43,946 nt of DNA, from contig VGRX01000006.1 of the NCBI GenBank assembly GCA_016875215.1, positions 1 through 43,946 of the forward strand, given 5' to 3'. Position numbers and translations under genes: made by a program. Shown here piece by piece: positions 1 through 43,946 of the stretch (positions within the stretch are counted from its first letter, which is position 1; the number at the start of each line of letters is the position of its first letter). This DNA is from Deltaproteobacteria bacterium (GTDB lineage: Bacteria; Myxococcota_A; UBA9042; CAIXZC01). The notes beneath the pieces are model-generated. The model saw nothing but the letters and a program-made list of their open reading frames with translations, was not told the origin of the DNA and made no database searches.

Positions 1-166
1 GGGGGGCCCCCGTACCTGAGAACAGGTCGAGAACGAGCGCATCCGGGATATGGTCGGAGATTATCGAGAAGAGCGATTCCCGCACGCGGTCCATGGTGGG
101 CCGCACCTCCATTCCGGAAACCGTTGAAAGTTGAACGCTCCTGAACTCACCGGCGATGATCCGCAC
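1..166 (-). CDS. rsmD: 16S rRNA m2G966 methyltransferase RsmD, N-terminal fragment cut by the window edge
   Basis: Reading leftward from a GTG at 166, an uninterrupted 55-codon frame runs to base 1. It begins MRIIAGEFRS and carries RPTMDRVRESLFSI followed by VLDLFSGTGA. These match the N-terminal RNA-binding/substrate segment (RPTxDRVRE) and the SAM-binding motif I (DLFxGxGA) of RsmD, which methylates G966 of 16S rRNA in the 30S subunit. A GGAGGT sequence lies about nine bases upstream of the GTG. The last codons (Pro-Pro after GTGA) depart from the usual GALG, possibly a poor-quality contig end. The catalytic NPPY motif lies outside the window. Divergent from the gene starting at 341. Confidence 0.8.
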   Translation of the reverse strand, partial: MRIIAGEFRSVQLSTVSGMEVRPTMDRVRESLFSIISDHIPDALVLDLFSGTGAP

Positions 167-272
167 GCCAGGCCCACCTCCTTGCAAGGTCCGTCCCTTC
201 TACCATCGAATCTCCCGGTTTGCAAGGTGGCCCTCCGGGCCTGCGCCTTTGGTGTTTCGTTGTAGCGCATCC

Positions 273-301
273 TTGACAGGGCTTGGACGCGGCGGTTATC
301 A
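273..301 (+). promoter_or_regulatory. sigma70-type promoter for the DUF4388-like/TPR gene
   Basis: A perfect -35 TTGACA (273-278) is followed after 17 bp by TTATCA (296-301). Transcription would begin near 308, about 33 bases before the ATG at 341. Confidence 0.6.
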
Positions 302-340
302 TCGCCGCGGCAGCTCAATCTGTCAGTCGCAGGGTTTCCA

Positions 341-2752
341 ATGGCGGCGCCGTTGCCCACTCTTCGCAAGTACCAGTTCTTTCAGGAGGGGTATTGCCTG
401 CGATCTCAGGGGTTCACCGGTACGCTGGAGCTCCAGGATGCCGGCGGTAGTCTCTCCGTGGTGTTCACCGGGGGCAGTCCGGTCCGGGCCTCCAGCACCG
501 AGGTCGCCCTCTCCTTCCCCGCCTTCCTGATCATGAAGCGCCGGGTCAAGAGGCCGGAGATGCGGGAACACCTCGAGGAGGCAGCCCGGCGGGGGATGAA
601 GATCGACGATCTCCTCCTGGCCATCGGCACCCTCTCCCCCAAGGACCTGCTCCGCCTCAAGCGGGAGCTGAGCCTGCACGTGTTCGCCATGGCCTTCCAC
701 AAGGATCGGGTGGGATTCCGAACCCTCCCCGGCGAGACCGGCACCGAGGATCTGCTCCACGGCCGGGAGGTGCTCGAGCTCCATGAGGGGCTGTTCCGGG
801 CCGTGGCGTTCGATCGCGACACCGACTTCCTCTCCCGGATGTTCCACGGCCATTGGGAGACCTCGCTGGTCAAGACGGCCGACTTCTACCGGTATCTCAT
901 CCAGTTCCGGTCGGTCTTCTATGGCGAGGACATCTCGGACCTCCTGCTCGAGCCGGGGGCATCGGCCCAGAAGGTCATCGATACCGCCGAGGACCGTGAA
1001 TCCGCCATCCGCCAGCTCTTTGCCCTCACCTACTCGGGGATGCTCATCTTCGAGGCCGGGGAGGACGCTGCGGCCCACACGGACACGGGCGAGGTGCTGT
1101 TCGCAGGGGAGAACGCTGCGGCAACGGAAGCCAAGACCGTGGTGATCCTCCCTCAGGAGGCGCAGCAGGCGCAGGTGACGTCGTTCCTCGGGGTGGGGGA
1201 GATCCCCTTTGCCGAGGAGGCTGTGCCGGAACCTCCGGCATCGCCGCCCAAGCCCAAATCGGACGTGGAGGCCTTCCTCGAGACGGGGTTTGCTGCCCGA
1301 TTGCCGGACGAGAAGCCCGACTTCGAGCTCGATGCTTCTCCGCCATCCCGCACCGGCGCGGGCAGCACCCGACATCGGGCCTCCGACTCTGCTCCTGCCG
1401 AAGAAGGGCCGCAGGCCGCACAGCCCGCACCGCAGACCTCCGGGCCGGTCCCGGAACGTGAGCCCGAGGCCGCCGGACCGGCCCGCACCGATGTCCCTCA
1501 GGACCAGGTTGCCGCACCGGCTCGGGGCGCAATCCCCTCCGACCCCCAGGTGACGGCGCCGGCCGGGCCGGCAGTCGCCCCGGCGCCGCCGCCCGAGAAA
1601 GCGGAGTCGACTGCGGAACAGGTCGTCGTGCCCGATCGGGACGAGGCCGCCGCCCTGGAATCCCCCCCGGCTGAAACGGATTCGGAGGATTCCACCCCCA
1701 GGGCGGGACCGGGCGGGATGCAGAGCCTTGCGGCCCTGGTGCCCGAGGCCGCGGCATCGAAGACGATGCGCATGTCCGCTGGCGACGACGACGGTGTCGA
1801 GGACCTCCTGGAAAAGGCGGTTGCTGAGGCCGAGAAGTTCACGGAGGCCGCACGGGGCACCCCCCGCGGGCCGCTGGCCGAACCCATTCCGCCCCAGGCC
1901 AGGCCGCAGGCCTCCACGTCCCGCCTGGCCCTGTCCGACCCGCCTCCGCTGCCGGACCGGGCTCCCATGCCCGAGCCCGGCACGGACGAAAGCATCGAGC
2001 GCATCCTGGAAGAGGTCTACCGCGGCATGCTCTCCCGCAACCTGTACCAGGTGCTCAACGTCACTCCGTTCACCCCCCTGTCCAGCGTCCGCGAGTCGAC
2101 ATCCCGCCTGCGGACGAAGTACTCGATCGGCCAGTTCTCACGCTACATTCTCTCGGCGCGCGCCAAGCTGCTCCTCGAGTACATCGGCCGGGAGGTCGAG
2201 AGGGCCGAGAACGTGCTGACCGAGCTGGCAGAGCGCACCGTCTACGACAACCGGGTCGGAACCGACTACGGCCAGGACCGCCGGGTTGCCCTCGCGTTCC
2301 TTTTCGATGCCGAAGAGGCCTTCCTGGCCGGCGTGGTGCTCGCGGAGCGGGGCGAGTGGGCCGAGGCCTTGCAGCGCTTCACCCGGGCAGCGGAGCTGAA
2401 CCCCCGCGACCCGGAGTACCTTGCCCGCCGAGGATGGGCAGCCTATCAGGCGCTCCGCACCGGCCAGAGCACCGACAGCTTCGCCCCCAACAAGGCCCGT
2501 AACATCCTGGAGAGGGCCCTGGCCGTCGACCCACGCCACGCACACGCCATGCTCTATCTCGCCCGTATCGAGAAGGAGATGGACAACCTGGATGTTGCCC
2601 GCACCTGGTACGAGCGTCTTCAGAAGGTCGACCCCGGCAACGAAGAGGCTGCCATCGCGCTCGAGAAGCTCCGGAGCATCACTCGGGATGGCCGCAAGCC
2701 GGAATCGATCAGCATGTGGGAGAGGTTCAAGGGGATCTTCCGCAGGAAGTAG
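341..2752 (+). CDS. DUF4388/PATAN-like, J-domain-like and TPR multidomain protein
   Basis: An 803-residue cytoplasmic protein with no signal peptide or membrane segment. Residues about 10-240 resemble the DUF4388 (PATAN) type module found in deltaproteobacterial regulators. Residues about 245-550 are a Pro/Ala/Glu-rich disordered linker. Residues about 565-640 (LYQVLNVTPFTPLSSVR onward) look like a J-domain that has lost the HPD motif needed to stimulate Hsp70. Residues about 655-795 hold TPR repeats (AEALQRFTRAAELNPRDPEY, then ERALAVDPRHAHAMLYLARI). The protein ends in the basic tail FKGIFRRK. A role as a scaffold or regulator is inferred; no catalytic motif is seen. Its last 133 bases are overlapped tail-to-tail by the gene on the other strand. 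The ribosome-binding site is weak. The domain calls are from memory of the families, so moderately sure. Confidence 0.85.
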   Translation: MAAPLPTLRKYQFFQEGYCLRSQGFTGTLELQDAGGSLSVVFTGGSPVRASSTEVALSFPAFLIMKRRVKRPEMREHLEEAARRGMKIDDLLLAIGTLSPKDLLRLKRELSLHVFAMAFHKDRVGFRTLPGETGTEDLLHGREVLELHEGLFRAVAFDRDTDFLSRMFHGHWETSLVKTADFYRYLIQFRSVFYGEDISDLLLEPGASAQKVIDTAEDRESAIRQLFALTYSGMLIFEAGEDAAAHTDTGEVLFAGENAAATEAKTVVILPQEAQQAQVTSFLGVGEIPFAEEAVPEPPASPPKPKSDVEAFLETGFAARLPDEKPDFELDASPPSRTGAGSTRHRASDSAPAEEGPQAAQPAPQTSGPVPEREPEAAGPARTDVPQDQVAAPARGAIPSDPQVTAPAGPAVAPAPPPEKAESTAEQVVVPDRDEAAALESPPAETDSEDSTPRAGPGGMQSLAALVPEAAASKTMRMSAGDDDGVEDLLEKAVAEAEKFTEAARGTPRGPLAEPIPPQARPQASTSRLALSDPPPLPDRAPMPEPGTDESIERILEEVYRGMLSRNLYQVLNVTPFTPLSSVRESTSRLRTKYSIGQFSRYILSARAKLLLEYIGREVERAENVLTELAERTVYDNRVGTDYGQDRRVALAFLFDAEEAFLAGVVLAERGEWAEALQRFTRAAELNPRDPEYLARRGWAAYQALRTGQSTDSFAPNKARNILERALAVDPRHAHAMLYLARIEKEMDNLDVARTWYERLQKVDPGNEEAAIALEKLRSITRDGRKPESISMWERFKGIFRRK

Positions 2753-3273
2753 CGCGACCACCAGCGGTCCGGTGCCAGACGCCGAATCGACGCAAAGACT
2801 CCGGCAGCCACACCCCACCCGGGCAGCGGCTGTTTGCGAGGGCACTTGAGCAGCGCGACCAGCGTCTCATCTCCGCTGGATGCGAAGAGCGCCGCCACCC
2901 GGCTGCCTGCACCCTTGAGCGTGTACTGGCCTACCGCGCATTCGTCCGGCCAGCGGATCCGTTTTCGGATGCTCCGCCGGCAGGATGGCGCAAGCTCGTT
3001 CGACCCGAAGTAGATCGACTCGTACAGGGCCGCAACCTCCGGTGCCGAGCCCCCCGGGTTCCGCTGGATCTCCAGCCGGCATCCCCCCTTGCCGTCCCGC
3101 ACGACGAGGCCGTCCGAGTACTCCTCGAGACGGCAGTCCCAGTCCTGGGGGACCTCTGCGGCCAATCCGCTGCGTACCGACATCACCGGCCGCAGGTTGG
3201 CCTTGCCGGTCACGCAATCGGCCGCTGCGGCCGGAAGCGACACGAGAAGTGCCAGCGCCCACAGTGCCGCCAA
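2620..3273 (-). CDS. Predicted secreted protein of unknown function, start uncertain
   Basis: A hydrophobic segment (LLAALWALALLVSLPAAAAD) looks like a Sec signal ending before DCVTGKANLRP. The mature part has six to seven cysteines and no family I recognise. The start is unclear. A TTG at 3273 lies just before the hydrophobic core but gives no basic n-region. A GTG at 3375 and an ATG at 3486 are in frame, but between them lie two 50-bp DNA repeats that would be translated as AGSRQCxWLCAGPSR twice. The repeats may have been inserted over the original start. The only stop is at 2620, inside the convergent gene ending at 2752, so the last 40 or so residues are antisense to that gene's tail and may reflect a lost stop. 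It follows the HEAT lipoprotein closely and is probably cotranscribed. Confidence 0.55.
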   Translation of the reverse strand: MAALWALALLVSLPAAAADCVTGKANLRPVMSVRSGLAAEVPQDWDCRLEEYSDGLVVRDGKGGCRLEIQRNPGGSAPEVAALYESIYFGSNELAPSCRRSIRKRIRWPDECAVGQYTLKGAGSRVAALFASSGDETLVALLKCPRKQPLPGWGVAAGVFASIRRLAPDRWWSRYFLRKIPLNLSHMLIDSGLRPSRVMLRSFSSAMAASSLPGSTF

Positions 3274-3288
3274 CAGCGGGGCACCCCT

Positions 3289-3425
3289 ACGGCTGGGGCC
3301 TGCGCACAGCCAGTGGCACTGCCTGCTACCCGCGGCCCGTCGCTTACGCTCCGGGTGGTGTGGCGGGCCACCCACACGGCTGGGGCCTGCGCACAACCAG
3401 CGGCACTGCCTGCTACCCGCGGCCC
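3289..3425. repeat. Two 50-bp direct repeats flanking a 37-bp spacer
   Basis: Copies at 3289-3338 and 3376-3425 both begin ACGGCTGGGGCCTGCGCACA (one base differs in copy 2) and end CTACCCGCGGCCC. I count two mismatches over 50 bp. Immediately to the right, 3430-3450 reads CTTCGCCAAGGCTTCGTAGG, which resembles the core (reverse-complemented) of the tandem repeat at 7647-7760. Confidence 0.85.
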
Positions 3426-3467
3426 ACCCTGCTTCGCCAAGGCTTCGTAGGACACGCTGCTCGCTGC

Positions 3468-4502
3468 TCACCGCTTCTTCTCCCACTCGAGGAACTGGGC
3501 ACGACTCGACAGTTTGGCACCGGTAAGCGCCTCTAGCGCCTCCCTGGATGCCCGCCGCACGCTCGGGATGCGGGAATCGAGCTGCACAGCGAGCGCTGCG
3601 AGGACCTCAGCCTCCTTGCAGCCGAGCACGGCTGCCGCCCGGATGGCTTCCTTCTTCAGGAACACGTCGTTGTGCTCGATGCACGCAGGCAGCCCGGGAC
3701 ACGCATCCGCCACGTCGAGCTCGGCCAGCGCCTCCACCGCAATCCGCGTGTAGCCCCAGTTGACGGAGCGCACCTTGCCGAGGGATATCGCATCCAGCAG
3801 GATCGGACGTCCGCCGTCGCCGCCGAGCTTCTCGACTGCAAAGGCGAGCCCGTAGCGGAATCCCGCATCCTCGCTCGGCTCCAAATCGTGAAGCCTCTTC
3901 CGCAGCCGTTCCAGCTCTCCCCGCTCCCCCAAGCGACCCAGCGCCATGGCGGCAGTGGCTCGGGCCTGCCAGTGGGAATCGTCCAGCCGCTCGACCAGGA
4001 ACGAGAGCGCTGCCGGGTCGCGGATCCGCCCCAGCAGCTCGATGATGTGGAACTTCTGGTAGCCGGGCCGCTCGAGCTTCCCGTACCGGGCGATGAGCGG
4101 CTGGACGGCGTCCGGACCCGCTGCCAGGACCTCACGCTCCGCAGGACACCCCATGACCGGGTTGCAGGAGGCCCGCTCGCTGATCTGTCCGATGGCCCGC
4201 TCGAGCGCAGCGGGATCCCGCTGCGACTTCGGGTTCCGCCTCTCCGGCGCTGCCTCGCTGCCGCGGGCATCGCCCTGCGGAGCCTTCATACCGGGTCTCC
4301 CTTCCGCCGGAACGTAACCCTGTCGGGTCTCCAGCGGGATGAGCTCCGGCTTCACCTCCACGAGGCTCGGCCCCCGGACGACCTCTTCCCGGACGGCCGA
4401 GGATCGGGGCATCTGCTCTTCGACATCCGGCGTGCGCTCCTTGCGTCGGCACCCCGCGTCCATCAGCAGGACGAGCACCAGCAGGGCAATCCGGGCGGAC
4501 AT
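3468..4502 (-). CDS. HEAT-repeat lipoprotein
   Basis: 344 residues from the ATG at 4502, chosen because it begins a lipoprotein signal (MSARIALLVLVLLMDAGC, lipobox DAGC, basic RRKER after it). An in-frame ATG at 4538 would place 12 extra residues before the signal. After a charged linker to about residue 110, HEAT/PBS-lyase-like repeats follow: ELLGRIRDPAALSFLVERLD, then AAMALGRLGERGELERLRKR, and further copies to the C-terminus (LAVQLDSRIPSVRRASREAL). These alpha-solenoids usually bind protein partners; here it would be anchored in the envelope. Lies about 50 bases after pssA in the same run. The partner is unknown. Confidence 0.8.
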   Translation of the reverse strand: MSARIALLVLVLLMDAGCRRKERTPDVEEQMPRSSAVREEVVRGPSLVEVKPELIPLETRQGYVPAEGRPGMKAPQGDARGSEAAPERRNPKSQRDPAALERAIGQISERASCNPVMGCPAEREVLAAGPDAVQPLIARYGKLERPGYQKFHIIELLGRIRDPAALSFLVERLDDSHWQARATAAMALGRLGERGELERLRKRLHDLEPSEDAGFRYGLAFAVEKLGGDGGRPILLDAISLGKVRSVNWGYTRIAVEALAELDVADACPGLPACIEHNDVFLKKEAIRAAAVLGCKEAEVLAALAVQLDSRIPSVRRASREALEALTGAKLSSRAQFLEWEKKR

Positions 4503-4551
4503 GGCAGCACCTCGTGAAGTGGTTCCTTCCGCTCTCATCCTACCCTGCAGC

Positions 4552-5298
4552 CTACTGGATTTCCACGCCTTTCCGATTGGCCCAGGTCAGGCCGACGGTC
4601 ATGTACAGGAGCGCCAGGAACAGGAGGTACTCAGGCAGCTCCCGCAGCAGGATGAGCACCGGGACGGTCACCGCGTTGAAGACGGTGAAGTAGTTGACCG
4701 GACGGGACTTGCGACGCCCGACCTTGGGAAGGTAGAGGCGCGACACCATGAGCAGCCCCAGCAGCACGAACAGCGGAGGCACGTATGGGGCCGCAACCGG
4801 GAGAAGCTCGTGCCGGCACACCACGACCAGCAGGCTCGTCATCGTCGCACCGGCAAGCGTCGTCGGAATCCCCTGGAAGAACCCCTTGAGCCCCTCCCCC
4901 GATTGTGCCGCACAGTTGAACTTCGCCAGCCGCAACGCCCCGGTCAACACGAAGAATGCCACCGGGCCGTAAACCAGCAGCCGCATCGGCCAGGCCGCAA
5001 ACGGCGACTCCGCCGACCCCAGCAGGCCGGCCCAGATCACCCCCGGCGCAACGCAGAACGTGATGAGGTCCGAGAACGAGTCGAGCTCCATGCCCATCTC
5101 GGACCCCGCCCCGAGCAGCCGGGCCGTCGTCCCATCCAGCTTGTCCAGCAGCACGCACACCATCAGCAGCCAGCCCGCCTGCTCAAACTTCCCGTGGAAC
5201 GAGAAGAAGATGCTGACCAGCCCGAGCACCAGGCTCGTGCACGTGATCGTGTTCGGAACCAGCGCACGGATTCGCTGCGTGCGGGATGTCGTTTCCAC
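4552..5298 (-). CDS. pssA: CDP-diacylglycerol--serine O-phosphatidyltransferase
   Basis: This 248-residue integral membrane enzyme makes phosphatidylserine from CDP-diacylglycerol and serine, the first step to phosphatidylethanolamine. The CDP-alcohol phosphatidyltransferase signature D-x2-D-G-x2-A-R-x8-G-x3-D-x3-D is complete at about residues 52-77 (LDKLDGTTARLLG then GMELDSFSD). The rest is a series of hydrophobic helices. The family also contains PgsA, but the PNTITCTSLVLGL start and the length fit PssA better. A GTG start is used, ten bases after the stop of the upstream membrane-protein gene, so the two are cotranscribed. No psd decarboxylase gene is seen nearby. Confidence 0.85.
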   Translation of the reverse strand: METTSRTQRIRALVPNTITCTSLVLGLVSIFFSFHGKFEQAGWLLMVCVLLDKLDGTTARLLGAGSEMGMELDSFSDLITFCVAPGVIWAGLLGSAESPFAAWPMRLLVYGPVAFFVLTGALRLAKFNCAAQSGEGLKGFFQGIPTTLAGATMTSLLVVVCRHELLPVAAPYVPPLFVLLGLLMVSRLYLPKVGRRKSRPVNYFTVFNAVTVPVLILLRELPEYLLFLALLYMTVGLTWANRKGVEIQ

Positions 5299-5308
5299 CC
5301 TGGGAGCC

Positions 5309-6646
5309 TCAGAACGTGAAGAACTTCTCCTGCTGCGCGTACTTCTCGATGATCTCCATCACCTCACTGAAGTTCAGCCCCTCTCCCGCCTGCTTCACGT
5401 CGTTCAGGTTCTGGAACATGTTGCCGAACAGGAGGCCCAGGTTCTCGACCTCCGTCTTCTTGTCCCCGCCGATCCGCTCCAGCAGCGGCATCAGGTGCGC
5501 CCGCAGATCCACCTTGAACAGGCTCTCGAACTTGGCGGTCAGAGGCTTGCCCTCCGAGTCCTTCACCTTGACCTTCCTGAACGGCTTGACGACCTGCGTC
5601 TCCTTCTTCTCGAACGTGTCGATGAGCCGCTTCTCGGTCTCCGGTTCCCCCTTGGCCGCACCGCAGATCGGGATCTCGAGCTCCATCGCGATCGGCTCGC
5701 ACAGATCCTTCGTGATGAGCTCCTTGTCCACCTCGGGAGTCCCCGATACCTCGACCTCGATCACCGGCAGGACCTGGTCCGCCTCGTTCTCCGCCTTCTT
5801 GGCGACGACGAGCACCTCCGGCTTCAGGTTCTTCGGCATCTCACCCGTCAACGTGTAGCTCTCGATGAGCTCGATGGCGACGTACAGCGCCTCGACGCGT
5901 GCCCGCAGCTTGTTGGCCCGGTCCGAGAACTCCAGCAGCTTGGCCCCGAGCTCGCTGGCATAGAGCTGCCCCTGGAGAATGGTGCCAACCGAGTACTCCT
6001 CGACGTTGGAGAGGAAGTCCTTGCAAAGCGCCTTGGCCGGCTCCAACTCCTCCTTCTTGATCTTCTCCATGTCGAAGTCGGGCGGCAGCTTGCCTTCCGA
6101 AAACAGCTTGGTCAGCACCGAGAGGTTGTTGAAGTGCTCTTCGAAGTACTTGTCGAACGTCTCGATGAAACGGGTGGTGGCATCCCGTCGGGATGCCATC
6201 TCGCGGCCCGCTGCATCGACGACTCCCTGGGTGATGTGCTCGCGCACATAGACCGCCTGGTCCACCGCCTGGTTGTGCAGGACCCGCATGCCCATGCTGG
6301 TGCCGAACTGGTAGCCGAGCCAGATCAGGACCAGGCCCACGATGGCCAGCACCACCGCCATCGCGATACGCCGGCCCAGCGGCTTGGAGGCACGGTGCGC
6401 GGCCAGCTCGATGGCTGCAAGCTCGGCATCGGAAAGCCCCTTCACCTCGGCGCCGGTCTTGCCGAAAGAGAACTTGAAGTCGTCGGCCGATGGCGCCCGC
6501 GGAGCCGCTGCCCCCGGAGCCGCGGATTCCTTGCCTGCTGCCGGCTTGGCGAGCCCCAGCTTCGCCTTGAGCGCTTCCAGGTCCGTGCCCGGCTTCCCGC
6601 CCGGGGTTCCGGCTCCACCCTTCTTTTCCTTGTCGTCAGTGCTCAC
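5309..6646 (-). CDS. Single-pass membrane protein of unknown function
   Basis: 445 residues from a GTG at 6646, picked because GGGAGGT lies seven bases upstream; an ATG at 6682 has no such site. Residues 1-90 are hydrophilic with an Ala/Pro-rich stretch. One transmembrane helix follows at about 95-117 (IAMAVVLAIVGLVLIWLGYQF). The remaining 325 or so residues are charged and mostly helical, predicted outside the cytoplasm, with no cysteine pattern, lipobox or catalytic motif I recognise. First gene of the run leading into pssA and driven by a good promoter at 6691-6718. No confident family assignment. Confidence 0.75.
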   Translation of the reverse strand: MSTDDKEKKGGAGTPGGKPGTDLEALKAKLGLAKPAAGKESAAPGAAAPRAPSADDFKFSFGKTGAEVKGLSDAELAAIELAAHRASKPLGRRIAMAVVLAIVGLVLIWLGYQFGTSMGMRVLHNQAVDQAVYVREHITQGVVDAAGREMASRRDATTRFIETFDKYFEEHFNNLSVLTKLFSEGKLPPDFDMEKIKKEELEPAKALCKDFLSNVEEYSVGTILQGQLYASELGAKLLEFSDRANKLRARVEALYVAIELIESYTLTGEMPKNLKPEVLVVAKKAENEADQVLPVIEVEVSGTPEVDKELITKDLCEPIAMELEIPICGAAKGEPETEKRLIDTFEKKETQVVKPFRKVKVKDSEGKPLTAKFESLFKVDLRAHLMPLLERIGGDKKTEVENLGLLFGNMFQNLNDVKQAGEGLNFSEVMEIIEKYAQQEKFFTF

Positions 6647-6690
6647 GTCCCGCACCTCCCTCAGTTCAAACAAGAAATGCACGGCTCACA

Positions 6691-6718
6691 AGCCTAGCAT
6701 GTCGTGCCCCCGTGTCAA
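6691..6718 (-). promoter_or_regulatory. sigma70-type promoter for the membrane protein/pssA run
   Basis: On the minus strand a perfect TTGACA (6718-6713) and TAGGCT (6696-6691) are separated by 16 bp. The predicted start near 6684 leaves a 38-base leader before the GTG at 6646. Confidence 0.6.
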
Positions 6719-6821
6719 GCGGCTTGCAATCGACGCGGCTTAATGGCAAACAATCGACATCGGCTGCCCCTCCGTTCACACTCAGCGGAGGCAAAGCCCT
6801 CCATTCATGAAAGGAGTGATG

Positions 6822-7583
6822 ATGCGCATGCGGAATCGCTTGGGAATCCTGTTGCTTGCCGCCCTGGTCTTGCTTCCCATCCGGAGCCTCTCGGCCCAGG
6901 AGAAGCTCTCGGCCGCACCGGTCCTGGACAAGCTGGACAAGGTGGCCAACGGCTTCGACGACCAGGAGATGGACATCGAAATGACCATCATCGACACGGG
7001 CGGGTCGAAGAAGAGCTACAACTTCAACATCAAGCAGAAAGGGAACGACCGCCGCCTCGTCCGCTTCCGCAGCGGCGAGATCAAGGGCATGGCTACCCTC
7101 ACCGAGGCCGCGAACCGTGCCTACGTCTACCTCCCCGGCTACAAGAAGGTGCGCCGGGTGGCCGCACACAACATGAACCAGTCGTTTGCCGGCTCCGACT
7201 TCTCCAACAGCGACATGGCCACCTCCTGCTGGAAGTGCCTCTATGACGGGACGGTCGAGAGGGAGGATGCCTCTCACTACACCCTCACCCTGACTCCGAA
7301 GAAGGGGACGGACACCGGGTATGCCAGGGTGTCGATGAAGGTCTCCAGGCAGTCGTTCCGCCAGGAAGACACGGACTACTTCAATGCCGCCGGCGACCTG
7401 GTCAAGACGTTCCGGGTATCCAACACCAGGACCTACTCCTGCGGCGTGACGCAGCCCGAGACCATCGAGATGGCCGACCCCCGCAGCGGGCACAAGACCA
7501 CGCTCACCGTCAAGGAGCTCAAGGTCAACCAGGGATTCAAGGATTCCATGTTCACGGAACGCGAGCTTCAGTGGGGAAAGTGA
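6822..7583 (+). CDS. LolA-like outer-membrane lipoprotein-sorting family periplasmic protein
   Basis: About 253 residues with a Sec signal (LGILLLAALVLLPIRSLSAQ). The mature protein is a single beta-rich domain of the LolA-like family (TP0789/PF17131 type). I recognise the pattern KQKGNDRRLVRFRSGEIKG, then TEAANRAYVYLPGYKKVRRV and FAGSDFSNSDM. Members bind lipid or lipoprotein in a hydrophobic cavity and are commonly encoded beside RND/MMPL permeases, as here. The start was set at 6822 (or 6819) because AAAGGAG at 6810-6816 is correctly spaced for it; the ATG at 6807 precedes that site. First gene of the transport operon ending at 13280. Confidence 0.85.
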   Translation: MRMRNRLGILLLAALVLLPIRSLSAQEKLSAAPVLDKLDKVANGFDDQEMDIEMTIIDTGGSKKSYNFNIKQKGNDRRLVRFRSGEIKGMATLTEAANRAYVYLPGYKKVRRVAAHNMNQSFAGSDFSNSDMATSCWKCLYDGTVEREDASHYTLTLTPKKGTDTGYARVSMKVSRQSFRQEDTDYFNAAGDLVKTFRVSNTRTYSCGVTQPETIEMADPRSGHKTTLTVKELKVNQGFKDSMFTERELQWGK

Positions 7584-7608
7584 GATGGGAGTTGGGGGTT
7601 GCGATCCC

Positions 7609-7630
7609 AGCCCCGACCACGCGGGAGGGG
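7609..7630. repeat. Single copy of the CCCCGACCACGCGGGAGGGG hairpin repeat
   Basis: The 20-base core is at 7611-7630, 27 bases after the stop of the LolA-like gene. It can fold as GCCCC/GGGGC with a tandem G-A internal mismatch, then CC/GG closing an ACGC loop. Identical cores occur at 10241-10362 and, inverted, at 14066-14268. Confidence 0.85.
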
Positions 7631-7646
7631 CCCCATGGATATGCCG

Positions 7647-7760
7647 TGGGCAGCCTGCCACGCCGTAGCCTTGGCGGAGGCGGGTGGGCAGCCTGCCACG
7701 CCGTAGCCTTGGCGGAGGCGGGTGGGCAGCCTGCCACGCCGTAGCCTTGGCGGAGGCGGG
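7647..7760. repeat. Three exact tandem copies of a 38-bp repeat
   Basis: Copies occupy 7647-7684, 7685-7722 and 7723-7760. Each starts TGGGCAGCCTGCCACGCCGT and contains AGCCTTGGCGGAGGCGGG. They fill the gap between the LolA-like and barrel genes, immediately right of a hairpin core copy. The GTAGCCTTGGCGGAGGCGGG part resembles the GAAGCCTTGGCGAAGCAGGG sequence at 3430-3450 on the other strand. Confidence 0.95.
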
Positions 7761-7787
7761 TAGGTGCAACGGGCACGGAGAAACGGA

Positions 7788-9332
7788 ATGAGGAACGCGC
7801 TGCTGGCCGTACTGGCACTGATGGGAATCTTGGGGAAGGCACAGGTCGTCCACGCCCAGAGCTGGGCCGACATGACGGAGTTCTCCGGCTACCTGGACTC
7901 GGACGTGCGCTTCCTGGTGGAGGATGACCGGGGGCCGACGGCCGGGGACGGCTACCGGTTCGACATGAACCGCAACGACCTCGACCTGAAGCTCACCATC
8001 CGTCCGTTCGACCAGGTCAAGGCGGTGGTGGATTCCAGGCTGAGGTTCTACGGGTTCAACGAGGCAGCGAGCCTGCCCGAGTTGGTGAAGCGGGATCCCA
8101 TCGACCCGTACAGCCTCTACCTGGACGAGGCCTACGTGGGGATCCAGGGGTTCCTGTTCGAAGGGATCGACCTGCGTTTCGGCCGGATGGTGCAGACCTG
8201 GGGGGCCGTGGACCAGTTCAATCCGACGGACAACCTGAGCGCCCGCGACCTCTCCGACCCGTTCAACTACTCGGCCAAGGTCCCGAACCAGATGATCGAG
8301 CTGTCCGCATATCCGACCGACTGGCTGACCCTGACCGGTGTGTTCGTTCCCGTGTTCAAGCCGGCCCAGCTTCCCCCGTCCGCGCTGATGGGATTCGCGG
8401 TCGAGTACGATGCGAACGGCTGCTTTGCCAAGGCCCCGGTCCCACCGCTGTCGACTGCGGACGTGGCGAGTCTCCAGGAGCTGTTCAGCGCGGTGAGCCC
8501 GTGCAACCTGAACTTCGTGGACCCGGAGGTGAGGACCCTGACTCCGGAGAGCACCATCGAGAACTCGCAGGCCGGATTCAAGGCAGCGTTCCAGGCCGGC
8601 GACCTCGATTTCTCGCTGAGCTACTACTACGGCCGGTTCGCGTTCCCCGTTGCCTACACGGCCGTGGCGCATGTGGATCCCAACGTGCAGACCCCGGGGG
8701 TGTTCGACGTGAAGTACGTGGCCGAGGTTCTCTACCCCCGGATGCACGTTGCCGGAGCGGACTTCAGCTACTCGGCCCCGTGGTTGTTCGACATCGGGTT
8801 CGTCGGCGAGATCGCAGTCTACTTCCCGGAAGAGGTCATCTTCGGAATGCGGGCCTTCCAGCAGACCGAGCCCGGCTCCGCTGAGCAAGGTCCCCCGAAG
8901 CGTGCCCTGGTCGCAGAGAAGTCCGCCCTGAACGTGCCATCCGACCCGTTCATCAAGGCCACGGCGGGGTTCGACTACACCATCCTCCCCTGGTGGTACG
9001 TCAATGCCATGTATGTCCGCGGATTCTTTGATGAATTCAATGATGCCTACGGGATCCGGAATTACGCGGTGGGAGCCACGGAGCTGAAGTTCTTCGAGGA
9101 CGAGGTCGTGCTCCGCCTGGCCGCGGTGCTGGCCGTGGACGACCTGTCCGCGACGCTCAACCCGCAGCTCACCTGGATCGTGTACCCGTCTGCGGAGATT
9201 GCGCTGGCCGGCCTCATCTTCCTCGGAGACACGGAACCCGATGACCCCTTCGACTACGCGGCCAAGGAGAAGTTCGGCCAGAAGGCGGCCGGCCGCAGCA
9301 CCGTGGCGCTTCGCGCCCGTGTAACCTGGTAG
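7788..9332 (+). CDS. Outer-membrane beta-barrel protein of the DUF1302-like type
   Basis: 514 residues with a Sec signal (MRNALLAVLALMGILGKAQVVHA). The start at ATG 7788 has GGAG seven bases upstream; a GTG at 7764 would lengthen the signal needlessly and abut the 38-bp repeats. Alternating amphipathic strands, aromatic-rich ends and the motif FGRMVQTWGAVDQFNPTDNL (about residues 127-146) resemble the barrels found beside LolA-like/RND genes, where the GR..WG....NPTDNL segment recurs. The protein ends in STVALRARVTW, an aromatic C-terminus typical of BAM substrates. Inferred to be the outer-membrane exit or entry point for the RND permease encoded downstream; the substrate is unknown. Confidence 0.75.
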   Translation: MRNALLAVLALMGILGKAQVVHAQSWADMTEFSGYLDSDVRFLVEDDRGPTAGDGYRFDMNRNDLDLKLTIRPFDQVKAVVDSRLRFYGFNEAASLPELVKRDPIDPYSLYLDEAYVGIQGFLFEGIDLRFGRMVQTWGAVDQFNPTDNLSARDLSDPFNYSAKVPNQMIELSAYPTDWLTLTGVFVPVFKPAQLPPSALMGFAVEYDANGCFAKAPVPPLSTADVASLQELFSAVSPCNLNFVDPEVRTLTPESTIENSQAGFKAAFQAGDLDFSLSYYYGRFAFPVAYTAVAHVDPNVQTPGVFDVKYVAEVLYPRMHVAGADFSYSAPWLFDIGFVGEIAVYFPEEVIFGMRAFQQTEPGSAEQGPPKRALVAEKSALNVPSDPFIKATAGFDYTILPWWYVNAMYVRGFFDEFNDAYGIRNYAVGATELKFFEDEVVLRLAAVLAVDDLSATLNPQLTWIVYPSAEIALAGLIFLGDTEPDDPFDYAAKEKFGQKAAGRSTVALRARVTW

Positions 9333-9340
9333 GGGAGACC

Positions 9341-10234
9341 ATGCGAACGACAATGCAAGCGCCCCGTCCGCTCGCACTGATCATCATCCTGCCCCTTCTC
9401 TCCTCCTGCGACTGGCGCTCGGACGGAGCGGCGAGGCTCGAGGAGCTCTACCCGGTCCCCGAAGTCATCATCGAGGACATCGTGATTCCCGAGGTCGACC
9501 TCGGAGACATCGGCACCGCAGAAGGGCTCGGCGGATGGTGGGTGATGCGGATCGAAGAGCACGGGACCATGCCGTTGGTGGGCAAGATCAACCTGACCGA
9601 CCTCTTCGTCGTGAGGGTTCCTGCCGACGGGGGCAAAGCCGAGCTTGCGTTCTGCGAGCAGATCGTGGATCTCCCCGAGTCGGGCGGCCTGGGAGCAACG
9701 CAGATGCCCGATGCGCTCAAGACCGCGCTGGGGGAAGTGAAGCTCGAGCTGTCGCTGGATGCCGAGGCCCTGTCGCTCAAGGCGCAGAAGCTGGCCTGGA
9801 CGTGGGGCATCCAGGGGATGAAGGATCCGTTCGGCGACCCGCTCCCGACCAAGCCCGACGATCCGCTGGTCTGGGACCAGGACGGAGACGGGAACCCGGG
9901 AGTCACCATGCACGTGCTGGCCCCGGAAGGGGACCGCTACATGGTGCGTCGGGAGGTGCTCGATTTTGCGGCCGGGACGCTGACCGAGGACGGCCAGTGG
10001 CTGGCCGGCAAGCTCGAGTTCGACATCGACGAAGGCGCGGTCGGGTACAAGGGCAGCGAGACCCTGATGAAGGTGGTCCCCATCACGGCCGTGGAGGGGG
10101 GCAACGTCTACCATCTGCGCCGGGTCGGCTCGGACCCCGATGCCGAATCCCCCTACGATTGCAGCAAGCTGGTCACCGAGCACCTGGGGGTTTTCCAGGG
10201 GGCACCGGAACCGGGGCGTGGGCCGATGCGGTGA
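9341..10234 (+). CDS. Predicted lipoprotein of the RND operon
   Basis: 297 residues, eight bases after the barrel gene and with GGGGAGA just upstream of the ATG. Residues about 14-23 give a lipobox (LIIILPLLSSC), so the protein should be acylated and held at a membrane face. A DQDGDGNPGVT segment near residue 185 resembles a calcium-binding loop. No family recognised. Position between the barrel and permease genes suggests an accessory or connector of the same apparatus. The stop is immediately followed by the 40-bp repeats at 10238. Confidence 0.7.
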   Translation: MRTTMQAPRPLALIIILPLLSSCDWRSDGAARLEELYPVPEVIIEDIVIPEVDLGDIGTAEGLGGWWVMRIEEHGTMPLVGKINLTDLFVVRVPADGGKAELAFCEQIVDLPESGGLGATQMPDALKTALGEVKLELSLDAEALSLKAQKLAWTWGIQGMKDPFGDPLPTKPDDPLVWDQDGDGNPGVTMHVLAPEGDRYMVRREVLDFAAGTLTEDGQWLAGKLEFDIDEGAVGYKGSETLMKVVPITAVEGGNVYHLRRVGSDPDAESPYDCSKLVTEHLGVFQGAPEPGRGPMR

Positions 10235-10237
10235 AAT

Positions 10238-10376
10238 CACAGCCCCGACCACGCGGGAGGGGCCTTGTGGATGTGCCCCCCACAGCCCCGACCACGCGGG
10301 AGGGGCCTTGTGGATGTGCCGTGGGAATGGGCAGTTCACAGCCCCGACCACGCGGGAGGGGCCTTGTGGATGTGCC
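10238..10376. repeat. Three 40-bp direct repeats carrying the hairpin core
   Basis: Exact copies at 10238-10277, 10281-10320 and 10337-10376 begin CACAGCCCCGACCACGCGGG and end AGGGGCCTTGTGGATGTGCC. They are separated by 3 and 16 bases, so they are interspersed, not strictly tandem. CACA at the left and TGTG at the right can extend the hairpin. They fill the space between the lipoprotein and RND genes inside one operon. Confidence 0.95.
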
Positions 10377-10403
10377 GTGGGTCGTTCGCGACAGGGGGAT
10401 CGG

Positions 10404-13280
10404 ATGCGTGGGTCAGTGAGTAGAAGCAAGATCGTCCTCCTCGCACTGGCAGCAGCCGTCACCGCGGCCGCGTCCCTGTACGCGCCGACCGTACCATTCG
10501 ATGCCGATCCCACCGCGTATCTGCCACCGGACGATCCGGCCGTGGGCTTCTGGCTGGAGCAGACGCGGCGTTTCGGTGCGCTCAACGTGATGATGGTCGG
10601 CATCGAGGAGCCGGGAGAGCCGTTGCGTACCGAGAGCCTGGAGCGGCTCAAGGTCATCACGAACCGCCTCGAGGAGCGCAAGGCCGAGGGGATTGCGCTG
10701 GCCCGCAGCCTCACGAACTTCTCGACGCTGCGCGAGGGCGAGGACGGGACGCTCCACGCCGAGCTGCTCATGGAGACGATTCCGCAGGACGAGGCGGCCC
10801 GGGCGGCCCTGGTCGATCGGATCCGGGCGGACAGCCAGGCCCGCGGTGCCGTGGTGAGCGAGGATCTCAAGGGGTATCTCATCCTGGTCACGGCAGACGC
10901 ACGCCACGATGCCCGCGAAGTGGCCGGACTGGTACGGGACATCGTCGAGCGGGAGAAGGGACCTCTGGACGCGGTGTACTACGGTGCTCCGTTCATCTCC
11001 GGGCTGCTGACGAGCCAGATCTATGCGAAGCTTCCCTACATCATCCCGGCCTTCCTGGCCCTGCTGCTGGTACCTCTGTTCCTGTTCCGGACAGGGGCCG
11101 GCCGCTCGGTGGTCGTGCTCCTGTGTGCGGGGATCTCGCTGGTGTGGTGGCTGGGGCTCATGCGGGTGACGGGGGTGGAGCTGACCACGCCGTCGTCCGG
11201 GGCAGCCCTGCTGCTCCTGGCCGTGGGGGCCGTCGCCTTGCCCCGCTGGCTGTCCGGGACCGGCGACCACCCCTGGCGTACGCTGCTGCTGCTTCTGGCC
11301 GGGGCGGCCTCGTTCTATGCCGTGTCGCTCGCACCGCTGCCGTTCCTGGCGCATTTCGGGCTCGTGACCGCGCTCGGCTTCGTGGCCATCGCCCTGTGTG
11401 CCGTGCTGGTCGCTCATCCCCTGTCCGGCCTGATCCCGGTGCTGGCGGGAGCTGAGGCGGCGGGAGCAAGGGGGGCCTCACGACCTGCTCCGCCCGACGG
11501 CGGATTCCCCGCGGACATCGGGCCCGTGCCGGACGGACGAGCCTTCCCGCAGGAGGGGGAGGCCGGGGCCGTCGCGGCGGCGCGGCCCGGTGCGGGGCTC
11601 CGTCTTGTCGTTCGCCCCGTTCCTGCGGCAATCCTTGGATTCCTGCTGCTGGCGGGAGGGCTTGCGGCCGCGTACCAGGCCCGCTTCCTGCTCTCCCCCC
11701 GGGACCTGTTCTCGTCCCGGGATGAGGTCGGTGCATCCATGGATTTCCTGGACCGGCGCTTCGGCGGGACCGATTTCCTGCAGATCAGCGTGCAGGGGGA
11801 CTTCTCCCGGCCGGAACATTGCGCCCGGCTGCTGCGGCTGACCGACCTGCTCGACGGCTCCGACATCTTTTCGGACGTGCGCTCGCTGGCCAAGGTGCTG
11901 GCGTTTCTGAACGAACAGTTCGGAGGACGTCACCGCATTCCGAACGATACCGAGGCGCTGGGCAACCTCTGGTTCTTCCTGGAGGGGAACGAGGACATCC
12001 GGCCTCTGGTGCTGCCGGACCGCACGGAGGCGATGGTCGCGGCCCGCATCGCTCCCGACGTTGCCATCCCACCCGTGCAGTGGGTCCGGCAGGCCGAGGA
12101 CGCGGTCGAGCAGTCGCTGCGGCTGGACGTCACAGGGGCCGCCACCCGCATCGAGGCGTTGGCCCGACGGTACGGCGTGTCCCTGTCCCCAGCGGACGTC
12201 GAGGCCGTGCTGACCCCCGACCCTACTTCGCCTCCCAGCGCACGACATGCCCATGCAGACAACATGGGCTACGTAGGGCAAGCCCCCCGACCCCTGACCC
12301 TTGACCCCTCCGCCGTTTCGTCCCCCTCGGCCGGTGCGTCGCCTCCCCCCGACCCCTTCCAGGCAAAGGCCCTGTCCTCCATCCACGACTACATGCAATC
12401 CGGTGAATCCCCGTTTGCTCCCACGGAGGAGGAGTGGAAGCGCATGGCCGAGGTGCTCGCCTCGCCGTCTCTGGGCCGGATCGAGCGCCTGAAGACGGTC
12501 GTGGCCGACCTGCCCGGCTTCAAGGCCATGGACTATCCTCCCGACGTGGCGCAGCAGGTCGCCGAGGTGCTCGAGGAGCAGCTCGGCAACGCACTCGCAG
12601 ATTCCCGGGTGGCCGCCCAGGTCGACGACCTGCTGAAGCGGGCCGGAACGGAGCGGGGCAAGGCCCCCGGGGCGTTCGTCAGCCGCATCGAAGGAGTGCT
12701 GCACGACCTCGTGGAGTCCCCGTCGGCCGACGGAAGCGACCTGGAGATCACCGTGAGCGGCTTCCCGGCCGTGATGGTGAAGGTCGAGGCCGACCTGGTC
12801 CACGGCGTCTGGTGGGCCGTCCTCGTCGTCTGGGCCGCCATGCTCGTGCTGGCTCTGGCCGCGACCCGCCGTCTCTTCGGTACGCTGCGCGCCGGGGCCG
12901 AAGCGGCCGTTGCGACCGCACTGACCCTGGGGATCGGCCGGCTCGCCGGCGTCCAGATCGACTCAGCCGCGGCCCCGCTCTACCTCCTGGCCCCGGTGGT
13001 CTCCTTTTTCCTCTCCCCATGGGTTCACGGCGGGGAGCTGGGCCGGGTTGCCCCCATGGCGCTCCGTCCCGGAAGCGCTTCCGGCTCTCCCGTCGGCTTG
13101 GCGCCGATGGATCCGGCCTCCCGCTGCGCCTTGACCATGGCCCTGGCGCTGGCCCTGGCCCCCCTCTCGCTGCTGCTGGCCGGCGTGCTGCCCGTGATGC
13201 GCCTGGGGTTGCTCATGGCCCTCGCCCTGGCGGTGCCCGCCGCGGTCACCTACCTGTCGACGAGGGTGCGGCGAAGCTGA
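10404..13280 (+). CDS. RND superfamily (MMPL-type) inner-membrane transporter
   Basis: 958 residues from ATG 10404, chosen for the upstream AGGGGG and because the longer frame (ATG 10140) reads through the DNA repeats. Order: TM1 (residues 8-25), first periplasmic loop (about 30-205), a block of five hydrophobic helices (about 208-345), a cytoplasmic Ala/Gly/Pro-rich loop (about 350-395), TM7 (IPAAILGFLLLAGG region), second periplasmic loop (about 425-800), and a final helix block to YLSTRVRRS. This is the duplicated RND fold of MMPL/HpnN-like exporters, which use proton flux to move lipids or hydrophobes. The second periplasmic loop contains a low-complexity insert (about residues 605-655) encoded by a palindrome at 12249-12269. 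No periplasmic adaptor or TolC gene is present; the LolA-like protein and barrel probably serve instead. Confidence 0.85.
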   Translation: MRGSVSRSKIVLLALAAAVTAAASLYAPTVPFDADPTAYLPPDDPAVGFWLEQTRRFGALNVMMVGIEEPGEPLRTESLERLKVITNRLEERKAEGIALARSLTNFSTLREGEDGTLHAELLMETIPQDEAARAALVDRIRADSQARGAVVSEDLKGYLILVTADARHDAREVAGLVRDIVEREKGPLDAVYYGAPFISGLLTSQIYAKLPYIIPAFLALLLVPLFLFRTGAGRSVVVLLCAGISLVWWLGLMRVTGVELTTPSSGAALLLLAVGAVALPRWLSGTGDHPWRTLLLLLAGAASFYAVSLAPLPFLAHFGLVTALGFVAIALCAVLVAHPLSGLIPVLAGAEAAGARGASRPAPPDGGFPADIGPVPDGRAFPQEGEAGAVAAARPGAGLRLVVRPVPAAILGFLLLAGGLAAAYQARFLLSPRDLFSSRDEVGASMDFLDRRFGGTDFLQISVQGDFSRPEHCARLLRLTDLLDGSDIFSDVRSLAKVLAFLNEQFGGRHRIPNDTEALGNLWFFLEGNEDIRPLVLPDRTEAMVAARIAPDVAIPPVQWVRQAEDAVEQSLRLDVTGAATRIEALARRYGVSLSPADVEAVLTPDPTSPPSARHAHADNMGYVGQAPRPLTLDPSAVSSPSAGASPPPDPFQAKALSSIHDYMQSGESPFAPTEEEWKRMAEVLASPSLGRIERLKTVVADLPGFKAMDYPPDVAQQVAEVLEEQLGNALADSRVAAQVDDLLKRAGTERGKAPGAFVSRIEGVLHDLVESPSADGSDLEITVSGFPAVMVKVEADLVHGVWWAVLVVWAAMLVLALAATRRLFGTLRAGAEAAVATALTLGIGRLAGVQIDSAAAPLYLLAPVVSFFLSPWVHGGELGRVAPMALRPGSASGSPVGLAPMDPASRCALTMALALALAPLSLLLAGVLPVMRLGLLMALALAVPAAVTYLSTRVRRS
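12249..12269. repeat. 7-bp inverted repeat inside the RND gene
   Basis: GCCCATG (12249-12255) and CATGGGC (12263-12269) are perfect arms around CAGACAA. The surrounding 12230-12360 encodes Pro/Ser/Ala-rich residues unlike a folded periplasmic domain and contains CCCCTGACCCTTGACCCC repeats. This looks like a short hairpin insertion kept in frame. Confidence 0.6.
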
Positions 13281-13305
13281 TTTCGGCCCTGGAGGGGCCG
13301 CTCCT

Positions 13306-13321
13306 GTCTCGTTTTCGAGAC
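13306..13321. terminator. Possible bidirectional stem-loop between convergent operons
   Basis: GTCTCG, a TTTT loop and CGAGAC form a perfect six-pair hairpin in the 91 bases between the RND stop (13280) and the ZnuB-like stop (13372). There is no long T tract on either side, so intrinsic termination is uncertain. Confidence 0.35.
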
Positions 13322-13371
13322 GGCAGAGACGAGAGGGACGGGATGGCTCTGCAACCCGTGGCCCCGGGAGT

Positions 13372-14625
13372 TCATCTCCTTCCTGCCGCTGCCACGGCTC
13401 CCTTCACGACGAGAAAGATCAACAGCGATGCTGCCGCCATGCTCGCCCCGGTCGGAAGGGAAAGCACGAACGAGGCCCAGTAGCCGAGGAACGCAGCAAG
13501 GGCCCCGCACGCAGCCGATACCGCCACGAGCAGTCTGGGCCTGCGAACAACGGACAGCGCCGTCATCGCAGGAAAAACGGCAAACGCAAACTCGGGCAAT
13601 GCCCCCACGACCCGGGTTCCGGTGGCAATCGCGACTCCCATGGAAAGAAAGAGCAACCCGTCCAGGATTCGGATCGGCACCCCGTGTGCACGGGCCGTCA
13701 GGGGGTCGAAGGCGTGTATCAGGAACGCGGGGGCCAGGGCCAGGTGCAGCGCGACGATCACTACCGATACAATCACGGCCTCCAGCATCTGCCCGGATGC
13801 AATGACGATGGCATTCCCGAACAGCACGTCGTTGACATCGTGAAGCTCCTGCTGGATGAAGCCCCCGACAAGGAGCACGGTGGCCGAGGCACCGATGAAG
13901 ACGGTTCCGAGCAGCCATTCGCGTGTCACGCGCCGCCCCTCCCGTACGAACCCAAGCAGCAAGGCCCCCAGGCATGCGAAAACCATGGCGAGCGCTCTCG
14001 GGAGCATGGGAGGGCAGTGGCCGTGCTCGTCGTCGGAACGCGTTGATCGGTGGTCACCTGTGGCGGCCCCTCCCGCGTGGTCGGGGCTGGGTTCGGAACG
14101 CGTTGATCGGTGGTCACCTGTGGCGGCCCCTCCCGCGTGGTCGGGGCTGGGTTCGGAACGCGTTGATCGGTGGTCACCTGTGGCGGCCCCTCCCGCGTGG
14201 TCGGGGCTGGGTTCGGAACGCGTTGATCGGTGGTCACCTGTGGCGGCCCCTCCCGCGTGGTCGGGGCTGGGTTCGGCAAAGACGTTGGGATCATCCGCCA
14301 TGGGGATCGGAAGGGGCTCGGTTTCGGGCACGTTGCCGGATTGGGTCTCCAGGCCGTGAGAGTGAAGGGAATCGAGGCCGGGCTCTCCCGACGTCCCCGC
14401 GTCGACCGGTGCCGCGGGAGTCACAGCAACCGGTTCCTGGGCCAGGGTATGGACCAGGAGGAACGCCACGACCACGCCGGCCCCGGCAAGCTGCGACAGG
14501 GCAGCGGGCATGAAGACGACCCGGCGCAGAGTCGTGTGCACCCCGATGGCCCCTGCGGCCGCAGCAATGGCGGCTGCCGCGATGACGATGTCGAGCCAGA
14601 GGAAATGGGCATCGAGGAAACTCAT
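13372..14625 (-). CDS. znuB: ZnuB-like metal ABC transporter permease with an in-frame repeat insertion
   Basis: 417 residues against about 260-290 for typical family members. Two helices at residues 10-60 and about six after residue 205 give the ABC-3 permease fold (GADSA-like coupling loop region and FxxFPAMTALSVVR near residue 350). Between them, about residues 65-205 form an extra hydrophilic loop. At about residues 116-197 this loop consists of four copies of EPSPDHAGGAATGDHRSTR (preceded by A or S), encoded by the 60-bp DNA repeat, then DDEHGHCPP. The His/Asp/Glu content could bind metal, but this may be a neutral by-product of repeat insertion. Start ATG overlaps the ATPase stop (ATGA) with GGGAGGG upstream. 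Last gene of the zinc operon. Confidence 0.85.
   Translation of the reverse strand: MSFLDAHFLWLDIVIAAAAIAAAAGAIGVHTTLRRVVFMPAALSQLAGAGVVVAFLLVHTLAQEPVAVTPAAPVDAGTSGEPGLDSLHSHGLETQSGNVPETEPLPIPMADDPNVFAEPSPDHAGGAATGDHRSTRSEPSPDHAGGAATGDHRSTRSEPSPDHAGGAATGDHRSTRSEPSPDHAGGAATGDHRSTRSDDEHGHCPPMLPRALAMVFACLGALLLGFVREGRRVTREWLLGTVFIGASATVLLVGGFIQQELHDVNDVLFGNAIVIASGQMLEAVIVSVVIVALHLALAPAFLIHAFDPLTARAHGVPIRILDGLLFLSMGVAIATGTRVVGALPEFAFAVFPAMTALSVVRRPRLLVAVSAACGALAAFLGYWASFVLSLPTGASMAAASLLIFLVVKGAVAAAGRR
14041..14276. repeat. Four tandem 60-bp repeats within the permease gene
   Basis: Units at 14041-14100, 14101-14160, 14161-14220 and 14221-14276 are identical; the last is 56 bases long. Each starts CGTTGATCGGTGGTCACCTG and contains the inverted hairpin core CCCCTCCCGCGTGGTCGGGG. 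As 60 is a multiple of three, the repeats keep the reading frame. There are no unique spacers, so this is not a CRISPR array. Confidence 0.97.
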
Positions 14626-15416
14626 GGCCGTCCCTCCCGGGCCGGGCCCGCCAGGACAACGCGGGGGCCCTCCGCCTCCACCACGATCGAGATTGCCCGG
14701 CCGAAGAGGGCGGAGAGCCGCTCCGGGGACATCAGCACCGACACGTCGTCGATGGTGATGGACCCCTGGTCCTTGTTCAGCAGCGCAATGCGATGGGCAT
14801 GTCGGGCCGCCAGCCAGAGTTGGTGGGTGACCAGGAGCACGGCCATTCCCCGCCCTTCGGCGAGCCGCTTGACCAGATCCATGAGGTCACGCTCGGCAGG
14901 CAGGTCCATGCCCGCGGTGGGCTCGTCCAGGGCCAGGATGTCCGGTTCCCGTACCAGCGCCCGGGCCATGAACACCCTCTGCTGCTGGCCTCCCGAGATC
15001 TCCCGGAACGGGACTTCCGCCAGGTTCGCCAGTCCCACCAGGTCGAGCGCTGCCAGAGCTTTGTCGGGGCGGGACAGCAGGGAGCGGGACACGATGCCCT
15101 CTGGCCGACCGCCCCGTCCCCCACCCCGCACCACGTCCAGGGTCGACAGGGGGAAGATGGGATCCCGCTGGCCTCGCTGGGGGACATAGCCGACCCGGAC
15201 TCCGGCCGCGCTCCAGGCCTTTCCAGCCAGAGGCGCAGTCAGTCCCAGCATCGTGTGCAGCAGGGTCGTCTTTCCCGCTCCGTTGGGCCCCACCAACGCC
15301 AGGAAGTCCCCCTTTCGGACCTCCATGTCGATGCCCTCCAGGAAGGGATGCCTGCCGTATCCGATAGCGACTCTCGAGAGCCTCACGAGCACTTCTGATC
15401 CTGGGTCACCCCTCAT
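14622..15416 (-). CDS. znuC: ZnuC-like metal ABC transporter ATP-binding protein
   Basis: 264 residues with Walker A GPNGAGKTT (about residues 44-52), signature ISGGQQQRV, Walker B ILALDEPTAGMD and the switch His in LLVTHQ. This is the cytoplasmic ATPase energising metal import through the permease encoded next. The ATG at 15416 has GGAG five bases upstream and is preferred; a GTG at 15443 overlapping the lipoprotein stop (GTGA) is an alternative and would add nine residues. Order with the neighbours (binding protein, lipoprotein, ATPase, permease) shows one operon. Zinc rather than manganese is inferred from the operon. Confidence 0.9.
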   Translation of the reverse strand: MRGDPGSEVLVRLSRVAIGYGRHPFLEGIDMEVRKGDFLALVGPNGAGKTTLLHTMLGLTAPLAGKAWSAAGVRVGYVPQRGQRDPIFPLSTLDVVRGGGRGGRPEGIVSRSLLSRPDKALAALDLVGLANLAEVPFREISGGQQQRVFMARALVREPDILALDEPTAGMDLPAERDLMDLVKRLAEGRGMAVLLVTHQLWLAARHAHRIALLNKDQGSITIDDVSVLMSPERLSALFGRAISIVVEAEGPRVVLAGPAREGRP

Positions 15417-15439
15417 GGGATCTCCTCGCATGCCGATCC

Positions 15440-15847
15440 TCACTCCTCATGCATCTCGGGCACGCAGTACTCCTTCGCCCCGAATGACTTCACGGTCCCG
15501 TGATCGCACGGGCAGTCTCCGTCGGCCGGGCAGAGGCATGCCGCATGAGAAAGCTCGTGCTCCTCGTGACCTGCAGCATGGTCCTCTTCCACGGCGTCCC
15601 CCTCCACGGCCCCGCTCTCCGCCGGTTCCTCCTCACAGACAGCGGCGATCTTGTCGGGTGTGACGCAGGTCGCTCCGTCGACGAGGTAGCCGTCGTCGCA
15701 GTGGCAGTGCCCGTCGTGCTCGGTGCCGTGTGCTCCGCAATCCAGCGCCTCGACCCCAGCCTTCCCTTCCTCCGCACACCCTGCCGGAAGGAACGACATG
15801 CAGAATACGACAAGAAGAACAGATACTACTTGATCAAAGCTCTTCAT
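15440..15847 (-). CDS. Cys/His/acidic-rich lipoprotein, probable metal-binding partner of the zinc operon
   Basis: 135 residues, starting one base after the binding-protein stop with GGAG upstream. A lipoprotein signal ends at LPAGC (about residue 24). Next comes an EGF-like stretch (HGTEHDGHCHCDDGYLVDG, about residues 38-56), then an acidic/His run (EEDHAAGHEEHELSHAACLC) and a Cys cluster (CPADGDCPCDHG). The density of His, Cys, Asp and Glu is what one expects of a surface or periplasmic metal trap. I do not recognise a named family. The first 20 codons are much more AT-rich than the neighbourhood. Confidence 0.75.
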   Translation of the reverse strand: MKSFDQVVSVLLVVFCMSFLPAGCAEEGKAGVEALDCGAHGTEHDGHCHCDDGYLVDGATCVTPDKIAAVCEEEPAESGAVEGDAVEEDHAAGHEEHELSHAACLCPADGDCPCDHGTVKSFGAKEYCVPEMHEE

Positions 15848-15848
15848 T

Positions 15849-16751
15849 TTAGTTCTCCGAATCCGTTGCGATGTGGTTGACAATAAAATCAACCATATCG
15901 ATATAGCTATTCATTCCCGATGCTCCGACCATGGTGGGCAGCACGAGCAGCCTGGCTCCGCTCTTGTCTGCGAACTGCCTGGACAGCTCGGTGGGATAGA
16001 ACGACTCCTGCAATACGAACTTCACTCCCGAATCCTGGACCACCTTGAGCAGTCCCGCCACGTGGGAGGGGCTGGGGGGGATGCCCGGCTTGGGCTCCAG
16101 CGCTCCCGCTTCCACGAGGCCGGCGAAGTCCAGGAAGTAGATCCAGCTCTTGTGATACACGACGACTCGGGTTCCCTTCACGGGCTCGAGCCGTTTCGTC
16201 CAGTCCACGATACGGGCCTGGAGCCGTTCGACAAAGGCATCGCAGCCCCTCTGGTAGTCTTCCGCATGATCCGGGTCGATCGCAGCGAGCCGTTTGGCGA
16301 TCCCCCGAGCGATGCGGATCCCGTTGCGGGGGTCGGTCCAGTAGTGGGGGTTGCCTCCGGGGTGGATGTCCCCCTTCGACCTGTCCGGCGACTGGATTCC
16401 CATCGGGGGAATCAGGGTGGAGCAATCCAGGTACCCGTCCTCCCCCTTCTGGATGTCTGCGTTCCGCGCCCCGACCAGGAGCGGCGGCAGCCAGCCCCCT
16501 TCCAGCTCCATCCCGACCAGGAGCAGCAGGTCGGCCCGGTTGAGTGCTACTACGAAGGCTGGCTTGGCGTCGAGGAAATGCGGATCCTGGGTGGGACGCA
16601 CCATGGCGACCACGTCCACCCGGTCTCCACCGATCTCCCGGGCGATGGCCGCGAAATCCGGGATGGTCGAGACGATCTTCACCTTAGCCGCCAGGTCTGC
16701 GGGGAACAGGAAGAGCCCGGACAGGGACAGCAACATGGCGAGCATCTTCAT
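15849..16751 (-). CDS. znuA: ZnuA-like periplasmic metal-binding protein
   Basis: 300 residues of the cluster A-I (SBP_bac_9) family that delivers Zn or Mn to an ABC permease. Start ATG 16751 has GGAGG eight bases upstream and precedes a Sec signal (MKMLAMLLSLSGLFLFPADLAA). Candidate ligands sit in the usual order: His in RPTQDPHFLDAKP (about residue 58), His in GNPHYWTDPRN (about 135), His in VVVYHKSWIYF (about 200) and Glu/Asp in LQESFYPTELS (about 265). The His-rich loop of many ZnuA proteins is missing; the lipoprotein next door may replace it. The final 20 codons are AT-rich and hold a dyad at 15874-15895. Confidence 0.88.
   Translation of the reverse strand: MKMLAMLLSLSGLFLFPADLAAKVKIVSTIPDFAAIAREIGGDRVDVVAMVRPTQDPHFLDAKPAFVVALNRADLLLLVGMELEGGWLPPLLVGARNADIQKGEDGYLDCSTLIPPMGIQSPDRSKGDIHPGGNPHYWTDPRNGIRIARGIAKRLAAIDPDHAEDYQRGCDAFVERLQARIVDWTKRLEPVKGTRVVVYHKSWIYFLDFAGLVEAGALEPKPGIPPSPSHVAGLLKVVQDSGVKFVLQESFYPTELSRQFADKSGARLLVLPTMVGASGMNSYIDMVDFIVNHIATDSEN
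15874..15895. promoter_or_regulatory. AT-rich dyad, candidate internal operator in the zinc operon
   Basis: TGGTTGA, eight bases, then TCAACCA form a perfect 7-8-7 inverted repeat in an AT-rich island (about 15838-15915). It ends about 27 bases upstream of the lipoprotein ATG. Zur-type sites are AT-rich dyads, so a metal regulator could act here; that is inference. It lies inside the znuA-like coding region. Confidence 0.35.
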
Positions 16752-16767
16752 GACTTGACCTCCATCA

Positions 16768-17931
16768 TCAATAAGCATGGGCGCCATGGGCGCCTGCGGA
16801 AACCTCGACCTGGACGAGGCCGATGTGGTTGAGCTCGAATCCCTCCACCCGTTCCAGGGTGTACTGCAGCCTCAGCCTTGAGAAGTGGCTCGGCAGGAAG
16901 GACAACGCGATGCTGCCCCGTTCCGTGTCCAGGCCGAACTTGTCCCGCCCGTTCTCCTCGTCGGGGTCGGCACCGTCGATCCGTCGCCACAGCTCGCCTC
17001 GCAAGGCGGTCTCCCAGCGTTTTGCGAGCCCGACGACCAGGTCGCAGTAACCCCCGGCGTCGGTCCAGACGTCTGCGGGGACCTCCATCTGCCGTAGCCA
17101 TCCCTCGACGAGAAGCGACACGAAGGTATAACCGGTTTCCCCCCATCCGATCGGCCGCCACTTGAGGAAGAAGTCCCCTCCGTAGGCATAGGAACGGTTC
17201 CCGACGTCCGGCCCGATGGCAGACGGCCCGAGAAGCGCATTTCCGGCCACCTGCAGGGCCCAATCATCGGAAAGATCGAAGAAGCTGGTCAACCGGAGCG
17301 GATAGAGCATGTCCTGAAGCGAAGGATCCCCCGAGCTCAAGGGCAGCGTTCGGAACGCCCCCCCCTCTCCATGCTGCACGGCAGCGGTGAGCTCGGCATA
17401 CCAGGGCAGCGGGGCGAGCCAGGAGACTTCCACGCCGGGGGCCCCGAGCCCCTCCGCACCGAAGAGGTACTGGTTGGGCAACGGGTGGAGCACGAAATGC
17501 CAGGAGTGGGGATGGGTTGCGTTGTTGCGCCCCAGTCGTGAAAGAAACTGCCCCGCCCGCACCTGGAAGTTCCACGGAAGTGAGAGGGTCGTCAGGACCA
17601 TCTCCTCCAGGTGCATGTGAGCGAAGCACAGTGCCATGTCGAACCGGAAATAGGGATCCACGTTGGCCGATGCGGCAAGCTCCCCGCCGGTCAATGCCAG
17701 ACCGGTCGAAGTCGGCGCGTGCCCGCCCATGTGGACGCGGTCCGCTTCGGAGAAATAGGTCCCGACAAAATCCAGGATCAGCGAAATTGAAGGATTCGTC
17801 TCGTTTCCGAAGACCTCCTTGCCCAACAGGCTGCCGAGGTCCCCCTCCTGGGCATGAAGGCCCTGGGGAACGGCAGTCAACGGCACGGCCGACAATGCCA
17901 TGGCCGACAGCGTCAGGATGACACTCCGCAT
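16768..17931 (-). CDS. Outer-membrane beta-barrel protein of the zinc operon
   Basis: 387 residues with a signal peptide (MRSVILTLSAMALSAVPLTA to LHAQ). ATG 17931 is chosen because GGAGG lies four bases upstream. The mature part has amphipathic strands and the segment FQVRAGQFLSRLGRNNATHP (about residues 130-149), with several His (CFAHMHLEEM, HPHSWHFVLHPLP). Proteins like this beside metal ABC genes are often labelled zinc-regulated outer-membrane receptor, but I see no TonB box or plug domain. It may be a porin-like channel or receptor for zinc. Sixteen bases separate its stop from the ZnuA-like start. Confidence 0.72.
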   Translation of the reverse strand: MRSVILTLSAMALSAVPLTAVPQGLHAQEGDLGSLLGKEVFGNETNPSISLILDFVGTYFSEADRVHMGGHAPTSTGLALTGGELAASANVDPYFRFDMALCFAHMHLEEMVLTTLSLPWNFQVRAGQFLSRLGRNNATHPHSWHFVLHPLPNQYLFGAEGLGAPGVEVSWLAPLPWYAELTAAVQHGEGGAFRTLPLSSGDPSLQDMLYPLRLTSFFDLSDDWALQVAGNALLGPSAIGPDVGNRSYAYGGDFFLKWRPIGWGETGYTFVSLLVEGWLRQMEVPADVWTDAGGYCDLVVGLAKRWETALRGELWRRIDGADPDEENGRDKFGLDTERGSIALSFLPSHFSRLRLQYTLERVEGFELNHIGLVQVEVSAGAHGAHAY

Positions 17932-18007
17932 GCAACCTCCGCCAGACAGCACGGTTCATACCAGCCGGAAAGCCGACTCGCGCACGAGCGACAATCCGCA
18001 GGGAAAC

Positions 18008-18478
18008 TCAGGAGATCGTGCTGGGCCGAGGAGGCGAATTGGACGGGGAAAGCAGGTAGAGGCGTTCCTGGATCGGCGTCGATTCAAGGAGCGACGTCAG
18101 TGGTGCATCCGGCAGGGAACCGGCGAGGATTGCAGCAGAATCCGCCGCCCGGACCGCGGCAGCCTGGTGCAGGGCGAAACAGATCGGGCAGGGTTCTTCC
18201 CCACTCGTTCCGCTGCCCCTGTTGGAACCTGGAACGGGGAATCTTGGGGGAGCGTGGCAGGGAAGCTCGGAAGAAGCGTCGTCCTCGATCGCCAAAGGGG
18301 CTTCGCCCAAGGCCTCATGAGGGGCGTGCCCCGACGGGATGGAATGGTCGTGCCCCGACGGAGCGGAGTCCGACACCATCCCGTGCGGACAGACCATGAG
18401 GTGCACGAAGGCCGCAAACTGTGCCATGAAGAAGGCAAGCAGAACCGCCAGCGACCAGCGGAACAGCCCGCTGCGCAT
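18008..18478 (-). CDS. DUF2946-like membrane-anchored protein with His-rich stretch and CPIC motif
   Basis: 156 residues starting at ATG 18478. One hydrophobic helix (SLAVLLAFFMAQFAAFVHLMV, about residues 9-29) is followed by a His-rich stretch (GHDHSIPSGHAPHEA), then EEPCPICFALHQAAAV and a Pro-rich tail ending SPPRPSTIS. The CPIC/CPxC plus Leu/Ala helix and Pro-rich end resemble DUF2946 proteins; similarity is by eye only. As first gene of the zinc operon it may be a small metal-responsive envelope protein. Function unknown. Confidence 0.6.
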   Translation of the reverse strand: MRSGLFRWSLAVLLAFFMAQFAAFVHLMVCPHGMVSDSAPSGHDHSIPSGHAPHEALGEAPLAIEDDASSELPCHAPPRFPVPGSNRGSGTSGEEPCPICFALHQAAAVRAADSAAILAGSLPDAPLTSLLESTPIQERLYLLSPSNSPPRPSTIS

Positions 18479-18545
18479 CCTGGCAAGTCCTGTTCTGTTC
18501 CTTCCCCTCACTCCCACGAAGCGAACTCCAACGCTGGGCTGGCCC

Positions 18546-18568
18546 CGTGCATCGGAAACCTGTGCACG
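18546..18568. promoter_or_regulatory. Candidate operator dyad near the zinc operon start site
   Basis: CGTGCA (18546-18551) and TGCACG (18563-18568) are perfect six-base arms 11 bases apart. The dyad lies about 10 bases downstream of the predicted transcription start, where a repressor could block the polymerase. No named regulator is implied. Confidence 0.3.
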
Positions 18569-18585
18569 ACACCAACTGCAAGTGA

Positions 18586-18614
18586 TTCCTACCCTGCCAA
18601 GGGCCCGGTGTCAA
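18586..18614 (-). promoter_or_regulatory. sigma70-type promoter of the zinc operon
   Basis: On the minus strand TTGACA (18614-18609) and TAGGAA (18591-18586) are 17 bp apart. The start near 18579 gives a leader of about 100 bases before the ATG at 18478. The -35 box lies at the edge of the repeat at 18609-18685. Confidence 0.55.
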
Positions 18615-18685
18615 CCCACGGATCGGAGCGAAGCTCACCGACCACTATGTCTTGTCCAGAGCGTAGGTGCGGTGCGCCTGCGGCA
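18609..18685. repeat. Copy B of an approximately 75-bp dispersed repeat
   Basis: CAACCCACGGATCGGAGCGA and the following bases align with 22279-22350. Shared blocks are CAACCCACGGATCGG, GCGAAGC, ATGTC, GGTGCGGT and GCCTG, and the spacing is nearly preserved. In this copy the right inverted arm is degenerate. It lies just past the 3' end of the MopE-like gene. Confidence 0.75.
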
Positions 18686-18708
18686 AGATGGCTGCAGGCC
18701 CTGCCTGC

Positions 18709-22224
<3,516 letters not shown>

Positions 22225-22245
22225 CGGCTGCCTCCGTTCCCCTGC

Positions 22246-22273
22246 AGTGTACCACCTGCACGGGCGGGTGCAA
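22246..22273 (-). promoter_or_regulatory. sigma70-type promoter for the MopE-like gene
   Basis: TTGCAC (22273-22268) and TACACT (22251-22246) on the minus strand are separated by 16 bp. The predicted start is near 22239, 15 bases before the ATG. Confidence 0.5.
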
Positions 22274-22278
22274 GGGGG

Positions 22279-22350
22279 ACAACCCACGGATCGGGGCGAA
22301 GCCCATCGGCCGTCATGTCCCAGCCAATCCGTGGGTGCGGTCGCCTGAGG
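22279..22350. repeat. Copy A of the dispersed repeat, with intact inverted arms; possible terminator
   Basis: CCCACGGAT (22283-22291) pairs with ATCCGTGGG (22327-22335). It lies between the stop of the 968-residue protein (22355) and the promoter of the MopE-like gene. The position suggests a termination or RNA-stability hairpin, but no T tract is seen. Homologous to 18609-18685. Confidence 0.75.
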
Positions 22351-22354
22351 CGTA

Positions 22355-25261
22355 TCAAAGATGCAGATCCAACTCGTACGCGGAGCACTGGCCGGTCTTC
22401 TTGACGGCCACGTACAGGGTGCCGGAATCGTCGACGCCCGGGCATTCGGGGCCGAACTGGACGAAGAGGGGGGCGTCCTGGCCCTGGCAGCGGAACCCGG
22501 AGGCCGGGCCGGTTGCCCCCGGCAGTTTCACTCCGAGGTCGGCCTCCTGCTTGCACCCCTGGCTGTCCACGAGGGTGTAGTCGGGCGGCGTGGCTCCGGA
22601 CAGGCACACGTAGGCGACGATGACTTCGAACGGCTGGTCCAGGCCGAGAGTGACCTGGACGAACGGCTCCATGATGGCCCACTGCACGTCCGAGGCGCCG
22701 ACCGAGTACCAGTCCTCCTCGCCCTCGACTGCCGCCTCGATGTGCGTCATGGACTCCACGTCCTTGTCGGTGAAGTCGCCTACGTGGAAGGCCTGTGCGG
22801 GGGAGTCGTTCGGCTCGTACGGGTCGATGCCCGAGCAGCCGCACTGGCCGGCAGCAGTGCACAGCAGGCCCGGGGCGCAGGTACCGCAGTCCAGCTCGTT
22901 CCCGCAACCGTCCTCCTTCGGCCCGCAGCTCTTCCCGGCCTCGGAGCAGCTCTTCGGCGTGCAACCGACCAGGGTGTACAGGGTCCCAACGGCCTTGCGG
23001 TCCGGGTGGCCCGCGTACTGCTGCTTGGCCTTGTGGCAGTCCCCAGCCGCGGCGGCCAGCGCGTACACCGAGTGGACCCCGCTCTTCTCCGGTGCGATGA
23101 CCGTGCCCGTCTTGTTCCCTGCCGTGGTCTTCGGGCACGCGGCCGGCACCCCCACTTCCACGCAGAACTGAGGTTCCTCGCCGATGCCGAGCACGACCTG
23201 TCGCCCGCAGGTCGGACAGCCGTCCGGGTTGCCCAACTCCCAGTCGATCCACGCACTGGTTGCCTTGCCTGCCGGTGCGGAGCCGACCTCTCCCGAGCCT
23301 GCGATGCCCGCGGCGGTGATCTCGAACACCCCTTCCTTGCACGGGCTGTCGCATTTCCCCTGTCCGGTGCAGGCCGTCCCCTCCGGGCACAGGCCGCAAT
23401 GGAGGATGCCGCCGCACCCGTCCCCCCAATCCCCGCACTCCTTCCCGAGCGCGGCGCAGCCGGTCGGAAGGCAGCTTGCTTCCACGGTCACCGTCCCCAC
23501 CTGGACGGCCACGGTCTTCCATCCCGTCTGCTCGAACGCGGCCGATGCGCCTGCACAGTCCCCCTCGCAGAGCGTCTGTGCGAACAGGACGTGCTCCCCG
23601 ACCAGTTCCGGTGCTTCGATGAACGCGCCAACGCTCCCCTGGACCGACTGCGGGCAGACGGGCAGCGCCCCCAGGTCGAAGCATGCGGCCGCCTCACCGG
23701 GGAATCCGAGCACGAGCTGGATCACGCCCCCCCCACATCCGGCCCCTCCGCCGGCCTCGAAGACTGCAGCGACCGGGACCTGGCCGCCCGGTGGTGCTCC
23801 CGTCGAGGTCCCCGGGCCTCCGATCTGGGCCTGCAGCACGGTGAACAACCCGTTCTGGCAATCCGGCGATCCGCAGATCCCACTTTGATGGCACACCTGG
23901 CCCCCCGGGCAGATTCCGCAGCTCAGATGGCCTCCGCAGCCGTCGCCGAGGTATCCGCACTGGGCCTCGAGCACGTCACAGGTCGCCGGCTGGCACCCCC
24001 CCACGACGTGCAGCGTGCCGATCACGGTCCAGGGCTTTGCTTCCGCGTACCCGGCCGTGGCCAGCGTGCAGTCGTCCTCCGCAGCAACGACCAGGTTCAC
24101 GGAGAACGTCCCTCCGACGGCCGGCGCCTGGAACTTCGCGCTGCCAAGACCCGGTGCCGTTGCAGGACAGGCCGGAGGGGTACCCACCTCGATGCACGAG
24201 ACCGCCGTGTCGCCAACGCCCAGAACGAGCTGTCGGGGCTCTCCGTCCAGCGCCTCCTGGCTGCCGAGCTGGTACGAGAACATCAGCAGCACCGGCTGGC
24301 CCGCAGCCACCTGGGCCGAGCTGGAGAACCCGTTGATGAACACGTCGTGGACCTCGAGGATGTCGAGCGCACAGGCCGGTGCCGGCTCGCACGATCCTTC
24401 GGCCGAGCACAGCTCGCCCGCACCGCACGCGCCGGGGCAGACCTTGCCGCTGCATCCGTCGTCGAGAAGCCCGCAGGAGGCGCCGAGCGAGCTGCAATCG
24501 GCCGGTGTGCACGGTTCATCGACGACCAGCTTGCCGACGGTCTGTGCGGTGAAGTCCGTGCCGAAATCGTGTGCCTCGCCGCCACATCCGGTCGATGGCG
24601 CCAGCTCGGCAACGAGGGCATAGGAACCCGGTTCCAGCGGAGCGACCAGTTCGCCGACGCCGTGCCCGGGGGAGGTCCCCGGACATGGGGCGGGAATGCC
24701 CGCCCCCATGCACGCCGGAGAGCCGCCCTCCACGCCCACGGCAAGCTGTCGCTCGCAGCCGGGACAGCCGTTCCCGTTGGCCGCACTCCACCCGGCGATG
24801 ATCGGAACCGGGGCTCCCGGCTGTACCGGACCCACGGACGGCACCTCCAGGGAATCCGTGTTTCCTCCGACCAGCAGCTCGGTCACCCGGAGCTGGTCCT
24901 GGGTGCAATCCGGCACCGGCCCGCACTTCCCTCCGGCAGAGCAGAACGTGCCTTGGGGACAGACCCCGCAATGAAGCACCCCGCCGTCCGTCACCCAGGT
25001 GCCGCACTCGTATCCCGCGCCGCCGCAGCCCGGCGGCAGAGAAAGCGCATCCGTCTCCGGGCCTCCGTCGATGCCCGGAAGGTCCGAGTCCGCACCGGCA
25101 GTGTCCTTGTCCGTCAGCCCCTCGGTCCTCCCGCTGTCCGGAAGAAGTGGCCCGGTCCCGTCTTCCAGGGATACGGTCGTGCCCTTGTCGCATGACGCCG
25201 ACGCAACGGCCAGGACAACCGAAAGGCCGACCACGACCAGCCCATGTGCATAGTCCCGCAT
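22355..25261 (-). CDS. Secreted modular cysteine-rich protein with C-terminal PPC-like domain
   Basis: 968 residues from ATG 25261 (GGAGG upstream). An N-terminal signal ends near SASC24; the lipobox is weak, so lipidation is uncertain. After an acidic spacer the protein alternates five Cys modules (for example CGDWGDGCGGILHCGLCPEG) with four beta-type modules of about 110-130 residues that share RQLxLGV, a Cys before GxPxxCPxTxPG, and a closing VGTLxV. From about residue 805 a segment beginning DPYEPNDSPAQAFHVGDF matches bacterial pre-peptidase C-terminal (PPC) domains, usually secretion or binding modules. No catalytic domain is seen. The Cys module recurs once in the neighbouring MopE-like protein, suggesting the pair works together on the surface. 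Confidence 0.82.
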   Translation of the reverse strand: MRDYAHGLVVVGLSVVLAVASASCDKGTTVSLEDGTGPLLPDSGRTEGLTDKDTAGADSDLPGIDGGPETDALSLPPGCGGAGYECGTWVTDGGVLHCGVCPQGTFCSAGGKCGPVPDCTQDQLRVTELLVGGNTDSLEVPSVGPVQPGAPVPIIAGWSAANGNGCPGCERQLAVGVEGGSPACMGAGIPAPCPGTSPGHGVGELVAPLEPGSYALVAELAPSTGCGGEAHDFGTDFTAQTVGKLVVDEPCTPADCSSLGASCGLLDDGCSGKVCPGACGAGELCSAEGSCEPAPACALDILEVHDVFINGFSSSAQVAAGQPVLLMFSYQLGSQEALDGEPRQLVLGVGDTAVSCIEVGTPPACPATAPGLGSAKFQAPAVGGTFSVNLVVAAEDDCTLATAGYAEAKPWTVIGTLHVVGGCQPATCDVLEAQCGYLGDGCGGHLSCGICPGGQVCHQSGICGSPDCQNGLFTVLQAQIGGPGTSTGAPPGGQVPVAAVFEAGGGAGCGGGVIQLVLGFPGEAAACFDLGALPVCPQSVQGSVGAFIEAPELVGEHVLFAQTLCEGDCAGASAAFEQTGWKTVAVQVGTVTVEASCLPTGCAALGKECGDWGDGCGGILHCGLCPEGTACTGQGKCDSPCKEGVFEITAAGIAGSGEVGSAPAGKATSAWIDWELGNPDGCPTCGRQVVLGIGEEPQFCVEVGVPAACPKTTAGNKTGTVIAPEKSGVHSVYALAAAAGDCHKAKQQYAGHPDRKAVGTLYTLVGCTPKSCSEAGKSCGPKEDGCGNELDCGTCAPGLLCTAAGQCGCSGIDPYEPNDSPAQAFHVGDFTDKDVESMTHIEAAVEGEEDWYSVGASDVQWAIMEPFVQVTLGLDQPFEVIVAYVCLSGATPPDYTLVDSQGCKQEADLGVKLPGATGPASGFRCQGQDAPLFVQFGPECPGVDDSGTLYVAVKKTGQCSAYELDLHL

Positions 25262-25324
25262 TGCTGTCCTCCCTGCTGGGCAGCAGTCTAACACGGATGC
25301 CCCCGGGGGGAAAGGGGATAGGGC

Positions 25325-25375
25325 AATAGGACAATAGGACGAATAGGACGCCGCCGCCGCCGCCGCCACCGCCGC
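25325..25375. repeat. Short tandem repeats: AATAGGAC x3 followed by a CCG tract
   Basis: AATAGGAC occurs at 25325, 25333 and 25342, then GCC repeats at 25350-25375. They lie between two divergent genes, where slippage could change promoter spacing. Confidence 0.9.
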
Positions 25376-25383
25376 GAATCTCC

Positions 25384-25412
25384 TTGCCGCACCGGCGTGC
25401 GGCTTGTACCAT
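25384..25412 (+). promoter_or_regulatory. Possible sigma70-type promoter for the CPBP protease gene
   Basis: TTGCCG (25384-25389) and TACCAT (25407-25412) are 17 bp apart; start near 25419, ATG at 25438. Confidence 0.4.
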
Positions 25413-25437
25413 GAGGCGGGTTCTGGCGGAGGAGCGC

Positions 25438-26781
25438 ATGGAGGAGCGGGAACGCTACATCGCAGCAGGGCTGTTCGTGGTGACTGCGCTGGCCCTGCCG
25501 ATCCTGTTCCGGGCTCAGCCCGATGCCGAGCGCTCTGCGGAGCAGGTTCCCTTTCTGCTGCGGAGCGCCTACCTCGAGCTCAGGCTGGACGCTGCCATGT
25601 CGACGGTGAATCCGGGGGAGGAGGCCCCGCTGAAGTTCTTCGAGCCGCAGACCTGGCTCGACACAGCGCAGACCCTTCCCGGTCCGGACAGGGCACGCTT
25701 CCTGCGCCGGCTTGCCGTAGCCTGCCGGACGGTCGGCCGTGAGGACGACGCCGGGCAGTTGATCCCCCCGGGGCGGCCCGAGGACGTGGAGCCGTTCGTG
25801 TGGCTCATTTCGGGAGAGCCCCTGACCGATGTCCAGCGCCTGGCCGGGGACGTGGAGGTGGCGGCCTTCCCGGCCTGGATCGGCAACCTGCTGCAGGCGC
25901 GGGCGGTCCAGGGGGCAGCGACCCTTGCGCCGCTGGCCGAGGGGCAGATGGAGGCGCAGCTCGAGGACTGGCTGGGGCGGGTGGTGATGCTGTTTGGCGG
26001 AATGGGGCTGCTGCTCCTGGTGGGGGCGGTCCTGCTTGTCCGGTGCCGTTCGTGGATCCGGCGGCCCCCGGGCGAGCACCAGTTGGAATCGCTGGGCGGA
26101 TTCGGGGCGGGGGCGGTGCAGACCTGGGTGTTGTTTGCCGGCTGGTTCGTGCTGACCGGAGCCGCATCCTACGCGGTACCGGTGCTCAAGGAATCGCTGT
26201 CGCGAGGCGGGGTGATGATGTTCCTCTACCTGGTCACGGCCGGGGTGGGGGTGATGCTCATCCGCTGGCGCGGCGGCCCCAGGCGGGAAGACCTGCTGAC
26301 GAGCGCGGACCTGGATGTCGGGAGCCTGGCGCCCCGATCCATCTGGCTCGGGTTCCTGGCCTACCTGGCGGCCATCCCGCTGGTGACTTTGCTCAACGTG
26401 GCGAGCGCGGTCCTCCTCGGCGGCGGGGAGGAAGGGGTCAACCCGGCCATCCCCGTGCTGATCGACGCCGGTGCGTCAGGCGAGATGCTCCTCATGGCGG
26501 CCAACGTGGTCGTGGTGGCGCCGCTGTTCGAGGAGTTCTTCTTCCGCGGGTTCCTGTTCCAGCAGTTCCGGCGCTACTTCGGCGTTGTGCACGGGGTCGC
26601 TCTGTCCGCGCTGGTGTTCGCTTCGGTGCACATGTCGATGGAGTCGTTCCTCCCCCTGTTCGGCCTCGGCGTGATGCTGGCGCTGGTCTACCACGCGACC
26701 CGGAGCCTGTGGGCGTCGGTGGTCACACATGCCCTGTGGAACCTGGGGACCGTCGTGATTGTCTTCGTGCTGTTCGATTGA
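25438..26781 (+). CDS. CPBP (CAAX/Abi) family intramembrane metalloprotease
   Basis: 447 residues from ATG 25438, with GGAGG five bases upstream; earlier in-frame ATGs lack a site. A first helix (AAGLFVVTALALPILF) is followed by a soluble stretch of about 150 residues, then about eight helices. The glutamic-protease motif is at about residues 365-380 (LFEEFFFRGFLFQQFRR, the EExxxR motif), followed by SVHMSMES and HALWN, which supply the conserved His residues. Family members cleave peptides within the membrane or process prenylated or secreted peptides. A substrate is not evident. Twenty-nine bases separate it from the TldD-like gene, so the two are likely cotranscribed. Confidence 0.85.
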   Translation: MEERERYIAAGLFVVTALALPILFRAQPDAERSAEQVPFLLRSAYLELRLDAAMSTVNPGEEAPLKFFEPQTWLDTAQTLPGPDRARFLRRLAVACRTVGREDDAGQLIPPGRPEDVEPFVWLISGEPLTDVQRLAGDVEVAAFPAWIGNLLQARAVQGAATLAPLAEGQMEAQLEDWLGRVVMLFGGMGLLLLVGAVLLVRCRSWIRRPPGEHQLESLGGFGAGAVQTWVLFAGWFVLTGAASYAVPVLKESLSRGGVMMFLYLVTAGVGVMLIRWRGGPRREDLLTSADLDVGSLAPRSIWLGFLAYLAAIPLVTLLNVASAVLLGGGEEGVNPAIPVLIDAGASGEMLLMAANVVVVAPLFEEFFFRGFLFQQFRRYFGVVHGVALSALVFASVHMSMESFLPLFGLGVMLALVYHATRSLWASVVTHALWNLGTVVIVFVLFD

Positions 26782-26810
26782 CTTCCCCCCCTTGCAACGA
26801 GGTGATTGGA

Positions 26811-28499
26811 ATGAGAAGACAGTGCCTGTTCGTATTGTTGTTGCTGGCTGTTGCGATGCCTGCATTCGCCGTGGAGTCAGACCCGGGGAAGATCCTGGAT
26901 TCGATGGAGAAGGAGCTGAAGCGGAACAAGGAGCAGCTCACGCTGCCCGACTACCCCAGCCCCTACTTCATCTCCTACCTGATGCGGGACGTCCAGACCA
27001 CGTCGCTTGCCTCGCGCTTCGGGGCGCCGGTCTACCGCCGGCAGGACCGACAGCGGGTGCTCTTCGCAGACGTGCGGGTCGGCTCTCCCGAGTTCGACAA
27101 CACCCAGGATCCCTACCCCGGATTCGATTTCAACTTCATGAGCTTCGATCCGCTCAAGGACCGGGCTCCGCTCGATGACGACGACCTGGCGCTGCGCAAG
27201 GTCCTCTGGCAGACGACGGACTCGGAGTACAAGCAGGCGGTGGCCAGCTACCTCAAGGTCAAGGCGCAGCGGGTCTACCAGGCCGACGACCCGGAGTTCT
27301 CGGGCTGTTTCTCTTCTGCACCTGCGCTGCGCCACGTGGACGATCCGGCGCGGTTCGCGGCCGACCAGGCCCGCTTCGAGAAGGAGATCGTCCGGCTCTC
27401 CCGGAAGCTGTCCGAGACCCCGTTCATCTACGATTCCTCAGCCGCGTTCGACGCCCTGCGGCAGGATCGCTACTACGTGAACAGTGAAGGGAGCGCATCG
27501 TTCACCTCGCAGACCTGGTTCTCGCTGACCATGACGGCCATGGCTCGGGCCGAGGACGGCTCGGTCGTGCCCCATGCGGTCGTCATCTACGCCCGAAACG
27601 TCGAGGAGCTGCCCGACCGGGCCCGGCTCGATACGGCGCTGGACGAGATGATCCGCGAGCTGGATGCGCTGCGCCGGGCCCCGGTGCTTCCTCCCTACAA
27701 CGGGCCGACCCTGCTCGAGGGGGATACCGCGGGCGTCTTCCTCCACGAGGCGCTCGGGCACCGGCTCGAAGGGCACCGACAGGCGGGGGGCGAGGAAGGG
27801 GGCACGTTCCGCGGCAAGGTGGGCGACCCGATCCTCCCTGACATGATTTCGGTCTACGATGATCCCACGCAGGAGAAGTTCGAAAACGGGGGGGTGAACG
27901 GCTGGTACTCGATCGATGACGAAGGGGTCAGGGCGCAGAAGGTCAGCCTGGTCGAGAACGGCCGCCTGGCCGGATTCCTGCTCACCCGGCGCCCGGTCGA
28001 GAAGTTCCGGGAATCGAACGGGCATGCCCGCGGGAACGGCATGCAGAGACCGGTGGCCCGCATGGGGACCCTGGTGCTCACCAGCACGAAGTCCGTGTCC
28101 GAGGCCGACCTGAAGAAGAAGCTGATCGAGCTGGCCAGGGCGCAGGGAAAGCCCTTCGCCATCATCCTGCGCAAGGCGGCGTCGGGCATGACCAACACCT
28201 CGTCGTGGGGGTTCCAGGCCTTCAAGGGGGTTGCCAAGCTCGTGTACAAGGTGGACGTCGAGACCGGCGAGGAAGCCCTGGTGCGCGGGGTCGAGCTGGT
28301 CGGCACACCGCTGGCCAGCCTCATGAAGGTGGCCGCAGTGGGGGACACGCCGACGATCTTCAACGGCTACTGCGGTGCCGAATCGGGGTTCGTCCCGGTA
28401 TCCACCATCACCCCGTCGCTGCTGATGTCCGAGCTCGAGTTCCAGAAGTCCCCCCCGAAACGGGAGCAGAAGGAAGTCCTGCCCCCGCCCGAGAAGTAG
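26811..28499 (+). CDS. Exported TldD/PmbA family metallopeptidase
   Basis: 562 residues from ATG 26811, with GAGGTGATT upstream, starting with a clear Sec signal (CLFVLLLLAVAMPAFA). The zinc motif HExxxH is present as HEALGHRLEGH (about residues 313-323), as in TldD. The C-terminal part has the family segments GNGMQRPVARMGTL, ASGMTNTSSWGFQAF and a closing GYCGAESGFVPVSTITPSLL. Cytoplasmic TldD with TldE processes peptide antibiotics such as microcin B17. Exported single-gene versions have no established substrate that I know of. No second (TldE-like) gene follows. The pairing with a CPBP protease suggests peptide processing in the envelope. Confidence 0.88.
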   Translation: MRRQCLFVLLLLAVAMPAFAVESDPGKILDSMEKELKRNKEQLTLPDYPSPYFISYLMRDVQTTSLASRFGAPVYRRQDRQRVLFADVRVGSPEFDNTQDPYPGFDFNFMSFDPLKDRAPLDDDDLALRKVLWQTTDSEYKQAVASYLKVKAQRVYQADDPEFSGCFSSAPALRHVDDPARFAADQARFEKEIVRLSRKLSETPFIYDSSAAFDALRQDRYYVNSEGSASFTSQTWFSLTMTAMARAEDGSVVPHAVVIYARNVEELPDRARLDTALDEMIRELDALRRAPVLPPYNGPTLLEGDTAGVFLHEALGHRLEGHRQAGGEEGGTFRGKVGDPILPDMISVYDDPTQEKFENGGVNGWYSIDDEGVRAQKVSLVENGRLAGFLLTRRPVEKFRESNGHARGNGMQRPVARMGTLVLTSTKSVSEADLKKKLIELARAQGKPFAIILRKAASGMTNTSSWGFQAFKGVAKLVYKVDVETGEEALVRGVELVGTPLASLMKVAAVGDTPTIFNGYCGAESGFVPVSTITPSLLMSELEFQKSPPKREQKEVLPPPEK

Positions 28500-28628
28500 T
28501 TTTGGGCAGCCTCCCAAGGGCCTGCGACGAAACAACTTGCTGCATTCGGCCGCCGCTGCATCCCTGTCCGCTGCGTTGCGGGGCCCCCGTCTCCCCTTGC
28601 TCTTTGTCCATTGCCCCGAAAAAGCCGT

Positions 28629-28657
28629 TTGAAAAACCCTGCCCGGTCTGCTATCCA
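28629..28657 (+). promoter_or_regulatory. sigma70-type promoter for the acyl-CoA dehydrogenase gene
   Basis: TTGAAA (28629-28634), 17 bp, TATCCA (28652-28657), with TG one base before the -10 (extended -10). Start near 28664; ATG at 28690. The rest of the 190-base gap after 28499 shows nothing else. Confidence 0.45.
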
Positions 28658-28689
28658 TGCCTGGGACCTTGTCGCGTGGAGGGATACGC

Positions 28690-29844
28690 ATGGTGAGTTT
28701 CGAACTGCCGGAACAGCATCAGATCCTCAAGCAGGCCGTACGGGAATTCGCCGAGGGGGTCATCGCCCCCCGGGCCCGCGACCTGGATGCCAACGAGGAG
28801 TTCTCGGTCGAGATCACGAAGCAGATGGGCGAGTTGGGGCTGTTCGGCATCTTCGTGCCCGAGGAATACGGCGGAGCGGGGATGGACTACCTCGCCTACG
28901 TCCTGGCCGTCGAGGAGATCGCCCGGGTGGACGGCTCGCACGCGGCCACGGTCGCTGCCGGCAACTCGCTGGGGATCGGGCCGATCTACAACTTCGGCAG
29001 CGAGGAGCAGAGGCGCGAATGGCTCCCGAGGCTCTGCAAGTGCCAGGCCATGGCCAGCTTCGGCCTCACCGAGCCCGACGCCGGATCCGATGCCGGAGGG
29101 ACCAAGACCAACGCAGTCCTCCAGGATGGCCAGTGGGTCATCAACGGCTCCAAGATCTTCATCACCAACGCGACCAATCCGCTGGCGAAGGTGGCCGTGG
29201 TCCAGGCGATCACCGGACGCAAGGACGACGGCCGCAAGGAATACTCCTGCCTGCTCGTGCCGCACGGAACGCCCGGGTTCAAGACGGTCACCATGCACGG
29301 CAAGATGATGTGGCGGGCTTCTGATACCGGCGAGCTGTACTTCGACGACTGCAAGGTCCCGGAGAGTTCCACGCTGGGGAAACGGGGGGAAGGGTTCCAC
29401 CAGATGCTCAAGACCCTCGATTCCGGACGGCTGGCGATCGCGGCCATGGGTCTCGGCGGCGCACAGGGCGCGTTCGACAAGGCGCTGGCCTACTCCAAGG
29501 AGCGCCGCCAGTTCGGCCGCCCCATCTGCGACAACCAGGCCATCGCATTCAAGCTGGCCGACATGGCCACCGAGATCGAGGCCGCCCGCTCCATGCTGTA
29601 CCGGGCCGTCTGGCTCAAGGACACGGGCAAGTCCTATGGCAAGCTCGCCGCCATGTCCAAGGTCTACTGCTCCGAGGTCATGGGCCGGGTCGTCGATTCC
29701 GCGGTCCAGATCCACGGCGGCTACGGCCTCATGCGCGAGTACGACGTCGAGCGGTTCTACCGCGACCAGAAGCTCCTCACCATCGGCGAAGGCACCAGCG
29801 AGATCCAGCGGATCGTCATCTCACGGCAGCTGCTCAGCGAGTAG
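28690..29844 (+). CDS. Acyl-CoA dehydrogenase
   Basis: 384 residues, the usual length for soluble FAD-dependent acyl-CoA dehydrogenases. FAD/substrate motifs are visible: MASFGLTEPDAGSDAGG (about residues 120-136) and SKIFITNA. In the C-terminal helical domain are GRPICDNQAIAFKLADM and QIHGGYGLMREYDVERFYRD. The catalytic base is expected at the Glu of GEGTSEIQR (about residue 368). It oxidises an acyl-CoA to the 2-enoyl-CoA, passing electrons to an electron-transfer flavoprotein (not encoded here). ATG 28690 has GGAGG seven bases upstream. Short-chain or branched-chain acyl-CoA is the likely substrate. Stands alone and converges on holA. Confidence 0.92.
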   Translation: MVSFELPEQHQILKQAVREFAEGVIAPRARDLDANEEFSVEITKQMGELGLFGIFVPEEYGGAGMDYLAYVLAVEEIARVDGSHAATVAAGNSLGIGPIYNFGSEEQRREWLPRLCKCQAMASFGLTEPDAGSDAGGTKTNAVLQDGQWVINGSKIFITNATNPLAKVAVVQAITGRKDDGRKEYSCLLVPHGTPGFKTVTMHGKMMWRASDTGELYFDDCKVPESSTLGKRGEGFHQMLKTLDSGRLAIAAMGLGGAQGAFDKALAYSKERRQFGRPICDNQAIAFKLADMATEIEAARSMLYRAVWLKDTGKSYGKLAAMSKVYCSEVMGRVVDSAVQIHGGYGLMREYDVERFYRDQKLLTIGEGTSEIQRIVISRQLLSE

Positions 29845-29870
29845 GCCCTGCGGCCGCCCCAACGCCTGCC

Positions 29871-30944
29871 CTATCTCTTTCTTCCCGCCAGGCAGATGGT
29901 GAGCACGAGATCCTCGAGCAGGAGCTTGGGGGAGAGATTGGTGGACTTGAGGCGGCGGTCCACGTCGCGGACCTTGTCCAGGGCCGCCACCAGCTCTGAT
30001 TCGCTGAACTTCCTGGAATTGGTCAGGATGATCGAGGCCGCCGTCTCCTTGCACTTGAGGGCTGCGGCAAGCCCCGCCGTATCCATGGTCGCTTCGAACT
30101 TCTTGGCCACGGCCATCCGCCTGAGCTCGAACTCGAAGCAGCTCGACAGCAGGAAGAGGGGAAGGCCCGAGGTGGCCACCTTCCGCTTCGATTCGAGCAG
30201 GTTGTGGAACATCCGTTCGAGGATTGTCAGCGCCTTGCGCACGTCCTTCTGCACCACGGCCCGGTTCAGGTCGAACACGTCGTGACCCTGCAGGCGCTGG
30301 ACCATCTCCTCCACGTCCTGGGCGGTGATGATCTTCGCCTTGCCCGCATACTCGGCCAGCTTCTCCACCTCGGCAGCGATGGCTTCGGGCGAGGCGCCGA
30401 GCGCATCGGCCAGCGCGGTCACGGCCCCGGGGTCGATGGTGATCCCCCGCTTTCGAAACGCCTGCCGGATGAACTCCTGGACGTCGGACTGCTTGTCCGA
30501 CATGTCGAACGGCTGCACGCCGCCCACCTGCCGGAGCTGCTCGCCCAGCCAGGAGCGGGCCGGGACCTCCCCGGCGGTCAGCACGATCTGCCCCTTGGGC
30601 TTCTCCGTCCGGGCGTATTCGGCGAGCGCGGCCAGCCCCGGATCGTCTGCGGAATCGCGCTTGAGCCAGGCTTCGACGCCGGTCACGACGACCATGCGCC
30701 GCTTGGCCAGCATGGGGGCCGAGCGGGCCGCGGTCAGCCAGTCAGAAGGCCTCGACGAGTCGCCGGAAAACGGGTGGTAGTTGAGGTCTTTCCCCCCTTT
30801 CTGGAACACGTGGTCCGCCAGGATCTCGATGGCTTTGCGGATCAGGAGGTCGGACTGGCCCAGCAGCAGGACCACGCACGGCAGCCCCCCCTCCTGGATC
30901 TCCTTTCGCCACTGCTGGATGCGGTCCGTGACCCGGTCCGCCAT
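29871..30944 (-). CDS. holA: DNA polymerase III delta subunit
   Basis: 357 residues from ATG 30944 (GGAG upstream). HolA opens the beta clamp in the clamp-loader complex. The N-terminal nucleotide-binding-like region (GGLPCVVLLLGQSDLLIRKA), middle AAA+ domain (WLGEQLRQVGGVQPFDMSDK) and C-terminal collar domain (HDVFDLNRAVVQKDVRKAL, LERMFHNLLESKRK) fit the family in order and length. An upstream in-frame ATG at 31217 would run through the divergent promoter region and is rejected. Ends 26 bases from the convergent acyl-CoA dehydrogenase stop. Confidence 0.88.
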   Translation of the reverse strand: MADRVTDRIQQWRKEIQEGGLPCVVLLLGQSDLLIRKAIEILADHVFQKGGKDLNYHPFSGDSSRPSDWLTAARSAPMLAKRRMVVVTGVEAWLKRDSADDPGLAALAEYARTEKPKGQIVLTAGEVPARSWLGEQLRQVGGVQPFDMSDKQSDVQEFIRQAFRKRGITIDPGAVTALADALGASPEAIAAEVEKLAEYAGKAKIITAQDVEEMVQRLQGHDVFDLNRAVVQKDVRKALTILERMFHNLLESKRKVATSGLPLFLLSSCFEFELRRMAVAKKFEATMDTAGLAAALKCKETAASIILTNSRKFSESELVAALDKVRDVDRRLKSTNLSPKLLLEDLVLTICLAGRKR

Positions 30945-31027
30945 GGCTCCTCCGCTCGCTCCGGTTCGTCCGCTCTCCCTGTCTTCCGTGGCGGCCTGAC
31001 CGGGCTGTTCGCCGTCCCGGCCGGCGC

Positions 31028-31056
31028 AGTATGGCACTGTTTCCGGCATGACACAA
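31028..31056 (-). promoter_or_regulatory. Possible promoter for holA
   Basis: TTGTGT (31056-31051) and CATACT (31033-31028) on the minus strand are 17 bp apart. Start near 31021, about 77 bases before the ATG. Confidence 0.3.
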
Positions 31057-31060
31057 GCGG

Positions 31061-31088
31061 TTGCCCGGCCCCCCCCGATTGGTATAGG
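31061..31088 (+). promoter_or_regulatory. sigma70-type promoter for the double-hotdog hydratase gene
   Basis: TTGCCC (31061-31066), 16 bp, TATAGG (31083-31088); TAGGAT two bases on is an alternative -10. The ATG is at 31136. Confidence 0.45.
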
Positions 31089-31135
31089 ATGGGGCCGGCA
31101 CCGAGAAGGGCCCGAGCCGGAAAGCGAGGTGAAGA

Positions 31136-32035
31136 ATGGCAGATTTCCGCGAGATCGGTACGTTGACCAAGGTCCTGAGGATAGGGCGTAACGCGTTCTC
31201 GTCGACCCTCGATCCATCCGTGGCCGGGTGGCGGGTGGATGGGCCCGAGTTCACCATCCGGCAGGCGGATGCCCTCGCATACGCGCTGGCCACCGAGGAC
31301 TTGAATCCGGCGTACTTCGCCAAGGAGGGTGCGGTCGTCCCGCCGCTGTTCGCCAGCCGGATCGTCAAGGATGTGCTGGAGCAGGCGATCCTCCACCCCA
31401 AGCTCGGCATGAACGTGCTGCGGATGGTGCATGCGGAGCAGTCGTTGCAGTACCTCGTGCCGCTCCAGGTCGGGGCGACGGTCATGTCCGTGGCGGTCAT
31501 CACGGGAATCCGGGAGGTATCCTCCGGGCAGCTCTGCGACGTGGCATTGGACGTCTTCCACAAGGGGGAGCGGGTCGTGGCGGGCAGTGCCTCCCTCTTC
31601 GTCCGGGGAAAGAAGAAACCCTCGGACAAGAAGGGCAAGGACAAGGGGAAGAAGGAGGAGGCACCGGAGCCGGACCAGGTCCTGGCGACCTTCTCGGTGG
31701 CCCCGGGACAACCTGTGCGGTATGCCCAGGCCTCGCAGGACTACAATCCCATCCACAGAAAGCCGCTGGTGGCCCGCCTGGCCGGGTTCAAGGCCCCCAT
31801 CGCGCACGGCATGTGCGTCATGGCCATGGCAGCGGGCAAGCTCGTCGAGAAGCTCGGGGACAACGATCCCACCCGCCTCGAGCGCATCGCGGTCCGCTTC
31901 TCCACCCCCACCTACCCGGGCGAAGAGCTGACCCTGAAGGCCCGCGAGAAGGCCCCGGGCAGGCACGAGTTCATCCTGGTCAAGGCCGACGGCAAGCCGG
32001 TCCTGACCCGCGGGGAAGTGGCGTTCAGGGGGTAG
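31136..32035 (+). CDS. Double-hotdog MaoC-like dehydratase/enoyl-CoA hydratase
   Basis: 299 residues. Residues 1-155 form an N-terminal hotdog of the FAS1/MaoC dehydratase type. A basic linker (KKPSDKKGKDKGKKEEAPEP, about 160-182) follows, then a second hotdog with the hydratase motif YAQASQDYNPIHRKP (Asp and His four residues apart, about 200-206) and GFKAPIAHGM. Enzymes with this motif add water to 2-enoyl-CoA or the reverse. The N-terminal copy lacks the Asp/His pair and is probably structural, as in eukaryotic MFE-2. Coupling with the nearby acyl-CoA dehydrogenase is plausible but they are separate units. Confidence 0.82.
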   Translation: MADFREIGTLTKVLRIGRNAFSSTLDPSVAGWRVDGPEFTIRQADALAYALATEDLNPAYFAKEGAVVPPLFASRIVKDVLEQAILHPKLGMNVLRMVHAEQSLQYLVPLQVGATVMSVAVITGIREVSSGQLCDVALDVFHKGERVVAGSASLFVRGKKKPSDKKGKDKGKKEEAPEPDQVLATFSVAPGQPVRYAQASQDYNPIHRKPLVARLAGFKAPIAHGMCVMAMAAGKLVEKLGDNDPTRLERIAVRFSTPTYPGEELTLKAREKAPGRHEFILVKADGKPVLTRGEVAFRG

Positions 32036-32408
32036 TAGGTACCAGCAGCTTCCCCAGATTCGCAGGCTCGGCCCGCTGCCGGCGATTCTGGCGAAACGAG
32101 TAGCCCCCCCCCGCAAGCACGGCAGTGGGAATCCCCGTGACCTGTCAGGCGCACAGTGCAGCCGATGCGTCCTCCAGGTACGGTCTGACGGGCCGGAACG
32201 GGGCGCAACGGGACGCAACGGGATGCAACGGTCCAATGATTTCAACGGGTTCGGCCTGGGGGCTCGGGTGACGGGCACTTTCCCAAGCTGAATGTCGCGG
32301 GTTCAAGATGCAGATGTGCCTTGGGCGCGGGCAACCCGGCGGCCCAGGCGACGAGACAGACCGTTGGTGCGGGCAGTCCCCGCCCCCACTGTGTCCCGGA
32401 AACACCTG
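32036..32408. other. Intergenic region with four decamer repeats
   Basis: No convincing gene in 373 bases. At 32191-32230 four 10-base units (GGCCGGAACG, GGGCGCAACG, GGACGCAACG, GGATGCAACG) stand in tandem. The rest shows short C/G runs and no RNA I recognise. Confidence 0.7.
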
Positions 32409-32437
32409 GTGACACGAAGCGCAACGGATGGTATCGT
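32409..32437 (+). promoter_or_regulatory. sigma70-type promoter for the toxin-antitoxin pair
   Basis: GTGACA (32409-32414), 17 bp, TATCGT (32432-32437); start near 32444, ATG at 32462. Confidence 0.5.
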
Positions 32438-32461
32438 CAACGTTGGCAAGGGGGCTGCACG

Positions 32462-32779
32462 ATGCACGACCGGGTCGTCGAGAGATTCAAGCTGGAATAC
32501 GGCAAGTTGGAGCAGTTCTGCCGTCGTTGGAACATCGTTGAGCTCGCGGTTTTCGGCTCTGTCCTCAGAGACGATTTCGCGGATGACAGTGATGTTGACG
32601 TGCTGGTGACGTTCGCTTCGGATGCCACCTGGAGTCTGCTCGACTGGGCCGACATGATCGATGAGTTGGAGGCCCTCTTCGGGCGTCCCGTGGACATGGT
32701 CGAAAAGGAAGGTCTCCGCAATCCGTTCCGACGCAAGGTCATATTGTCCAGTGCCGAGGTAGTCTATGCTGCGGCCTGA
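32462..32779 (+). CDS. mntA: MntA-type nucleotidyltransferase antitoxin
   Basis: 105 residues, starting at ATG 32462 with GGGGG upstream. It carries the minimal nucleotidyltransferase motif GSVLRDDFADDSDVDVLV (GSx10DxD, about residues 29-46). MntA proteins transfer AMP units to a tyrosine of the HepT toxin and neutralise it; the HepT gene follows and overlaps by 14 bases. A third Asp that completes the metal site is expected in the segment ending VDMVEKE (about residue 78). Confidence 0.9.
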   Translation: MHDRVVERFKLEYGKLEQFCRRWNIVELAVFGSVLRDDFADDSDVDVLVTFASDATWSLLDWADMIDELEALFGRPVDMVEKEGLRNPFRRKVILSSAEVVYAAA

Positions 32780-33125
32780 GGACCGGGATCCGGCATACAT
32801 CTGGGACATGCTGGAAGCTGCCCGCGAGCTCTCCGACTACATCGCGGGGATGCGTTTTCACGACTACGAGCAGAACTCCATGGCTCAGGCCGCCGTGGAA
32901 CGTAAGCTGGAGATCATTGGTGAAGCCGCTGGTCGGGTGTCGGAGTCCCTCAAAGGGGCCCACCCTCAGATCCCGTGGCGGGGGATGATCGGCCTTCGCA
33001 ACGTGCTCATCCACGAATACGGGGAGGTGCGAACGGAAAGAGTGTGGCTCGTCGCCTCCGAGAGGATCCCGAAGTTGATCGAAATGCTGACTCCACTGTT
33101 GCCGGCGATACCCGAAGAGTCGTAG
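32766..33125 (+). CDS. hepT: HepT-type RNase toxin
   Basis: 119 residues, helical. The HEPN catalytic motif R-x4-6-H is visible in RNVLIHEYGEV (about residues 79-89), followed by the Tyr that MntA AMPylates. HEPN toxins cut RNA; the pair is common in stress or phage defence islands. The 14-base overlap with mntA indicates translational coupling. No other mobile-element gene adjoins it. Confidence 0.9.
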   Translation: MLRPEDRDPAYIWDMLEAARELSDYIAGMRFHDYEQNSMAQAAVERKLEIIGEAAGRVSESLKGAHPQIPWRGMIGLRNVLIHEYGEVRTERVWLVASERIPKLIEMLTPLLPAIPEES

Positions 33126-33185
33126 TTGCCGGTGCGGCCTCCCGGACGCCCCATCGGCCTCCCGCACGTCGTTGGGAAGTGCCGG

Positions 33186-33220
33186 CCAGGTGCCCCCACC
33201 GCTCGGGGCGGTGCCCCTGG
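33186..33220. terminator. Possible bidirectional stem-loop between hepT and the acyl-CoA synthetase gene
   Basis: CACCGC/GCGGTG (33197-33202 with 33208-33213) closes a TCGGG loop, and outer arms CCAGG/CCTGG pair across small internal loops. No T tract follows, so this is tentative. Confidence 0.3.
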
Positions 33221-33229
33221 CGGCTTCAT

Positions 33230-35524
33230 TCAAGGTCGGACGGGCCGCCCCAGCCGGTAGTGGATGTACTTCTGGAACACGGTGAGCGCGAAGTCGGAAG
33301 AGCGGGCGCAGGGGATCCCGGCCAGGTGGAAGGCGGAGGCCAGGGGATCGTACGGCGTGCTGGAATCGATGACCACGGCCACCGGCTTGTTGTGGCGGAC
33401 CACTATGGCAGGGACCGTGTTGGGCAGGGCATCCGGGGCCCGGAAGGAATCGATGCCCAGCGGGTCGAGCCCGGGAGGCAGGGTTTTGAGCGCCGGGGTT
33501 GCGGGGACGACCCCGAACATGAGCGCATCGACCCCCTCGTCGGCAAGCAGCGCATCGAGGCACGCGGCCAGCACCTTGTCCGACACCATGGGGGTCAGGT
33601 CGAGCGGGTTGTGCACGTTGATGAGCGATTCCAGGCGGACGCCCGAGAGGATCGCGTGAACGCGGTCTCTGGCCGCGGGGGAAAGCCGGGCCAGCGAGAA
33701 TCCCCGGGCCGAGTCGATGTTGTCGGCCATGCCCACGGTCTCGAACCCCGCATTCGACAGGATGGCCAGCCGCCTGCCCGAAAAAGAGCACTCCTGGAGC
33801 TGCGACGCGATGGACAGGAACCCGGTGAACTCCCGGAAGGAATCGGCCACCAGCGCCCCGGCATCCCGGAACAGATCGACCGTGGAGCGGTAGTCGCCCG
33901 AGATGGATGCCGTGTGGCTCGAGGCCGCGGTGGCTCCCTCGGAGGTCCGGCCCGCCTTGTAGAGCAGCACGTCCTTTCCGAGGTTTCGGGCCCGCTCGAC
34001 CAGCCGGGCCAGGCGGAGGCCGTCCAGCTCCTTGAACCCCTCGATGTACAGCGCCAGGATCGGGACCTTCTCGTCCGGGATCAGGCACTCGACGAAGTCC
34101 ACGAGGGAGAGGTCCATCTGGTTTCCCGTGGAGATGGAGTACGCGGGCGAGAGGTACGGGAGCTCGTTCATGCGGGTGATCATGAACGCGCCCGACTGGC
34201 AGATGAGGGCCGCGTTGGAGAGGTGTCCCACGGGCAGCGGCAGCTTGGTCTCCGGGATGAAGATCGAGTCGTAGCCGCCCGGCAGCGAGCGGATCCCCAG
34301 GCAGTTGGGGCCGACGAGGACCGGGGCGAACTTCCCGTTGGCGCGGGCTTCGGCCAGGCGGGTTCGGGTATCCTGGTCGGCCTTGCGGCCCGCTTCGGTC
34401 TCCCCCATGCCGCCCGGGATGAGGATCAGCGACGCGGCCTTGCCCGAGTCGAGCACGTCGGCCATCACGGCCGGTACCTGCGCCGCTCCGACCGCGACGA
34501 TGAGCAGGTCCGCGACCCACGGCAGCGACTTGACGTCCGGCACGCAATCGATGCCGTCGAGCGTCTGCGCATCAGGGCGGACGGCCCGCACGTTGGTCAG
34601 CGGGAAATGGTCCGAAAGCAGCTTGCGCAGGATGGTCCGGCCGACGTTCATCCCTTTGGCTGATGCTCCGACTACCGCGATGGTCTTCGGGTTGAGCAGG
34701 CGGCGCACCATGGACACGTCCACGGTTCGTTCCGAGGCCGGGGAATCGCTGAATCTCAGGAACGCGTCGACCGCGACGAGGCGGCCGTCAAAGACGAAGA
34801 ACGGGTTGACCTCGAAGTCCTCGATGACCACGTTCAGCTCGGGCCGGTTCGAGCATTCCCGGGCCAGCCGCGTGAAGAACTGAAGCACCTGGAGCACCGG
34901 CGCATCGGAGACGAGCCGGCGGCCTCCCCGGGTCGCGCCCGCAAGCTTGCGGCCGGCAAACGAGCGGGCCAGCTTGGCCAGCCCCTGCTCCGGGCTCGAC
35001 AGCTCCGGCGAGTAGACCACGTTGGCCTCCCCCTGGCGGAAGCGGGCGGAGAGCTCCTCGGCCTCGAGCCCCCCGAAGCCCACGGTGAGCACGTGCCCCA
35101 TGTCGCGGGAGAAGCGCATCCCCACAAAGACCTGCCCGCCGAGCCCCGGCTCACACGGCACCAGCTCGACCGCCAGGATGCCCCGGACCGTGAGGAACAG
35201 CTCCTCGCCGCCCCGCTCCCGCACCGTCGCGAGCACACCGGCAACCCCCTCGGCCAGCGATTCCGGCGTGTTCTCCACGATCCGCACGCCCCCCATCTCG
35301 GTCTTGTGCGTGATCGCAGGGCTCACCACCTTGAGCACGAGCCGGTCACCGGGCAGTCCCGGACGAAACGTCGCAGCATCGCCGTCAACGGGCAGGAACG
35401 CGAAGGCGGGGACATCGAGCCCGCCAGCCTTCATCAGATCATACAGCTCCGGCTCGAGCAGGGTGCTGCGCCCCTCGGACCGCGCCCTTGAAAGGAGGCT
35501 GGCAACCACCCGGGTAAGCTCCAT
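33230..35524 (-). CDS. ADP-forming acyl-CoA synthetase (acetate--CoA ligase family), beta-alpha domain order
   Basis: 764 residues from ATG 35524 (AGAGGA upstream). Residues about 1-235 are the ATP-grasp (beta) part with VLKVVSPAITHKTEMGGVRI. Residues about 245-375 are the CoA-binding domain (LLNPKTIAVVGASAKGMNVG). The succinyl-CoA-ligase-like domains follow, with the phospho-His candidate in SSHTASISGDYRS (about residues 544-556). The enzyme converts acyl-CoA, ADP and phosphate to acid, CoA and ATP. Most fused homologues run alpha then beta; here the order is reversed. Encoded 137 bases after iorB, it would harvest the acyl-CoA made by IorAB. A protein acetyltransferase (Pat) is less likely, as no GNAT domain is present. 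Confidence 0.85.
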   Translation of the reverse strand: MELTRVVASLLSRARSEGRSTLLEPELYDLMKAGGLDVPAFAFLPVDGDAATFRPGLPGDRLVLKVVSPAITHKTEMGGVRIVENTPESLAEGVAGVLATVRERGGEELFLTVRGILAVELVPCEPGLGGQVFVGMRFSRDMGHVLTVGFGGLEAEELSARFRQGEANVVYSPELSSPEQGLAKLARSFAGRKLAGATRGGRRLVSDAPVLQVLQFFTRLARECSNRPELNVVIEDFEVNPFFVFDGRLVAVDAFLRFSDSPASERTVDVSMVRRLLNPKTIAVVGASAKGMNVGRTILRKLLSDHFPLTNVRAVRPDAQTLDGIDCVPDVKSLPWVADLLIVAVGAAQVPAVMADVLDSGKAASLILIPGGMGETEAGRKADQDTRTRLAEARANGKFAPVLVGPNCLGIRSLPGGYDSIFIPETKLPLPVGHLSNAALICQSGAFMITRMNELPYLSPAYSISTGNQMDLSLVDFVECLIPDEKVPILALYIEGFKELDGLRLARLVERARNLGKDVLLYKAGRTSEGATAASSHTASISGDYRSTVDLFRDAGALVADSFREFTGFLSIASQLQECSFSGRRLAILSNAGFETVGMADNIDSARGFSLARLSPAARDRVHAILSGVRLESLINVHNPLDLTPMVSDKVLAACLDALLADEGVDALMFGVVPATPALKTLPPGLDPLGIDSFRAPDALPNTVPAIVVRHNKPVAVVIDSSTPYDPLASAFHLAGIPCARSSDFALTVFQKYIHYRLGRPVRP

Positions 35525-35661
35525 GCTCATTCCTCTGTCGGCTCTGCTGTTCGTCCACACGCCGATCGATTCGCCCGCAACCATCCGCCTTCGCACGAGG
35601 CTTCGGCAGGACTTCGTCGACCATCGACCATCCTCTCATCTCCGGAGGTCCGCCTCCCGCC

Positions 35662-36303
35662 TCAGAGGCTCGTGTGGGTTTCCCGGTAGGCGGCGTCGGC
35701 GGGCATGCCGGCGTCGAGGCGTTCCTTGACGGCCATGCCCATGCGGAATCCCTGGGCCAGCACGGCCTGGTTGGCCAGGACGGCGTGCTCGCCCTTGCGT
35801 TCGAACTGGGCCTTGATGAACGGGTCGAAGTCGGCCAGCTCGAACGGCAGGAAGGGCAGGGCCGCTCCGAGCATGGCCATGTTCTCGGCCCTGGGCATCT
35901 TGTTGGCCGTGGCGATTGCCTTCGCATCGACCAGCAGCGCCCGGGGCAGCTCGAGGAGCGCATCGAGGATCGCTTTCTCGTCCGGGTAGTCCGGGATGTT
36001 CTTGAACGGGTGGACCGAGCTGACCACGACGCCGTCGCGGTGCAGCAACGGGAGATACCGCTGCACCTCGAGCGGCTCCACGGACAGGATCATGTCGGCC
36101 TGCCCCCTCGGGATGAGGTCGGAGACGATCTCGCGGTCGGAAAACCTGAGGTGCGAGTACACCGCGCCGCCCCGCTGGGCCATGCCGTGGACCTCGGCCT
36201 GCCTGATGCGATAGCCGCGGGCCAGGGCCGCGTTGTCCAGCATGTAGGCGATGGTGAGGATTCCCTGCCCGCCCACGCCCGCCAGGATGATGTCGTATTT
36301 CAT
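35662..36303 (-). CDS. iorB: Indolepyruvate:ferredoxin oxidoreductase, beta subunit
   Basis: 213 residues, matching IorB length. The N-terminus KYDIILAGVGGQGILTIAYM and the segment QAEVHGMAQRGGAVYSHLRF are the family's gamma-type fold signatures of 2-oxoacid oxidoreductases, which bind CoA or form the core. Begins 15 bases after the iorA stop, with GGAGGAGGG in the gap. With IorA it decarboxylates aryl or other 2-oxoacids (indolepyruvate, phenylpyruvate) to acyl-CoA while reducing ferredoxin. Confidence 0.9.
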   Translation of the reverse strand: MKYDIILAGVGGQGILTIAYMLDNAALARGYRIRQAEVHGMAQRGGAVYSHLRFSDREIVSDLIPRGQADMILSVEPLEVQRYLPLLHRDGVVVSSVHPFKNIPDYPDEKAILDALLELPRALLVDAKAIATANKMPRAENMAMLGAALPFLPFELADFDPFIKAQFERKGEHAVLANQAVLAQGFRMGMAVKERLDAGMPADAAYRETHTSL

Positions 36304-36318
36304 CGCTGCCCTCCTCCG

Positions 36319-37896
36319 CTATCGCTTGGCCTGCACACAATCTCGTTTCGGGATGATGACCGAGAGCCCCTTGTACGCGAGCTCCTCGCGGATGATGCGG
36401 GCATTCTCCTCGAGGTTCTTGGGCAGGGGGCTGAGCACCCGCACATGCTCGGGCTCGACCCCGAGGCCGATGACCGCATTGACCAACGCGTCACCCGTCA
36501 GCAGCGTGTCCTGCTTGCCGGTCATGGCCACGGTCCCGTTGTCGAGGATGAACACGGTCATGGGGAGCTTCTCGTACGCGGCGGTGAGCAGCCCGGTCAT
36601 GCCGGAATGCCCGAAGGTCGAGTCCCCGATGGAGCACATGACCGGGTGAATCCCGGCATGGGCCGCGCCGATGGCCATGGCGATGCTTGCCCCCATGTCG
36701 ACGCAGGAATCGACCGCGTTGTACGGGGGGTAGAACGACAGCGTGTAGCACCCGATATCGCTGAAGATCGGGACCTTGGGGAAGTCGCCGGCAGCGAGCT
36801 TCAGTGCCCGGTAGGAGTCCGCATGCGGGCAGCCGGGGCACAGCGCGGGTGGCCGGCCGGGGAGCTTTTCGAGGGTCGGCGCAAACGCGGATTCCATGGC
36901 GATTCCGAAGGCCCTGGCCGCGATGGCCGGCGTCAGCTCGCCGGTCCGCGGAAGCCGGCCGTCCAGCTTCCCATGGACCGCCTTTCCGGCAACCCCGACC
37001 ACGCCCCGCAACAGCTCCTCCAGGAATGGGTAGCCCTCCTCGACCACCACGATCTCGTCCACGGTTTCGACGAGCTTGCGGATCATGCCCATCGGGGTCG
37101 GGTAGCACCCCACCTTGACGTAGGGATGCGGGATCCCTGCCGGGAATGCCTCCCGCACGTAGTTGAACGCCATGGCATTGCACAGGATGCCCAGCTTCCG
37201 GTCTCCGTCCAGGCAGATCCGGTTGTGCGGGGACTTCGCCGCGTATTCCTCGAGCGCGGACTGCTTGGCCGCGAGCTTGTCGTACTGGATCCGGGCATTG
37301 CTCGGGAGCAGGATGTACCCGGCCGCGTCCTCCGTAATCCTGAGCGCGTTCTGGGCGCGGCCCTCCATGGTGACCACGCCGGCCCGGCTGTGGGCCAGTC
37401 GGGTGACGATCCGCACCATGACCGGGGTCTTGAACCGCTCCGACAGATCGAAGGCTTCCCGGGTCATGTCGTAGGCTTCCTGCTGGTTGAGCGGCTCGAG
37501 GCACGGGATGAGCGCGAACCGGGCCAGGTAGCGGGAATCCTGCTCGTTCTGGGACGAGTGCATGCCCGGGTCGTCGGCCACGCAGAGCACCAGGCCGCCA
37601 TCCACGCCGGTGATCCCCGAGTTGACAAAGGGGTCGGCAGCCACATTGAGCCCCACGTGCTTCATCGAGGTCAGCGCCCGTTTGCCGCAGTAGGACATGC
37701 CGATGGCCCCTTCGTACGCCACCTTCTCGTTCGCGGACCAGCTGGCGGTCACGTTGAATTCCTTCGCCCTGGACTGGACGTATTCCAGGATCTCCGTGGC
37801 GGGGGTTCCCGGGTACGAGTAGGCCCCGCTGATTCCCGCATGAAGGGCAGCCAATGCCACCGCCTCGTCCCCCAGGAGCAGTTCCTGCTTCTTCAT
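36319..37896 (-). CDS. iorA: Indolepyruvate:ferredoxin oxidoreductase, alpha subunit, lacking the C-terminal ferredoxin domain
   Basis: 525 residues from ATG 37896 (GGGGAGG upstream). N-terminal pyrimidine domain: SGAYSYPGTPATEILEYVQ. Thiamin-diphosphate part: LCPGCPHADSYRAL (about residue 365) and GDSTFGHSGMTGLLTAAYEK to DN. Typical IorA is about 580-640 residues and ends with two 4Fe-4S clusters. Here the protein ends at GLSVIIPKRDCVQAKR and the stop is only 15 bases before iorB, so the cluster domain is truly absent in this sequence. The electron acceptor must then be a separate ferredoxin or another protein. Confidence 0.88.
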   Translation of the reverse strand: MKKQELLLGDEAVALAALHAGISGAYSYPGTPATEILEYVQSRAKEFNVTASWSANEKVAYEGAIGMSYCGKRALTSMKHVGLNVAADPFVNSGITGVDGGLVLCVADDPGMHSSQNEQDSRYLARFALIPCLEPLNQQEAYDMTREAFDLSERFKTPVMVRIVTRLAHSRAGVVTMEGRAQNALRITEDAAGYILLPSNARIQYDKLAAKQSALEEYAAKSPHNRICLDGDRKLGILCNAMAFNYVREAFPAGIPHPYVKVGCYPTPMGMIRKLVETVDEIVVVEEGYPFLEELLRGVVGVAGKAVHGKLDGRLPRTGELTPAIAARAFGIAMESAFAPTLEKLPGRPPALCPGCPHADSYRALKLAAGDFPKVPIFSDIGCYTLSFYPPYNAVDSCVDMGASIAMAIGAAHAGIHPVMCSIGDSTFGHSGMTGLLTAAYEKLPMTVFILDNGTVAMTGKQDTLLTGDALVNAVIGLGVEPEHVRVLSPLPKNLEENARIIREELAYKGLSVIIPKRDCVQAKR

Positions 37897-37975
37897 CGAT
37901 CGCCTCCCCTTCCCCGCATGCCTGCTCCGCCCGGCGTCCCGACGACCGGGGGGGCCATGCAGGCAATGTCGCAAC

Positions 37976-38005
37976 TTTCTACCGTCCGGCCGCGCGTGGG
38001 GTCAA
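37976..38005 (-). promoter_or_regulatory. Possible promoter of the iorAB-acyl-CoA synthetase operon
   Basis: TTGACC (38005-38000) and TAGAAA (37981-37976) on the minus strand, 18 bp apart. Start near 37969, ATG at 37896. An AT-rich patch (AAATATTTT, 38009-38017) lies just upstream. Confidence 0.4.
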
Positions 38006-38104
38006 GGGAAATATTTTACAAGATGCCCACACACAACCACCCCCCCGGGAGGAGGCCGCAGCGAGTGGGGCGGATCCGCATGGAGAACCCGGGGGAACGG
38101 GGGA

Positions 38105-38971
38105 CTACCGGAGCCGCTCACGGGCCTGGGCGGCATGGCGGGACCAGGGGCACTCGGACAGCAGCATCCTGAGAGCCTCCTGCTCCAACTCGTCGTTTCC
38201 GAGATCCGCATGGACCACGGCGATCCGCCACAGGGCGTCGTCCTTGAGTGCCAGGCCGTCGTGGAAGTTGATGACCAGCGCGTACTCGAAAAGGGCCTTC
38301 TCGCGTCGGCCCTGGCGCTCGTAGAGCCGGGCCAGGCGGTAGCGCACCTTCTGCACGAAGCGGCCCGACAGGGCATCGGTTCCCCAGCCCGGGTGGGGCA
38401 GGAGCGCCTCTTCGAGGACGGCCGTCTCGTCCCCCCGGTACCCCCGGTCACGGCAGATGTCCGCGGCCAGCCACACCGCATCGTCCCAGAGCGGAGAAGG
38501 CGAGTGCTCGTCGATCAGCCGCAGGAGCAGGTAGAGCGCCAGGCGTTCGTCCTGGTCCTGGCCCGTGCCGGCCATGAGCTTTGCTCCGTGGAAAAGGAGG
38601 TGTGCGGCCAGCGGCGACCTCGGATCCATCGAGTAGTGGGCAAGCAGCACGCCCGCTGCCGAGACCCCCTTGCGGGCCAGCGATCCGTCCATCGCTGCCA
38701 CCTGCTCCACCGCCTGCCGGGACCAGTAGGCATCGTCCCCCTCCTCCAGGATGGGTTCGAGCAATCCGAGGGCGGTGAGAGGTGAGCTTTCCAGCGTTCT
38801 CGCATCGAGCACGCGGGCCTTGCGGTCCGAGGGAGACAGCGGGGCGTCGGAAGCGCCCCGGAGACGCGTGGACGCGCAGGCGCCCGTGAGCAGAATGGAG
38901 ACGGACAGGACGATTGCAGCGGCAGCACCCCGCCGGGCCGGACGGGCATTTCCGTGGCACGAACGCCTCAT
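38105..38971 (-). CDS. TPR-type lipoprotein
   Basis: 288 residues from ATG 38971, with GGAGGG upstream; the ATG shares one base with the previous stop (TGATG). After a basic start and hydrophobic stretch (AAAAIVLSVSILL) the lipobox TGAC lies near residue 33. The rest is helical with repeats of about 35-40 residues (for example YRLARLYERQGRREKALFEY and DDALWRIAVVHADLGNDELE), like BamD/YfgC-type TPR solenoids. Likely an envelope scaffold; partner unknown. Last gene of the fmdB-queC run. Confidence 0.75.
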   Translation of the reverse strand: MRRSCHGNARPARRGAAAAIVLSVSILLTGACASTRLRGASDAPLSPSDRKARVLDARTLESSPLTALGLLEPILEEGDDAYWSRQAVEQVAAMDGSLARKGVSAAGVLLAHYSMDPRSPLAAHLLFHGAKLMAGTGQDQDERLALYLLLRLIDEHSPSPLWDDAVWLAADICRDRGYRGDETAVLEEALLPHPGWGTDALSGRFVQKVRYRLARLYERQGRREKALFEYALVINFHDGLALKDDALWRIAVVHADLGNDELEQEALRMLLSECPWSRHAAQARERLR

Positions 38972-39834
38972 CACCTTCCCTCCGCCTCGGGCCTTCCGGA
39001 GAACAGGGCAGAAAGCAGCCGGTCGTGGATGCGCCCGTTGGAGGCCACGATGTCGGGGTTGAACGGAGTGTATTCCTGGCCGGCGAATCCGGTGACGCGG
39101 CCGCCCGCCTCTTCGACCAGGAGCTGCCCGGCCGCGGTATCCCACGGCTTGAGCCCCCGCTCCCAGAAGCCGTCGAACCGGCCGGCAGCGACAAAGGCGA
39201 GGTCCACGGCAGCGGCCCCCATCCGGCGGACCCCCTGGACATTGAGGATCATCCGGCGCCAGTCCTCGAGGATGGTCTCCACCACCTGGCGGCGGTTGTA
39301 CGGATGGCCCGTGGCAACCAGCGATTCGTTGAGGTCGCCGGACGTGGTGACCGACAGCCGGGTCTCATTGCGCCAGGCGCCCATCCCCTGCCCTGCCCAG
39401 AACAGCTCCCGGGTCACGGGCAAGTACACAACGCCGCCCCGGGTCCTGCCTCCCGAAGCGATCGCTATCGAGACTGCGAAGATCGGGTGCCCGTGGACGA
39501 AGTTCGTGGTTCCGTCGAGCGGGTCCACGATGAAGGACCAGCCCGAGCTTCCTTCCCGGGTCCCCGATTCCTCCCCCACGATGCAGTCCGCAGGGAAGCG
39601 GTCCAGGAACCGGTCGATGAGATAGCGCTCGCTGGCCCGGTCGGCCTCGGACACGAGGTCGAGGTTGCCCTTGCGGTCGTACCCCGAGAGCCGGCCCCAG
39701 TGCTTCATCAGGATCTTGCCGGCATCCCATGCCGCAGCCTTGGCGAGGGCGAGTCGCTGGAAGCTCCCCTCGTCGAGGGGGCGTTCCTGGCGGGGGGCTC
39801 CGGGAAGAACCGGCACTTCCCTGTCCGTCGTCAT
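38971..39834 (-). CDS. Inositol monophosphatase family phosphatase
   Basis: 287 residues with all metal-site motifs: GEESG (about residue 73), DPLDGTTNFVHG (about 91-102) and PWDTAAG (about 222-228). The family hydrolyses inositol-1-phosphate, fructose-1,6-bisphosphate, 3'-phosphoadenosine phosphate or histidinol phosphate; length and motif do not separate these. ATG 39834 has GGAGG five bases upstream. An ATG at 39849 overlapping the queC stop (ATGA) is possible and would add five residues. Lies in the run fmdB, queC, this gene and the TPR lipoprotein gene. Confidence 0.88.
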   Translation of the reverse strand: MTTDREVPVLPGAPRQERPLDEGSFQRLALAKAAAWDAGKILMKHWGRLSGYDRKGNLDLVSEADRASERYLIDRFLDRFPADCIVGEESGTREGSSGWSFIVDPLDGTTNFVHGHPIFAVSIAIASGGRTRGGVVYLPVTRELFWAGQGMGAWRNETRLSVTTSGDLNESLVATGHPYNRRQVVETILEDWRRMILNVQGVRRMGAAAVDLAFVAAGRFDGFWERGLKPWDTAAGQLLVEEAGGRVTGFAGQEYTPFNPDIVASNGRIHDRLLSALFSGRPEAEGR

Positions 39835-39845
39835 GCCATCCTCCG

Positions 39846-40559
39846 TCATCCGATCTCGGGGCGGACCGCATAGCCGATCGGATCGGCCGCGCCCGCTTCG
39901 GAAAAGCCCTTCAGCCTCAGGAGACACGACTCGCACCGACCGCAGGAGAGGCCGCTCTCCGTCGGCTGGTAGCAGCTCAGGGTCAGGCCGTAGTCCACGC
40001 CCAGGGAGAGCCCGAGCCGGATGATCTCCCCCTTGGTCAACCGCATGAGCGGCGCCCGGATCCGGATCGGCCGACCTCCGGAGGAGCCTTCCGCCACAGC
40101 GAGCCGGGCGAGCCGGTTGAACGCCTTCATGTACTCCGGCCGGCAATCGGGATAACCGCTGTAGTCGACCGCGTTGGCGCCGATGAAGATCGTGTGCGCT
40201 CCGAGAACTTCGGCCCAGCCGAGCGCCAGGGAGAGAAGCACGGTGTTGCGGGCCGGTACGTAGGTCTCGGGAATGCCGAAGCGCCTCGACGCCTCGTCCG
40301 GACCGGGGACCTGCCGGTGCTCGAGCAGGACCGAGCCGCCGATGCTCTTGAGGTCGATGGCGATCTCCTGGTGGCGAACGGCCCCGAGGGAGCGGGAGAC
40401 CGCAGCCGCTGCCACCAGCTCGCGCCAGGCATGCTGGCCGTAGTGGACACTGAGGGTGTGGCACTGGAACGAGCGGCTCCGGGCAACGGCCAGGGCGGTG
40501 GCGGAATCGAGACCGCCGCTGAGCAGCACCACAGCCTTCTCTTCCGCTCTCTTCTTCAT
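39846..40559 (-). CDS. queC: 7-cyano-7-deazaguanine synthase QueC
   Basis: 237 residues. It converts 7-carboxy-7-deazaguanine to preQ0 using ATP and ammonia, for queuosine in tRNA. ATP-pyrophosphatase loop [14 protein letters not shown] (about residues 11-24) is present; zinc-binding cysteines occur in [17 protein letters not shown] (about residues 196-212); [17 protein letters not shown] and [18 protein letters not shown] are typical. No other queuosine gene or preQ1-like leader was seen nearby. Start 14 bases after the fmdB stop. Confidence 0.93.
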
Positions 40560-40573
40560 CGAAGGACTACCGC

Positions 40574-40924
40574 TCAGGCGGTACCGGTGGTTCCTGCCGC
40601 CCTGGCAGGTTCCTTCGCGACGCCGTCGCTCTTGTCCGCTCTCTTGTCCGCTCTCTTGTCCGTGCTCTTGTCCGTGCTCTTGTCAGTTGCGGAGGGGGCG
40701 GTTTCGGTCTTTTCTTCCTTGTGCGAGGTGGAGTTGGTCTTCTTGCCTGCGTAGTCGGTCACATACCAGCCGCTCCCCTTGAGCTGGAACGAGCTCATCG
40801 AGACCTGGCGATGCACATCCAAGGAGCCGCACGCGGAGCACGCAGGCCGGGAGTCGTCGGTGATGCGGCGCCACTGCTCGAAGTCGCGTCCGCAGGCGTT
40901 GCAGCGGTACTCGTAGATGGGCAT
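40574..40924 (-). CDS. FmdB-type zinc-ribbon protein with repetitive charged tail
   Basis: 116 residues. The zinc ribbon is [19 protein letters not shown] followed by CSACGS, i.e. two CxxC pairs typical of FmdB regulators. Residues 50-60 ([14 protein letters not shown]) are also conserved in the family. The tail (about residues 65-116) is charged and contains [20 protein letters not shown], encoded by a 12-base DNA repeat at 40631-40684. Function of the family is poorly known. First gene of its run with a strong promoter. Confidence 0.85.
40631..40684. repeat. 12-base tandem repeat inside the FmdB-type gene
   Basis: Five units of CTTGTCCGCTCT or CTTGTCCGTGCT, the last partial. Being a multiple of three it preserves frame, and copy-number change would lengthen or shorten the charged tail. 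Confidence 0.9.
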
Positions 40925-40956
40925 CTGCGTCTCCTCCCTCGCTCGATCCCGGGCTC

Positions 40957-40985
40957 TAGATAGTCGCAGCGAGGGCGATTGTCAA
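40957..40985 (-). promoter_or_regulatory. Strong sigma70-type promoter for the FmdB-queC run
   Basis: TTGACA (40985-40980) and TATCTA (40962-40957) on the minus strand, 17 bp apart. Start near 40950, 26 bases before the ATG at 40924. Confidence 0.65.
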
Positions 40986-41027
40986 GGGTCCCACTCCCCG
41001 CCAACCGGCATTTCGGGCGAGGGGGTC

Positions 41028-41837
41028 CTACAACTCCAGGTCCAGCCCTTCGCGAGCGATGACGGTGTTTGCGAACTCCCGCCTCGCCGTGTCGGCAACC
41101 CGGTCCATGAACTCGTCATCGTGGTTCGGGTCGTGGTGGAACAGCACGAGCTGCTTGACTCGGGCCGCTGCAGCGATGTGGCAGGCATGCAGCCAGGAGG
41201 AGTGCCCCCAGCCCACGTGCTTCTCGTACTCCTCCGGGGTGTACATGGTATCCAGCGACAGGAGGTCCGCACCCTCGCAGAAGGAGATGACCGAGTCCTC
41301 GTACTCCGGCGTGTGCTCGTGGTCCGTGAGATGGACCAGGCGCCTGCCGTTGACGTCGAAGCGGACCCCGGTGGCCTCGTTGGGATGGTTGAGCTTGACC
41401 GTGGAGATGCGGGCCCCGGGGACGGAGAAGCTCTCCCCCTTGGGTACTTCGTTGAACGTGAGCGTGGCAGGCAGGCCGCCCAGGTTGACCGGGAAGTTGG
41501 GTTCCTGCATCTGCCCCTTGAGGACCGATTCCAGGCTGACATCGGCCTTGTGTCCGGAGTACACGTGGATGGTGTGCCCTTTGCGATAGTTGGGGAGGAA
41601 GAAGGGGAAGCCCTGGATGTGGTCCCAGTGGAGGTGGGTGAGGACGAGGCCGAATTCCTCGGGCTGCGTCATCAGCCTGCCGAGCGGAATGATCCCGGTA
41701 CCGGCGTCGATGATCACGCGGCCGCGAGGAGTCCGAACCTCGACGCAGCTCGTGTTGCCGCCGTAACGGACCGTGCCGGGCCCGGGCATCGGGACGCTCC
41801 CTCGTACTCCCCAGTATCGAATCGCCAGGCCGGACAT
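41028..41837 (-). CDS. Metallo-beta-lactamase-fold hydrolase
   Basis: 269 residues from ATG 41837 (GGAGGGGG upstream); an ATG at 41885 would add 16 residues across the -10 region. Motifs: IRYWGVRGSVPMPGP at the N-terminus, THLHWDHIQG (HxHxDH, about residues 68-77), LNHP (about 147), LSLDTMY (about 192) and LFHHDPNHDD (about 232-241), which complete a dinuclear metal site. The RYWGVRGS start recurs in PhnP-like and cyclic-nucleotide-type phosphodiesterases and in domains linked to response regulators. Substrate unknown. Confidence 0.87.
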   Translation of the reverse strand: MSGLAIRYWGVRGSVPMPGPGTVRYGGNTSCVEVRTPRGRVIIDAGTGIIPLGRLMTQPEEFGLVLTHLHWDHIQGFPFFLPNYRKGHTIHVYSGHKADVSLESVLKGQMQEPNFPVNLGGLPATLTFNEVPKGESFSVPGARISTVKLNHPNEATGVRFDVNGRRLVHLTDHEHTPEYEDSVISFCEGADLLSLDTMYTPEEYEKHVGWGHSSWLHACHIAAAARVKQLVLFHHDPNHDDEFMDRVADTARREFANTVIAREGLDLEL

Positions 41838-41873
41838 GGGCAATTCCCCCTCCCAGTCACCAGAATTGGGCGT

Positions 41874-41901
41874 ATTATACCCCATCCGACCTGTCGGTAA
41901 A
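41874..41901 (-). promoter_or_regulatory. Promoter with perfect -10 for the metallo-hydrolase gene
   Basis: TATAAT (41879-41874) on the minus strand with TTTACC (41901-41896) 16 bp upstream. Start near 41867, 30 bases before the ATG at 41837. Confidence 0.6.
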
Positions 41902-41980
41902 CAACAATCTGCCTTCCTTCCGCAACAGGTCTGCTCGTCAACCCGGCAGTGATCGGGGGCCGAGCGGACGATCGGCTGCC

Positions 41981-42009
41981 TTGACCCTGATCCGCTTCCC
42001 GGCTACCAT
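41981..42009 (+). promoter_or_regulatory. Possible promoter for the formyltransferase-like gene
   Basis: TTGACC (41981-41986), 17 bp, TACCAT (42004-42009). Start near 42016; ATG at 42104. Confidence 0.4.
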
Positions 42010-42103
42010 GCGGGCTGGACGGGGAACCCAGAGAACTTCGCCCTCCCTGCCGTGGCGAGAGAGGGCAACCGTCGAGCCGCCGCAGCGAATCGGGAGAGCC
42101 GGC

Positions 42104-42769
42104 ATGGACAAGACGAAATGTTCACTCCTGTTCCTTGGAAAGAAAGACGATTCTCATACAGCAAGAGCGTTGGAGTTCTGCCGGATGAACCTCTCCGACG
42201 TCTCCGCCCACCTGGGCCGCTGGGGCGACCCCATGCCGCAGGAGATCTGCACCTGGGAAGGAGACTACATCATCAGCTACTTGTCCAGGTGGGTTGTTCC
42301 TGAGCATGTTCTCAACAAAGCAAGAATAGCCGCAATCAATTTCCATCCGGCATCTCCGGACTACCCTGGCATCGGATGCAACAACTTCGCTCTCTATGAT
42401 AATGCGCAAGAATACGGCACCACTTGTCATCATATGACGACGGCTGTCGATACGGGCACAATTATCAAAACGCGGCTTTTCCCTGTGTTTCCGGAAGATA
42501 ACGTAGCGACGCTCCTTGCGCGCACATACGATGAACAGCTGATATTATTCTATGAAATAGCCGATCTAATAAAAAACGAAAAAGAACTGCCGATATCTGA
42601 CGAGCAATGGACAAGAAAACCGTTCACCAGAACGGAATTCAATAAGCTAAGCAAAATAACCCCGGACATGGGCAAAGAAGAAATCGCCAGGAGGATCCGG
42701 GCGACCTCTTTCGGCACCTGGAAGCCGACCGTCGAGCTGCACGGCTTCGTGTTCGAGCTGAAGGCCTGA
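42104..42769 (+). CDS. Formyltransferase-fold protein with AT-rich, possibly transferred core
   Basis: 221 residues from ATG 42104 (GGAGAG upstream). The segment AAINFHPASPDYPGIGCNNF (about residues 75-94) matches the formyl-THF-dependent N-formyltransferase motif (Asn and His of the catalytic triad). The partner Asp is probably in AVDTGTII (about residue 113). This family formylates methionyl-tRNA or amino sugars of nucleotide-linked glycans (ArnA, WbkC, VioF). At 221 residues it is shorter than Fmt and lacks its C-terminal domain, so a sugar or metabolite substrate is more likely. The middle (about 42300-42680) is strikingly AT-rich with codons such as AAA, ATA and TTA, between GC-rich ends. 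Confidence 0.78.
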   Translation: MDKTKCSLLFLGKKDDSHTARALEFCRMNLSDVSAHLGRWGDPMPQEICTWEGDYIISYLSRWVVPEHVLNKARIAAINFHPASPDYPGIGCNNFALYDNAQEYGTTCHHMTTAVDTGTIIKTRLFPVFPEDNVATLLARTYDEQLILFYEIADLIKNEKELPISDEQWTRKPFTRTEFNKLSKITPDMGKEEIARRIRATSFGTWKPTVELHGFVFELKA

Positions 42770-42823
42770 AGGGGGATGCATGCTCTTGCGCACGATGAAG
42801 ATGAAATCCCGGATCGCTGCCCA

Positions 42824-42852
42824 TTGAACTTGCTCCCGTCCTGGTGTAGGCT
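42824..42852 (+). promoter_or_regulatory. sigma70-type promoter for argF
   Basis: TTGAAC (42824-42829), 17 bp, TAGGCT (42847-42852). Start near 42859; ATG at 42887. Confidence 0.45.
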
Positions 42853-42886
42853 CCACCCGATCTTTGGGGAGGAGGAGGGGATTCCC

Positions 42887-43813
42887 ATGTGGCCAAAGGA
42901 CCTGTTGAGAATCGCGGACCTGACCCGGAAGGACATCGTCGATCTGTTCGACCTGGTCAAGCGGATGAAGGAGAACAGGCAGGAGTTCGCCAAGGCGTGT
43001 GAAGGCAAGGTGCTCGGCATGCTCTTCCGCAAGCCGTCCACCCGGACCCGGGTCTCGTTCGAGACCGCGATCTACCAGCTCGGCGGGTACGGCATGCTGT
43101 TCCGGCCCGACGAGCTCCAGCTCGGCCGCGGAGAGACCATTTCGGATACCGCCCGAGTGCTCTCCCGTTACATCGACGCCATGATGATCCGCACGTTTGC
43201 CCACGACGAGGTCGTGGAGTTTGCCAGGCATGCCGCCATTCCGACCATCAACGGGCTGACCGACCTGCTCCACCCGTGCCAGGGGTTGACCGACTACTTC
43301 ACGATGTGGGAGCACCTGGGCAACCTCGACGGGCTGAAGGTGACCTATGTGGGTGACGGCAACAACGTGGCCCACTCGCTGATCCTCGGAGCGGCCAAGC
43401 TCGGCGTGCACCTGACCGTCGCCACCCCCCGCGGCCATGAGCCGGACGCCGAGATCCTCACCCTGGCGATGGCGGACAAGGACCGCAACGGCTCGGTCAT
43501 CGAAGTGCTCAACGATCCGGTGCAGGCGGTCGCTGGCGCCCGGGTGGTGTACACCGACGTCTGGGCCTCCATGGGCCAGGAAGAACAGGCATCTGCCCGC
43601 AACGCGCTGTTCAAGCCATACCAGGTCAACATGTCGCTCCTTTCGCATGCGGACCGGGACTGGCGGTTCATGCACTGCCTGCCCGCGCATCGCGGCCACG
43701 AGGTCGTGGACGACGTATGCGACCACCCGCAGTCGATCATCTTCGACCAGGCGGAGAACCGACTCCATGTGCAGAAGGGAATCCTGTACAACCTGATCCG
43801 ACGTAACGGCTGA
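42887..43813 (+). CDS. argF: Ornithine carbamoyltransferase
   Basis: 308 residues from ATG 42887 with GGAGGAGG upstream; a longer frame from 42776 has no site. It joins ornithine and carbamoyl phosphate to citrulline in arginine synthesis. Carbamoyl-phosphate motif FRKPSTRTRVSFETA (about residues 46-60), FRPDELQLGRGE, HPCQGLTDYF (about 127-136), DVWASMGQE (about 224-232) and HCLPAHRGHEV (about 263-273) are all present and intact; SMG and HCLP separate OTCase from aspartate carbamoyltransferase. No arginine-pathway neighbour is seen inside the window. Confidence 0.95.
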   Translation: MWPKDLLRIADLTRKDIVDLFDLVKRMKENRQEFAKACEGKVLGMLFRKPSTRTRVSFETAIYQLGGYGMLFRPDELQLGRGETISDTARVLSRYIDAMMIRTFAHDEVVEFARHAAIPTINGLTDLLHPCQGLTDYFTMWEHLGNLDGLKVTYVGDGNNVAHSLILGAAKLGVHLTVATPRGHEPDAEILTLAMADKDRNGSVIEVLNDPVQAVAGARVVYTDVWASMGQEEQASARNALFKPYQVNMSLLSHADRDWRFMHCLPAHRGHEVVDDVCDHPQSIIFDQAENRLHVQKGILYNLIRRNG

Positions 43814-43946
43814 TGCCCTCCCTGATCCCTCACCCGACGGGGTCGGAAGTCGGTAGATGAGCCGAGACCCTTGAGAAGAGCGGCCTCGGGAGTTGAGCCC
43901 GGGCTGCCTGGGGGCTTGTAATGGTGAGCGTGTTGCATCCTGATTA
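43814..43946. other. Unassigned 3' flank of argF
   Basis: 133 GC-rich bases. CCGAG/CTCGG and the palindrome AGCCCGGGCT (43896-43905) could form hairpins. An ATG at 43921 opens a frame to the edge (MVSVLHPD), too short to assign. Confidence 0.4.

Follow-up and report, generated by a model that had tools for sequence, protein, structure and literature searches.

A REP-like tandem DNA repeat in frame within an extra loop of a ZnuB-like metal permease

The ZnuB-like permease gene of a deltaproteobacterium (assembly GCA_016875215.1) contains, in frame, a tandem array of a short DNA repeat that is dispersed in the same genome, flanks a gene of the RAYT type and is absent from related permeases. We consider it likely that this array arose when a REP-like repeat was inserted in frame by a RAYT-type transposase and then locally duplicated, and that its product is a tolerated linker. 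The array lies in the window, by which we mean the whole analysed stretch of 43,946 nucleotides (contig VGRX01000006.1); its features are listed in Table 1.

Table 1 Features of the window, with position, strand and basis of assignment
Feature	Position	Strand	Basis
ZnuB-like ABC-3 metal permease, 417 aa	13372..14625	-	PF00950, E 1.1e-32
ZnuC-like ABC ATPase, same operon as the ZnuB-like gene	14622..15443	-	PF00005, E 1.2e-25
ZnuA-like binding protein, same operon as the ZnuB-like gene	15849..16787	-	PF01297, E 1.9e-49
Extra hydrophilic loop, residues 62-203, 142 aa, between predicted helices 2 and 3	14017..14442	-	Helix prediction and relatives
Tandem array, 4.1 x 60 bp, identical units	14033..14276	-	TRF and repeat search
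Core copy 1 (CCCCGACCACGCGGGAGGGGC)	14246..14266	-	Core search
Core copy 2	14186..14206	-	Core search
Core copy 3	14126..14146	-	Core search
Core copy 4	14066..14086	-	Core search
Single core copy, intergenic	7611..7631	+	Core search
Three core copies, spacings 43 and 56 bp, between two genes	10243..10362	+	Core search

The four 60-bp copies of the original prediction were recovered by TRF with 100% identity, and a separate repeat search gave the same register; the copy number was read from one contig of a fragmented 857-contig assembly and is uncertain in its exact value. The array is in frame within the permease ORF. Each unit (20 codons) encodes EPSPDHAGGAATGDHRSTRS, and residues 118-197 (80 aa) consist of four such units. 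The protein was assigned to the ABC-3 (ZnuB/MntB) permeases by its ABC-3 domain and by its operon with ZnuA and ZnuC genes, and its structure matches are 7KYO and 9OKO. Between the ZnuC and ZnuA genes lies a small gene for a His/Cys/Asp-rich lipoprotein-like product (15440-15892, minus strand) with no Pfam match, which is a more promising candidate for metal binding within the operon than the loop with the repeat.

The array is part of an extra loop that, as predicted, follows the second helix. The 29 aligned ZnuB relatives have roughly 5 to 17 residues between helices 2 and 3 and none has the 142-residue loop. At this position G003, the nearest member of the family (42% identity across the domain), has about 15 residues, and PsaC in the solved permease 7KYO has about 7 between the aligned parts. 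Since the loop is missing in these relatives and in PsaC, the extra sequence is special to this genome or genus. The predicted excess of about 130 residues agrees with the observed one of about 125-137 over relatives, of which the repeat copies account for only 80. The other 62 loop residues need an origin other than the repeat. A search of the genome found no second copy of them, and a further mobile element as their source was rejected because of this single occurrence.

With 12 His and 14 Asp residues, and with the non-repeat His/acidic stretches SLHSH and DDEHGHC, the loop could be read as a functional periplasmic arm that collects metal: a chance insert would have been kept and amplified, and its DH pairs would bind Zn or Mn together with SLHSH and DDEHGHC near the permease mouth. 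The basic residues after helix 1 (HTTLRRV) and helix 3 (REGRRVTRE) place the loop, by the positive-inside rule, probably on the periplasmic and not on the cytoplasmic side. The neighbouring genes for ZnuA and for the His/Cys-rich lipoprotein, and loop ends that are acidic or His-rich and do not stem from the repeat, also speak for a metal arm. Nevertheless, we regard it as improbable. The His and Asp residues of the repeat are dictated by the DNA core, and the peptide SPDHAGGA is also found where nothing points to a role in metal handling, namely in a kinase linker, a DUF1385 protein and a lipoprotein. As a by-product of the core that recurs in unrelated proteins, the DH motif is not evidence for a metal site. 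In addition, the four identical copies offer no test of selection, and relatives manage without the loop. Metal binding by the loop, as put forward in the original prediction, is thus possible but weakened. Titles and abstracts from a literature search gave no indication of a His-rich ZnuB loop.

The 21-bp core was found at 166 places in the 5.9 Mb genome (≤2 mismatches), while the reversed pattern, used as control, gave 0 forward and 1 reverse match. The predicted intergenic occurrence of the same core was confirmed in the window and genome-wide. None of 52 related genomes, including three of the same family, contains it (≤1 mismatch); among the matches listed in other phyla there are four single exact ones, in actinobacteria, which look like chance. 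When up to three mismatches were allowed, 163 copies fell into 71 clusters, 32 of them singletons and 39 arrays, with exact copy numbers uncertain because several arrays touch contig ends of the 857-contig assembly. All 39 arrays are head-to-tail, and no alternating-orientation pairs or BIMEs were present among them. Their spacings range from 30 to 178 bp, near-constant inside one array and different from array to array. Most core copies are non-coding. About five of the 71 clusters lie inside genes, which is a minimum, as 210-bp flanks gave a codon-usage test too little power and a second one missed ZnuB and the kinase due to their low-complexity loop flanks.

The element is larger than its core. 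It has CACACAG on the 5' side and a right arm of ~24 bp on the other, of which there are at least three types, that of the ZnuB array being ...cacaggtgaNcNccgatcaac. Closest to the ZnuB array is an array with a 66-bp period on contig C79, which has the core and flanks in common with it (86% over 117 bases). This likeness bears on the view that a 60-bp segment of znuB was duplicated by slippage as an ordinary coding tandem repeat, with no mobile element involved. The copies are indeed identical and in tandem, and slippage is required anyway to reach four of them. However, a core at 166 mostly non-genic places already contradicts such an origin, the C79 array shares core and flanks, and znuB of relatives has no loop, so that we hold this view to be hardly tenable.

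The core is an imperfect palindrome (GCCCC/GGGGC), the arms of which pair in four of five predicted folds. The folding energy of the unit was not better than that of shuffled sequences (z between -1.1 and +1.1), which lends no support to a strong hairpin. No GTAG/GTGG or CGTC tag was present in the element consensus, the conserved 5' flank being CACACAG. A CRISPR array was dismissed, since the spacers are near-identical within arrays and the periods vary between arrays, and so was a known RNA family, as the Rfam search was without match. In its high copy number and its location mostly outside genes the repeat conforms to REPs, and it is a REP-like mobile family.

The genome holds two Y1_Tnp (IS200-like) genes, on contigs C250 and C192. 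The C250 protein reaches 24.6 bits (genome) and 23.8 bits (protein) with PF01797 at a cut-off of 23, and it has an HUH motif (HVH) and a C-terminal tyrosine region (CYVTGQ), the combination of Y1_Tnp domain, HUH motif and Tyr by which a RAYT was recognised. This RAYT-type gene sits at the contig edge, with its CDS (72-563, minus strand) between a core at 47-67 (plus strand) and cores at 632-652 and 810-830 (minus strand), that is, between inverted flanks. By a rough estimate from ~71 clusters and 5.9 Mb, the chance of such two-sided flanks within ~100 bp is of the order of 1e-5 to 1e-6. A pair of inverted REPs around the gene is a constant feature of RAYTs (PMC2817692). C250 homologues in G047 and G247 (36-41% identity) also have inverted flanking repeats, of other sequence; those of G247 have at least 40 further matches in that genome, and those of G047 comprise the two flanking copies only. 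At the homologue in G001 flanking repeats were sought and none seen. The inverted flanks at the C250 gene and at the homologues in G047 and G247 place the family in the REP/RAYT world, and its position makes the C250 enzyme the likely mover of the repeats. With the REP/RAYT (TnpA-REP) system the family shares a short imperfect palindrome of high copy number, mostly intergenic and private to one lineage, and a Y1/HUH transposase gene between two inverted copies (PMC2817692). It is unlike classical REPs in tag and array orientation: a GTAG/GTGG head is lacking, the 5-bp stem is weak, and head-to-tail arrays take the place of alternating BIMEs.

Some further observations were made around these genes. 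The C250 ORF (L134 3-563, minus strand) runs on without a stop into the downstream core (EGPSRVVGAV), where the contig ends; the C-terminus of the transposase thus seems to be formed by the repeat. A neighbouring lipoprotein-like ORF (L134 about 1000-1300, plus strand) has repeated LLPDANVPDSLLPDAHVPDS units. In G247, which belongs to the same phylum, a 28-bp head-to-tail array of GAGCCGCGCGCGTCAGCGAGCGGGT adjoins the RAYT homologue (L205, G247:C15:18173-18283), and this transposase subfamily may therefore commonly be accompanied by tandem arrays. The second Y1 gene, on C192 (L133, gene 1462-2376), lies amid eight copies of AAGTGTCAAGTGTTAAGTCCTGA, those upstream being inverted relative to those downstream; gene and repeat are a second REP/RAYT-like set in the same genome.

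Besides ZnuB, at least four proteins carry the element in frame. A Ser/Thr kinase (PF00069; L125 687-3248, plus strand) has eight copies in 42-bp steps, encoding SPDHAGGA, between the kinase domain and a putative membrane helix; a separate GEKKP/GGKKP repeat was noted near its C-terminus. An M2 peptidase (PF01401) lipoprotein has two copies near the N-terminus in a different frame (APTTREGP), in a variable region for which its relatives have no alignable counterpart of the insert. One copy each was found in a DUF1385 protein (PF07136), where the same-family relative G001 aligns straight across the 38-residue insert, and in a lipoprotein of no known family, where 21 residues are missing in G001 and G002. 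The 3' end of a glycosyl hydrolase 88 gene appears to be formed by the element (PPDHAGGA).

These cases also help to judge whether repeat reads were collapsed or misjoined into znuB during assembly. An assembly of 857 contigs with several arrays at contig ends, and four copies that are all identical, would fit such an artefact, yet the reading frame is uninterrupted for 244 bp and joins the conserved ABC-3 sequence on either side, and the units carry flank sequence private to the znuB locus. The same in-frame pattern is seen in four other genes, two of them with clean relatives. An artefact is therefore very improbable; the copy number of the array may change, but its outright absence is unlikely.

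Counting ZnuB, there are six gene captures. The core lies in the sense direction in every one of them, and five use one frame (SPDHAGGA or PPDHAGGA). If six frames were used equally, the probability of at least five of six in one frame would be ~0.004 (a hand calculation on a pattern noticed post hoc, with detection that was not exhaustive). The spacings of arrays inside genes are all divisible by three, which also applies to about half of the other arrays. The bare core has no stop codon in any frame. On a reading that we doubt without dismissing it, the family would supply one standard disordered linker peptide throughout the genome: a core open in every frame, together with the common frame and orientation of five of six captures (four internal and one C-terminal), would suggest selection for insertion products with this hydrophilic peptide and later tandem tuning of linker length.

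For the ZnuB array we propose that the transposase copied one element of about 60-85 bp into a part of the znuB-like gene where a flexible periplasmic loop would be encoded. Translation would run on through the insert, because the core is stop-free in all frames and a unit of 60 bp makes up 20 whole codons, and the insertion would be tolerated because the core is open and the loop presumably unstructured. Local head-to-tail duplication, by slippage or unequal recombination as in the 38 other arrays, would then have led to four identical copies, if insertion preceded expansion. The repeat peptide would most likely be a disordered linker that the protein tolerates, and not a metal site under selection, tolerance being more plausible than benefit. 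The same process may have put the element into the Ser/Thr kinase linker, the M2 peptidase lipoprotein, the DUF1385 protein and the other lipoprotein. Capture of a DNA repeat as protein, the central claim of the original prediction, is in this way supported by a family that is dispersed, mostly non-coding, private, RAYT-linked, absent in ZnuB relatives and in frame in at least four unrelated genes.

The principle is already known. Intragenic GTAG/CGTC REPs occur in Opitutus terrae, Thauera, Thioalkalivibrio and others, and some of their clusters encode 43-82 aa (PMC3733652). These REPs, too, lie inside ORFs and in part as clusters, but they are another repeat family and many of their hosts are DNA synthesis and repair genes, whereas the hosts here are a metal permease, a kinase, a peptidase, a DUF1385 protein and a lipoprotein. 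The classic case, as cited in PMC10969869, are the Rickettsia palindromic elements (RPE; Ogata et al. 2000), mobile palindromes that are read in frame as part of unrelated proteins. According to that source they measure ~150 bp, in contrast to a 21-bp core in elements of ~60-85 bp that are amplified in tandem in a 5.9-Mb genome. PARCEL, the palindromic amphipathic repeat coding sequence, likewise is a palindromic DNA repeat encoding tandem protein repeats, but PMC2996958 presents it as a coding repeat, while the family described here is mainly non-coding. Distinct here are the repeat family itself, its strict head-to-tail arrays, the recurrent single reading frame and the set of host genes.

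The genome offers a clear case of transposase-associated non-coding repeats turned into protein sequence in a bacterium with a large genome, with insert-free relatives for several of the proteins and the likely transposase in hand. It makes it possible to test how frequently protein linkers derive from mobile palindromes and whether selection chooses the frame. It is also a warning that His/Asp-rich loops in such proteins should not be taken for designed metal sites.

The window contains other tandem repeats. Directly after the core copy at 7611 follows a perfect 38-bp repeat of 3.1 copies, GTGGGCAGCCTGCCACGCCGTAGCCTTGGCGGAGGCGG (7646-7761). A part of it, CGCCGTAGCCTTGGC, also stands before the core in L093, and the 38-bp repeat may thus be dispersed as a second family. 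A 10-bp repeat (ACGGGACGCA) lies at 32188-32231 and a 12-bp repeat (CGCTCTTGTCCG) at 40627-40684.
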